From the IMG/VR virus record IMGVR_UViG_3300046665_000063, positions 1-43,797 of that record: a stretch of 43,797 nucleotides of DNA; one strand, given 5' to 3'. The translations under genes were made by a program, and so were the position numbers. The notes under the pieces were generated by a model that ran no database searches, was not told the DNA's origin, and saw nothing but the letters and a program-made list of their open reading frames with translations. Positions 1 to 43,797 of the stretch are shown in pieces. The stretch's first letter is position 1. Every line of letters begins with the position of its first letter. This DNA is from a virus.

Positions 1-54
1 GTGTCCGGTCGTCGAACCTGCGGCCCTGACGGAGGTGGAAGGCGTAGCTCGATG
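1..54. repeat. Terminal overlap of the circular map (copy 1)
   Basis: Bases 1-54 match 43744-43797 at 51 of 54 positions in the same orientation. The reading frame of the gp16-like gene runs through the junction without a break. Differences are at window positions 2, 35 and 44 (43745, 43778, 43787). All three are third-codon changes that keep Thr, His and Tyr. This shows a circular or circularly permuted map closed within a gene, not a natural DNA end. Confidence 0.9.
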
Positions 55-1417
55 ACGTGCCGATCTCGCGGTACATCTCGGCCAGGACACCCTTCGACTG
101 GTAGTAGTCAGCCGACAGGGACTTCCAGGTTGCCTTGGTCTTGAGGGACGGGTCCTCGCGGATGCGCCTGATGATCTCGTCGAGGTTGTCTTCGACGTGT
201 TCCAGGGCGGTGCGCAGGACGGCGGTCTTGTACTCGTGGCCGGTCGTTGCCGCCTCGGGGAGCTTGTCGATCTCCTTGACGAGCTTGACGATCTGCGCGG
301 TGTCCTTGCGGTGGATGGCCGAAGCCACCTGTTCCGCATGGGCCGAGTATTTCAGGCCGCGCTCCTCGCCCACCACTTCCCGAACACCGGTCTTGGTGTT
401 GTAGGAAGCCACGCGCTCCTCCAGGGCCTTGACGGGACCCAGGAGCCTCTGACGGAGGTCCTGCGCGACGTCTTGGGGTATAGGAGCGGCCTCGGCCTCG
501 GTCTTGATGATCGGCTTGCCGAAGTCCTTCTCGGTGATGTCCGCGATGATCGCGTCCTGGGCAACCTTCTTGCGAATGGCTGCGCTCTCCACCGGAGGCG
601 GAACCTCGTCAGCGGCCTTGCGAGCCGTGTCGGTCAGGATGTCCTGGGCAGTACCTGCGGAGCCTGGAGTGTCCCTCAGGGGAACACCATTGGCGTCTGC
701 GATCTGCTTGAGCGAGTTCATGTCGACGAAGCCGTCAGGGACACCCTTGATCGTCCGATAGACCCCGCCGATGGCGTGGGACAGACCAGCGGTCGCGAGG
801 TCGACGATCAGGTTCGTGGCGAAGCTCTTGGCGGTCTTGGCCTCCTGGCTGTCGTCAGGGTTGACCACGAGGAGGTCAGGCACCGCGCCGTCGACATAGT
901 CGTTCGCGAGGTTGGCGAGGTTGTCCTCGTCAGAGAACGTCAGGGTCGAGATGCCAGCGCCGACGATGGCCGCAGGGACCACGCCACCGGCAGCGAGAGC
1001 GCCACCAGCTGCAGGAGCAGCCTGACCAGCGACCTCAGCGATGCCCTCGCCAAGTTCCTTCTCGGTAGCGAACTCCGGGTTCACCGAGTCCGCGTAATCC
1101 TGCATTGCCTGCCCGGCGTCAGTGAAGCCGAGCTTGGAGGCTGCGAAGCCACCGGCCTCTGCCAGACCCTTGCGGATATCCGGCATCGTGGCGACCTTGG
1201 CGATGGGGCCGAGGACCGTACCGCCGAATGTGTTGCCTGCGGCGTAGGGGTTTTCGACAATGGCCTGCACCTCCTCTCGGGTCTTCCCGCTGAGAGCTAC
1301 TGCGTCGTCGATGAAGTTGGGGAACTGATCGGGGTTCTCGCGGTAGGCCTTGGCGAGTTGGGCGGATGGGAGTTGCGTCCCATCTTCCTGAGGGACCCAA
1401 GGGGAGGTTTGATCCAT
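1..1417 (-). CDS. Internal virion protein D (T7 gp16-like), N-terminal part
   Basis: This is the first 472 codons of a large ejection/core protein; the rest is at 41363-43797, because the circular map was cut inside the gene. Joined through the 54-base terminal overlap the product is about 1265 residues, close to T7 gp16 (1318). In the family this protein sits in the internal core above the portal and is ejected to help build the DNA conduit across the cell envelope. The start is ATG at 1417, overlapping the stop of the preceding gene as TAATG. The N-terminus reads MDQTSPWVPQEDGTQLPSAQ and is followed by an Ala/Gly-rich hydrophobic stretch. I see no lysozyme or transglycosylase motif here, unlike T7 gp16, which carries one at its N-terminus; that activity appears to be in the upstream gene. 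Identity rests mainly on size and gene order. Confidence 0.85.
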   Translation of the reverse strand, partial: MDQTSPWVPQEDGTQLPSAQLAKAYRENPDQFPNFIDDAVALSGKTREEVQAIVENPYAAGNTFGGTVLGPIAKVATMPDIRKGLAEAGGFAASKLGFTDAGQAMQDYADSVNPEFATEKELGEGIAEVAGQAAPAAGGALAAGGVVPAAIVGAGISTLTFSDEDNLANLANDYVDGAVPDLLVVNPDDSQEAKTAKSFATNLIVDLATAGLSHAIGGVYRTIKGVPDGFVDMNSLKQIADANGVPLRDTPGSAGTAQDILTDTARKAADEVPPPVESAAIRKKVAQDAIIADITEKDFGKPIIKTEAEAAPIPQDVAQDLRQRLLGPVKALEERVASYNTKTGVREVVGEERGLKYSAHAEQVASAIHRKDTAQIVKLVKEIDKLPEAATTGHEYKTAVLRTALEHVEDNLDEIIRRIREDPSLKTKATWKSLSADYYQSKGVLAEMYREIGTSSSYAFHLRQGRRFDDRT

Positions 1418-3408
1418 TATTGATTTCCTATGTTCGCGTACTCAGGACGGGTTGTCCGCACCTGCGCCTCCTGCGCGTGGAGAGCGAGGATGTGCTGCTG
1501 GACCGTCTGAGCGGCTGCTTGAATGTCTTGGAGCGAGGGGCGCTTGCCGTCGTTGGCCTTCATCAGGTCATCGATAGCGACCGCCATCTGGGCGTCGAAG
1601 ATCGTCTTGTTCTCGTCGCCGGGGATCATGAGCTTCATCTTGTCGATGGAGGGCTTGACCGCTGGCATTGAGAGGATGGGCTTGGCCTGCTTCTGGATCG
1701 TGAACTGATCCATGGCCTGGGCGTAGGTCTCTTGGTCGATCTCGCCGTTCGCGTAAGCCTTGAGGGCGTCCTGGCCGAACGTGGCCTTGCCGTAGTTCGC
1801 CGTCTTGAGGAACCCATCGTTGTCGAGGGCGTCAGGGTCGGCTGGCTTGGTCTGGAGATCGAGGAGCTTCTGGTAGACGTCGTAGTTCTTCGTCCGCAGG
1901 GTCGCCATGGCTTCGGTGTCGCGGCCACGAACGGCCTTGTCAGCAAGATCAACGATCTCCTGGGTGGCCTGCTGCTCCTCCATACCAGCCTTCTGCTGGC
2001 TCTCGGCACGGAGCTTGTCGCGGGTCGCTAGGACGCGCTCGCGCTCAGCCTGGGGGAGCTTCTTCGCGGCCATGATGTCTTCGAGGTCTTCCCGGTCAGC
2101 TTCCTTGGGGTTGCTCTCTAGGTAGCGGATCAGGCTGTTGGCACGGGCAGAACGGGCCTCCGTGGTCGGAACGCCGAACTCGGCATCTGCGCCATCGTCG
2201 GTCGCGTCGTCATCGTTGATCGTCCCGAGGCTGATGCCGCCCTTACCATCGTCCTTGATGACCTTCGCCGGGTCCTGCAGGTAGGCCTGCTTGAACTCGA
2301 TGAGCGCCGCCAGGGTCTTGCGGGACGAGACACCAGCCTTGTTGAGGCCGTCGCCGTCGTACTCGCCGCGACCATCAGTCTTCTTGAGGGAGGCAAACTC
2401 CTTCGCGAGACCACTGTCGAGGAACTGCTCGGCGGAAATCTTCCCTTCGAGGTAGTCCTTCATGCCGCGCGTCTGGACGAGGCGCTGGAAGATCAGCTGA
2501 TCCTGCATGGCTGGCGTGAACTTGGCGTCCAGCGGAATGCCTGCGGCCCTTACGGTGTCCCTCAGGGTACTCTCGATGAACTGGTACTTACCCACGGCAG
2601 AGCTTCCGGCACCCATGTGCCTCCACTCACCACGCCGCTGCCAGTCGAGAACCTCGCCAACGGTCATGTCGGTGAAGCGAACGCTCTGGTTTCCTGCGTG
2701 TCGGTGGAAGGCGTTGTAGTTGCCAGCACCCTCGCCGCCTGAGATGTTGTCCATGAACGCGCCGAACGCGCCACGCTCCTTGTTGGTCGCCATCTCGACG
2801 GCCACGCGGCTGTCCATGCGGCTCTCAAGGGCCATCTTGTTCTTGCTGGTGATGAACTTGTCGAGGTTCCCAGCGTGGGACTTCGTCATCTCCTCGAACA
2901 CGCCACCGATGCGGGTGACGTAGCCGTGGTAGTAGGACTGGTCGGAGCCCTGGAGCTTCCCGAAGATGCCCTTCTGCTGGTCCGCGACGAACTTGGCGAA
3001 TGCCTTGGGGTCGTCACTGTCGGCCAGACCTGACTGAGCATAGGCGTCCCTGAGGGCACCTGCGGCCAGATCGGCGTCACGACGGCCACGGTTCAATTCG
3101 TAGGCGTCCATCGAGCCTTCCTTACCGGTCAGGAGGCCGAACACGCTGTCGCCCTTGGCGAGGCGCAGGCGGTCCTTCTCGGCACCCATGGAGGCCAGGG
3201 CAGCAAGCTGTTCCTGTTCGTCCTGGGACTGGGGCTTGTCGACAATCTTCTGCCGCTGCTGCGCGGCCTGGGGGACCGCATTGAGCAATCTGGCGAGCGC
3301 CGCGCCGGGCGTCGACCGGTCATCGAAAGTGTTCCAGTCGACCTGCTTGGTCTGGATATTCGCCGTCTCCTTGTAGGTCGGGACGGCACTCTGCTGTGTT
3401 GCTGGCAT
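1417..3408 (-). CDS. Internal virion protein C (gp15-like) with embedded muramidase domain
   Basis: A 663-residue structural protein in the T7 gene 15 position. Residues about 215-378 look like a phage muramidase/transglycosylase domain: a likely catalytic Glu226 in GGEGAGNYNAF, then AVGKYQFIESTLR (about 271-283), a typical lysozyme-fold signature, and a helical remainder. The flanks are Gln/Ala/Lys-rich and helical, as expected for a core protein. The likely role is to cut peptidoglycan locally while the phage DNA enters. In T7 the equivalent enzyme is at the N-terminus of gp16, so the activity has moved to a neighbouring core protein here. The start is ATG at 3408, overlapping the previous stop as TAATG, and the stop overlaps the start of the gp16-like gene in the same way. 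The fold assignment is by motif; the exact hydrolase family is not certain. Confidence 0.8.
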   Translation of the reverse strand: MPATQQSAVPTYKETANIQTKQVDWNTFDDRSTPGAALARLLNAVPQAAQQRQKIVDKPQSQDEQEQLAALASMGAEKDRLRLAKGDSVFGLLTGKEGSMDAYELNRGRRDADLAAGALRDAYAQSGLADSDDPKAFAKFVADQQKGIFGKLQGSDQSYYHGYVTRIGGVFEEMTKSHAGNLDKFITSKNKMALESRMDSRVAVEMATNKERGAFGAFMDNISGGEGAGNYNAFHRHAGNQSVRFTDMTVGEVLDWQRRGEWRHMGAGSSAVGKYQFIESTLRDTVRAAGIPLDAKFTPAMQDQLIFQRLVQTRGMKDYLEGKISAEQFLDSGLAKEFASLKKTDGRGEYDGDGLNKAGVSSRKTLAALIEFKQAYLQDPAKVIKDDGKGGISLGTINDDDATDDGADAEFGVPTTEARSARANSLIRYLESNPKEADREDLEDIMAAKKLPQAERERVLATRDKLRAESQQKAGMEEQQATQEIVDLADKAVRGRDTEAMATLRTKNYDVYQKLLDLQTKPADPDALDNDGFLKTANYGKATFGQDALKAYANGEIDQETYAQAMDQFTIQKQAKPILSMPAVKPSIDKMKLMIPGDENKTIFDAQMAVAIDDLMKANDGKRPSLQDIQAAAQTVQQHILALHAQEAQVRTTRPEYANIGNQ

Positions 3409-3869
3409 TACTGGAAGGCTCCGTAGTTGCTCATGCCGGATGTCGCGATGTCCATGAAGGCGGTCATCGGGTTCACGGCCTGGGTGTTGATCTTGTTCTG
3501 CGCCGCGATCTGCGAGGACTTGCCTGCCATGACGTAGTTGGCCTTGGAGGCGTCGGCGCGGTCGCGAGCGTTTGCGATGGATAGGGCCTGCTGACGGGAC
3601 TGTTCGGCCAGCCTGAGGCCTGCCGTGTTGCCTGTCATGCCAGCGCCTGAGGCGACTGCCGTGGACTTGGCGCGGTCACCCTCCAGTTGGGCCTGATAGC
3701 CGTCCTTGAGAGCCGCGTTGTTCTCCACAACGAACTCGCGTTCCTGCTGGGCGTACTCCAGCTGGGTCTGCTGCTGCACCATGGCTTGGTTCTTGGCCGC
3801 AGCTGAGGCCTGACCGGCGACGTTGGCTACGCCTGCGCCGATGCCCAATACGAGACCGAGGTCACACAT
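3408..3869 (-). CDS. Internal virion protein B (T7 gp14-like)
   Basis: A 153-residue protein in the gene 14 position. It begins MCDLGLVLGIGAGVANVAGQ, the short hydrophobic glycine-rich start followed by a Gln/Ala-rich helical body that is typical of gp14-type ejection proteins. In T7, gp14 leaves the virion and forms a channel in the outer membrane. The ATG at 3869 overlaps the end of the gp13-like gene by 8 bases, and its stop overlaps the gp15-like start (TAATG), so the three core genes are translationally coupled. Similarity is in architecture and position rather than in a specific catalytic motif. Confidence 0.8.
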   Translation of the reverse strand: MCDLGLVLGIGAGVANVAGQASAAAKNQAMVQQQTQLEYAQQEREFVVENNAALKDGYQAQLEGDRAKSTAVASGAGMTGNTAGLRLAEQSRQQALSIANARDRADASKANYVMAGKSSQIAAQNKINTQAVNPMTAFMDIATSGMSNYGAFQ

Positions 3870-4344
3870 TGTATTTCGTTCTCCGAATGGTGAAGGGCAT
3901 GAAAAGTTCGCCCAAAGGACCCATCGGAAGCGCTGGGAGCATCTCTGCTCCGCACCATTCGAGCCACCTGTGGTGCGCTGCGTTGCTTGCGTGGGAAAAA
4001 TTCATGAAGAAGTCGACGCCAGGACGCTCGACAAACCACCTTGCGATGATCTTTCGGCTGTTCTCGACGACGGCCCTCTTGTGCTTGAGGATTTCAGGGG
4101 TGCCACAGGCCCAGATCAGGGCTGCGCGTGGCGTAAACTGGCGGATGCCCCACAGGAGTGCAGGGCGGGAGCCGAAAGGAGCCCCGACAAGGGCCTCCTC
4201 CGACAAGTGAACCGATCTTTCCAGACCGGAGAGGAACCGCGTGTGTCCATACGTGGCCATAAGCTCACGGACATCAGCGGCCCTCAGGTTCTCAGCGAGG
4301 TACGGGAGGTCACCCTCTCGGACCCCCCGTATCTCATAGTTCAT
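3862..4344 (-). CDS. Internal virion protein A (gp13-like, GNAT-type fold)
   Basis: A 160-residue protein between tail tubular protein B and the gp14-like gene, the place of T7 gene 13. It starts with the strand-helix pattern of a GNAT acyltransferase (MNYEIRGVREGDLPYLAENL) and ends with an aromatic region (FMNFSHASNAAHHRWLEWCG) resembling the NTSHIRFLKTIGA part of T7 gp13. Phage members of this group are virion assembly factors; acetyltransferase activity is not established and I would not claim it. The start is ATG at 4344, 6 bases after the upstream stop. Confidence 0.75.
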   Translation of the reverse strand: MNYEIRGVREGDLPYLAENLRAADVRELMATYGHTRFLSGLERSVHLSEEALVGAPFGSRPALLWGIRQFTPRAALIWACGTPEILKHKRAVVENSRKIIARWFVERPGVDFFMNFSHASNAAHHRWLEWCGAEMLPALPMGPLGELFMPFTIRRTKYNV

Positions 4345-4350
4345 TTGGGG

Positions 4351-6729
4351 TTACGTCCTGCGTTTCTTGGCGCGGTAGGAGCCGTCCCACTCCAGGGTGG
4401 AGAAGCGGACACGCCACGGCGTCGTTCCGGTGATCACGAGGTTCAGAAGCTCCCCTGCCCCGTTGACGGCCACACGGAACTCACCGCTGTCGAGGCTGAT
4501 GGCTCCCATGTTGTCGCCTGAGGCACCCACACGGAAACCTGAGAAGGTCGAGGTGTAGGTCTGTCGGGCAGCGGGGGTGAACTTGGTCGTGAAGGGACCG
4601 GAATAGTTGTAGAGGAACGAGATGCGCCGCAGCTGCAGCCTGCCGTCCTGAATGGCAACCATGTTCTTGTCGCGCAGGTAGATCGGGCTGAGCGTCCACG
4701 AGAAGTCGTAGCGGTAGCCGACCACGAACTGGCTGTTCGTCAGGTCCACTCCGTTGAAGGTCAGCGACGAGCCCACGACCGTGTTCGGGACGTAGGTCTG
4801 GGCCTTTCTTGCGGAGCCTGTGTTCTGCGGCGAGACCACCAGCACGATCTTTCCGGCGTCCCCGACGAGCGGGGTAAACGGAAGGGTCACCTGGGTGTTG
4901 CCCGCGACGAGCGCCGTGGCCACTTTGGTCTCCTCGCAGCCCATGTCGAGCAGGATGCTGCGCTTGTCGAGCTTGGTGTCAGCGCCACTGTCGAAGATGT
5001 GCTGCATGAGGTTCAGGTAGCCGTTGTAGGCCACCGCAACCACCAGCTTGTCTCGGCTGTAATCGATGCTGTGGACCGCTCCGGTATAGGACCAGTCCTG
5101 CCAACTCGATTGCACCTTGCCGTCGCTGTTGAAGTAGTAGTTGTACAGCCACAGCTTGCTCCGGTCGCTCTTGGAGACCACCATCAGGTTGTTGTAGGTC
5201 GACGAGCCAATGACCTTGTAGACCCCGGTGGGGATGTACTCAGGCACGGCGTCCGTGATCGGGAGGGCCACTTCGGTGCCGAAGGTCTTGTCCACCTGAT
5301 ACTCGCGCATCGAAGCGAACCCTTGGGTCCCGTAGTCATCCACGAAGGCGACGTTGGGGCCGATGAAGTTTGGCTCGACATCCGGCGAGTTGTTGTAGGA
5401 GTTGACCTTCTTGATCGTGACGGTGTTCGGGGACAGAAGCCCCTCACTGTCAGCCGCGATGCGGAACTGGTCGAACGCGGTGAAGATCAGCAGACCCTCG
5501 GCAAACTCCTTGGCGAAGTTGGCGGAAGCGCCTCGGCTGTTGGCCGCTGCGATGTCAATCGGGTCCTCGTCGAGCAGCTGCGTACAGGTCTGCCGGTAGA
5601 AGTTCTCGAAGTTGCTGATGCGTGACGCGATGAAGTTCTCGTCGGACAGGACGCACATGCGGCCCTTGTAGAGGAACATGCTGCGGATGGTGCTGCCCAC
5701 GAAGCTCGGCGTCGGGTTGCTGTCGTCGTCCCCGACCTCACGGCCAGGGTACGTGTTGTACTTGAGCGTGAACGTGCCGTTCTTGTTGTCCTTGAGGATC
5801 ACTGGCATGGTCGTGTCGTCAGGCTTCTCATAGGAGTTCCACCCGTAGGTTTCCTCCCAGCGACCCTTGCGGTACCAGACCCAGTAGTCGTCCCCCTCGT
5901 CGTCCATCGCACCCTTGACGAGAACCAGACGGCCCTCACGGTCGATGTTTGGGAGATCGGTGAACTCCTCAATGTAGTCGTTGAAGCCGAGCATGGCCTG
6001 ATCGCCGTAGTCGTCCTTCGTGGTAATGAAGTCCCCTTCGGCTGCAAGCTGGATCGAGATGATCGAGTCCGCGACGACGGTGTTTGTCACACTGGCGAGC
6101 GTCAGGTCACCTGCGATGTTTGCTGCGATCTCCGAGGCTGTCTGGTCACTGGTCTTGTGGTTCCCCTTGAGGACCCCGTTGTAATAGACCGAGTAGTTGT
6201 TCCAGCCAGCGCCACGCTGCTTCACCCAGGCGGTGCCGTAGCGGTTCGGGTTCAGCCGGGCGGTGCCACTGTCGACGCGACCCGAAAGGCCACTCTCGGC
6301 CCCTGCAGTCAGCGTAACGGTCTTCGAGCGGTTGTAGATGAAGGTCGTGTCGGCCACGGTGATGAAGCCGAAATTGGCGGCTGCGTCGGTGACCCCTGCG
6401 AGGTAGGCGTTGGCCCCACCCTCGACGATGACGGTCTGCACAGTGGTGCCCGTGGCGGTGGTCTTTACGACCTTGACGGACCCGTCATAGACCGAGACGT
6501 GGTAATCTCCGGTCGGCTTGTTGATGACGTGGGTGGCCACAGTGGAGCCCGTTAGGGGAGCCACACCAATGTTGCCCAGGTACATCGCCGGGGGCCTCGT
6601 CGAGAGGCCGGTGACCACATCAGACCATGTGTTGGTCAGCGCGGTCGAGCAGTTGAGAGCCCGGATTTCCGGGGGCTGTTGGGATACGCCCCCAATCAGG
6701 TTGGGGATCGCGCTGGAAACGAATGACAT
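4351..6729 (-). CDS. Tail tubular protein B (T7 gp12-like, nozzle)
   Basis: A 792-residue tail protein, matching T7 gp12 (794) in length and position. It opens with MSFVSSAIPNLIGGVSQQPP; the GGVSQQP motif is a hallmark of this family. The remainder is beta-rich with many Gly, Thr and Asn, as in nozzle proteins. It forms the distal tail tube through which DNA leaves. The start at 6729 adjoins the stop of the gp11-like gene, and the pair is normally co-assembled. Confidence 0.95.
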   Translation of the reverse strand: MSFVSSAIPNLIGGVSQQPPEIRALNCSTALTNTWSDVVTGLSTRPPAMYLGNIGVAPLTGSTVATHVINKPTGDYHVSVYDGSVKVVKTTATGTTVQTVIVEGGANAYLAGVTDAAANFGFITVADTTFIYNRSKTVTLTAGAESGLSGRVDSGTARLNPNRYGTAWVKQRGAGWNNYSVYYNGVLKGNHKTSDQTASEIAANIAGDLTLASVTNTVVADSIISIQLAAEGDFITTKDDYGDQAMLGFNDYIEEFTDLPNIDREGRLVLVKGAMDDEGDDYWVWYRKGRWEETYGWNSYEKPDDTTMPVILKDNKNGTFTLKYNTYPGREVGDDDSNPTPSFVGSTIRSMFLYKGRMCVLSDENFIASRISNFENFYRQTCTQLLDEDPIDIAAANSRGASANFAKEFAEGLLIFTAFDQFRIAADSEGLLSPNTVTIKKVNSYNNSPDVEPNFIGPNVAFVDDYGTQGFASMREYQVDKTFGTEVALPITDAVPEYIPTGVYKVIGSSTYNNLMVVSKSDRSKLWLYNYYFNSDGKVQSSWQDWSYTGAVHSIDYSRDKLVVAVAYNGYLNLMQHIFDSGADTKLDKRSILLDMGCEETKVATALVAGNTQVTLPFTPLVGDAGKIVLVVSPQNTGSARKAQTYVPNTVVGSSLTFNGVDLTNSQFVVGYRYDFSWTLSPIYLRDKNMVAIQDGRLQLRRISFLYNYSGPFTTKFTPAARQTYTSTFSGFRVGASGDNMGAISLDSGEFRVAVNGAGELLNLVITGTTPWRVRFSTLEWDGSYRAKKRRT

Positions 6730-7332
6730 TTAGAGAACCGTGCCGCTTGGGATGCGAGACACGACGTCTTGGACAGCCCAGGACTGGCGCAGGCTCACCG
6801 GCTCCGCTGCCAATTGCTCAGCGTGGAGTTCGGCCATGGCCCTTTGTTCGTCTTGGTTGTCTTCCTGGGCGTTCATCTCGTCACCGGTCTCACGGACCTG
6901 AAAGACCCGAGCGGCCCTGAGGGCGATGTAGCGACGGGCGACGGACGGTAGTTCCTCGAAGTCCAGTCCGAAGACGATGGAGAGGGTCATAGCGCCAGTG
7001 AAGGTGTCACCGGAGCCCAGGGGCGTCATGTTGTAGAGCTTGCGGCCACGCGTGGTGACCGGGATGGAACGGGATGCGCCAGTGGACCTAACGCTCAGGG
7101 CGTTCGGCGGCAGCAGGATGTTACCGTTGTTGTCGGGGGAAAGAGCAAAGACCTCAGTGTTGAAGAACCAGCCCTTGGACTGGACGTCTTCGGATACCTC
7201 AATCAGGGTCTCGCGAGCCTGAGAAGCCTCCAGAGGTAGCTCGCCTGAAAGCGAGTTCACTGGGGTCTCACCCGCATTGCGGAGAATGAGGTTGACAGCG
7301 CTAAGCTCTGTCTTGGGGGTGATGGCCACCAT
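6730..7332 (-). CDS. Tail tubular protein A (T7 gp11-like, adaptor)
   Basis: A 200-residue protein, the same size class as T7 gp11 (196). The N-terminus contains the family pattern AVNLILRNAGETPVNSL, and the middle has RRYIALRAARVFQ, also typical. It forms the ring between portal and nozzle and carries the fibres. It is the first gene after the intrinsic terminator at 7353-7383, so it is expressed by read-through past the capsid gene, as in T7. The start is ATG at 7332. Confidence 0.95.
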   Translation of the reverse strand: MVAITPKTELSAVNLILRNAGETPVNSLSGELPLEASQARETLIEVSEDVQSKGWFFNTEVFALSPDNNGNILLPPNALSVRSTGASRSIPVTTRGRKLYNMTPLGSGDTFTGAMTLSIVFGLDFEELPSVARRYIALRAARVFQVRETGDEMNAQEDNQDEQRAMAELHAEQLAAEPVSLRQSWAVQDVVSRIPSGTVL

Positions 7333-7352
7333 GTGGGAAATCCTTTGAAACG

Positions 7353-7383
7353 AAAAAAGGGAGCCCCCCGTAGGAGACTCCCT
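7353..7383 (-). terminator. Intrinsic terminator after the capsid gene (T-phi-like)
   Basis: On the minus strand a 7-bp stem, GGGAGTC with GGCTCCC (one G-T pair), is followed at once by TTTTTT. It lies between the capsid stop and the tail tubular A gene, the place of the T7 T-phi terminator. Partial termination here would give more capsid than tail mRNA. Confidence 0.85.
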
Positions 7384-7407
7384 TGATGACCCGAGGGTCG
7401 GTAGTGC

Positions 7408-8370
7408 TTAGGCGAGTGCCGAGATCAGCCGCAGGCACTCGGGGCGCAGAACGCCGTGGCCGACTGCCATACGCGAGACCATCAGGGTGCCCTGGCGGCT
7501 CGTCTGATATTCCTTCTCGGTCGAGAGGTTCATCAGCTTCACGGTGCCGAGGGCCTGCTTCTGCATGACCAGGGCCAGAGCCTTGGTGCCATCGACGGTG
7601 TAGTCGGTGACGTCCGCACCAGCGCGCTTGCCCACCAGCGTGTTCACGCCGAAGTTCTTCGCGAGGTTGTTCGTCGGGACCACGTCGAAGGTCGCAACCT
7701 TCAGCTGGCCACCCGAGTTCTGGTTCGCACCACCGTTACCGAAGTCGCGGTTGATGAACGAGCCGTCCTGGATCAGGTCCCAGTACAGCGACGGGGTCAC
7801 GAAGACCGAGCGCTCGTTGGCCGGGATGTTGGTGGCGTCGAAGTAGGTCGCAGCCGCGTAGATCGCGTCGACAACGTTGGTCAGCGACGGAGCCGCGCCA
7901 ATCTTGTCTTCGGTCGCAACGCCCATTTCGGCAACTGCACCAGCGGTGCCAGCCTTCGCGGCCTTGAGGGCAATCGCGAACAGGTGCTGGTCGTAGGCCT
8001 GAGCCAGCGATTCACCCATCTGGAACGCGTATTCCGAACGGGTCTCGTAGTGGTTCATGGCCTCTTCAAAGTTCGAGACGAACGTCGAGGAGATCAGCAT
8101 GTCGTCGATGCTGATGACCTTTTCGCCATGGTTGATGTCCTGACCCAGGATCACGTTGCCGGGCGTGTGGTACTCGGCAGCGGCGCGACCGATGGCGGCG
8201 AACTGAGCGGACTTGCCGCTGGAGATCGTGCGCTCGCGGTGACGGCCCTTCATGACGGTGCGGGTGTTGAAGACCTTCATGGTCTCGCCCGAGAATACCT
8301 TGAGGTAGAGGTTGTCGCTATGCGACGGGCCAGCAACGATGCCAGCGTTCGTGGAAGTGGTCTGTGCCAT
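7408..8370 (-). CDS. Major capsid protein (T7 gp10A-like)
   Basis: A 320-residue protein (T7 gp10A has 345). It has the family pattern: a short Ser/Thr-rich start, LYLKVFSGETMKVFNTRTV (about 22-40), a conserved segment around GHGVLRPECL near the C-terminus, and no catalytic motifs. It builds the icosahedral shell around the scaffold. It is preceded by a 190-base leader after two tRNA genes and followed by the terminator at 7353-7383. I see no slippery site and extension for a second form like gp10B; the frame ends cleanly at 7408. The ribosome site is weak (GGAAAC, 11 bases before ATG). Confidence 0.95.
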   Translation of the reverse strand: MAQTTSTNAGIVAGPSHSDNLYLKVFSGETMKVFNTRTVMKGRHRERTISSGKSAQFAAIGRAAAEYHTPGNVILGQDINHGEKVISIDDMLISSTFVSNFEEAMNHYETRSEYAFQMGESLAQAYDQHLFAIALKAAKAGTAGAVAEMGVATEDKIGAAPSLTNVVDAIYAAATYFDATNIPANERSVFVTPSLYWDLIQDGSFINRDFGNGGANQNSGGQLKVATFDVVPTNNLAKNFGVNTLVGKRAGADVTDYTVDGTKALALVMQKQALGTVKLMNLSTEKEYQTSRQGTLMVSRMAVGHGVLRPECLRLISALA

Positions 8371-8563
8371 TTGTGATGTTTCCGTAAGAAGTCAAAAGCG
8401 AGCCGAGGCTCGACAGGTGATTTCGCTTGGAAACTCTGGATTTCATTTGGGATTATCGCCGAAGCGGTCCGGAACTACTTTGCAAAGTTCGTATGCCGAA
8501 ATCTAAGGGGGGTCGCCCTCCTAAAGAGGAGCGGGGACATGCCTTATGACTACTTGCGGATAT
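8371..8563 (-). other. Capsid 5' leader, non-coding
   Basis: No convincing gene. On the minus strand there are two small hairpins: CTCCT-CTTT-AGGAG (8518-8531) and CGAGC-CTCG-GCTCG (8399-8412), the latter followed by CTTTTG and then the capsid ribosome site. I find no copy of the phage promoter seen at 12500, 24595 and 33395, so capsid mRNA probably comes from the promoter upstream of the portal gene and may be processed at the tRNAs. Confidence 0.6.
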
Positions 8564-8638
8564 TGGCTGGAGAGGCAGGGGTCGAACCTGCGACCAACGC
8601 GTTAACAGCGCGCTGCTCTGCCACTGAGCTACTCTCCA
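8564..8638 (-). tRNA. tRNA-Asn (GTT), CCA encoded
   Basis: A full cloverleaf of 75 bases including the 3' GCCA. The acceptor stem TGGAGAG/CTCTCCA is perfect, the D arm is GCTC/GAGC, the anticodon loop is CTGTTAA with anticodon GTT, and the T arm GCAGG/CCTGC has the TTCGACC loop. The discriminator is G73, normal for tRNA-Asn. It is one base from the following tRNA, so both are probably cut from one late transcript. Confidence 0.95.
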
Positions 8639-8639
8639 T

Positions 8640-8715
8640 TGGTGGCGCGGGGTGGACTTGAACCACCGACCTTCGGCTTATGAGGCCGACGCTCTACCGA
8701 CTGAGCTACCTTGCC
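8640..8715 (-). tRNA. tRNA with CAT anticodon (elongator Met or Ile2), CCA encoded
   Basis: A 76-base cloverleaf with D arm GCTC/GAGC, anticodon stem TCGGC/GCCGA, loop CTCATAA, T arm GGTGG/CCACC and an encoded ACCA end. The acceptor stem GGCAAGG/CCGCGCC has two adjacent mismatches (A4-C69 and A5-G68), which is unusual for a working tRNA. CAT may be read as elongator Met, or as AUA-reading Ile2 if the C is lysidine-modified. The initiator type is unlikely because the first pair is normal. Confidence 0.85.
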
Positions 8716-8721
8716 GTGTGT

Positions 8722-8764
8722 TCGGGGGGCCATGACGCCACATTTGCGTATAGCCGCCCCCCGA
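8722..8764 (-). other. GC-rich hairpin between HNH gene and tRNAs
   Basis: TCGGGGGGC pairs with GCCCCCCGA (9 bp) around a loop of about 25 bases. It directly follows the HNH stop and precedes the tRNA pair. No U-tract follows, so it is not a classical terminator; a processing or mRNA-end stabilising structure is possible. Confidence 0.6.
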
Positions 8765-8766
8765 GA

Positions 8767-9003
8767 TCACTTACGTTTTGGCTGTTTGGAGCGGTTAGCC
8801 TTCCGTGAGAGGATCGTCAGATTGCTTCGGGCGTTTGAGCCACCCGTCGCGAGCATCTTGATGTGATCCACCTCTTTGCCCTTTAGGGCGGCGGCTCCCT
8901 TCTCCTTGATCATCAACCTACGGGCGCGCTTGCGCTCGATGTTGTCCTTGCGGCGATCAGGGCGGCGAGAGGCCGCGTATTCTTTTGCGTAGTCTCTCGC
9001 CAT
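8767..9003 (-). CDS. Small HNH endonuclease
   Basis: A 78-residue basic protein with the compact HNH signature: VDHIKMLATGGSNARSNLTI (residues 45-64), with the Asp46-His47 pair, Asn57, Asn61 and later Asn70 in KANRSK, the pattern seen in free-standing phage HNH nucleases. The N-terminal half is Arg/Lys-rich and may bind DNA. It sits between scaffold and capsid, together with two tRNAs, and breaks the usual gp9-gp10 adjacency, so the block looks like an insertion. It may be a homing-type element or serve in packaging; position alone does not decide. The start is ATG at 9003. Confidence 0.85.
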   Translation of the reverse strand: MARDYAKEYAASRRPDRRKDNIERKRARRLMIKEKGAAALKGKEVDHIKMLATGGSNARSNLTILSRKANRSKQPKRK

Positions 9004-9012
9004 TGGTGAGCC

Positions 9013-9879
9013 TTACATGATGCTGGAACGGTCGAGCTTCTCCATCACCTTGCGGCGGAAGGTCTCGTTCGTGTCGTAGCGAGGGTCGTTCAGGTCAGCC
9101 ATGTAGTCGTCCAGGGACTCATACGTGGTCGTCGGCGTCTTACCGCCCTTGCTGATCTGCTCAGCCGGTTCCTCGGAAGCGTTGGCTTTCACCGCAGCGT
9201 CCATGGTGGCCTTGAGACCCTTGACGGCCATGAGGACCGTCGCCTTGTTGTTGGAGTTGACCGCAGCGTCGAATGCGCCCTGCTCGTCCTCAGTGAGGTT
9301 GGCAATGGCCCAGTCGATCATCTCGCCGTAGGCGTCCTGGCCACCAGTGACCTCGTAGGCCGCGTTGGACGTGGCGTTGAGGCGGTTGGTCAGGCCTTCG
9401 ATGTAGATGTCGACCATCTCCTTCGGATAGCCAGCGGCGTCGAGCTTGGTATAGGTCTCCTCGGTCAGACCACCCTGGTCCAGGTATTCCTTGGACACGG
9501 TGCTGAGATCGAGGCCTGCCTTTTTGGTCGCTTCGTCAGCGGCCTTGCGCTCCTCTGCAGTCGGCTGGTTGGCTTCCGGCGCTTTCTCAACGGCGGTCTC
9601 CTCCTGCTTCTTGCCCGAGCCGAGCTTCTTCTCGAGTTCCTCGTGGGACTTGAGGAACGCCTCGACGGTCTTGAACTTCGCTGGGAGCCAGGACGGACGT
9701 TCGTCGTTCGAGTCCTTCGCCGGGGCATCCTTATCGGTTGATGCCTTGGCTTCCTGGCCGGGGATATCCCCGTCATCTGCTATTACGCCTTCCTCAACGA
9801 GGGCCTTGTACTGGTCTTCAATGGAGGGGCCTTTGTTGCCCTCGTCGCCGGTGTTGAGCGTGACAGTCTGTTGGGTCAT
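9013..9879 (-). CDS. Capsid assembly scaffolding protein (T7 gp9-like)
   Basis: A 288-residue very acidic, Ala/Glu/Lys-rich helical protein between the portal region and the capsid gene, as for T7 gp9 (307). Around residues 63-90 it has WLPAKFKTVEAFLKSHEELE, a motif common in gp9 relatives (a peptide about the part of the construct added to the procapsid). The basic C-terminus (FRRKVMEKLDRSSIM) fits capsid binding. It guides procapsid assembly and leaves before DNA fills the head. A clear ribosome site (GAGGATAA) precedes the ATG at 9879. Confidence 0.9.
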   Translation of the reverse strand: MTQQTVTLNTGDEGNKGPSIEDQYKALVEEGVIADDGDIPGQEAKASTDKDAPAKDSNDERPSWLPAKFKTVEAFLKSHEELEKKLGSGKKQEETAVEKAPEANQPTAEERKAADEATKKAGLDLSTVSKEYLDQGGLTEETYTKLDAAGYPKEMVDIYIEGLTNRLNATSNAAYEVTGGQDAYGEMIDWAIANLTEDEQGAFDAAVNSNNKATVLMAVKGLKATMDAAVKANASEEPAEQISKGGKTPTTTYESLDDYMADLNDPRYDTNETFRRKVMEKLDRSSIM

Positions 9880-9901
9880 TTATCCTCAGGGGGTTTGGGG
9901 T

Positions 9902-10420
9902 TTACTTGCGTTTGGTCTTCTTGCCCATGCCGTTGAGCATGGACTGAACAGCGGACTTGGCGTCCTTGTTGGCGGCACCTGCGGCGTCCCTACGGGCACC
10001 ACTGTCGACGGCCTTCTGGCCAATGCGGATGCTGCTCTTGAGGCGGTCGCCAATGCTCAGCGGCTTGACGCCAGCAAAGGCTTTCCCAGGGGTATCCCGA
10101 GGGCCAGCCTTGGCCATGTTGTACCGAGCGGTGTCGTTGCTGACCGACTTGCGGGAACTGGCGTTCGCCGGGTAGTCCTTGACGCTGGGCGTCTTCGGAG
10201 CAGCCTTGGGCTTCACCAGGGCACCCACGGTCTTCCCGGCCTGAGCGGCGCGGGTGTCGACGGATGCGGTCTTGGTCTTGTTGTCGGGACGAGGCCCAGG
10301 CACGGGACCCTTCTTGGGGGTCGCCGCAGCCATCTTGGTCGTGTAGCTCTTGCCGCCGAACGAGAAGGTCTTTTTGCCAGACTTCCTCGCGGCGTTGAAC
10401 GCTTTACCGAATGTGGACAT
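9902..10420 (-). CDS. Basic, low-complexity protein between portal and scaffold
   Basis: 172 residues, rich in Lys, Ala, Pro and Gly, starting MSTFGKAFNAARKSGKKTFS and ending GMGKKTKRK. I recognise no enzyme motif. The start overlaps the portal stop (TAATG at 10420), so the two are coupled. Basic proteins of this kind next to the portal may be minor virion or assembly proteins, but that is inference from position. Confidence 0.75.
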   Translation of the reverse strand: MSTFGKAFNAARKSGKKTFSFGGKSYTTKMAAATPKKGPVPGPRPDNKTKTASVDTRAAQAGKTVGALVKPKAAPKTPSVKDYPANASSRKSVSNDTARYNMAKAGPRDTPGKAFAGVKPLSIGDRLKSSIRIGQKAVDSGARRDAAGAANKDAKSAVQSMLNGMGKKTKRK

Positions 10421-12069
10421 TATTGGGGTCCTTGGTCTTGTGATTGGTTCGCCATGCCTTCGACAGCAGCCTTAGCGAGGTGCGGGGTTGCACCCTTGAC
10501 TGCGTCCATGGCCATCTGCGAGACCATCTGGCCTTGCTGAGCGCCTTGCATCTGCTGAGCCTGCTGAGCCTTCTGCTCGGGGGTCTTGAACAGGCCGTCG
10601 ATGTCGATTGACAGGGAGACGAATGCGCGTTCTGCGAAGTCCCTCAGGTTCATCTCGGGACCCAACTCGTTCTTGAGCGGCACGATGATTTGCGTCATGG
10701 CCGTCATGTACTTGTTGAAGTCCTGGCCGCGACCGAGAGCTTCGATGCCGGTGACGATCTTGGGCTTGGCGACGGGCTTGCCGTCAGCGCCCTTGATGGT
10801 CTCAAGGTTCGGTATCTTCTTCTCGCGGACCATGCGGTCCATGATGCGGATGACCAGCGGCAGCTGGAGTTCCTGGGCGAGCAGCGAGTAGACACCACCC
10901 AGCACCGTGTCGATGTCGGACACCATGGCCCGAATTTCTTCGGCGGTGACACGCTCGGCCTGTCGTTGGACAGACGAGTTCATCATGAAGGCGTGGGTGA
11001 GACGGCTGATCAGGTCCTGCAGGACAGTCTGCGCGACTTGGAAGTCGGCCTGCTTGTCGAACTGGAGCATCGAGACGTCGTCGGCGCGACCCGAGATAAC
11101 CTCAAGGTTCTCGGCGTTGGCGATGTCCTGGGCGCGAGTGAGGCCCACAGGATTGACCATGGGGTTCATCTTCGCCGCAGCTGCTGCACCCTCGCGGATG
11201 GAGCGTGACAGGCTCTCGACGCCGGTCAGATCACCGATGTACTCGTCGATGTAGGCGCGGCCATAGGGCTCGTCATGCAGGTAGCTCCAGCGGAGCGGCA
11301 TGATCGGCGTCTTGTCGGCCTTCCACGAACCACGCGACTTGGGGAGCTTGACGCCCTTGATCGTCTGGAACGTGTGCATACGTTCGCCTTCGCGCTCGAA
11401 CACCGTGTAGATGTCGACCTCTTTCTCCTCGACCTTGGCGGCGTCAGATGGGAGGTTGTCGCTTGGCTTGAACACGAGTGCCCTGACGTCCTCGGGGAGG
11501 ACCTCTTTGGCGACCGTTTCCTTGATGATGACGCGGAGGACGTTGCCCTCATAGTCTCGCTGGACCACGTAGCGGTCGAGCTTGTAGACACGCAGGTTGC
11601 CCTTGGGAGGCAGGTATAGGAGGACGTTGCCAGCAACGATTAGCTGCTTGATGGCTTCGACCAGTGCGGCGCGGATGCCGAGACCCTCGATCTCGTCCAT
11701 GACGGATCGCTCGATCTCATTGAGCTTCTTCTCGACGCCCGACCTCAACATGGTTGAAGCGGACAGTTCCTCGACCACCTGATCCGTGACGGACACCCGA
11801 AACATCGGGGAGTTCGCAGGAAGGATGGTCATCACCAGCTTCGCCGTCAGCGTGTTGACGCCGTGGGAACCGATGGACTGGAATGGGGTCGAGAGCCGCT
11901 GACCTGGGGCATAGCCTTCGGGCGGCATGAGAGACGGGATGGTGAGCTTCGCGTTCTCTCTGGCTCGGTCGAGGAAGTTCTGCCTTTCGCTCTCCAAACG
12001 GGAGTACATCGAGGCAATGCTGTCTTCATCCGCGACCACACCGTTGTTGGTGGGGTCAATGTTGGACAA
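10420..12069 (-). CDS. Portal (head-tail connector) protein, T7 gp8-like
   Basis: A 549-residue protein (T7 gp8 has 536). It has the typical early segment YSRLESERQNFLDRARENAK, then LTAKLVMTILPANSPMFR and a central RSIREGAAAAAKMNPMVNPV, all typical of podophage portals, and a Gln-rich C-terminus. The dodecameric ring fills the unique vertex, takes the terminase during packaging and the tail later. The start is most likely TTG at 12069, in the frame MSNIDPTNNG; no ATG is available nearby. It is the third gene behind the promoter at 12500. Confidence 0.95.
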   Translation of the reverse strand: MSNIDPTNNGVVADEDSIASMYSRLESERQNFLDRARENAKLTIPSLMPPEGYAPGQRLSTPFQSIGSHGVNTLTAKLVMTILPANSPMFRVSVTDQVVEELSASTMLRSGVEKKLNEIERSVMDEIEGLGIRAALVEAIKQLIVAGNVLLYLPPKGNLRVYKLDRYVVQRDYEGNVLRVIIKETVAKEVLPEDVRALVFKPSDNLPSDAAKVEEKEVDIYTVFEREGERMHTFQTIKGVKLPKSRGSWKADKTPIMPLRWSYLHDEPYGRAYIDEYIGDLTGVESLSRSIREGAAAAAKMNPMVNPVGLTRAQDIANAENLEVISGRADDVSMLQFDKQADFQVAQTVLQDLISRLTHAFMMNSSVQRQAERVTAEEIRAMVSDIDTVLGGVYSLLAQELQLPLVIRIMDRMVREKKIPNLETIKGADGKPVAKPKIVTGIEALGRGQDFNKYMTAMTQIIVPLKNELGPEMNLRDFAERAFVSLSIDIDGLFKTPEQKAQQAQQMQGAQQGQMVSQMAMDAVKGATPHLAKAAVEGMANQSQDQGPQ

Positions 12070-12083
12070 TGTGAAACTCGGGG

Positions 12084-12287
12084 TTAGACGGCGATGCCGC
12101 TAGGGGCCTTCTTGGTGCCAAGTCCCGCCGTGCCAATGTTGGTCTCGTTGCGGTACTTCTTGGTGCCAATGGCCAGGGTGTTCGATTTGGTGGGCTCTGC
12201 AGCCGTCTTCTTGTCGGGAGCCGACTGGGTCAGCATCTCCGGGGGCGCAGCCGGAGGGGCTACCTCGGGCGTGTCAGCGAAGCACAT
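12084..12287 (-). CDS. Small Pro/Ala-rich virion-type protein (gp7.3-like position)
   Basis: 67 residues beginning MCFADTPEVAPPAAPPEMLT and ending with GLGTKKAPSGIAV. Short MCF-starting proline-rich proteins directly before the portal gene are common in T7-like phages, some of them tail or host-range related like T7 gp7.3. I see no domain. The start is ATG at 12287, 3 bases after the preceding gene. Confidence 0.7.
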   Translation of the reverse strand: MCFADTPEVAPPAAPPEMLTQSAPDKKTAAEPTKSNTLAIGTKKYRNETNIGTAGLGTKKAPSGIAV

Positions 12288-12290
12288 GGG

Positions 12291-12479
12291 CTATCCTTGG
12301 GATTGTCGTAGAGCGGCAGCAGTGAGGACGTCGATGACGTCTTGCGCTCCCTGGTACCGATAGAGTTGTTCGATCCCTTTGACGTTCTTGAAGCCCGCGA
12401 GCGGGAACTTGGTCTGGAGGAATCTTAGGAGTTCCTCGGAAACTTGAGGGTCTTGATCGTTCTGGAAGATTTGGTTCAT
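12291..12479 (-). CDS. Small protein, first gene behind the late promoter
   Basis: 62 residues, MNQIFQNDQDPQVSEELLRF onward, predicted helical, no recognised family. It begins about 20 bases after the predicted transcription start of the promoter at 12500-12520 and so should be the first product of the virion operon. The short leader carries AAGAAG upstream of the ATG. Confidence 0.7.
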   Translation of the reverse strand: MNQIFQNDQDPQVSEELLRFLQTKFPLAGFKNVKGIEQLYRYQGAQDVIDVLTAAALRQSQG

Positions 12480-12499
12480 CCGAAATTCTTCTTTCGTAT

Positions 12500-12520
12500 C
12501 TCAGTATGGGCACCTAATTG
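12500..12520 (-). promoter_or_regulatory. Phage RNA polymerase promoter, late operon
   Basis: On the minus strand the sequence is AATTAGGTGCCCATACTGAG. Near-identical copies lie at 24595-24613 and 33395-33415. It aligns with the SP6 promoter (ATTTAGGTGACACTATAGAA): shared TTAGGTG, C, TA and the +1 G. The predicted start is the G of ACTG. It lies directly after the terminator at 12521-12545 and before the portal block, so it isolates virion transcription from the replication genes. Confidence 0.85.
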
Positions 12521-12545
12521 AAAAAGGGGACCCGAAGGCCCCCTT
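12521..12545 (-). terminator. Intrinsic terminator ending the DNA metabolism operon
   Basis: A 9-bp stem AAGGGGGCC/GGTCCCCTT closed by a TTCG tetraloop is followed by TTTTTC on the minus strand. It begins 2 bases after the stop of the DUF3310 gene and abuts the promoter at 12500-12520. Confidence 0.9.
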
Positions 12546-12547
12546 AG

Positions 12548-12931
12548 TTATTTCTGCAGCTTTTCCCGCTCGAACTCGATCAGAAGTTCTGTGCAGTGAA
12601 TGGCCTTTTCCAGGTCTTCAATGCCGCCCTTCTCACGGAACCGCGAGACATACTTGATGATCGTGTGCTGACAGGCGTCGAGACCATTGACCATCGAGTA
12701 GGTCATTGGCTGGATCGGCATGTCCTTGTAGTGACTTCCGCCGATTTGGGTGTCCAAGGCGGGAGCCTTCGGAGCCTCGTTGAACGGCTGGCGCTGCGGG
12801 ATGATCGGCCCAGGGCCTTCGTCACGGATGCGGTCCTTCTCGACCCGCCAGTGTTTGCACTGGAGGAGATCGGCTACGGACACGCGGTCACAGGGATGTT
12901 GGGTGGTTTCGTTGCAGACCGGGCAGGTCAC
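12548..12931 (-). CDS. DUF3310-domain protein
   Basis: With a GTG start at 12931 (overlapping the exonuclease stop as GTGA) this is 127 residues. The N-terminus has a CPVC pair and two more cysteines (14 and 25) that could bind zinc. Residues about 64-120 are the DUF3310 domain: GGSHYKDMPIQPMTY, then IIKYVSRFREKGGIEDLEKA. This helical domain is common in phages and is often annotated as a nucleotide kinase-like or SaV-like protein; its function is not established. It is the last gene of the replication block before the terminator. An upstream in-frame extension to 13072 would overlap the exonuclease by 140 bases and is unlikely. Confidence 0.85.
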   Translation of the reverse strand: MTCPVCNETTQHPCDRVSVADLLQCKHWRVEKDRIRDEGPGPIIPQRQPFNEAPKAPALDTQIGGSHYKDMPIQPMTYSMVNGLDACQHTIIKYVSRFREKGGIEDLEKAIHCTELLIEFEREKLQK

Positions 12932-13743
12932 TTCTGGGAATGGGGTACCCAAAGTTTGATCACTCCGTTTTCGTAATCCTCGGCGCGGAGGATTTTGGCG
13001 AGACGTGCTTGGCGCAGCGCCTCGGCAGGCTTGAGCCCGGCTCTCCGGTAGTAGGACAGCACGGTCTTCCATGGGGTCTCAGCGGGGACCTCGACCCACC
13101 GGGTCTCGACCTCTCCCTTGCGGGGGCCGCGTTTGAGGGTGTGTTCCTCGGGCCAGAGTTTGGTGCCGCCCTGGAGTGCCTTGAGGGCGCTCTCCTTGCC
13201 GACGCCAGGGCAACCCGAGTAGCCGTCGACCGGATCACCGGCCAACGTCTGGTACATGTGGAAGGCGTCAGCCTCCTCCAGGGAGATCGTGATGATCTCG
13301 TCGTCGCGGAGGTGGAACCCAGGAACCTGCTTGAGGTCCTTGTCGAGGGACCAGATGCAAGTCGTGCCGGGCTCAGCGCTGGTCTGCGTGATGCCGAGCG
13401 TGTCGTCGGCCTCCAGCGTGGGGATGCGGACAAACGGGTAGAGCCGCTCGATCTCCTCGACCACCGCCCAATAGGCCAGTGGCTTGCGGGAGGACTTACG
13501 GTTCGACTTGTAGTCTGGCTCGACGAGTTCCTTGCGCCAGTTCACCTCGGGGTCCGAGAAGTGGAACTCGATGTCGTCGGTGCCTGCGATGTCCGTCAGG
13601 TCCTCAAGGGTTCCCTGCAGGACGCCCCAGGCGTCGTTGAAGTCGGAAAACAAGATGTGGTAGCGGTCGAGAAAGCGCGTGTCCTTCTCGACGGCCACGG
13701 TCGACCGGTGGACGATCATGTCCCCGTCAATCAGCAGCTTCAT
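12928..13743 (-). CDS. 5'-3' exonuclease (FEN type, T7 gp6-like)
   Basis: 271 residues from ATG at 13743. Motifs of the FEN/PIN-like nuclease fold are clear: LIDGDMIVHR near the N-terminus, LEADDTLGI, WSLDKDLKQVPG and the helix-hairpin-helix region GDPVDGYSGCPGVGKESA. The conserved acids bind the metal ions. The family removes RNA primers and degrades host DNA during replication. The gene follows DNA polymerase as gene 6 follows gene 5 in T7. It overlaps the small gene before it by 17 bases. A longer ORF to 13818 adds 25 residues without a family match and was not used. Confidence 0.95.
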   Translation of the reverse strand: MKLLIDGDMIVHRSTVAVEKDTRFLDRYHILFSDFNDAWGVLQGTLEDLTDIAGTDDIEFHFSDPEVNWRKELVEPDYKSNRKSSRKPLAYWAVVEEIERLYPFVRIPTLEADDTLGITQTSAEPGTTCIWSLDKDLKQVPGFHLRDDEIITISLEEADAFHMYQTLAGDPVDGYSGCPGVGKESALKALQGGTKLWPEEHTLKRGPRKGEVETRWVEVPAETPWKTVLSYYRRAGLKPAEALRQARLAKILRAEDYENGVIKLWVPHSQK

Positions 13744-13900
13744 CAGCACTCCAGATGGTTTTGATAGAGACCCGCTTGATGCAGACCGTGGTCCGACGCA
13801 GGTAATAGTTTTCTTCAACCTCGGTGATCGCCTTGGCGGCGGTCGGTGCCGTCAGAAGCTGTCGGCGGTTGAACTTGTCGTAGGCGTAGAACTCAGACAT
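13727..13900 (-). CDS. Small protein between DNA polymerase and exonuclease
   Basis: 57 residues, beginning MSEFYAYDKFNRRQLLTAPT, overlapping the polymerase stop as TGATG and the exonuclease start by 17 bases. I do not recognise a family. The tight overlap on both sides supports a real coupled gene, while the same frame extended upstream would lie entirely within the polymerase gene. Confidence 0.65.
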   Translation of the reverse strand: MSEFYAYDKFNRRQLLTAPTAAKAITEVEENYYLRRTTVCIKRVSIKTIWSADEAAD

Positions 13901-15837
13901 CAGTGGCAGTCCTTCCAGTTGTTGCCGATCTTGTATTCGCCCGTCAGGGGCACCCGGAGGTTGAGCATCTGCCCTGCCCTCTCGATGGCCTGGACGCAGA
14001 GGTCGCCCACGATTGACTTGTGGACGCGGACGGTCTCGCCCTTGTCGTTGACGGTGTCGAAGCTCTCGTCGAGCGAGGGGTCGATCTCCATCTGCAGTTC
14101 GTCGTGGACCCATGCCATGATGCGGACCTTCGTCTGGTAGAGGTTGTGTTCTTTGAGGAGCTTCACGAACTCGATGATCCAGAGCTTGCACATGACGGCA
14201 CCGGCTGATTGGAGCAGCAGGTTGAGCGCCGAGTGCGGGGAGCGGGAGAACAGGATGCGACCGTCAAGGCCCCTGAGGGACTTGGTCTGCTCGACCTTTT
14301 TCTTGATGCCGTCGATCAGCGCCTTGAGAGCCGGGAGGCCCTTCATGACGTTGCGCTTGAGCTTGCGCCCGAGCTTGTCGTCACCACCAGCGATGAGGCC
14401 GAGGAGAGCCAGACCGGAGCCGTATAGGAACGCGTAGAACCACCGCTTCGCGATGGAACGTGACGAGAGCCCAGCGGCCTTCTGGTTCTTGGTGTGGACG
14501 TCGCCGTTGACCACTTCGTTCGCGTACTCGCCGTCGTCGTGGCGGTACATGAAGTGGCCGAGCATCCGCAGTTCCAGACCGGACACGTCGCAGCCAAGCT
14601 GTTTCCAGCCCAACCTGCGCTTTGCCGTGGTCGGCTCGAAGCACTCGCGGCACTCAGGTCCGAACTCCTTGTCGCAGGAGGGAACCTGACCGACGTTGAA
14701 GTTCGAGTGCGAGGCGCGGCCAGAGACCGTGCCGCCCGTGTTCGTCGAGGTGTAGACGTTGCCGTCAGGCTTGACAGCCGACAGCCAGGCCTGATCGCCC
14801 TCCGCTATCTGCCCGATCCGTTTCTGGATCATCTTGTAGCGGTAGAGTTCCTTGGCCTCCGGGTACGGGAGGTCTTCCAGAACCGTTTCGTCGAGCTTGG
14901 GTTTCCCTGACGGCGTAAGCTCGATGGGCTTCCACCCGTAGAGCTTGATGAACCGGTCAGCGATCTGGTCGTTGCTGTTCGGGTTGAAGACGTTCAGCTT
15001 GATCTTCTGGATCGAGCATCCCGCCATGTAGCCGAACTTCGCGTTGTCCTTCTTGGGGGTCCACGGCTTGCCGTCGCGGACATACCAGGGCTTGAAGATC
15101 GACCTCAGGCTCTCGGCCAGTTCGGCGCGGAGGACCTGCAGCTGGTGGAGGAGCTTCTCGGCCTTCTCGACGTTGAAGCCGAAGCCGTTGCGTTCCATCT
15201 GAGCGATGATGAAGCAGACGCCCATCTCGATCTCGATGGCCTGCTGGCTCGGGTTCTTCGAGAGGATTTTGCGGTAGAAGGCCTCGGTGACCTCGACGTC
15301 CTGGCCGCAATACTCATGCATCTCAGGGGACCACTCGGCCCACACGAGACGCATGATTTCCTTCTCGTCCTTCTTGAGGTCGAGCCCCCTCTCCTCAGCG
15401 ATCTCTGCCGCCTTGTTCTTCGAGTAGTCGCCCTTCCAGAGACCCAGCCGGTGGCCCCACGCTTCGAGCGAGTGCCAGCCGACGAGGTTCGGTAGGAGGG
15501 TTGTCCGGTTGGCCCTGATGTTCGCCATGTCGGCGTCCACGAGGTTCGTCCAGATCATGCGGGAGGCAACGACCGTGTCGAAGACCTTGGTCTCGTCAAC
15601 GACGAACCATGGGTAGAGCTTCTGGATTGCCGGGATGTCGAACTTGATGATGTTGTGACCGACTATAAAGTCTGCCTCCATCAGAATGCGGAGGCCGTCA
15701 GCTATGGGGCGGTGCCCCGGTTGATCAGCGAAGTGGAGACGCTCGCCGGTATTGAAGTCTTTGAGCCAGATGCAGTGGAGCTTGGTGATGGTGTCTAGTA
15801 GGCCATCACCTTCAATGTCGAAGGTGTAAATCGCCAA
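13900..15837 (-). CDS. DNA polymerase (family A, T7 gp5-like)
   Basis: 645 residues from a TTG start at 15837 with AGGA 6 bases upstream; T7 gp5 has 704. The 3'-5' exonuclease domain is present (Asp7 and Glu9 in FDIEGDGLL, then GHNIIKFD). The polymerase domain has motif A CDVSGLELRMLGHFM, motif B KRWFYAFLYGSG and motif C WVHDE. It replicates phage DNA, in T7 with host thioredoxin as clamp. Whether thioredoxin is used here cannot be read from sequence alone. The ATG at 15876 would add 13 residues and overlap the upstream gene, and it does not match the family N-terminus. Confidence 0.97.
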   Translation of the reverse strand: MAIYTFDIEGDGLLDTITKLHCIWLKDFNTGERLHFADQPGHRPIADGLRILMEADFIVGHNIIKFDIPAIQKLYPWFVVDETKVFDTVVASRMIWTNLVDADMANIRANRTTLLPNLVGWHSLEAWGHRLGLWKGDYSKNKAAEIAEERGLDLKKDEKEIMRLVWAEWSPEMHEYCGQDVEVTEAFYRKILSKNPSQQAIEIEMGVCFIIAQMERNGFGFNVEKAEKLLHQLQVLRAELAESLRSIFKPWYVRDGKPWTPKKDNAKFGYMAGCSIQKIKLNVFNPNSNDQIADRFIKLYGWKPIELTPSGKPKLDETVLEDLPYPEAKELYRYKMIQKRIGQIAEGDQAWLSAVKPDGNVYTSTNTGGTVSGRASHSNFNVGQVPSCDKEFGPECRECFEPTTAKRRLGWKQLGCDVSGLELRMLGHFMYRHDDGEYANEVVNGDVHTKNQKAAGLSSRSIAKRWFYAFLYGSGLALLGLIAGGDDKLGRKLKRNVMKGLPALKALIDGIKKKVEQTKSLRGLDGRILFSRSPHSALNLLLQSAGAVMCKLWIIEFVKLLKEHNLYQTKVRIMAWVHDELQMEIDPSLDESFDTVNDKGETVRVHKSIVGDLCVQAIERAGQMLNLRVPLTGEYKIGNNWKDCH

Positions 15838-15848
15838 AATTGATCCTG

Positions 15849-16349
15849 TTAGTTGGGGGTACGGACCCCCTTGCACAGGGGCATCAAGTCGAGCAGCTGC
15901 TTGCCTTCGAGGTAGACGAGGTCAGCCTGCAGACCACCGTGAGCGGTGAGCCAGCGTCGGATTTTCTTGGGGTACTTCTTGAAGAACTCAGCGTTGTAGG
16001 CGTCGTTGAACACCTTCTTCCCGTCCTCGATGTAGAAGGGCTTGTGGAAGCCCAGCTTGGTCGTCGGGTAGACGCAGGCCTTCGGCAGATCAGTGAACAG
16101 GGTGCAAGCGGAGTCGCACTCTCCCACGATCTTGAGGGTCAGGTTCTGCTTGCGGAGTATCTCGCGAACCGCCAGGAAGTCCTCAACGTAGCCGCCTGGG
16201 CTGTTGATGATGTACCCGACCGTGTGGTTCTTGGTGTAGATGATCTCGGGGGCATTGCTCTCCGACCGCGCGTGGGTGGTCCAGAGGAGCGTGAGGATGA
16301 CCACGGCAAACGCCGCGATCATCGCCATGGTGTGGTCGAGCCGCCTCAT
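15849..16349 (-). CDS. Membrane-anchored ClpP-like serine protease
   Basis: 166 residues. Residues 8-24 are a hydrophobic membrane or signal segment (AMIAAFAVVILTLLW). The rest has the ClpP/crotonase pattern: INSPGG (48-53, oxyanion loop), a Ser80 nucleophile in GECDSACTLF and His102 in LGFHKPF. These resemble bacterial periplasmic ClpP-like proteins rather than cytosolic ClpP, since the domain would face the periplasm. Such a gene within the replication operon is unexpected; the target is unknown. It overlaps the upstream gene as ATGA and ends 12 bases before DNA polymerase. Protease activity is inferred from the motifs. Confidence 0.75.
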   Translation of the reverse strand: MRRLDHTMAMIAAFAVVILTLLWTTHARSESNAPEIIYTKNHTVGYIINSPGGYVEDFLAVREILRKQNLTLKIVGECDSACTLFTDLPKACVYPTTKLGFHKPFYIEDGKKVFNDAYNAEFFKKYPKKIRRWLTAHGGLQADLVYLEGKQLLDLMPLCKGVRTPN

Positions 16350-16582
16350 ACGCGGCCCTGCAGTTTTTCGAGGCGGGCCTGAACCTGCTCGAACTGCGAC
16401 CGCCAGAACGAAGTTTCCACCTCGTGCTTGGCGATCATCTTCCGGTAGCTGTCACGCTCCTCCATCTGCGAGATGGCCATTTCGGCCACCTGCTTCTCGA
16501 AGTCGCGGATCAGGCTGCGAACTGCCTTTTTCTCGTGCGCCTCGTCGAAGACGCTCAAGAGTGCCTTCGCGACGGGGCTCAT
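16346..16582 (-). CDS. Small coiled-coil protein
   Basis: 78 residues, strongly charged and helical, with heptad-like spacing in the second half (EVETSFWRSQFEQVQARLEK). No known domain is evident. It overlaps both neighbours by ATGA, so it belongs to the coupled run between primase-helicase and DNA polymerase. A structural or protein-binding role is only a guess. Confidence 0.7.
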   Translation of the reverse strand: MSPVAKALLSVFDEAHEKKAVRSLIRDFEKQVAEMAISQMEERDSYRKMIAKHEVETSFWRSQFEQVQARLEKLQGRV

Positions 16583-16917
16583 GCGCCCACCAGAAAATAG
16601 CGGGTGTATTCCTGGCCGGTGACCTTGTTGGTCCTGACCTCACCACGGAGGCGGTAGCCTGCGTCCTTGAGATCGGTCAGGCGGCGGTGGAAGCTCTGGA
16701 TGCTGTGGTCGAGGTAAGCCTCGCGCTGGGTGATCGAGCCGTTGGTCTTGATGTGGTTGAGGATTTTCTCTGCCTGTGTCATGCGGGTACGTCCTTTCCA
16801 GCCAGGGGCTCCTTCGAGCGCCTGGGCGTGTTTCGTTGCTTCGATGTATTGGGGGATCAGTGCGGGGTTTTCGGTGGCTTCCAGAGCGAGCCTCTCGGCC
16901 TGCTCAAAGGGGTCCAT
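16579..16917 (-). CDS. Winged-helix DNA-binding protein
   Basis: 112 residues. Residues about 45-107 form a helix-turn-helix with wing: MTQAEKILNHIKTNGSITQR, then a recognition helix around HSIQSFHRRLTDLKDAGYRL and a beta wing ending YTRYFLV. Such phage domains bind DNA and are found near replication genes. The start overlaps the primase-helicase stop (TGATG). An internal ATG at residue 46 could give the domain alone. Confidence 0.75.
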   Translation of the reverse strand: MDPFEQAERLALEATENPALIPQYIEATKHAQALEGAPGWKGRTRMTQAEKILNHIKTNGSITQREAYLDHSIQSFHRRLTDLKDAGYRLRGEVRTNKVTGQEYTRYFLVGA

Positions 16918-18590
16918 CAGTAGTCTTTCGGGGTTTCGTCCTCGAAGTCGTTGAGTTCGAGTGTGGCCGGATCGACGCCAATCACGACGCGTCCGGTGTC
17001 ATCCTCGAACCGCAAGAAATCTGCGGTGCCTGTTCGGCCAGTCTTGCGGCACTTAAGCACCGTGACGGTCGAGGTGTTGGCAGCGACGGGGTTCTCGTCC
17101 TGCTGGTTTCGGGAGATGGCGAACACGCCGTTGGACAGCTGCTTGATGCCGCCCGAGCCGCGTAGGTCGTCCAGGCTTGGCACAGCGCCCTGCTCGAACG
17201 ACTTGCCCTGCCCTGGGGGTTTCCTGAGGTGCGAGATCAGACCGATGTAGATGTCCAACTCGATGGTCAGGGACTTGAGGTTGTGCATGATGCTGTCGAT
17301 CTTCTTCCGCTCGTCGCCGTCCTGGTCCATGTCGGACACGAGGATGGACAGGTGATCGAGCCAGAAAATCTTCACGCCACATGCGATGGCCTGATAGCGG
17401 ATGACCGAGTAGAGGCTCCCGTCTTCCAGGGCACCGAAGGCGTCGTACAGCTGGAGCCGTGCGTTGCCGTTGATGTCCGTGGCGAGGAACAGGTGTTCCG
17501 CAGCCGCCGCGTACTCCGGGGTGTTCTTGAAGCCTGGGTCGTCGATCTGGAACCGCTTGCCAACGTGGTAGGCGATCAGGTCGTCACCAGTGTCCTCAAG
17601 GGGTTCCTCAAGGTGGATCAGGGCTTGGTTAAAGTCCGTCGTGTGCAGGAAGTGGTGCTGCAGGGCCTTGATGATCGTCGTCTTGCCCATGCCGGTGCCC
17701 GACGTCCATGTGTCGAGTTCACCCAGGCGGATGCCACCACCAGTGCGCCAGTTCATCTTCTCCCACTCGGCGGGATAGGCGAACGCGGTGACCTGGGGAC
17801 GGGCCTTGAGGCGGTCGATGACCGACTGGCCACTGACGATGCCCTCGGGGCGGTATTGCTTGGCACCCCAGATGCAGTCGATGATCTTCGCGGACTTCCC
17901 GGCCTGGAGAAGGTCGGATGCGTCCTTGAAGCCCTCGGGTGCCCAGGTGATCCAGCACTTGCCGGGTGGCAGCAGGACCTTGGCGGCGTTGACAGCCTCG
18001 CGGCCTTGCTCGTCGTTGTCGAAGAACAGGATGATCTTGTCGAACGTGCTGAGCCAGTCGAGTGCTTCCTTGATGCCCTTCTCGGCGCTGCCCGAACCGT
18101 CGACCAGTGAGACCACCGGCCACTTGTTGTTCTGAGCCTGGGAGACGGACAGCGCGTCGAGTTCACCCTCGGTGATCACGATCTGCTTACCGCCGTTGCG
18201 CCACAGCCATTGGCCGTAGAGCCCCTTGAAGGCCTTGCGGTTGCCGACCCATGGGAAACTCTTGTCGGGGAAGCGGAGCTTCTGCGCGACCACCTGACGG
18301 TCGTCGAGGAGGTACTGAGCGGCCTGGACCTTCACGCCGTTCTTGTCGGCCATGATGTAGGACCAGAACCGGCAGGTTTCTTCGGTGAGTTGGCGTTTGC
18401 CGAGGCCGGTATAGGAGCCCCTCAGGAGGTCGGGGGATGCCTTGGACTGGACAGGGCGCTCGTCGTCGATGCCGTCCGTCTTGGTCGTCTTCTGGCAGGA
18501 GAAGCAGTAGGTGTGGTCGTGGTAGATGGCGAGTGCATCGCTAGAGCCGCAGTCGTCGCACGGCTGTCGTGTCTGCAGTGCCTCACTCAT
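16917..18590 (-). CDS. DNA primase-helicase (T7 gp4-like)
   Basis: 557 residues from the ATG at 18590 (T7 gp4A has 566). A zinc-binding motif comes first (Cys11, Cys14, Cys29, Cys32), then the TOPRIM region (VITEGELDALSVSQ and ILFFDNDEQGREA). The DnaB-type helicase follows, with Walker A GTGMGKTT at about 298-305, Walker B around IFWLDHLSIL, and the C-terminal NGVFAISRNQQDENP with the likely arginine finger. It unwinds the fork and makes primers. The start overlaps the preceding stop as ATGA; an earlier ATG at 18647 would add 19 non-conserved residues. Confidence 0.97.
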   Translation of the reverse strand: MSEALQTRQPCDDCGSSDALAIYHDHTYCFSCQKTTKTDGIDDERPVQSKASPDLLRGSYTGLGKRQLTEETCRFWSYIMADKNGVKVQAAQYLLDDRQVVAQKLRFPDKSFPWVGNRKAFKGLYGQWLWRNGGKQIVITEGELDALSVSQAQNNKWPVVSLVDGSGSAEKGIKEALDWLSTFDKIILFFDNDEQGREAVNAAKVLLPPGKCWITWAPEGFKDASDLLQAGKSAKIIDCIWGAKQYRPEGIVSGQSVIDRLKARPQVTAFAYPAEWEKMNWRTGGGIRLGELDTWTSGTGMGKTTIIKALQHHFLHTTDFNQALIHLEEPLEDTGDDLIAYHVGKRFQIDDPGFKNTPEYAAAAEHLFLATDINGNARLQLYDAFGALEDGSLYSVIRYQAIACGVKIFWLDHLSILVSDMDQDGDERKKIDSIMHNLKSLTIELDIYIGLISHLRKPPGQGKSFEQGAVPSLDDLRGSGGIKQLSNGVFAISRNQQDENPVAANTSTVTVLKCRKTGRTGTADFLRFEDDTGRVVIGVDPATLELNDFEDETPKDY

Positions 18591-18805
18591 TCGGCGGGAC
18601 GTTCTGGAATTGCTGTAGCTGGGCGAGCCAGCGTTCGCGGGAAACAAGCATCGGTGACCTCATTGATTGCGTCAGCCATCGCCCGAGCCCCGTCAGGGGT
18701 CAGGACGACAGTCGCGGTGCGAAGGTGGAGGGTGATCTCGCCTCCCCTCGCGGTGACCTTGAGGTCGGAGGGGAGGCTGTCGTTCGTGAACTCGTTGAAC
18801 GCCAT
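18587..18805 (-). CDS. Small protein of unknown function
   Basis: 72 residues, MAFNEFTNDSLPSDLKVTAR onward, mixed strands then a helix (GARAMADAINEVTDACF). No family recognised. It overlaps the previous stop by TAATG and the primase-helicase start by ATGA, so it is a coupled member of the replication operon. Confidence 0.7.
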   Translation of the reverse strand: MAFNEFTNDSLPSDLKVTARGGEITLHLRTATVVLTPDGARAMADAINEVTDACFPRTLARPATAIPERPAE

Positions 18806-19074
18806 TACCGAACCAGGGCGGAGACCTTCTCGGCCACGGCCAGCGCCTTGTCGCGCTCGACGAAGCTGTCCAGGCGCTTGGTCGCCAGCTTGGTCAGGTG
18901 GTCCTCGTGGGCCAGGATGGCTGCGGCCAGCTTGCGCTCATGGGCTGCGGTGCGCAGTTCGATGTCGACGAGCAGGCGTTCGCCCTTGGCTTCCATCTTG
19001 ATGGCGTGGGCGTGGAGCCGGTCGATCATCTTGTCGAGGGCTTTGGTGATGCGTGTGACTGAATTGAAAAACAT
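18805..19074 (-). CDS. Small helical protein
   Basis: 89 residues, almost wholly helical and rich in Ala, Lys, Leu and His; possible coiled coil in the middle. No recognised family. The ATG at 19074 has a strong ribosome site, AACGGAGAG followed by 5 bases; this ribosome site is part of the dispersed TCCGTTAACGGAG element. Confidence 0.7.
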   Translation of the reverse strand: MFFNSVTRITKALDKMIDRLHAHAIKMEAKGERLLVDIELRTAAHERKLAAAILAHEDHLTKLATKRLDSFVERDKALAVAEKVSALVR

Positions 19075-19111
19075 TAGGTCTCTCCGTTAACCGTGTGATT
19101 TGGTTGAGTTT

Positions 19112-19687
19112 TTAGGATGCGAGGCTGATGATCTGCGCGTGGAACTTCTGGCGTGGAGCCTGGAAGTTGATGCGGTCACCCTCTCGGATTTCCTCGCGGA
19201 TGCGCTCGATGCGCGGCCCCTGCTGCATCTTGAGGATGCGGGCCATGAGTTCCTCGACGCTGTCCTCGGGGACGATCAGCTGCTGCGTCCTGGCCAAGGC
19301 CGGGGCGAAGTGTACGAAGTCCTCAAGTGCCCTGATCTCACGGTTCGGAACGAACTGCGGCAGGGCGTCGATGGGGCGGAAGTTGTCCCAGTGGTTGCCC
19401 ATGGTGTGCATGATCTCGATCTTGCGGCCCATGAGGTGGACCGGAAGGGTCGGACGCACATCGTAGTGATTATGGGCGTACCGCTGGTACTCGAAGGTCA
19501 TCGGGGCGGTGATGCCTGACATACCGGCGCGCTCGTTACGCATAGCGATGGACATCTGCTGGCGCATGACGTCCTGCTCGGCGCTGAGTTGCCAGCCGTG
19601 CTGCTGGAGGGTCAGTGTGTCGGAGCGCCACCCCGCCCAGTGGAGTTCCACCGGACGGGACAGCATCGGGTCGACGTGGTAACCCAT
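19112..19687 (-). CDS. Conserved-looking phage protein, unknown function
   Basis: 191 residues, His/Arg/Met-rich, starting MGYHVDPMLSRPVELHWAGW. The mixed alpha-beta sequence includes YQRYAHNHYDVRPTLPVHLM and a charged C-terminus. I cannot assign it. The start overlaps the preceding stop by TAATG. It lies between endonuclease I and primase-helicase, so a role in DNA metabolism is plausible but unproven. Confidence 0.75.
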   Translation of the reverse strand: MGYHVDPMLSRPVELHWAGWRSDTLTLQQHGWQLSAEQDVMRQQMSIAMRNERAGMSGITAPMTFEYQRYAHNHYDVRPTLPVHLMGRKIEIMHTMGNHWDNFRPIDALPQFVPNREIRALEDFVHFAPALARTQQLIVPEDSVEELMARILKMQQGPRIERIREEIREGDRINFQAPRQKFHAQIISLAS

Positions 19688-19857
19688 TACGCGATGTCGC
19701 GCAGGACCACGGCGTATTCGTCTTCGGCGTTCCGAAGGATGGCCCTGGCGTCTTCAATGCGCTTGAGCGCTGCCTTGATCTTGGTCTTGGCGACCTTGCC
19801 CTTTTCCTCAGCGATCTCGGCCTTGGCTTCTGCTTCAACTTTCTTGATGTCAAACAT
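19687..19857 (-). CDS. Small charged helical protein
   Basis: 56 residues, MFDIKKVEAEAKAEIAEEKG onward, nearly all Lys, Glu and Ala: a single long helix or coiled coil. It overlaps the upstream gene by 8 bases and the downstream start by TAATG. No function can be given. Confidence 0.65.
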   Translation of the reverse strand: MFDIKKVEAEAKAEIAEEKGKVAKTKIKAALKRIEDARAILRNAEDEYAVVLRDIA

Positions 19858-20020
19858 TGTCAGTTCTCCGTTGGATGGTGATTTTGAAGGGGATCAGGCG
19901 CTGCCACCACGGCATTGCCATCTGTTTGCGGAGGCGAACCTTTGCGGCCTCGACGGCCTCGCGGTGCTGCTCCTGCTCGATTTCTTCCCAGGCCTCCTTG
20001 AGGATCATCGCGGGGATCAT
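19850..20020 (-). CDS. Small basic protein following endonuclease I
   Basis: 56 residues from the ATG at 20020, which overlaps the endonuclease stop as ATGA with AAAGGA 11 bases upstream. An acidic-basic helix (LKEAWEEIEQEQHREAVEAA) is followed by a basic tail with Trp-Trp. An alternative ATG at 20032 has a poorly spaced ribosome site. Unknown family. Confidence 0.65.
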   Translation of the reverse strand: MIPAMILKEAWEEIEQEQHREAVEAAKVRLRKQMAMPWWQRLIPFKITIQRRTDNV

Positions 20021-20409
20021 TCTTCGAGCCATTCCTTTGGGATTTTCCCCTTGTCGGCCCACTTGTAGCCCTTGTCCTCGGCCCACTTGGCGTAGGTCGT
20101 GGCAGAGCCCTTCCCGATCTTTTCAGACGCTCTCTGAAAGACGAACCGAATGTCGATGTCGGGATACTGGGCGCGGATCAGGAGATGTTTCTGTCGATCT
20201 GCGGTGAGGAACCGACCCTTGCTCTCGATGTACATCGGTGAGCCGTCGCGTTTCCTAATGACGAAGTCGGGATTGTACTTCGCCTTTTTCGCGGGTTTGA
20301 GGTAGTCGATCTTGACCGTCTCAAACTCGAAAGAGCGACCCGCCAGCTTCAACTGACGGGCCACTTCTCGTTCTAAACCGGAACGGTACCGATTGAGATC
20401 AGTAGTCAC
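20017..20409 (-). CDS. Endonuclease I / Holliday junction resolvase (T7 gp3-like)
   Basis: 130 residues (T7 gp3 has 149). The family layout is clear: RSGLEREVARQL with Glu13, NPDFVI with Asp48, then IESKGRF with Glu62 and Lys64, matching the T7 active site Glu20, Asp55, Glu65 and Lys67. The C-terminal part (DIRFVFQRASEKIGKGSATT) also parallels T7. It resolves branched replication intermediates before packaging and helps break down host DNA. It overlaps the SSB gene by 11 bases, as gene 3 follows 2.5 in T7. Confidence 0.95.
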   Translation of the reverse strand: MTTDLNRYRSGLEREVARQLKLAGRSFEFETVKIDYLKPAKKAKYNPDFVIRKRDGSPMYIESKGRFLTADRQKHLLIRAQYPDIDIRFVFQRASEKIGKGSATTYAKWAEDKGYKWADKGKIPKEWLEE

Positions 20410-21013
20410 CGGCCTCGTCGTCGGAGGAACCGGATGCCGAACCGTCAGTCTCGTCGTTGAAGTCCGAGGTGTCGGTGTTGTGGCTTGCGAAGCCGTCTTC
20501 CTCGTCGAAGTCGTCCAGCTGAGGCTCCTGGCCCTGGCCGGTCTTCAACTCGATGATCTGGACGACCACCGGCTGCAGCGAGAGAGCCTTGGTGCCGCCG
20601 AACTCCCAGCAGTACATCTCGGCCTGGACACGGGCGATGGAGCCACCCCAGGGGTTGACGTCGACCGGGGTCTTCTTGGCGTCGATCAGCATCGGGCGGC
20701 GGTCCCAGGTCTTGCCATCCTTCTTGCCCACGCGGTTCTTCACGCGGATCGAGAAGATGACGAAGCCGGTCTCGTTACCCTCGTCGTCGGTTTCCTTCTT
20801 GTAGAAGGCGTTCTTCGTGCCGGGCTTCGCAGGCTTACCTGTCCATGCCTTCGCTTCCGCCTGGATACGGTCGATGAAGGGCTTGGCCTCCTCCAGGGAG
20901 AGCTTGATGTCCGCCTTGTACGCGCCGAGGGCGTCGAACTTGGTGTCGGGACGCTGCAGCGCCGGGTAAACGAGAGGAGCCTTCGGGAAGGTGATTTTCT
21001 TGGCATCAGCCAT
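20399..21013 (-). CDS. Single-stranded DNA-binding protein (T7 gp2.5-like)
   Basis: 204 residues from ATG at 21013. An OB-fold type body (start MADAKKITFPKAPLVYPAL, then PWGGSIARVQAEMYCWEFGG) is followed by a long acidic tail from about residue 163 rich in Asp, Glu and Ser, ending in an aromatic residue. This is the hallmark of gp2.5-type proteins, in which the tail contacts polymerase and helicase. The body is close to gp2.5-like proteins of many T7-like phages. Its start lies within the end of the upstream gene (8-base overlap). Confidence 0.92.
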   Translation of the reverse strand: MADAKKITFPKAPLVYPALQRPDTKFDALGAYKADIKLSLEEAKPFIDRIQAEAKAWTGKPAKPGTKNAFYKKETDDEGNETGFVIFSIRVKNRVGKKDGKTWDRRPMLIDAKKTPVDVNPWGGSIARVQAEMYCWEFGGTKALSLQPVVVQIIELKTGQGQEPQLDDFDEEDGFASHNTDTSDFNDETDGSASGSSDDEAGDY

Positions 21014-21302
21014 AGATGATGTGTCCTTTTTCCACCGCCTCGACGAGAGCGCAGAGGTCGGCGGTTTCTGAGAGGTCTTCATACGAGAGAGCCTCGGGCT
21101 CCCCGTTGAAGTGGTCGAACAGGAGGGCGTCGAAGAAGTCGTCCTCGACCTCCTCGTCGGTGCGAAGCTGCTCACCGATGTCGGCCAGCAGATCGGCTTG
21201 ATCAGCCATCGAAAGGTGCGCGATGGCGTTGCGGGGATCACGGAGGTAGTTGTCGACCTCCATGTTGTGGAACCAGACGTCGTCGTTGATCAGCTTAGGC
21301 AT
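21006..21302 (-). CDS. Acidic protein of unknown function
   Basis: 98 residues from ATG at 21302, very acidic (QLRTDEEVEDDFFDALLF). No family recognised; the strong negative charge could suit a DNA mimic or an inhibitor of a DNA-binding host protein, but this is only a suggestion. It is coupled to SSB by an 8-base overlap. Confidence 0.7.
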   Translation of the reverse strand: MPKLINDDVWFHNMEVDNYLRDPRNAIAHLSMADQADLLADIGEQLRTDEEVEDDFFDALLFDHFNGEPEALSYEDLSETADLCALVEAVEKGHIIYG

Positions 21303-21597
21303 TGGCAAAGGCCTCCTTCATGTCGAGGTTGGAACCGAGGAAGCCCTGAGCGGCCATCGAGACGATGGTGCTGGCGACGGTTCGTTTGGGGTTGATCTTC
21401 CTCCAGCCCTTCGTCGGGTGGAGCGTCCGGTCGCCCTGGCGCTCATTGAAGGCGTCGAGGGGTCCGCTGGTCCGCGTCTGCCGAAGCACGGCGAAGGCCA
21501 TGCGACGAGCTTTGCGGGTTCCCACAGTCGGTCTCACCGCTGTCGAGACAGCCCGGTTAACGGAGAGATTGCGAGAAAAGTTGGAGGCGTTCAACAT
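21295..21597 (-). CDS. Basic protein of unknown function
   Basis: 100 residues, basic, starting MLNASNFSRNLSVNRAVSTA, with an Arg/Lys-rich centre. No recognised domain. The start overlaps the previous stop by TAATG. The second to sixteenth codons contain one copy of the dispersed CTCCGTTAACGG element (21553-21570), so part of the N-terminal coding sequence may be constrained for another reason. Confidence 0.65.
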   Translation of the reverse strand: MLNASNFSRNLSVNRAVSTAVRPTVGTRKARRMAFAVLRQTRTSGPLDAFNERQGDRTLHPTKGWRKINPKRTVASTIVSMAAQGFLGSNLDMKEAFANA

Positions 21598-21812
21598 TAT
21601 TCGGCGTCCTTTGCGGGAGCGGTGTTGCGGGGGTTAATCGACTGCGGTTTGCCCTTGGGGCGCGCGGTCGCCTTCTCGATGCCCTTGGCATCTTCGATCA
21701 GCTGGGCTGTCGGGTCGTGCGTTCCTGCGCAGTTCTGGCAGGCGTCGGTTTCTTCACCGACCGAGACGTAGAAGCGTTCGCCGCAGGCGCGGCAGCGGAT
21801 AGCGCGGTTCAT
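21597..21812 (-). CDS. Zinc-ribbon protein
   Basis: 71 residues with CRACGERF and CQNCAG, two CXXC pairs 17 residues apart (residues 7-29), a standard zinc ribbon. The C-terminus is disordered and rich in Lys, Pro and Ala. Both ends overlap neighbouring genes by TAATG. Binding of nucleic acid or of a host protein is likely for such a domain; no specific role can be given. Confidence 0.75.
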   Translation of the reverse strand: MNRAIRCRACGERFYVSVGEETDACQNCAGTHDPTAQLIEDAKGIEKATARPKGKPQSINPRNTAPAKDAE

Positions 21813-22048
21813 TATGCCTCCTGCTGGTGGCGGAAGAAGCGGACGGCAGCGAGCGCATCCTGGCGGTTGTTCTGGACGTCGAGGACAACCTCGCCGCCGA
21901 TGTTGACGCCGAGTTCATCCATGGTCCGGTCGGTCAACCGGGCGACCACCTCGAAGTTCTTGTCGAAGGCGCGGCGGTTGTAGTGGACCGAGCCCGTGAT
22001 GTAGTTCGAGTTGGCGCGGATGGTTTCCATGCGTGGGGTGATCTTCAT
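21812..22048 (-). CDS. Small protein behind the RNA polymerase gene
   Basis: 78 residues from ATG at 22048, preceded by GGAAAGG. It reads MKITPRMETIRANSNYITGS and continues with mixed strands and helices. No family recognised. The 28 bases between it and the polymerase stop hold a copy of the dispersed element (CTCTCGGATAACGGA). Confidence 0.7.
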   Translation of the reverse strand: MKITPRMETIRANSNYITGSVHYNRRAFDKNFEVVARLTDRTMDELGVNIGGEVVLDVQNNRQDALAAVRFFRHQQEA

Positions 22049-22076
22049 TATCGAAGCCTTTCCGTTATCCGAGAGA

Positions 22077-24563
22077 TTAAGAGAAAAAGAACTGGTTTGA
22101 CAGGATGCCCTTGAGATCAAGGTTGCCCATCGGCGGTATAGGAGGGATTTCCTCCTTGAGGTCGTCGGAGATCAGCGGTTCGGCTGTCTCGTAGAACTCC
22201 GAGAGAACGTCGTGGGTCTCGTACATTTCCACGAAGGCCTCTCGTATCACTTGGCTGAATTGCTCGACGTCACATGCGTGAACCCCGAAGCTGTCATGGA
22301 CAGCAGCGAAGTCGGTCATGCCGAGGTCGACAGCCTTGCTGACGGTTGCCTGGAGGTGACAGCCATCCAGGGAGTGAACGAACGATGGTGGGACGCTCGA
22401 TGCCATCTGCCGTGGGTCGAGGGTGTCGAGGTCTTCGGTGATCCTGGGTTTCAGGATTTTGCCATCGAAGAACGTCTTCACGCGGCGGCTGGCGGTGTCG
22501 AACTTGTACTGGTGGACGGGAAACCCGAGCGGGGTCTTCCATTCAATACGCCGTTGGGCTGGCTGGGACTTCCCGACGAGCCTCGACATGGACATGAGCC
22601 ACTTCATGGCCCCGTCCGCAGCGATGACTACGTGAGGGATTGCCTTCCAGACCTTGTCGGCCCCGTACATCTTGAAGGTCCACATTTCGTCCTTCGCCCA
22701 GGGCATGGCAACGCCGTCGCTGAGCTTCTCGTCGACCGCCTCGACCACGTACTGGCCGCAGGAGCTTCGAGTTCCAGAGTATGGCTTCACCATGACAGGA
22801 CGCTTGGTGATGCTGCGGTCGACCCCGAAGTCGATCCAAGCCTGGGCGAGCCCGGCGAGGTCCGTTCCGTTAAGGTCTTCCTCCATTAGCGTCACGGCCA
22901 CCTTGGCGACCGCCCCATAGACATCCTGGCGGGTGTCGCATGGGACCATGTTGACGTGGAAGCCTCCGACCTCGTCGCGAAGCATCGCGGAGAAGTGCTG
23001 GAGACCAGAGCAGGTTGCGTCCAGATCGGGATGGATGGCGCTTGGGTATTCCTCGGGGTTCCCCTCGTGAGCGTCAGCCCACTCGAAGCACCACGCTAGA
23101 AACTGGCAAGGGTTATCTGCCTTAGTCCATTCCAGGTTGTGTCGGGGGTCACTGGCCACACGTCGGGCGAGGTCAAGATGATCGCGTCCCCAGTTAGCTC
23201 GTTCGTGTAGAGGTAGCTTGTCAGCCCCCCAACAGTTAGCACCGTGGATTGCCAGCCATTTGACGCCTGTTCGGGTGAGAGGCTTCCGGGTCGCAAATTG
23301 AAGCAGCCCTTTGACATAGTCGGGTCCTTGTGGGTTCAGGCCGGATGGCTTCGCATACGCCCGGCCCCGGCTATCGAGGTCGTGCGGGAAGTAGATGGCC
23401 TCGTACTTGGACATCTTGCGAGCGATGGCGAATGACCGAGCGGCCATGACGCGCTTGCCCACCACGCGGCGGTTGTGTTCGTGGATCATGAAGCAGTACG
23501 CGCGGTACTCCTTCACGGCGGGGTGATCCGGCTCGAGCCCTTCGAGTGCCCTGGGGGCCGGGTCGGGCTTGCGGTTGTTGGCGCGGGGCAGTTTCCCGCA
23601 GGGGATGTTCTTGTCGTAGACGTACTCGATGGCGTCGAGGACGCGGGTGTTCACCTGCCAGCGGGAGAGTTGCAGGGCGTTGACCGCCTTGAGAACCCTG
23701 TCGAGTTCGCCAGCTTCCACGAGTTCCTTGAGGAGTTCGCGGTACTCTTTCTTCGAGCCCTTCACCAGCGGATACGGCGAGACGTGGTGGCTGTGGTAGC
23801 CGCCAACGTTCAGCGTCTCGACCGTCCAGTCCCTCGGGGGGATCACGGTCGGCAGGTAGGTGGTGAACAGCGCCTCGCAGTGAGCGGCGTTCTTAGAGAC
23901 CGCGTCGGTCAGCCCGGCAGACGGGAGGACCACGTCACGCTTGGCCTTGCCTGAGCCGGTGGTCTGTATCTCGATGTCGCCGGTCACGTCGCGGAAGACG
24001 TTCAGGAGGGCGATACCGACGTGCAGCATGTCCGATTTGGACCAGACCGACCACTCCAGGTTCGCCTTGGCGAAGACCTTCTGCATGTACTCCTCGCGCT
24101 TGTAGCGGGGCAGTTCACGCTTGTCGAAGTCGGCATGGATGCGCTGGGACCACTTGTGGTGTTCAGCGTCGAACTCGCGCAGTCGTATTTCATCGTGGAT
24201 CAGACCACCGGCATAGATAGCGAGGCTGGTCAGGCTGCAGGGCTTGTTGTCGAAGTAGATGCAGACCTTGTTGAAGACCGACTTGAGGACGAGGAAGGCG
24301 CAGAGCGCCGGGTCGATCTCAGCCAGGAGCTTCGAGGCGATGGACTTGGGTCCCGCCCGGCCACTGTTGGCGTCGTCAAGGAAACTCTGGATACCCTGGG
24401 TAAAGGGCATCAGATAGTTCTTGATGATGTGAGAACCGAGAAAGGTCTCACTAAAGGTTTCCTCTAAGGTTCCCTTAAGGTGATCCTTATGGAACCTCTG
24501 GATGGTAAGCCCTCGGGCCTCCTCCTCCAGCTGGATTTCTTCGAGGTAGAGATCGTCGTTCAT
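22077..24563 (-). CDS. Single-subunit DNA-directed RNA polymerase (T7 gp1-like)
   Basis: 828 residues (T7 883, SP6 874). All catalytic landmarks are present: HDLDSRGRAY (about 394-403), DATCSGLQHFSAM with Asp515, KRPVMVKPYSG with Lys587 and Tyr595 at the same spacing as T7 Lys631 and Tyr639, and AAVHDSFG with His756-Asp757. The C-terminus ends in an aromatic FFFS, like the T7 foot. It transcribes the middle and late genes from its own promoters, copies of which I see at 12500, 24595 and 33395; their SP6-like sequence predicts an SP6-like specificity loop. One copy lies directly in front of this gene, so autoactivation is expected. The start is ATG at 24563 with GAAAGAGG upstream. Confidence 0.98.
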   Translation of the reverse strand: MNDDLYLEEIQLEEEARGLTIQRFHKDHLKGTLEETFSETFLGSHIIKNYLMPFTQGIQSFLDDANSGRAGPKSIASKLLAEIDPALCAFLVLKSVFNKVCIYFDNKPCSLTSLAIYAGGLIHDEIRLREFDAEHHKWSQRIHADFDKRELPRYKREEYMQKVFAKANLEWSVWSKSDMLHVGIALLNVFRDVTGDIEIQTTGSGKAKRDVVLPSAGLTDAVSKNAAHCEALFTTYLPTVIPPRDWTVETLNVGGYHSHHVSPYPLVKGSKKEYRELLKELVEAGELDRVLKAVNALQLSRWQVNTRVLDAIEYVYDKNIPCGKLPRANNRKPDPAPRALEGLEPDHPAVKEYRAYCFMIHEHNRRVVGKRVMAARSFAIARKMSKYEAIYFPHDLDSRGRAYAKPSGLNPQGPDYVKGLLQFATRKPLTRTGVKWLAIHGANCWGADKLPLHERANWGRDHLDLARRVASDPRHNLEWTKADNPCQFLAWCFEWADAHEGNPEEYPSAIHPDLDATCSGLQHFSAMLRDEVGGFHVNMVPCDTRQDVYGAVAKVAVTLMEEDLNGTDLAGLAQAWIDFGVDRSITKRPVMVKPYSGTRSSCGQYVVEAVDEKLSDGVAMPWAKDEMWTFKMYGADKVWKAIPHVVIAADGAMKWLMSMSRLVGKSQPAQRRIEWKTPLGFPVHQYKFDTASRRVKTFFDGKILKPRITEDLDTLDPRQMASSVPPSFVHSLDGCHLQATVSKAVDLGMTDFAAVHDSFGVHACDVEQFSQVIREAFVEMYETHDVLSEFYETAEPLISDDLKEEIPPIPPMGNLDLKGILSNQFFFS

Positions 24564-24594
24564 CGTGCCTCTTTCGGTCGTGAGCTTATGATGT

Positions 24595-24613
24595 GCAGTA
24601 TGGGCACCTATTG
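24595..24613 (-). promoter_or_regulatory. Phage RNA polymerase promoter in front of its own gene
   Basis: CAATAGGTGCCCATACTGC on the minus strand; identical to the 12500 copy through AGGTGCCCATACTG, with one T less in the upstream part. The TAG of the upstream gene lies within it. The predicted start (G of ACTG) is about 33 bases before the polymerase ATG. It would let the polymerase amplify its own mRNA after the first host-driven transcripts. Confidence 0.8.
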
Positions 24614-24844
24614 CCCGGTTGGCGGCTTTTCCCCGCTAACGGAGAGATCGAGACAAAGCTCAAGCTGGCCGTCGTCGGTATAGGGTAGCCGGTCGATTTC
24701 CTGCTGGGCGCAGGCGATAAGTTCGGTCAGGAAGACCCGGATGATTTCGGTGTCTTCGGGGGAGCGATACCGGATGCGTACCTTGCCCAGGTTGCGCTGC
24801 CAGCCGAGGCTCTTGAGTGGGGTTCCAGGGACGAAGACATTCAT
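24608..24844 (-). CDS. Small protein upstream of the RNA polymerase
   Basis: 78 residues, MNVFVPGTPLKSLGWQRNLG onward. No family recognised. The last codons and the stop lie inside the polymerase promoter, so the two features constrain each other. The start overlaps the preceding stop as ATGA. Confidence 0.7.
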   Translation of the reverse strand: MNVFVPGTPLKSLGWQRNLGKVRIRYRSPEDTEIIRVFLTELIACAQQEIDRLPYTDDGQLELCLDLSVSGEKPPTGQ

Positions 24845-25242
24845 GCGGCCTCCTCCATGGTCATCGGGTTGACGCGGACGTTGAAGCTCGACTTGCGTCG
24901 GGCGACCTCGACGAGGACGTCAGGGTCCAGGTGCGGGTTGTAGATGGCCGCGCCACGGTAGCGGAACCATTCGTGGACCTCGTGCATCTCAGCGTCCTTG
25001 ATCAGGCCCAGGACGGCCCCGATGACCTCCTGACGGCATATGTGCGGCGAAAGGTAGCGCTTGCCCGATTTCCATGGCTGACGCTCCTGGCTCTTACCGG
25101 TCGGGTCCATGGTCAGGTCACTGCGCTCGTCGACCGTCGCCTGGATGAACGGTCGGTTGTCCTGGGTGCCGTACTCGATGGTCCAGCCCGGCTTGTAGGT
25201 GATGGCCTCGACGAGGCGCTGCTGCCAGCTGGGGACGCTCAT
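24841..25242 (-). CDS. Phage protein of unknown function
   Basis: 133 residues, starting MSVPSWQQRLVEAITYKPGW. It has a Trp-rich first half (WTIEYGTQDNRPFIQATVDE) that reads as a beta sheet, and a helical second half. I recall similar proteins in other phages but cannot name a family. Coupled on both sides by ATGA. Confidence 0.75.
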   Translation of the reverse strand: MSVPSWQQRLVEAITYKPGWTIEYGTQDNRPFIQATVDERSDLTMDPTGKSQERQPWKSGKRYLSPHICRQEVIGAVLGLIKDAEMHEVHEWFRYRGAAIYNPHLDPDVLVEVARRKSSFNVRVNPMTMEEAA

Positions 25243-25457
25243 GCGACCACCTCAACGATCTGGACAGGGACGACGATCAGTTCGCCCTCGGGCCACTGGT
25301 GGTATCCCCGCTTGCTCCACTGCGTGATGATAGCCTTGGCCTGCCCGGCCCGATGGTAGAGCTTGGCCTCCGAGATGTCAGTGACGGCACGTTTCCTCCA
25401 CCAGTTCTCCCCAGCGATGTATTCGCCAGTCGACTGCTTTTTGAGCGCGTAGCGCAT
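25239..25457 (-). CDS. Small basic protein, first gene after the attP terminator
   Basis: 72 residues, MRYALKKQSTGEYIAGENWW onward. No family recognised. It has a strong ribosome site, AACGGAGAG four bases before the ATG, within the dispersed element. It is the first gene after the intrinsic terminator at 25527-25557. No promoter consensus is evident in the 70-base gap. Confidence 0.7.
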   Translation of the reverse strand: MRYALKKQSTGEYIAGENWWRKRAVTDISEAKLYHRAGQAKAIITQWSKRGYHQWPEGELIVVPVQIVEVVA

Positions 25458-25526
25458 GTTTTCTCTCCGTTATCTGATGGCACACCGCAAACGGAACCTC
25501 TCCGTTTACGAGGATAATTGGCACAA

Positions 25527-25557
25527 ACAAAAACCCAGGAGCCGCTAAGCCCCTGGG
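25527..25557 (-). terminator. Intrinsic terminator downstream of integrase
   Basis: On the minus strand a 9-bp stem CCCAGGGGC/GCTCCTGGG (one G-T pair) with loop TTAGCG is followed by TTTTTGTTTG. It separates early/lysogeny transcription from the genes leading to RNA polymerase, so passage may need antitermination or leaky read-through. Confidence 0.9.
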
Positions 25558-25585
25558 ATTATTCACTCCGTTACCGGAAAGTCTC

Positions 25586-25624
25586 GGAAAAGGATTTGCA
25601 GTCCTCTCCATGACCACTCTGGCA
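25586..25624 (-). other. tRNA-Cys-like segment, candidate attP core
   Basis: The minus strand contains a D arm (CCA/TGG) and a complete anticodon arm with stem GAGGA/TCCTT and loop CTGCAAA, anticodon GCA (Cys). The T arm and matching acceptor strand are missing, so it is not a complete tRNA gene. This is what a phage attachment core copied from a host tRNA-Cys gene would look like. Confidence 0.6.
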
Positions 25625-25691
25625 CGAGGCCTCAACTGCTAGTTCCGTGCAAACCCAATAGGTTGAGGGTATAGGAACGTCAAGCAGGATT

Positions 25692-25738
25692 TGTCACAGC
25701 TGGCACAGATTTGGCACAGCGTGGCACAGTCTGTCACG
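25692..25738 (-). repeat. Five direct repeats TGKCACAG, about 10-bp period
   Basis: Read on the plus strand, TGTCACAG, TGGCACAG, TGGCACAG, TGGCACAG and TGTCACG start at 25692, 25701, 25712, 25722 and 25732. The spacing of 9, 11, 10 and 10 bases puts them on one face of the helix. The last one enters the end of the integrase gene. They are good candidates for integrase arm-type or excisionase sites. Confidence 0.85.
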
Positions 25739-26714
25739 CGGCCATTGCCAGCGCTTTTGCGGCTACGTCGAGATCGTCAGGGACGAGGTTCGTGTAGCGC
25801 ATGGTCACTTGGATGCTCTTGTGTCCGAGCCACTTCATGACCATCGGTAGGGGCACCCCGGCGATGACCAGCCGGGTAGCACAGGTATGCCGCAGCATGT
25901 GCGGGACGAACTCGTCCTCGTCGACCTTGAGGTGCGCCTTGAGGCTCGCCCAGTGATCGCGGAACGTCCAGTAGGGCATGAGTTCCCCAAAGGGCGTCGG
26001 GCTGTTCGTCAGCTTGCAGACCTCGGCCCATGCCTCTGCAGCCTGAGGCACCAGAGGGACCGTTCGGGTGGTCGAGGTCTTCGAGAGCGTGTGGTGGAAG
26101 ATCACGCTGCGGCCCGGCGTCACGCGCTTGCGGTCGAGGGTCAGCGCCTCGTTCATGCGACAGCCGGTGTAGAGCAGGAAGTTGAACAGGTGCTTGGCCA
26201 CCGGCTTGCCGATGTGGTCGAAGTATAGGTTGACCGCCCTCTCCTGCTCTCGGGACATCGTGAGTTCCCTCGCGTTGCCCTCGGGCTGACGTGCCTCGGT
26301 GAAGTCAGGCAGCGTCATGAGGCGACCTTTACGCTTAGCTTCCTTGAGGAGCTTCGTGAGGTTCGCCATCTTGCGGTTGATCGTGCCGCCCTGCTTGCCA
26401 TCGCGCTTCATGCTGATGACCATCTTCTCGACTAGCGCGTCGTTGATCTTGTCGAGCGCGGTGTCCCTCGGGATGTAGCGGTAGATGACCCGCCAGTTCC
26501 CCTCGATGTACTTGCGGGACTTAGCGATGCCCCACAGCTTGTCGAATGCCTCGTCGACGAAGTCACCAAGGGTGTTGGAAGCGGAGGGCTTGTAGCCACC
26601 CTCCACGGCCTTCTCATAGTCCTCGGCCTCAGCCTGGGTCTTGAACGAGACGCGCTTGCGCACCCCGTCGACCAGTACGTCGGCCTGCCACCGGTTACCC
26701 CGTAGCCTTGCCAT
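25734..26714 (-). CDS. int: Tyrosine integrase
   Basis: 326 residues from ATG at 26714 (GGAG upstream). The N-terminal part is an arm-binding/core-binding region; the C-terminal catalytic domain has the full set: Arg186 in LYTGCRMNEA, Lys212 in the beta hairpin, His272 and Arg275 in PHMLRHTCATRL, His298 in LGHKSI and the nucleophile Tyr307 in MRYTN. It should recombine attP with a host site, here probably a tRNA-Cys gene. The gene overlaps the upstream regulator by 20 bases, and attP-like repeats begin at its stop. T7 has no integrase, so this phage is likely able to enter lysogeny. Confidence 0.96.
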   Translation of the reverse strand: MARLRGNRWQADVLVDGVRKRVSFKTQAEAEDYEKAVEGGYKPSASNTLGDFVDEAFDKLWGIAKSRKYIEGNWRVIYRYIPRDTALDKINDALVEKMVISMKRDGKQGGTINRKMANLTKLLKEAKRKGRLMTLPDFTEARQPEGNARELTMSREQERAVNLYFDHIGKPVAKHLFNFLLYTGCRMNEALTLDRKRVTPGRSVIFHHTLSKTSTTRTVPLVPQAAEAWAEVCKLTNSPTPFGELMPYWTFRDHWASLKAHLKVDEDEFVPHMLRHTCATRLVIAGVPLPMVMKWLGHKSIQVTMRYTNLVPDDLDVAAKALAMAA

Positions 26715-27069
26715 AGCTCTGCACTCCATTGACCAAATCCTTGATGAACGCTCGGCCCTTGTTGGTCAGGACAAGGGAGCGCTTCCGACGATCTTCGCCG
26801 AAACCGATGGTGATGTACTGGTAGCCACCAGTCATTTCCTGGTGGCCCTCGCCCCAGTAGTAGGCGTTGCGGGAGGCAGCGCCGGACTTGATGCCGACGT
26901 TCTTCTCGATGTCCTGCACCGAAATGTCCTCGTGTTTGTAGTTCGCGACCGCCACCTCCAGCAGGGCCAGGACGGTGGACACCTGCATCTTGCTGTCGAG
27001 TGTGTTGAAGCGCCGCAGCGCGTTCATGATGACGGTCAATGCCTTCAAGTCGGACACGTCGGTGGTCAT
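26695..27069 (-). CDS. Winged-helix (MarR-like) regulator next to integrase
   Basis: 124 residues. Residues about 28-110 read as a MarR-type winged helix: helix MQVSTVLALLEVAVANYK, HTH around VQDIEKNVGIKSGAASRNAY and a beta wing including KRSLVLTNKGRAFIKDL, a typical MarR ending. Together with the integrase overlap this suggests a lysogeny or integration regulator. It could act as repressor or as directionality factor; sequence does not decide. Confidence 0.8.
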   Translation of the reverse strand: MTTDVSDLKALTVIMNALRRFNTLDSKMQVSTVLALLEVAVANYKHEDISVQDIEKNVGIKSGAASRNAYYWGEGHQEMTGGYQYITIGFGEDRRKRSLVLTNKGRAFIKDLVNGVQSYGKATG

Positions 27070-27087
27070 TGGTAGCCCCTTCTCCTG

Positions 27088-27318
27088 TTAGGCCGCTATT
27101 ACCTCCTCTAAACGAGAGGTCGCGTTAGCGGTAAATACTGCATTTTCGTTCGCCACGAAAGCCACCATTGGCTCGTGGACTTGAAAATCTTCCGCGCCGG
27201 GGAAGGTCCCCGAGGCGATCAGTGAGTGACCGATCAGACAAGCGTCCCAATGGTCATTGGTGCCTGCTCGCTGTTCGCCAACGAGGAGGTTGTCTGCATC
27301 GTAAAACGTGATCCGCAT
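27088..27318 (-). CDS. Small protein of unknown function
   Basis: 76 residues from ATG at 27318, starting MRITFYDADNLLVGEQRAGT. It looks beta-rich. No family recognised. The frame stays open to 27507, but the extension uses a TTG start, overlaps the regulator upstream and is of low-complexity composition, so I use the ATG. Confidence 0.65.
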   Translation of the reverse strand: MRITFYDADNLLVGEQRAGTNDHWDACLIGHSLIASGTFPGAEDFQVHEPMVAFVANENAVFTANATSRLEEVIAA

Positions 27319-27363
27319 TTTGGATTGAAGTCCCGAGGTCGAGTTATTCTTGTTGGGGGGGTG

Positions 27364-27387
27364 CGGGAGCCACCCTCGTTGCTCCCG
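27364..27387 (-). other. Hairpin in an early intergenic gap
   Basis: A 7-bp perfect stem CGGGAGC/GCTCCCG with a 10-base loop lies in the 163-base gap 27319-27481, three bases after a copy of the octamer CCTATACC (27391-27398). No U-tract follows, so a regulatory or processing structure is more likely than a terminator. The rest of the gap holds nothing I recognise. Confidence 0.55.
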
Positions 27388-27481
27388 GTCGGTATAGGAA
27401 ACGCGATGTGCTAACCGCTGGTGGGTTTGATCATTTTCGAGCCTCGATTGTTTCCGGATTGTTTCTGGAATGTTTCTGCAA

Positions 27482-27946
27482 TTAAGATTTGGTGACTCCT
27501 CTGTCAAATGTGAAAGGGTCCATTTTGGTCAGGTCCCGGCTGGCCCTGAGAACGGCCTTTTCTATGTGTGCGTAGAAGGGCTTAACGTGGGACCCTTCAA
27601 CCTGGGGATTGAGCCGCATGACGGTGCGCCTACCTTCCCTTACGACAGCTACACGGCCCCGTTGCATTAGCTCACGCACATGTCGGGAGACCGATGTCCT
27701 TGGGTAGTGTGTGACGGCGACGAGGGACTTGAGGTCCATTGGTCGGCCCTCCATTTCGCCCAGGCGGATCGCCATCAGGACGAGGGTGACCTCGGGTGGC
27801 TCTTTGAGCTTGGCGAGGACAGCGCCGTGGATGTCGAGGATCATGCGGATCAGGACGGCCCGCTTGTGGTTCTCCAGATTGTCAATTGCCATGATGTTCA
27901 CGATCTCCAAAAAGCTGAAATAGTTCGTGGAGTGCGGTGGTTCCAT
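27482..27946 (-). CDS. Winged-helix transcription regulator
   Basis: 154 residues. A helix-turn-helix at about 68-96 (RPMDLKSLVAVTHYPRTSVS then RHVRELMQRG) is followed by a wing (VAVVREGRRTVMRL), as in MarR-type and similar small repressors. The flanking helices probably dimerise. With the regulator at 26695 this gives two DNA-binding proteins next to the integrase, as expected for a lysis-lysogeny switch. The start is ATG at 27946; MAIDN at residue 19 is a possible alternative, and neither has a strong ribosome site. Confidence 0.8.
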   Translation of the reverse strand: MEPPHSTNYFSFLEIVNIMAIDNLENHKRAVLIRMILDIHGAVLAKLKEPPEVTLVLMAIRLGEMEGRPMDLKSLVAVTHYPRTSVSRHVRELMQRGRVAVVREGRRTVMRLNPQVEGSHVKPFYAHIEKAVLRASRDLTKMDPFTFDRGVTKS

Positions 27947-27958
27947 TAGCAGAAAGCA

Positions 27959-28141
27959 CTATTCCCTTGGTGCAGGCGCTATGGCACGGCGAATGATCGT
28001 GAGTGCGTTGTCGAGCCCGTAGTATCCGCTCTTAATTGAGCGCTCAGCCTCACTTGGGTTGTCCCCGGCGATCTTTTCAATCGCGGTGGTTGTAGCCACG
28101 ATGCTGTCGGTCAGCAGCAGGATGATCTTCTCTTTGTCCAT
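27959..28141 (-). CDS. Small helical protein
   Basis: 60 residues, MDKEKIILLLTDSIVATTTA onward, two helices. No family recognised. GGAG lies 7 bases before the ATG. It precedes the winged-helix regulator. Confidence 0.7.
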   Translation of the reverse strand: MDKEKIILLLTDSIVATTTAIEKIAGDNPSEAERSIKSGYYGLDNALTIIRRAIAPAPRE

Positions 28142-28166
28142 GGTTCAACTCCGGTTCACTCGGGTT

Positions 28167-28229
28167 TCATTCGCTTTCGTCAAGCCAGCGGTCGAGCCAG
28201 CCTTGGCGGTTCGTGTCGGTATAGGTCAT
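28167..28229 (-). CDS. Very short ORF, 20 residues
   Basis: MTYTDTNRQGWLDRWLDESE, overlapping the preceding stop as ATGA. Its second to fourth codons contain the octamer CCTATACC. It may be a real micropeptide, or a by-product of the octamer and of coupling. Confidence 0.4.
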   Translation of the reverse strand: MTYTDTNRQGWLDRWLDESE

Positions 28230-28315
28230 GCGCTCTCCCTGATGGCTGAGATCAGCGACCAGACGGCCAGTCCCGTTGGGATGCCGAAGGCGAGCGCGGC
28301 GAGGACGTATTCCAT
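28226..28315 (-). CDS. Small single-span membrane protein, 29 residues
   Basis: MEYVLAALAFGIPTGLAVWS and nine more residues: one hydrophobic segment then a charged end. The ribosome site TAGGAG is strong, and a promoter-like sequence lies just upstream (28332-28360). Short membrane peptides of early phage regions often affect the host membrane or exclude other phages; the role here is unknown. Confidence 0.65.
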   Translation of the reverse strand: MEYVLAALAFGIPTGLAVWSLISAIRESA

Positions 28316-28331
28316 AGGAATTATCTCCTAA

Positions 28332-28360
28332 GCATAGGTGATTTGGGATGCCCCGGCAAG
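28332..28360 (-). promoter_or_regulatory. Candidate host sigma-70-type promoter with adjacent palindrome
   Basis: TTGCCG, 17 bases, TATGCT on the minus strand, each 4 of 6 to consensus with the best spacing. Immediately upstream lies CGTACAAAACGTAC, an inverted repeat that could be an operator. It is in the only gap of the local gene run and would serve the small genes and regulators at 28.3-26.7 kb. Confidence 0.5.
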
Positions 28361-28380
28361 TACGTTTTGTACGAAGCATC

Positions 28381-28602
28381 CTAGTCCACCCTCCAGGCAT
28401 CGAGCCGCATGGGCTTCTCGCGGACCTCGATCTTGCAGCGCCAGCCAGCCATGAAGGAGGCGACGGTCTTGCAGGCCTTGCGGGTCCGGTGGAACCCGAG
28501 GAGCGTTCGCTTGCCGTCAGCGTACTCGACAGCGAGGAGCCAGTTGTTGCCGCGCTCAGTGTAGGCGTTGAGACGCTGGCAGACGTAGGTGGGAACCTTC
28601 AT
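28381..28602 (-). CDS. Small basic protein
   Basis: 73 residues from ATG at 28602, MKVPTYVCQRLNAYTERGNN onward, with a central Lys/Arg-rich helix. No family recognised. It overlaps the preceding small gene as ATGA and ends just before the candidate promoter. Confidence 0.7.
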   Translation of the reverse strand: MKVPTYVCQRLNAYTERGNNWLLAVEYADGKRTLLGFHRTRKACKTVASFMAGWRCKIEVREKPMRLDAWRVD

Positions 28603-28712
28603 TGCGGTGAAACCTCTCGATAGGTGACAGCCGGGCGGGTCCCCTTGACCCACGGTGGGGTCAGCTTGAGGAACACGCGCCCATCGGTGAAGACGACGAG
28701 CCTTTGCTGCAT
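28599..28712 (-). CDS. Short ORF between lipoprotein and basic protein, 37 residues
   Basis: MQQRLVVFTDGRVFLKLTPP and 17 more residues, beta-like and basic. It overlaps the lipoprotein stop as TGATG and the next start as ATGA, exactly filling the gap. Such precise coupling on both sides argues that it is translated. Function unknown. Confidence 0.65.
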   Translation of the reverse strand: MQQRLVVFTDGRVFLKLTPPWVKGTRPAVTYREVSPQ

Positions 28713-29092
28713 CAGCGGATGTCGATGTCGGGGATGATCGCCAGCGGCTTGAAGACCACGCGGTAGTGGTAGGTGCTGACGGCCTGCGGCTGCAGCTGCT
28801 CAACGAAGTAGGTCACGTTGTCGGACAGCCCGAGGAAGTGCTTCTTGAAGGCGTCCGGTCCCGTCTTGCAGGTGACGGTTAGCTGTTTGGTGGTGTCGGC
28901 GTTGCCGAGCGAGCAGCGGCCTTCGATGGTCAGCATGTAGCCGCCTGTGATGCCGTTGTAGAAGACGATGCGCCGGTCGATCTCGAAGTAGTCGGCGGCT
29001 TTGGAAAGGTTCTGCGATGCCCGGTCGGCGTCCGTGCAGGCTGCGAGTGCGGTGAGGCTGACAGCGAGGGCCAGGGTGAGGAGCTTCTTCAT
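28712..29092 (-). CDS. Phage beta-sandwich lipoprotein
   Basis: 126 residues. A lipoprotein signal (MKKLLTLALAVSLTALAAC) puts the lipidated cysteine at residue 19. The mature part contains DYFEIDRRIVFYNGITGGYM, CSLGNADTTKQLTVTCKTGP with a probable disulfide, and YHYRVVFKPLAIIPDIDIR, a pattern I know from a widespread phage lipoprotein family of unknown function. It would be anchored in the host envelope early in infection or in the lysogen; superinfection exclusion is a reasonable hypothesis. It overlaps its neighbours as ATGA and TGATG. Confidence 0.85.
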   Translation of the reverse strand: MKKLLTLALAVSLTALAACTDADRASQNLSKAADYFEIDRRIVFYNGITGGYMLTIEGRCSLGNADTTKQLTVTCKTGPDAFKKHFLGLSDNVTYFVEQLQPQAVSTYHYRVVFKPLAIIPDIDIR

Positions 29093-29391
29093 TTGTAGAT
29101 GCCTTTCATTCGCTGCTCCCAGTCCTTCACGAGGAACAAGGGGACGCAGTCTGGTGGGGTGTTGGTGATCTGGTTGCGCTCGATGACCGGATGGGGCGCA
29201 GGCTCCATCTTGTCGGGCTGTCCCGGCTCCTCGGTGATCCCGCAGAGCCCATTGAGCAGCGCGGCGAGGTCGTCGCGGTCGTCGATGCGGAGGGTATAGG
29301 TTCCACTCGGGGGCAGGCCCTCGGCCTTGCGATAGGCCTCGGCGTCGTTCTTCATGGTGAACCAGCGGCGCTTGACGTTGTAGACGATCAT
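29089..29391 (-). CDS. Small protein of unknown function
   Basis: 100 residues from ATG at 29391, MIVYNVKRRWFTMKNDAEAY onward. The first half is a small alpha-beta unit, the second proline-rich. No family recognised. Overlaps both neighbours by ATGA; the longer ORF to 29526 lies inside the upstream gene. Confidence 0.7.
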   Translation of the reverse strand: MIVYNVKRRWFTMKNDAEAYRKAEGLPPSGTYTLRIDDRDDLAALLNGLCGITEEPGQPDKMEPAPHPVIERNQITNTPPDCVPLFLVKDWEQRMKGIYK

Positions 29392-29600
29392 GAGAGCTTC
29401 AACCTCATGAGCCATTGGCAACCGCGCTGGTTGCGGATGCTGCGCAGGATGCCGGTGTCCCGGCCTGACATGTGTCGGCCCTTGTAGGCGTAGGACAGCC
29501 ATGCGGCCTGTAGGTATTGCTTCCACTCGCGGCCATACTCAGCCTTGAAGGCCAGCAGTGCCTCGCGCTCCTCGGCGGTGATTGGGGTGCCTCCGGTCAT
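29388..29600 (-). CDS. Small basic protein
   Basis: 70 residues from ATG at 29600, MTGGTPITAEEREALLAFKA onward, helical, ending in an Arg-rich segment with WLMRLKLS. Starts 2 bases after the preceding stop. No family recognised. Confidence 0.65.
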   Translation of the reverse strand: MTGGTPITAEEREALLAFKAEYGREWKQYLQAAWLSYAYKGRHMSGRDTGILRSIRNQRGCQWLMRLKLS

Positions 29601-29602
29601 GG

Positions 29603-30019
29603 TCAGAGCCTGTCGCTGTTGCTGCACTGGTTGATGAAGTCGTCGAGGTCACAGGCGGCTCGACGGACGGTGCCATGCGCGGTTCCATTGTGCTGGAAGC
29701 GGTCGCACTCGGCGTAGAGGACGTCCCGCACCGCAGCCATCGGCGCGAGGATGGCGTTCATGATCTCCTCAGCGCCGGTATAGGTCGCGAAGTCCCCCAC
29801 AGCCATTGCGAGGCCTTCCTCGTCGCGGCCATAGATGGTCCAGAAGACTGGCGCGGTGATCCCGGCAGCAGCGCGAGCGGCCTCAGCCTCACGCTCGGCA
29901 CCCTCGGGTGTGTAGACCTCGTCGCCAATGGTCGCGACGTACTCACGCTCCCCCATGTAGCTGTCGATGTGGTCGCCAAAGTTCACGCAGGGGCGGATTT
30001 CGAAATACTGGAATTTCAT
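29603..30019 (-). CDS. Early protein of unknown function
   Basis: 138 residues from ATG at 30019 with GGAGAA 6 bases upstream. The start MKFQYFEIRPCVNFGDHIDS and the motif FWTIYGRDEEGLAMAVGDFA (a beta strand then helix) suggest a small alpha-beta domain. No family recognised. Confidence 0.75.
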   Translation of the reverse strand: MKFQYFEIRPCVNFGDHIDSYMGEREYVATIGDEVYTPEGAEREAEAARAAAGITAPVFWTIYGRDEEGLAMAVGDFATYTGAEEIMNAILAPMAAVRDVLYAECDRFQHNGTAHGTVRRAACDLDDFINQCSNSDRL

Positions 30020-30021
30020 GG

Positions 30022-30369
30022 CTAGTTCTCCATGGCCTGTAGGTTGGCGATGACGTTGTTGAGGTTGTGGATGCTGCGGTCGATCATCTCGCCGCGCCGT
30101 ATGATCTGGGCGACCTCGCCCCTGCCGTTGGTGATGACCTTGCTGGCCACGTCCACGGCGTCGATCAGGCTGAGCGGCTTGACCCATTGGACCCCGCGAG
30201 CCGTGAGGCCCCCGGTGATTGGCTTGCCGTTGTCGTCGGTGCCGACACACAAGGCGTTGTCGAGCCAGCCGACCACGTAATCCTCGCGGTCGAGCGCTTC
30301 GAGGTCAGCCAGCGATGCCTGAAAGCTGGCGATGATTTCGTCTGCGGTGCGGTCTGCCTTGAGTTGCAT
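30022..30369 (-). CDS. Early protein of unknown function
   Basis: 115 residues, helical, acidic first half (MQLKADRTADEIIASFQASL), with VVGWLDNALCVGTDDNGKPI in the middle. No family recognised. The start overlaps the preceding stop by TGATG. Confidence 0.7.
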   Translation of the reverse strand: MQLKADRTADEIIASFQASLADLEALDREDYVVGWLDNALCVGTDDNGKPITGGLTARGVQWVKPLSLIDAVDVASKVITNGRGEVAQIIRRGEMIDRSIHNLNNVIANLQAMEN

Positions 30370-30551
30370 CAGAGGTACCTCTCGTGGTTGCCGTCGATGA
30401 TCTTGACGCGGTAGCCGTGGTCGACCGTGCCGTCGTGCCAGCGGGTCACGCCGTGCTGGACGTGGAAGCGCTCGCTGCTCTTGATGGACTGCCGGGCGAT
30501 GCGCTCAGCACGTTCGCGGGATAGGAACAGGGTGATCTGTTGCGGTGCCAT
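30369..30551 (-). CDS. Small basic protein
   Basis: 60 residues, MAPQQITLFLSRERAERIAR onward. His/Arg-rich; beta-like second half. Strong ribosome site AGGGGG. It follows the kinase-like gene by 10 bases. Function unknown. Confidence 0.7.
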   Translation of the reverse strand: MAPQQITLFLSRERAERIARQSIKSSERFHVQHGVTRWHDGTVDHGYRVKIIDGNHERYL

Positions 30552-30561
30552 TGTTTCCCCC

Positions 30562-31110
30562 TCAGTTCGCCCATGGGTCCGTCAGGACGATCTCGCCCGT
30601 TGACGGTCGGCGCATGTAGTTGTTGCGGTGGACGTCGGTGCAGTAGTGCCAGCCGTTGCGAGACGCGATGCGGTCACGGTGGCGCTCAGTGCGGCGCAGG
30701 AAAGCGGCCATGGGTGGCGCTATGGCCTCGCCAATGTTGCCGTCATACCAATAGTCACGGAGCCCGGCCCCGGTGAACTCGTCGTTGTCTATGTGTTCCA
30801 GCCGCTCGATCTCGGCGTAGTAATAGCCCTCGTACACCTCAACGGCGTGGACCCTCGGCGCATGTGGCGAGCGTGTCTTGGCGTTGACGCGGATGTAGTT
30901 CAGCCAGCCGTCGTTCGCGTGGTTGCTGTAGCTGAAACCGCCGATCTTTAGGACCGTCTCAGGGCACTCAGGGTGGACATAGGCCGCGCCGTATGCGCCG
31001 CTTCCGAGCAGCTGCCAGCCGCTCTTTTCGAGCCGGTGCCGCGCCTCCATGTAATCCTGCTTGTTCTCAGGGTTAGCGGTGCCGATGTGAGAGGTGAACG
31101 TGGTGGACAT
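30562..31110 (-). CDS. Protein kinase-like early protein (T7 gp0.7-like)
   Basis: 182 residues from ATG at 31110 (GAGG 7 bases upstream). A glycine-rich loop LGSGAYGAAYVHPECPETVL is followed by Lys55 in VLKIG. A catalytic loop CTDVHRNNYM has Asp159 and Asn164, and Asp178 in LTDPW takes the place of DFG. T7 gp0.7 has the same layout (GNGHFSAAYSHP, then FDMHSGNIMF and ITDPVS). In T7 it phosphorylates host RNA polymerase and other proteins and its C-terminal part shuts off host transcription. Here only the kinase domain is present; the shut-off region is missing. A copy of CCTATACC lies 12 bases before the ATG. Confidence 0.85.
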   Translation of the reverse strand: MSTTFTSHIGTANPENKQDYMEARHRLEKSGWQLLGSGAYGAAYVHPECPETVLKIGGFSYSNHANDGWLNYIRVNAKTRSPHAPRVHAVEVYEGYYYAEIERLEHIDNDEFTGAGLRDYWYDGNIGEAIAPPMAAFLRRTERHRDRIASRNGWHYCTDVHRNNYMRRPSTGEIVLTDPWAN

Positions 31111-31182
31111 GGTTGTGCCTCGGTATAGGAACACGGGTTGCCTTAGGGTGCCCCTAGCGGAGACACCCGGTTAACGGAGGGA

Positions 31183-31956
31183 TTAAGCGAAAGCTCTGGC
31201 GGTAGCGCCGTGGGCGACGATCACCATGGAGACCTTGGCCTTGGCCGAGAGACCGCCACAGGCCTTGCAGTCAGCGCAGCTAGTCCGATAGCCAGCCTCT
31301 TTCGATGCCGGGCAAACGACCTCACGCTTGGCCACGACCTCGCCATCTGCAGCGCGGACCCGGAAGGTGCGCCAGCCCAACTCATGGGCATCGTTCATGT
31401 CGGCAATGCTGTCAGCGCTGGCCATGCAAAGCAGGCGGAACGCTTGGAACTCGACCTGCCGCCATTGGTGGGTGTAGCCGTTGACGACAGCGGCGTTGAC
31501 CGTGGCACGACGCCAGACCATGAACGGTGCAGCTGCAGGGTCACCATAGGAGCCCATGCGGAAGGCGAGACCACGGAACAGGTCAGCCGTAATAGCCACA
31601 TCGTAATCGACGCCGGGCTTGGCATAGCGACCGCGCAGATAGGCCTTGAACGTCGACTGGACGGACTGGAAGACCCTAACGTAGCAGGTTCCCTTGTTCG
31701 CCGGGCGATGCGGGCAATCCCCGCAGACCGATGCATCATCGCCGCTTTTCAGCGCCGTGATAGGGTCGACGTCAGACCGTATGATGAACGTCTGGACCAT
31801 AGCGCCGGTCTTTTCGTTCTTGCTACGCACCGCAATGCGGTTGGCGATGACGACAATGGGCTTGCCATCAATCATCGACGGCCCCTCGTAGAGGATGACG
31901 CCGGTATAGGTGTTGCGCTTGAGTGCCTTAAGCATGTCAGCTGCAGTCTTTATCAT
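31183..31956 (-). CDS. Early protein with Cys-rich motifs, first large early gene
   Basis: 257 residues from ATG at 31956. It contains CGDCPHRPANKGTCYV and a second cysteine group near the C-terminus (SCADCKACGG), probably zinc or Fe-S sites. Between them is an alpha-beta region with Arg/Gly-rich parts (AFRMGSYGDPAAAPFMVWRR). I know of related phage proteins without known function. The frame remains open to 32340, but that part overlaps a row of hairpins and has a poor composition, so I treat it as leader. As the first sizeable product behind the leader RNA it is likely to act early on the host. Confidence 0.75.
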   Translation of the reverse strand: MIKTAADMLKALKRNTYTGVILYEGPSMIDGKPIVVIANRIAVRSKNEKTGAMVQTFIIRSDVDPITALKSGDDASVCGDCPHRPANKGTCYVRVFQSVQSTFKAYLRGRYAKPGVDYDVAITADLFRGLAFRMGSYGDPAAAPFMVWRRATVNAAVVNGYTHQWRQVEFQAFRLLCMASADSIADMNDAHELGWRTFRVRAADGEVVAKREVVCPASKEAGYRTSCADCKACGGLSAKAKVSMVIVAHGATARAFA

Positions 31957-31989
31957 CGGAGAGTTCCCGTTAAGCGTGAAGATTTGACA

Positions 31990-32160
31990 AAGTGAGCCCG
32001 TCAGTTGGGCTGACCATGACAAGCCTTCCGGCTTGCGTTTCGTGAGACCGTCGCGGCTTGGCCGTCTCACGTTGACTTGGCATTCCTGCCATGTCCCACC
32101 GAAACCAGTCTCACGACTACGGGTGGAGCGCCTTATGGGTTGGATGCGGGTGCATCGGGC
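31990..32160 (-). ncRNA. Structured leader RNA of the early region
   Basis: Six hairpins follow each other on the minus strand, listed 5' to 3': GATGC-ACCC-GCATC (32143-32156), AGTC-GTGA-GACT (32107-32118), TGGCA-GGAA-TGCCA (32078-32091), GTGAGAC...GTCTCAC (32042-32070), AAGCC-GGAA-GGCTT (32021-32034) and AGCCC-AACTGAC-GGGCT (31995-32011). Three have GNRA tetraloops only when read on this strand, which supports an RNA transcribed towards the early genes. No U-tract terminator ends it. It could be a 5' leader controlling the first gene, an antiterminator RNA or a separate small RNA. Confidence 0.6.
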
Positions 32161-32311
32161 GGTGGAGGCGACTAGGGACTTTCCCCTTAGGGCAGGCTTG
32201 CAAGGCCAGAAACTTTGTCTCGACTGCGGTGTCTCTCTTTCGTTTGTTTGTGTTGTTCGTCTGGTGTGATTTGAATGTAGCCTCTCGGTTATCGGAGGGA
32301 AATAAGAATTT

Positions 32312-32401
32312 TCAGAAATCGTATAAGGCCTTGATTTCATTACGATCTTTCTTCATCGCCAACGGCATGTTTCCGCTATCGGAGAGGCTTTTTAGGCCCA
32401 T
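32312..32401 (-). CDS. Possible first early ORF, 29 residues
   Basis: Starts MGLKSLSDSGNMPLAMKKDR and ends in NEIKALYDF, with GAGG 4 bases upstream of the ATG. An internal ATG at residue 12 has GCGGAAAC in front. A charged helix; it may be a leader peptide or a small early protein. Evidence is only the ribosome site and composition. Confidence 0.35.
   Translation of the reverse strand: MGLKSLSDSGNMPLAMKKDRNEIKALYDF
32334..32362 (-). promoter_or_regulatory. Weak candidate host promoter for the early region
   Basis: TTGGCG, 17 bases, TGAAAT on the minus strand (4 of 6 each). It would start transcription just upstream of the structured leader. Other weak pairs exist upstream (TTGACC, 18 bases, AAAAAT at about 32877-32906). 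No pair is strong enough to be sure of. Confidence 0.25.
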
Positions 32402-32922
32402 GAAACCTCAAGAAATCTCGAGTCAAATCAATGAGTTAGTCGAGGTCGAGCCCTGATTTGCACCATGCGAAACCAGCCCAACGGTATAGGATCGCCCTAG
32501 ATCAGGGATCAGAACGCGCGCGTAAGGGTCACCAATGGTAACTAATGGGTCTCGGGTTGAACGTATGGCCAGCGGATCAGGGCAGCGCCGGTAAACGTGA
32601 GGAACCCTCGGGTTTCCCCTTGGGGCAAAAAAGGTGGGAGGGAACACAAGGGAACGAATGTTCCAAGATGGAATGAACGTTCCACGCTAGGGAACTCGGG
32701 CAATCTGGCAAGGCGAGGAGTATGCATCCAGTGAGAGCCCTAATGAAATCAATGGGTTAGCTAGTGATTGTGCCATGATCTGTGCCAGCGATGGCGCGTA
32801 TAGGGCGGATCACAGGTCTTCTAGGGGGGCCACGGGGGGAACCGGGGTCTCTGGTGTATACGTAAGGGGGAACAAATTTTTCTCCAAAATGTTCGTATGG
32901 GTCAACCCGAGGGAAACCTGAG
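32402..32922. other. Long non-coding region, likely near the virion DNA ends
   Basis: About 520 bases without a convincing gene. It holds two copies of the octamer (32483 exact, 32797 with one change), a cluster of GGGAAC/GTTCC units (32639-32700), two TGGCACA units on the minus strand near 32770-32790 that resemble the attP repeats, and a diverged repeat pair AAATCAATGRGTTAG at 32425 and 32745. In T7-like phages the region between the early genes and the large terminase holds the terminal repeat and the early host promoters. I expect the same here but cannot fix the boundaries. Confidence 0.6.
32639..32700 (+). repeat. Cluster of GGGAAC repeats with inverted copies
   Basis: Within about 60 bases there are several GGGAAC or GGAAC units and two inverted GTTCC units, including the dyads GGAACGAATGTTCC and GGAATGAACGTTCC; more GGGAAC units follow at 32838, 32867 and 33354. 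This is an iteron-like array that could be a protein-binding, packaging or replication site. Confidence 0.6.
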
Positions 32923-33150
32923 ATGCCCCGAGTCTACTATGGCAAGCGGAAGAATGGATGGGGACTGACCCGCAAGGGGACCCGAGAGTTCCATGAGGCT
33001 CACTGGGCCGTGCCCCTGGAGGAGACTGGGGAGGACGTGCCGGTGCATGAGGTTTCCTCGGGGGGCCTCTGGCTCGGGACTCTTGACGAGGCCACAGGAC
33101 AGGACCTAACAGTCGATCCTCAACCCAAGTCTGTCAGGAAGGAAGCATGA
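32923..33150 (+). CDS. Plus-strand small protein, unknown function
   Basis: 75 residues, MPRVYYGKRKNGWGLTRKGT onward: a basic start, then an acidic part (PLEETGEDVPVHEV). GAGGG lies about 10 bases before the ATG. It is one of only two convincing plus-strand genes and overlaps the second as ATGA. Its transcription runs towards the large terminase gene, opposite to all other genes. No family recognised. Confidence 0.65.
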   Translation: MPRVYYGKRKNGWGLTRKGTREFHEAHWAVPLEETGEDVPVHEVSSGGLWLGTLDEATGQDLTVDPQPKSVRKEA

Positions 33151-33329
33151 TCAGGTCCATCATTCTGTCTCTCGCCCTCGTGGCGTCCACCCAGGTTTCC
33201 CTGGCGGGGACTTACGAGAACCACATCATGGTCTGCACCAATCGGTGTATCGATCAGAGTGATCATTCCCAAGCAGCCTCCTACCAGTGCAAGGCATGGT
33301 GCGAGGATCACGCAGAGGATCAGAACTAA
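33147..33329 (+). CDS. Exported small protein with twin CX3C motif
   Basis: 60 residues. A signal peptide (MIRSIILSLALVASTQVSLA, cleavage after Ala20) leaves about 40 residues with exactly four cysteines, Cys30, 34, 48 and 52, in the arrangement C-x3-C-x13-C-x3-C. In known proteins this pattern makes a helical hairpin tied by two disulfides. The product would fold in the oxidising periplasm. It is coupled to the preceding gene (ATGA), and the promoter at 33395 points against it. The position at the genome end, separate from the lytic operons, suits a lysogeny or exclusion gene, but this is inference. Confidence 0.7.
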   Translation: MIRSIILSLALVASTQVSLAGTYENHIMVCTNRCIDQSDHSQAASYQCKAWCEDHAEDQN

Positions 33330-33394
33330 GGTTCGATAGAAAACCCAAGTAGGGGGAACCTTATGGGGAAACCTTTGTTAACGGAAGTATCTCC

Positions 33395-33415
33395 CCTCAG
33401 TATGGGCACCTAATT
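33395..33415 (-). promoter_or_regulatory. Phage RNA polymerase promoter after the large terminase
   Basis: CAATTAGGTGCCCATACTGAG on the minus strand, identical to the 12500 copy over its full core. It fires away from the terminase, into the non-coding end region and antisense to the plus-strand gene pair. T7 has terminal promoters (phi-OL and phi-OR) used for replication starts; this could be the equivalent. Confidence 0.8.
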
Positions 33416-33444
33416 GCCGGGTACCACATCTAGTAGCACCCGGC
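33416..33444 (-). terminator. Strong hairpin after the large terminase gene
   Basis: GCCGGGTGCTAC pairs with GTGGTACCCGGC as a 12-bp stem with two G-U pairs and loop TAGAT. It lies between the terminase stop and the promoter at 33395. No U-tract follows, so it may pause or protect mRNA rather than terminate by itself; it would work in both directions, also at the end of the plus-strand pair. Confidence 0.55.
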
Positions 33445-33450
33445 TCAGTC

Positions 33451-35172
33451 TCATACTATTCGTTTCCCAGCGTAGGACATCCTCTGTCCACCGAAGTGCT
33501 GGTTGAGAGGGCTCTGGTGGAGCTTGGCGATCTGAGCCTGCATCCACTCCTCATGCTCCCTCGCCACGATCTTCCCAGCATCCTGGTTCATCATCTCGAC
33601 GAAGTGGGCGATCAGCATGGACAAGGCGTCCACGCGGTCGTCGAAGCGCAGTGCGTCCTTCTCCCGGCAGATGTGGGTCATCTGGTGGAACAGGGACTTG
33701 TGGCTGCGGATCAGGCTCTCGTACTTCTGGATCGAGGCGTCGTCCTTCTCGAAGACCTCAGGGTCGACGATCAGCCTGTGGGAACCGATGACCGGCTCCA
33801 GCACGTCGAGGATGCGGCGTTCCTTCATGGTGGTCGAGCGGACCTCCACGATCTCAGCCGTCACACCCTTGCGGAGCAGGACGGGTTCGAGGAGCTTGGC
33901 GAACATGCCGTCACCGAAGTTGCTCTCGATCACGATGGTCTGGATGCGATGCTTCTTGGCGATGGCCACCAGGGCGAGGAGCGTGTCCTCGTCGTAGCCA
34001 CCATGCAGACCACCGGCCTCAGGGACCCATGTGTTGCCCGCGAGGTGCAGGCCGACAGCGTAGCCCGTCTCGTCCTTGCCGCGACCCGAGGGATCGATTG
34101 ACATGACGCGGTGCTGGTAGTCGAGGAACTCGTTGGAGTGCCCTCCAGCGGCATACAGGCGGTCACCAGCCATGCCGTGCTTCGGGAGGTCCTTGAGTTC
34201 CCTGTCGGGATTGGGGAGCCAGAAGACGTCCACAGGGGCCTTCTGAGGGGGCACCGGCATGACGATCAGGTCCTTGAGCTTGAGCGGGTAGCGCTCCTCG
34301 TCGGACAGCTTGGTGTTCAGCATGAACTGCAGCTGGTAGCCAGCGGCACCATACTCGGCGCGACGGGCAATCAGTTCGTCCACGTCGAACCGCTCAGGGT
34401 CCGTGGGCTTCCCGTACATCTTGTTCTGGAACATCTTCACGATGCGGGGTGCCAGGTCTAAGCCGTAGCCAGCGATCTCGTCGACCGTGGGAACCTGCGA
34501 AGGCCAGATGCGCTTGGTGAAGGTCTCAGGCAGCTTGTTGTAGATCGAGTCCTCGGTCTGTGGGGTGCCGAGGTAGATGACCCGAGCGTGAGCCAGGGGC
34601 TTCAAGATAGCGGAGTATTCGCGGGTCTTCTCGATGAGCAGATCGCGAGCGGCGACCGTCATGGAGTTGTTCATGACCTCGACGTCGTCCGAGACGATGA
34701 TGTCAGCGCGGCCACCGGTCAGCTGGCTGTCGATGCCCTTCGCGAACACGCTAGGGGTCTGGTCGGACATCGCCGGGCCGACGTCGAACTCGACGCGGGA
34801 GGAGCGCTGGTTGGCCTTGGGCTTGAGGAAGGCAAGCTCAGGGACCGTCTGGATCAGCTGCTGGCAGAAGATAACGAAGTTGTCGGCGCGGTTCTTGGAC
34901 GCCGAGACCACCATGATCTTCAGCTGCGGGTTACAGTAGAGGCACCACAGGACGAAGGCGGCAGTCAGGAAGGACTTCCCGACGCCCCGGAAGGCCTCGA
35001 TACAAATCTTGTTCGGCCCATGCTGTAGGAAATGGGCGATGTCGTACTGGGTCGGCGTGGGGCTCGGGAGCCTCAGGTGCTGCCAGATCAGCCAGACGAA
35101 ATTACGAAGGTCCTCGCGTAGAGGATCAGGGCTCGACATGGAGGTCGAAGCCAGCAGGGTCTGCGTGGTCAA
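33451..35172 (-). CDS. Terminase large subunit (T7 gp19-like)
   Basis: 573 residues (T7 gp19 has 586). The ATPase domain has Walker A in EAFRGVGKSFLTAA (residues 59-72), followed by LKIMVVSASKNRADNFVIF as in T7, and the nuclease domain has SIDPSGRGKDETGYAV with a metal-binding Asp. It drives DNA packaging and cuts concatemers. The start is TTG at 35172 by frame; ATG at residue 12 (35139) is the alternative, since neither has a good ribosome site. It is separated from the small subunit by two non-terminase genes. Confidence 0.96.
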   Translation of the reverse strand: MTTQTLLASTSMSSPDPLREDLRNFVWLIWQHLRLPSPTPTQYDIAHFLQHGPNKICIEAFRGVGKSFLTAAFVLWCLYCNPQLKIMVVSASKNRADNFVIFCQQLIQTVPELAFLKPKANQRSSRVEFDVGPAMSDQTPSVFAKGIDSQLTGGRADIIVSDDVEVMNNSMTVAARDLLIEKTREYSAILKPLAHARVIYLGTPQTEDSIYNKLPETFTKRIWPSQVPTVDEIAGYGLDLAPRIVKMFQNKMYGKPTDPERFDVDELIARRAEYGAAGYQLQFMLNTKLSDEERYPLKLKDLIVMPVPPQKAPVDVFWLPNPDRELKDLPKHGMAGDRLYAAGGHSNEFLDYQHRVMSIDPSGRGKDETGYAVGLHLAGNTWVPEAGGLHGGYDEDTLLALVAIAKKHRIQTIVIESNFGDGMFAKLLEPVLLRKGVTAEIVEVRSTTMKERRILDVLEPVIGSHRLIVDPEVFEKDDASIQKYESLIRSHKSLFHQMTHICREKDALRFDDRVDALSMLIAHFVEMMNQDAGKIVAREHEEWMQAQIAKLHQSPLNQHFGGQRMSYAGKRIV

Positions 35173-35204
35173 GGGGGAACTCGGGGATGGGCGAGAGGCG
35201 AGCG

Positions 35205-35227
35205 CCTGGGAGCTTTAGGCCCCCAGG
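35205..35227 (-). other. Hairpin upstream of the large terminase
   Basis: CCTGGGGGC/GCTCCCAGG, 9 bp with one G-T pair and loop CTAAA, in the 67-base gap before the terminase. No U-tract, so it is more likely an mRNA-processing or translation-control element. Confidence 0.5.
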
Positions 35228-35239
35228 ACACCGCGGATT

Positions 35240-35485
35240 TTAACGGGCGTCTCGCGCAACCGGTTCGAGGGCGAGCTTGGCGTCCCCCGTGAGGGTCGCG
35301 GTCAGCGAGCATTCCGGCAGGGAGATGTACCCCAGGGCGCTTGCAGACTTCGCGAGGTCAGCCAGGGCGATGCCCGGCAGGCCGTTGAGGCTGATGGTCA
35401 CGGCAGTCGTGCCGGTTCCAATCGAAGCCTGATAGCAGTAGTAGCCCCGCTCGATCTTGGTCGGGGTAGCGGTAACGAGAAGCAT
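35240..35485 (-). CDS. Small beta-rich protein behind the SGNH hydrolase
   Basis: 81 residues, MLLVTATPTKIERGYYCYQA onward, Thr/Ala/Leu-rich and probably an all-beta domain. No family recognised. It begins 9 bases after the SGNH gene and may be a partner or virion decoration protein. Confidence 0.65.
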   Translation of the reverse strand: MLLVTATPTKIERGYYCYQASIGTGTTAVTISLNGLPGIALADLAKSASALGYISLPECSLTATLTGDAKLALEPVARDAR

Positions 35486-35494
35486 GGTGTTTCC

Positions 35495-37069
35495 TTATGC
35501 GATCAGGATGCCGTTGGTCAGGACTTCGGTCACTGCGCGGCCTCCAGAGTTGGCGGCAGAGACGCCGCAGGTGATGGTCTTCCCGCTGTCGGCAGCGACG
35601 AGGACGTAGGTGGACGCAACGCCTGTGGTGTTGCCGATGAACACGCCATCCCGATACCAGCGGTACCGATAGCTGAGGCCTCGGTCCCAGGTGCCCGTGG
35701 TGGACGTGAGGGTCGAGCCCACAGTTGCCGTGCCGGTGGCCACAGGCGCGACCGTGTTGACCGGGACCGCGTAGGCGTTCCAGGTGGTCTTCGGGTTCGT
35801 CTTGCGCTTGTGCGAGGCGCGGTAGATGCGGATGGTGAAGGGACCACCAGCGACCGTCGCGGGTATCCGAAGGCCGGGACGAAGGGTCGTGCCTCGGGCC
35901 TCGTAGGGGTGAGCGATGGACCACCCACGCTTGAGCCTGTTGTCGCCAGCGGCGATGTTCGGGCCGTTCGTGTAGTAGTTCGTGTTCGAGCCATCAATCG
36001 TTCGGGTGACGCCGCACGAGACCGTGCCGCCCGCCTCGAAGCCCGTCTGGAACCACTGGCCCACAGCCGACGTCGGGTAGGTCGTCGGTCGCAGGTTCAG
36101 GGTGCTGTCAGAGGCCCCAGGCGTGACCGTCAGGACGAGGGTCTTACCCCCGGTGTCCGTGTTGTCCTCGACCGTCGCAACGGCTGTAGCCGTGGTCCCT
36201 GTGGCGTACTCCAGCGTCCATCCAGCCGGGAGGTTCCCAGTGAAGTTGGCGCTGGCCATGGTGCCTCCGGTCCCCGTAAAGAGCCCGCCGTTCGGCAGAA
36301 GCTCGGGGTTCGGGTTGGCGTCCACGATGTTGCCCGGCGCGATGATGCTCTGGATGATCGGGAGCAGCGGAGCCGAGCCCACGGTAGCCCCGAGGCTATT
36401 CGGGTGGAGATCGTCGTCGGAGTAACCGGTCTCGAAAATCCAGTCGTTGTTGGTGTCGTAGAACGGCTGCGTGTCACAGAAGTACAGCTGGCTCGGATAC
36501 AGGGCACAGTAGGCTGCGATCTGTGAGGCCCAGCTGATGCGTCCCAGCCTGCGGTTGGTGTTCATCTGAACGGCACCCGTGGGTCTCACGCCGATCACGA
36601 TGATCTTCTTGACGCCTGCAGCCAGGAGCGTCGTGCAGATGTCCTTGCAGTTCTGGACGCTGTCCGCGAGGTTGCTCGGGCTCTCGATGCCGTCGTTGGT
36701 CCCGGCAGCATAGACGACCACGTCGGGTGCCATGTCGACCAGGGCCTGGATGCGGCTCTTGACGGTGGCTGAGGTCTGCCCGGCGTAGCCGTGGTTCGAG
36801 CCGTAGAAGCCCTTGCCGTAAGGCTGATCGTAGGTGTCCGCAGACAGCCAGCAGTCCATGTCGAACGACGGGTAGGCCATGTGGACCTGGACAAGCTCAC
36901 CGACTTGGTTGTGGGTGATCGAGGCGTTGACGAGGCCCCAGGAGGTACCCGCGCTGTACTGCATGATGCTGTCGCCGTAGACGGCAACGCGGGTGCCCAC
37001 CGGGAGCTTGGCGGCAACCACAGGCGTTAAGCTCGTGGTCGCCATAAGGATCAGCTGGAGGGCGTTCAT
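35495..37069 (-). CDS. SGNH/GDSL hydrolase with C-terminal Ig-like domain
   Basis: 524 residues. Block I is YGDSIMQY with Ser34, block III is AAGTNDG with Asn125, and block V is DDDLHPN with Asp219 and His222, so the catalytic set is complete. The region 245-420 is Gly/Thr-rich and beta; residues from about 430 form an Ig-like domain (VAPVATGTATVGSTLTSTTG to the end). SGNH enzymes in phage tails remove acetyl groups from capsule or O-antigen. The domain plan suits an adsorption enzyme on the particle. Odd is its place between the terminase genes. The N-terminal hydrophobic stretch (NALQLILMATTSLTPVVAA) could be a signal peptide instead. It overlaps the small terminase as ATGA. Confidence 0.8.
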   Translation of the reverse strand: MNALQLILMATTSLTPVVAAKLPVGTRVAVYGDSIMQYSAGTSWGLVNASITHNQVGELVQVHMAYPSFDMDCWLSADTYDQPYGKGFYGSNHGYAGQTSATVKSRIQALVDMAPDVVVYAAGTNDGIESPSNLADSVQNCKDICTTLLAAGVKKIIVIGVRPTGAVQMNTNRRLGRISWASQIAAYCALYPSQLYFCDTQPFYDTNNDWIFETGYSDDDLHPNSLGATVGSAPLLPIIQSIIAPGNIVDANPNPELLPNGGLFTGTGGTMASANFTGNLPAGWTLEYATGTTATAVATVEDNTDTGGKTLVLTVTPGASDSTLNLRPTTYPTSAVGQWFQTGFEAGGTVSCGVTRTIDGSNTNYYTNGPNIAAGDNRLKRGWSIAHPYEARGTTLRPGLRIPATVAGGPFTIRIYRASHKRKTNPKTTWNAYAVPVNTVAPVATGTATVGSTLTSTTGTWDRGLSYRYRWYRDGVFIGNTTGVASTYVLVAADSGKTITCGVSAANSGGRAVTEVLTNGILIA

Positions 37070-37296
37070 TGGCGCACCCCCTCGTACTCGTCGTCGTTGA
37101 ACGTCGGGAACTGCTTGGCGAGGGAGTCGACGCCGCTGCCCTTACCGAGGACTGCCTCGATGCCGTTGTCCTTGAGGAACTTGATGGCGTTCGAGATGTC
37201 AGCTGCAGAGGCCTCACCGCTCTTGATGCGGTCGGTCAGTTCCTTGGCCACGATGGAGTGGAGGGCGTCCATGAGGTCTTTGGAGGCAGCACTCAT
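37066..37296 (-). CDS. Terminase small subunit (T7 gp18-like)
   Basis: 76 residues from ATG at 37296, MSAASKDLMDALHSIVAKEL then IKSGEASAADISNAIKFLKD, the T7 gp18 pattern (89 residues). It recognises DNA for packaging and recruits the large subunit. Overlaps its neighbours by ATGA on both sides. Confidence 0.88.
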   Translation of the reverse strand: MSAASKDLMDALHSIVAKELTDRIKSGEASAADISNAIKFLKDNGIEAVLGKGSGVDSLAKQFPTFNDDEYEGVRQ

Positions 37297-37463
37297 TCCT
37301 TGCCTCCCTTGATGAAGCTGATGATCTTGAGGACCGTTAGGACGATGCCGAGGATGGTCAGGATGGCGGCGAGCGCCGGGTTGAGGGTGGCCAGCCAAGT
37401 CACCCAAACCGGGGACGTGACAGCCGAAGCCGCCAGTCCCACCGTGTTGACTTGGGAGATCAC
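37293..37463 (-). CDS. Small membrane protein, second holin candidate
   Basis: 56 residues from GTG at 37463, overlapping the preceding stop as GTGA. One strong membrane segment (LAAILTILGIVLTVLKIISF) is followed by a short basic tail. In the lysis block next to holin and endolysin it is likely an accessory holin or antiholin. Confidence 0.65.
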   Translation of the reverse strand: MISQVNTVGLAASAVTSPVWVTWLATLNPALAAILTILGIVLTVLKIISFIKGGKE

Positions 37464-37828
37464 TTCTTCCACCTCCCGAGGATTGCCTTGGAGCCGTCCA
37501 CGAGGAACAGGGCCGAGATGATCCAGCCTTCGTATTCGTCGAACGGGGACGGGAGCGGGTGAACCACCCAGCCGTATTGCGGGAAGGTCGAGACCCAGTT
37601 GAGAGCCGACCAGTGGACGGCCATCGGGATCACGAAGAACAGCTGGAACCACCACGTCCGACCGACCATGAGGTTGGCCTGGGCGTTGACGTAAGTCTTG
37701 GTGACCTCAGCTTTGATTTCTTCCTTCTTGGTGCCGTCGTCCATCTTGTGTTCGATGGTGTCGAGGATACGGTCGAGGGAGCCGCCAGTGATAAGGCCCA
37801 AGGCCCACTTTGCGATTTTGAGGAACAT
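37460..37828 (-). CDS. Holin
   Basis: 122 residues with an N-terminal helix, a central hydrophobic segment (VGRTWWFQLFFVIPMAVHWS) and a C-terminal one (YEGWIISALFLVDGSKAILG). I recognise this layout from holins of podophages, directly behind the endolysin. It permeabilises the inner membrane at the end of infection. Confidence 0.75.
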   Translation of the reverse strand: MFLKIAKWALGLITGGSLDRILDTIEHKMDDGTKKEEIKAEVTKTYVNAQANLMVGRTWWFQLFFVIPMAVHWSALNWVSTFPQYGWVVHPLPSPFDEYEGWIISALFLVDGSKAILGRWKK

Positions 37829-37832
37829 AGGA

Positions 37833-38618
37833 TTACTTTCGGAAGACGATGCGGAGCAGCGTGACGATGATCTTCACGATGATCTTGAGGGTCCCGCCTG
37901 ATTGCAGGATGGCAGGCTCGGGAGCAGCCTCAGGGGCCGCAGGAGTGGCGATCTCGTCGCGGACGGTCACGAGGACCTTGGCGACAACCTTGGGCGCTGG
38001 TGCCCCGCCCTCGGCGCGGCCTGAGGCCCTGAGAGCAGCCTCGAACTTGAGGGCAATCTTGCCGATCTCCAGCTGCTTGTCGGTGCCGTTGATGATGCGC
38101 CGACCGTTGGTGAACTCACGGAGGTCTTCCGCGTCACTCTCGTTGATGCCGTCGAGGTAGTCGCTGAGGCCCTTGCCGGTGAACCAGCCGTCGAGCATTC
38201 CGACAAAAAGGATCTGAACGGCGACCACAGGGTCCAGCGCGAGGTCAGGGTTACCGATCAGGTCGATGCCCAGGCGCTTTCCGGCTCTCAGGTAGTTGGC
38301 ACGGCCAGTCAGCTGCACGTAGCCACGGCCACGGTATAGGAAGCCGTCGCCCTTTTGGGTGTTGCCAAGGCGAGCGCCGATCTTGGTGCCGGGCTCGTAC
38401 TTGTCGAAATAGGAACGCTTGCCCAACTCGTGGATGGGCTGCATCGTCTTGGCCGTCTCCCAGGCGGGAGTGGCGAGGATGTAAGCGAGGAACTCGGTGT
38501 TGACGCCGCGCTTGTCGGCCTCAGCGAGGATGAGGTTCATCCCGTCGACTTGACCAGTCGTCAGGGAGCCGCCGAACACAGTCGCGCGGACACTTTGGAA
38601 AAAGATGGAGGGGTTCAC
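37833..38618 (-). CDS. GH19-type endolysin with hydrophobic C-terminal tail
   Basis: 261 residues. The catalytic domain (about 1-195) has the GH19 chitinase-like lysozyme pattern: LAYILATPAWETAKTMQPIH with Glu54, Glu64 in HELG, then FLYRGRGYVQLTGRANY. It cuts the glycan of peptidoglycan. A Pro/Ala-rich linker leads to a C-terminal amphipathic helix (TLKIIVKIIVTLLRIVFRK), as in endolysins that interact with membranes. There is no T7-type amidase (gene 3.5) elsewhere in this genome. Confidence 0.9.
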   Translation of the reverse strand: MNPSIFFQSVRATVFGGSLTTGQVDGMNLILAEADKRGVNTEFLAYILATPAWETAKTMQPIHELGKRSYFDKYEPGTKIGARLGNTQKGDGFLYRGRGYVQLTGRANYLRAGKRLGIDLIGNPDLALDPVVAVQILFVGMLDGWFTGKGLSDYLDGINESDAEDLREFTNGRRIINGTDKQLEIGKIALKFEAALRASGRAEGGAPAPKVVAKVLVTVRDEIATPAAPEAAPEPAILQSGGTLKIIVKIIVTLLRIVFRK

Positions 38619-38646
38619 GTTGAAGCCGGGGGATGGGGCGAAAGGC

Positions 38647-38670
38647 CACCCCGAGGGAAAACTCGGGATG
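38647..38670 (-). terminator. Hairpin before the lysis genes, possible weak terminator
   Basis: CATCCCGAG/CTCGGGGTG, 9 bp with one T-G pair and loop TTTTCC, followed by GCCTTTCG. It lies in the 64-base gap between the fibre-assembly-like gene and the endolysin. The U-tract is poor, so it would only reduce lysis gene expression. Confidence 0.45.
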
Positions 38671-38682
38671 GCTGTAGGGGTC

Positions 38683-39093
38683 TTAGAGGTCCTGGGCGTA
38701 GGCCCAGAGGCTGTCGATCTGCACCGGAGTGATGGAGAAGCCGACGCCGAGACTGTCGATTAGCGGATGGGACCGCTTGAAGTAGGTAGCGTATTTCCAC
38801 TCGATCTGACCCTCAGGGTCGTTCACGAGCGCGGCGTCCACCTGGCTCTCGGTGACACCGATGGACAGGAGCGTGAGCCTGAGCTGCCTCGGGGTGATCG
38901 GCGGCATGGCCGCTCGGATTTCCTCAAGGGTGGGCTCCGGGGGCGTCGGGGGAACATAGGCGACAAAGACGTAGTCCTTGCCGTCAATTGCGCCGACCTG
39001 CGTTGGCGACACGTAGTCACCATCAGGGAGTTGGTAGGTAATGCCCTCGGGCACGAGCGCGAGGACCGCGTCGTTCAGTTTGAGTTCGAGCAT
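38683..39093 (-). CDS. Tail fibre assembly-like protein
   Basis: 136 residues from ATG at 39093 (AGGAAAA upstream). The N-terminal half is beta (VSPTQVGAIDGKDYVFVAYV), followed by a Pro-rich link and a helical end with ITPRQLRLTLLSIGVTESQV and IEWKYATYFKRSHPLIDSLG, a segment common at the C-terminus of phage tail or fibre-associated proteins. It probably serves the adsorption apparatus, as a chaperone or small fibre subunit. Confidence 0.75.
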   Translation of the reverse strand: MLELKLNDAVLALVPEGITYQLPDGDYVSPTQVGAIDGKDYVFVAYVPPTPPEPTLEEIRAAMPPITPRQLRLTLLSIGVTESQVDAALVNDPEGQIEWKYATYFKRSHPLIDSLGVGFSITPVQIDSLWAYAQDL

Positions 39094-39101
39094 GAGTTTT
39101 C

Positions 39102-39797
39102 CTAAAGGGCGGTCTTGCCGTTGAGCGCAACGGAGAAGTAGTCGCACTGGACTTCGGGCATGGGCGCACCACCGCTGACGAAGATGCCGCAGAGCCCTGC
39201 GCCCGTGATGTTGCCGTCTGTGACGTTGATGAGCCAGGAGCCGGGCTCAGGTTGCCCCTCCTGCCAAATCTTAGACAGGAGGTTGGTGCCCACGATGCGG
39301 AACCTGTTCCACAACCATGCAGTCGGAGACGTTCCGCTGTACATGGGCGATGGACCGTCAGGACCCGCGAGATCGACGGAACTGCCCGAAAGCGACCGGC
39401 GAACATAGAGGGACGTGTCGTACACCGAGGAAAGGCGATACCGAGCCTGGGACTGGTACAAGGTCTGCGCCCCGTCCGTCAGAACCTTGCCGCGCACGAA
39501 GACCGCGTTGATCGGCTTGGTGTCCCCCGGCGTCAGCTGCCTAAACCGGGTGAGCATCTCGAAGTCAGCCCTCGCAGGAATGCGGTTCCATGTGAAGGTG
39601 TTCGAGCCCGTGCCAGAGTTGGCGAATGCAAACGCCTTGCCACTGAGGGACCCAGCGGCAGCAACGATGTTCGCTGCTCCGCTAGATGCCCATTGTGTCC
39701 AGTCGTTCGGTGGAGAGCCGATGGCGTAGCTGCTAAAGTCCGTGCGAAAGAGATCAGCAGCCCCGTTCGGCTGCGGCATCATCATCCCGATAGCCAT
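39102..39797 (-). CDS. Lectin-like (ConA/LamG fold) virion protein
   Basis: 231 residues, all-beta by composition: FRTDFSSYAIGSPPNDWTQW near the N-terminus and WLWNRFRIVGTNLLSKIWQE in the second half are typical of concanavalin-like jelly rolls. It follows the fibre gene with TAATG overlap. It most likely binds a surface sugar as part of the tail. Confidence 0.75.
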   Translation of the reverse strand: MAIGMMMPQPNGAADLFRTDFSSYAIGSPPNDWTQWASSGAANIVAAAGSLSGKAFAFANSGTGSNTFTWNRIPARADFEMLTRFRQLTPGDTKPINAVFVRGKVLTDGAQTLYQSQARYRLSSVYDTSLYVRRSLSGSSVDLAGPDGPSPMYSGTSPTAWLWNRFRIVGTNLLSKIWQEGQPEPGSWLINVTDGNITGAGLCGIFVSGGAPMPEVQCDYFSVALNGKTAL

Positions 39798-41356
39798 TAG
39801 CTGACCTTGAGGATGTTGATGGTGCTGACCGCGCCGAACTTCACGATGGTAATACCGAACGTGGAGCCGACCGTAGTGTCGAGTGCGTCACCAGTGATCG
39901 CGCTGAAACCAGACAGAGTGATCGCGCCAGCGCCAGCGACGTTGTTCATGTAGATGTACAGCGTGTAGCAGGAGGCACCGTTGGCGGCGTCTTTCGCGAG
40001 CGTGAACGCACCAGCGTTGTGCAGGTACTTGAAGTTGCCTCCCGTCTGCGTGAGCGTCAGGGTGCCGGACCCGGTGATGTCATGGAAGCTGCTGGCGATG
40101 TAGCCAACACCTGCGTTGATCGCGGTCTCCGCGTCCTTACGGACCCATCGCGTGTCAGCGATGCTGAGGTTGCCCATGTGGACGATCTCATAGGCATTCG
40201 CGCCCATGGACAGCCCACCGACCTTCCACTTGTTGTCGGTGTCGATGCCGAAGTTTGCGAAATAGAGGCCGGGCCGGTCGAACGTCATAAAAGACGCGCT
40301 ACCCGCGCCGGACGCTGAACGAGCCCTTAGGGTTGTCGAGGTGCCGGGGTCTGTTCCGAGCCCAAGAGCTTGACCGGTCTGGGCGGTGATCGTCACAGTG
40401 TTGTTGAACGTCTGTGCTGCCGTCCAAGTGGTGGCTACAGCCGCGAGGTAATTCTGGATGCGTAGGGTGAGTGCATTCCAGTCTATCTTCTTGAGCCCCC
40501 ACGAGGCCGCGCTGTCTACGATCAGAAACTCGTCAGCGGCAACTGGAGTGTTCTTGGCGGTCGAGCCGTGGACGGCGTTCGAGATGCTGCCAGTTACGTA
40601 CCCAAGGGCCTTGCGAGCCCAATGGAACGCCGAGAATTGACCACCGGAAACCGGGGTGTCCTCAACCTCGTTGGCCCACTTCTGAGCCAGATCGCGAGCG
40701 GTCTCAGCTGCAGCCTTAGCGGTGTCGGCACCAGCCTTAGCGGTATCAGCACCGGCCTTTGCAGTGTCGGCACCGGCCTTTGCCGTGTCAGCCCCGACCT
40801 TCGCGGTGTCCGCCCCGGTCTTGGAGGTTGCCGCGTTGCTGGCTGAGGTGGCCGCAGCGTTCTGGCTGGCGAGAGCAGCAGCAGCCGAAGTCGCAGCAGC
40901 GACCTTGGCAGCGTCCACGATCACCTTGTCGGCGTCGAAGCGCGTGTCGAGGTAGGACTTGCTGACCGCGTCACCTGCATTGGTAGGTGTGGCGACGTTC
41001 TTGATCTTGAGGTTGGTCGCATCCCAGGAACCGTCAGTGGCCACCTGCATGGCGTTGTCCGCAACCTCCTCCGAGACGTGGAGGGACTGCAGGAACGAAC
41101 CGTTCAGCTGGCTGTCGACGAGGATCGAGCCGTTGATGTAGGTGTTGACCGGAGCCTTGGAGGTCTGGCGGTAAATCTTGAGGGCACCCACGGGGGCCGT
41201 GGTGAACCGGATCATGTAAGTCGAGAGGAACGTAAACGGGACCGAAGCCCCGTTCACTGTAGCCTTCACGAACGTTTGAGACAGATACTCGAAGGGAACC
41301 GAATAGTCCGTCGTCGACCCCGTAGCGTTGGGGTAGAACACGTAGCTGTTGGCCAT
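39797..41356 (-). CDS. Tail fibre protein (T7 gp17-like N-terminus)
   Basis: 519 residues (T7 gp17 has 553). The first 140 residues match the T7 fibre anchor (YVFYPNATGSTTDYSVPFEY, then FTTAPVGALKIYRQT). An Ala-rich coiled coil with five GADTAKA heptads (181-215) forms the shaft. A beta-rich C-terminal part ends in a trimer tip (FGAVSTINILKVS) and should bind the receptor. It starts 7 bases after the gp16-like stop. Confidence 0.92.
   Translation of the reverse strand: MANSYVFYPNATGSTTDYSVPFEYLSQTFVKATVNGASVPFTFLSTYMIRFTTAPVGALKIYRQTSKAPVNTYINGSILVDSQLNGSFLQSLHVSEEVADNAMQVATDGSWDATNLKIKNVATPTNAGDAVSKSYLDTRFDADKVIVDAAKVAAATSAAAALASQNAAATSASNAATSKTGADTAKVGADTAKAGADTAKAGADTAKAGADTAKAAAETARDLAQKWANEVEDTPVSGGQFSAFHWARKALGYVTGSISNAVHGSTAKNTPVAADEFLIVDSAASWGLKKIDWNALTLRIQNYLAAVATTWTAAQTFNNTVTITAQTGQALGLGTDPGTSTTLRARSASGAGSASFMTFDRPGLYFANFGIDTDNKWKVGGLSMGANAYEIVHMGNLSIADTRWVRKDAETAINAGVGYIASSFHDITGSGTLTLTQTGGNFKYLHNAGAFTLAKDAANGASCYTLYIYMNNVAGAGAITLSGFSAITGDALDTTVGSTFGITIVKFGAVSTINILKVS
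40712..40816 (-). repeat. Five 21-base tandem repeats in the fibre gene
   Basis: The five GADTAKA/V units are also repeated at DNA level. The array can change length by slippage or recombination in steps of seven residues and so alter the fibre shaft without shifting the frame. Confidence 0.85.
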
Positions 41357-41362
41357 GTAGCC

Positions 41363-43797
41363 CTATTTGATTGCGAAGATGTCATCCAGCGTGGAGCCCC
41401 TGGTCCGTTGGACCTGAGCGCCGATGCCCTTGGCGACCTTTTCGGTCACGTCGAGTGTCTCTGGAGAAGGCAGGCGAACGCCGTAGCGGTCGTCTTTGAA
41501 GATGGTCGGGTCGACCATGAGGTTGTGCTTGAGGTAGTCCTTGGCGTTCTTGGTGTAGGCACCGAAGATCGTCTTGAACACCTTCACCCTGGCTTCGGGT
41601 GTGAGGGACTGGTAGCCCTTGGTGTCGATGGTCCGACGCAGGGCGTCCTCCAGGGTCTCCCCTTTCTTGATCAGCACCTTACCGATGTCGATCCGGTCGC
41701 CGGTCGTAGCCGTTGGCTTGAGGAGGTCCTTGTCAGCCTTGCCCTTGTAGACGAGATCGCGGTAGCGGTCCCAGGCGTTGGCACCATCGACGGTCTTCAT
41801 CTTCGTCAGCGAGGGAGCCTCACTGCGCGTCAGCCAGTCCACCTTGCCCGGTTGCACCCCGAGGTTCTTCCAGTAGGCGGCGTCAAAGACACCGTCTGGT
41901 CGATCCAGGGAGAGCCCGAGGTCCCCGAGAGCGTTCAGGCGAACGTACTCGGCGCGGAGCGGGTCGTCGGTTTTCACAGGCTTGCTGTTGAGCGGGTCCA
42001 TGCCCCGATAGGGGTCCTCGACCGGGTGGCCCAGGAAGTCCAGACGGGTGTAGCCGGTGTGGAAGCCAGCGGATGCCAGCACCTCGTTGAGGAAGCCCTC
42101 AGCGCTGTCCTGGGTCCAGTCGTCATTGACGATGCCCTGGTTCTTGCCAGCCATACGAACAGCGCCGGGCGTGAACGCCTTGACGTAGTTCTCAGCGAAC
42201 GTGACGAGAGCCCGAGGGTCCCCGTCCTTCGCAACCTTGGCCATGGTGTCCCACAGGTCCCCAATGCCCCGCAGGCCCGACGCATCGGACATGAGGTTCA
42301 CCGAGAGGTACCCGAGGGCTGAGCCGTAGGTGGTGGCGAAGGCGAAGGCGCTGTCGTTCGGCTCGACGTAGTTCCCGTTCTGCATCTGCAGCTGGTTCTC
42401 CCGCTTCATGTCCTTCATCACTCCGAGGAGCATGAGGGGCGCTGAGTACGGAAGGAGCCGGGTCAGGTCGACCGCGTGGCCACCGACGATGAGTGACGAC
42501 GCAGGGTACTCCTGCATCTGAGCCATCTTGGCGTCCCAGCCCTTGTAGCCTGCCGGGCCGGTGATATCGATCTGGCCGCTTTCCATGAGAGCCCAACCGG
42601 CACCCATGGTGAGGTAGCCGAGGCGCTGCCGACCGATCGCTCGCTGTTTGGCGGCGAGGCCGTTGGCTCCCGAGAAGTCGTCCATGAACTTGGTGAGACC
42701 CACGAACTTACGTCCGTACTTGGTCTTCCCGAGGAGCGTCATGACCACAGCCGGGATTGGCTGGACCGTCTGCATCGAGTTCGAGGAGATGTTCACGAGG
42801 GTGCGCCAGAACGGGATCGAGCCCTGGGCGAAGGCGTTGACGATGGGGTTCGGATGGTTCCTCAGGTTGTCCGCGAACTGCGCCAGCTTGCCGGTGGCAT
42901 AGCGGGTGTCGAAGGCAGACTGCCAGCTGGTCGAGGCGACGTCGATCTTGAGGGCCGGGTCGAGGATGGCACCATTGGCGTCGAAGACGCTGCCGACGTA
43001 ATCCTTGGCGAGGCGCTTGGCCTCCACCTTCCCTGCCCCGCCCTTGATGGCGAGATCGTAGCCGTCCGCGTAGGCAACACCAGCTGCCCTCCAGACCTTG
43101 GAACCCTCGGACGCCGAGTGAGCCAGTGTCGCAGCGAAGTCCCACATGCGGTAGAACATGTACTGCGCCCACTTCTTGTCGTCGGCCAGGGTCTTGTAGT
43201 CCTTCTTGATCGAGTGCGAACCGTCGAAGATGTCGAAGTCGTCGAGGGACCTTCCGGTCTTGTAGACATCCTTCATCGCCTTGAAGCCACGGTTGGTGGC
43301 CAGGGCGTAGCCTGCGTATTCCCTCCAGGCGCGCTTCACGTTGCCCCGAAGGACGTGTTGTGAGATCGGCAGCAGGGCGTTGTTCAGGGTGTTCGACACT
43401 GCTTCCAGGGTCGCCGTCGAGAACTGGCCGAGCATGGCCGAGGCGCGCATGTCGTTGAAGTAGCGGAGCCAGGAGCCCTCAAGGGCGTTGCGCTGTTCCT
43501 TCGTCAGCCGGGCGAGCCGGTTGGAGTTGAGGTTTTCGATCTGACCCGCACGGGCCGCGTCGAACTCGTCGAACATCCGGTACAGGTCGTCCAGCACGTC
43601 GATGGTGCTGTAGCCCAGGTCTTCCAGGCGGTAGGCGTTCGCTGCGATGAACTCGGCCTTGCTGGAGAACAGGTGGTAACCCTCCCCCAGGCCTTCCTTG
43701 ACCTTGGCCTGCATTTCACGCTCGGCCTCGTCGAACATCTGGAGGGTCCGGTCGTCGAACCTGCGGCCCTGACGGAGATGGAAGGCATAGCTCGATG
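41363..43797 (-). CDS. Internal virion protein D (gp16-like), C-terminal part
   Basis: About 810 codons, joined to 1-1417 through the terminal overlap. It is a long helical region with few cysteines (for example MFDEFDAARAGQIENLNSNR). Hydrophobic segments in its middle (LGYLTMGAGWALMESG and LLPYSAPLMLLGVM) could be involved in forming the DNA passage through the inner membrane. It ends at 41363 just before the fibre gene, as T7 gene 16 precedes 17. Confidence 0.88.
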   Translation of the reverse strand, partial: SSYAFHLRQGRRFDDRTLQMFDEAEREMQAKVKEGLGEGYHLFSSKAEFIAANAYRLEDLGYSTIDVLDDLYRMFDEFDAARAGQIENLNSNRLARLTKEQRNALEGSWLRYFNDMRASAMLGQFSTATLEAVSNTLNNALLPISQHVLRGNVKRAWREYAGYALATNRGFKAMKDVYKTGRSLDDFDIFDGSHSIKKDYKTLADDKKWAQYMFYRMWDFAATLAHSASEGSKVWRAAGVAYADGYDLAIKGGAGKVEAKRLAKDYVGSVFDANGAILDPALKIDVASTSWQSAFDTRYATGKLAQFADNLRNHPNPIVNAFAQGSIPFWRTLVNISSNSMQTVQPIPAVVMTLLGKTKYGRKFVGLTKFMDDFSGANGLAAKQRAIGRQRLGYLTMGAGWALMESGQIDITGPAGYKGWDAKMAQMQEYPASSLIVGGHAVDLTRLLPYSAPLMLLGVMKDMKRENQLQMQNGNYVEPNDSAFAFATTYGSALGYLSVNLMSDASGLRGIGDLWDTMAKVAKDGDPRALVTFAENYVKAFTPGAVRMAGKNQGIVNDDWTQDSAEGFLNEVLASAGFHTGYTRLDFLGHPVEDPYRGMDPLNSKPVKTDDPLRAEYVRLNALGDLGLSLDRPDGVFDAAYWKNLGVQPGKVDWLTRSEAPSLTKMKTVDGANAWDRYRDLVYKGKADKDLLKPTATTGDRIDIGKVLIKKGETLEDALRRTIDTKGYQSLTPEARVKVFKTIFGAYTKNAKDYLKHNLMVDPTIFKDDRYGVRLPSPETLDVTEKVAKGIGAQVQRTRGSTLDDIFAIK
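43744..43797. repeat. Terminal overlap of the circular map (copy 2)
   Basis: Pairs with bases 1-54, with three synonymous differences. See the copy at the start of the window. Confidence 0.9.

Follow-up and report, generated by a model that had tools for sequence, protein, structure and literature searches.

The early leader of phage T7 carries a single RNase III processing hairpin. The put RNA of phage HK022 is about 70 nt long and forms two stems (PMC9378689). Antitermination in the leaders of rRNA operons involves boxA, Nus factors, and SuhB; PMC4807359 and PMC5725501 describe this boxA system as acting mainly on Rho-dependent termination, and PMC5725501 gives GYTCTTTAANA as the gammaproteobacterial boxA consensus. 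In Pseudomonas phage LUZ100, the order of elements is int, terminator T4, a phage promoter, and the RNA polymerase (RNAP) gene, and the study of this phage leaves open the first activation of the polymerase, for which sporadic read-through was proposed (PMC10134795).

We analyzed IMG/VR record IMGVR_UViG_3300046665_000063 over positions 1-43,797 (43.8 kb; referred to as the window). Judged from its sequence, the window is a temperate T7-like phage of Rhizobiales-type hosts. Its early region has the layout of such phages, with a T7-type RNAP, a tyrosine integrase, and an attP between int and RNAP (Table 1). The nearest named relatives of its polymerase belong to the Autographiviridae (e.g., Roseobacter phages CRP-804 and CRP-403 and Rhizobium phage Pasto), and the closest relatives of its terminase are those of L017 (95%) and of Aminobacter prophages (75-78%). 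Searches with the gene 31956 protein in genome contigs and with the kinase-like protein in viral contigs returned no relatives. The record ends share 52 nt at 96% identity (3-54 and 43746-43797), as an imperfect end overlap, and overlapping direct-repeat copies with 21-nt spacing are present at 40697-40822.

The hairpin row and its leader

An earlier note on this DNA described six consecutive stem-loops at 31990-32160, three of them with GNRA loops on the minus strand. The predicted fold bears out this description, and no GNRA loop is present on the plus strand. The stems of the row are unrelated to one another, and the 3' arm of hairpin 5 has an alternative partner, GCAAGCC near 32200. With perfect stems, the complement strand folds equally well, and folding energy does not separate the strands; the row was assigned to the minus strand because of the GNRA loops and the direction of the early genes. 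The absence of a convincing gene in the row was likewise borne out. A 128-codon in-frame extension of gene 31956 over the row has no PHROG match, and in the nearest homologues, L002 and L003, this frame is closed after 16 codons; a coding extension was rejected for these reasons. An extension of this length is open by chance in 132 of 5000 shuffles.

The hairpin row is predicted to form the body of an untranslated 5' leader of the early transcript. The minimum free energy of the 316-nt leader is -105.7, compared to a shuffled mean of -92.0 (sd 5.4), and the 191-nt fold around the row has a z score of -2.7. Local fold z scores of -2.0 to -3.0 on the minus strand and up to -3.8 on the plus strand form a local peak within 2.6 kb, at 31950-32210. 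The density of hairpins had been called unexpected by chance, and this claim is only moderately supported, because a strict count (stem of at least 5, loop of 3-8) gave 4 simple hairpins where shuffles gave 1.5 (p = 0.027), and as many occur in 100 of 1455 stretches of this genome (7%). GNRA loops, a feature chosen after the fact, number 3 per 350 nt compared to 0.10 expected, a count reached in 0 of 300 shuffles. We found no homologue of the row by blastn against all loci fetched, and a search of viral contigs with an exact 18-nt pattern taken from the row gave no match. In Rfam 15, only two tRNAs of the window reached the gathering score, and nothing credible was returned at 31900-32500.

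The leader begins with a start sequence, AAATCACACCAGACGAAC, that is common, with small changes, to about 18 terL-linked relatives. In many of these relatives, the start sequence lies directly behind a promoter-like TTGCA..GATAAC, and TTGCAGCAGTGTAACGAATTGCCGATAACT was found directly before it. The start region is 91% identical to that of L073 over 35 nt, and the L017 type of start sequence is AAATCACACC. DNA identity with L017 (86%) covers 32927-32260 and breaks off abruptly at the first leader bases; it begins again at 31188, close to a phage-promoter-like repeat. The leader and the first gene thus form one swapped segment. For this repeat, four occurrences of ATCTCTCCGTTAACCGGG were counted compared to 0.03 expected. 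Repeat TTTCTCNNAATCTCTCCGTTAACCGGG is located on the minus strand at 21552-21578, 22060-22086, 24631-24657, and 31166-31192, and its copies are probably promoters of the phage RNAP.

Table 1. Features of the window referred to in the text; all are on the minus strand
Feature	Position	Strand	Details
Two adjacent tRNA genes	8567-8715	-	
T7-type RNA polymerase	22077-24563	-	PF00940, phrog_414
Intrinsic terminator CCCAGGGGCTTAGCGGCTCCTGGG-TTTTTGTTT	25525-25557	-	10-bp stem and T-run, -18.4 kcal/mol, z -3.5
attP-like stretch homologous to host tRNA-Cys	25590-25633	-	86-89% in four Hyphomicrobiales genomes
Tyrosine integrase (int)	25734-26729	-	PF00589, phrog_1
T7 0.7-type protein kinase match	30562-31134	-	phrog_15752, E 1e-15
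Phage-RNAP promoter-like repeat TTTCGCTTAATCCCTCCGTTAACCGGG	31166-31192	-	Repeat family D5
First early gene (gene 31956), 257 aa, function unknown	31183-31956	-	phrog_2554
Untranslated leader, 316 nt (predicted)	31957-32272	-	No coding signal; MFE below shuffles
Closing helix, 3' strand (predicted)	31959-31993	-	Overlaps ribosome-binding site CGGGAACTCTCCG
Hairpin 6	about 31995-32014	-	GTCAG..CTGAC or AGCCC..GGGCT
Hairpin 5	32019-32036	-	GCAAGCC-GGAA-GGCTTGT, GNRA
Hairpin 4	32041-32071	-	CGTGAGAC..GTCTCACG
Hairpin 3	32074-32095	-	TGGCA-GGAA-TGCCA core, GNRA
Hairpin 2	32096-32126	-	CCACC..GGTGG; inner AGTC-GTGA-GACT at 32119-32106, GNRA
Hairpin 1	32143-32156	-	GATGC-ACCC-GCATC
Closing helix, 5' strand (predicted)	32212-32237	-	GAGAG, CCG, AGT, GACAAAGT; from pairing probabilities
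Conserved initial transcribed sequence AAATCACACCAGACGAACAACACAAACAAACGAAAG (putative)	32238-32272	-	In about 18 terL-linked relatives
Early promoter region (putative)	32266-32310	-	L017 identity; overlapped by phage-RNAP-promoter-like CCTCCGATAACCGAGAG
Terminase large subunit (terL)	33451-35172	-	

Leaders of relatives and their boxA

Relatives of the window have leaders of about 0.3-0.75 kb at the same place, which are structured and apparently untranslated. Many contain a boxA, GTTCTTTGA[CA]A, 79-102 nt after the start sequence. The exact form TTCTTTGACA is present at 13 terminase-linked viral loci (near-identical phages counted), compared to an estimated 0.2 or so exact matches expected by chance in the sequence scanned, and near-exact forms are present at several more. 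The leader of Mesorhizobium phage Lo5R7ANS carries boxA GTTCTTTGACAA, and that of Caulobacter phage S2B carries the close form GCTCTTTGACATC. In LUZ100 (OP329100.1, L292:648-660), boxA GCTCTTTAACAAT follows the mapped host promoter P2 by about 40 nt and fits the gammaproteobacterial consensus. Phyllobacterium (CTGTTCTTTGAAAATTGAATA) and Aureimonas (GGGTTCTTTGAGAATTGAAG) have the same element as the phage relatives in their rRNA-operon leaders, and Agrobacterium and Sinorhizobium have close variants there. These comparisons were made with plasmid-borne rRNA operons of related genera, because the 16S leaders of the prophage hosts were not found in the genome sequences examined. That temperate T7-like phages have a host-rRNA-type boxA in their early leaders is a better-supported finding than the claim made for the hairpins, and we found no description of it in open-access full texts. 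Four similar, non-coding-looking elements with a boxA-like TGTTCTTTGACAATGGCCAGACCGGAAACGGGGCGTGGC were also observed in the Aminobacter anthyllidis genome (L246, L248, L249, and L251; around 1501, minus strand), away from the prophage.

The minus strand of the window leader contains no boxA within 1 mismatch, and its best score with a boxA position weight matrix (4.9) is near the random median (4.1). A boxA-like CACTTTGTCAAAT at 31998 was rejected, as it is weak, scores like random sequence, and is itself a strand of the predicted closing helix. Relatives whose first gene is of the same type as in the window also lack boxA in most, though not all, cases, and Rhizobium phage Pasto has a long untranslated leader without boxA. 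Pasto has a start sequence similar to that of the window (AATCACACAAGACGAAC; L293:575-592), and a tRNA-Leu and a terminator are located between its int and RNAP genes.

The leaders of relatives are made up of modules that are exchanged among phages. In the common leader fold of L017 and Aminobacter prophage L150 (covariance model R1), 10 of 68 pairs are doubly compensated and 1 of 68 is broken. In a second module, R2, double changes are seen in 10 pairs compared to 5.0 in shuffles (0 of 500 shuffles), and its covariance model matches the leaders of further phages. R2 was located at L042:8878-8998 and in the leaders of L033, L035, L045, L049, L061, L072, and L074, as well as in those of L078, L092, and L245; an Rfam scan of relatives' leaders gave no match for R2 in the leaders scanned. 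Run against the window with filters off, the R1 model reached 3.0 bits (E 0.11) on the correct strand, compared to about 200 bits for true R1 members, and the R2 model reached 1.5 bits; neither model matches the window. GNRA clusters were rejected as a feature common to relatives, whose leaders do not share them.

The terminator beside attP and the proposed antitermination

The terminator at 25527, which had been named as an obvious target for antitermination, is real, conserved, and located between attP and the phage polymerase gene. It is kept in L017 (prophage record G005) and in Aminobacter prophage G001. Genomic matches of the attP-like stretch are mostly predicted tRNA-Cys (GCA) genes. 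G005 ends in the same tRNA-Cys half, which in this prophage is joined directly to the same terminator, followed by the polymerase region. The Aminobacter prophage instead has a homologous terminator joined to a tRNA-Leu half. In several integrated relatives, int and RNAP are at opposite ends of the prophage. This arrangement, with the terminator between att and RNAP, suggests that in a lysogen the terminator would block host transcription from the tRNA gene. In an infection, the phage polymerase would be made only if host polymerase that starts at the early promoter crosses the same terminator. Upstream of int, a 154-aa protein (27482-27946, minus strand) has a weak, below-cut-off match to DUF7343 and may correspond to the MarR-like regulator that LUZ100 and CRP-804 have next to int.

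We propose that the row is a cis-acting, boxA-independent antitermination leader, which is the most likely reading of this locus, and one that we put forward tentatively. On phage entry, host RNAP would make the early transcript with the 316-nt leader at its 5' end. Transcribed directly behind the early promoter, the leader would fold and render the elongating host polymerase resistant to termination, and the resistant polymerase would cross the early genes, the integrase gene, and the att-side terminator to reach the phage RNAP gene. In many relatives, boxA would serve in the leader; here, the hairpin domain would do the same job without boxA. According to this model, polymerases from the early promoter would pass the terminator, and host polymerases entering the prophage from the disrupted tRNA gene would be stopped.

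The antitermination reading is favored by the position of the row directly after the conserved promoter and start sequence, by the untranslated and structured leaders, many with boxA, that occupy the same position in relatives, and by the conserved terminator that separates attP from the polymerase gene. It is opposed by the absence of boxA from the window, by the moderate excess of structure, and by the hairpins themselves, which are without homologue and whose pairings are predicted. Moreover, because the boxA system acts mainly against Rho-dependent termination, it does not by itself imply read-through of an intrinsic terminator. The suggestion in the earlier note that the row is an antiterminating leader is thus partly supported: the untranslated early leader, the terminator, and the boxA of relatives speak for it, and the lack of boxA in the window speaks against it.

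Other explanations and comparison with known systems

The leader might instead control or process the first early gene, a possibility that we regard as doubtful. Its paired ends would cover the ribosome-binding site (RBS), so that folding of the leader would delay or limit translation of gene 31956, or its closing helix would be an RNase III site, as at the early processing sites of T7. The row ends directly before gene 31956, the leader and this gene are within the one segment swapped relative to L017, and the predicted closing helix, in which most of the GAGAG, CCG, and GACAAAGT blocks are paired at probabilities of 0.94-0.99, reaches the Shine-Dalgarno sequence, the RBS having a mean pairing of 0.57. 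However, end-to-end pairing this strong occurs in 5% of shuffles, and in most relatives, including L017 with its identical RBS sequence, the RBS is not sequestered over long range to this degree. For these two reasons, the closing helix is kept as a prediction, and RBS sequestration was rejected as a feature shared by relatives. The first gene of L002 and L003, which is 86% identical to that of the window, also stands behind an unrelated leader, which argues against control of this gene by the row. The row may still be a control element for gene 31956, as the earlier note suggested, because the predicted helix reaches the RBS, although relatives do not share this trait. It is rather unlikely that the hairpins are under no selection and reflect chance folding of a GC-rich patch that recombination placed between the conserved start sequence and gene 31956. 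The moderate statistics, the lack of homologues of the hairpins, and the break in L017 homology exactly at the start sequence are consistent with such a patch, but it would leave unexplained both the three GNRA loops on the transcribed strand, a number that none of the 300 shuffles reached, and the structured leaders of many relatives at the same place, two groups of which covary strongly.

It is very unlikely that the early transcript is processed into a trans-acting or decoy RNA, such as a sponge for an RNA-binding protein. Two loops contain GGA and the long leaders of relatives are built of swappable RNA modules, but GGA is present in only these two loops of the row, the loop feature is not common to relatives, there is no Rfam match, and we saw no sign of a separate promoter; the decoy suggested by the earlier note thus found no support. 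Least probable of all, in our view, is a role of the palindromes at the DNA level, such as in firing of a replication origin, packaging, or recombination. The row would lie near a genome end that we place downstream of terL, and the motifs just upstream resemble phage promoters; against a role as DNA, the sequence conserved with L017 is 32260-32927 and not the hairpins, the stems are unrelated to one another, and attP is elsewhere.

In a broader version of the antitermination reading, the hairpin domain would be an RNA antiterminator that needs no boxA and that evolved in an alphaproteobacterial T7-like phage separately from HK022 put. It would have replaced the host-rRNA-type boxA leader of its kin by recombination, and by carrying transcription past the att-side terminator it would allow the phage polymerase to be expressed for the first time and so contribute to the lysis-lysogeny decision. 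This combination of claims is, as a whole, unlikely. The boxA-free leader of the window would offer a natural test of whether RNA structure alone suffices for antitermination.

The earlier note had compared the row with HK022 put. Both are hairpin-rich leaders directly downstream of an early promoter (putative here), and action in cis is what we propose for the window. In contrast to the two stems of put, the window has about six stems in some 280 nt, and its host is alphaproteobacterial. NC_002166 carries no annotation of the put sites, and self-comparison of this record did not recover them. The likeness to the lambda nut/N system applies to the relatives, which are temperate phages with a boxA-containing early leader, whereas the window is without boxA and no N-like gene or nut site was recognized in it. 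As with T7 R0.3, the T7-like genome of the window has a structured leader that separates its putative early promoter from the first early gene, but in the window this leader is a multi-hairpin domain. The boxA of relatives is the same as that of host rRNA-operon leaders (phage, GTTCTTTGAAAACTGAATA; host, CTGTTCTTTGAAAATTGAATA) and likewise comes early in a long structured RNA that is not translated. The window also has a long untranslated structured RNA behind a putative promoter; unlike the rRNA leaders, it lacks boxA, and its RNA runs into protein genes. LUZ100 differs from the window in having its own promoter, P3, for the lysogeny module, and its authors do not discuss antitermination (words beginning with "antitermin" are absent from the text of PMC10134795). 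LUZ100 resembles the window in the order of int, terminator, phage promoter, and RNAP, and its leader behind P2 holds boxA GCTCTTTAACAAT. The boxA in such leaders, that of LUZ100 included, provides a testable answer to how the phage polymerase is first switched on.
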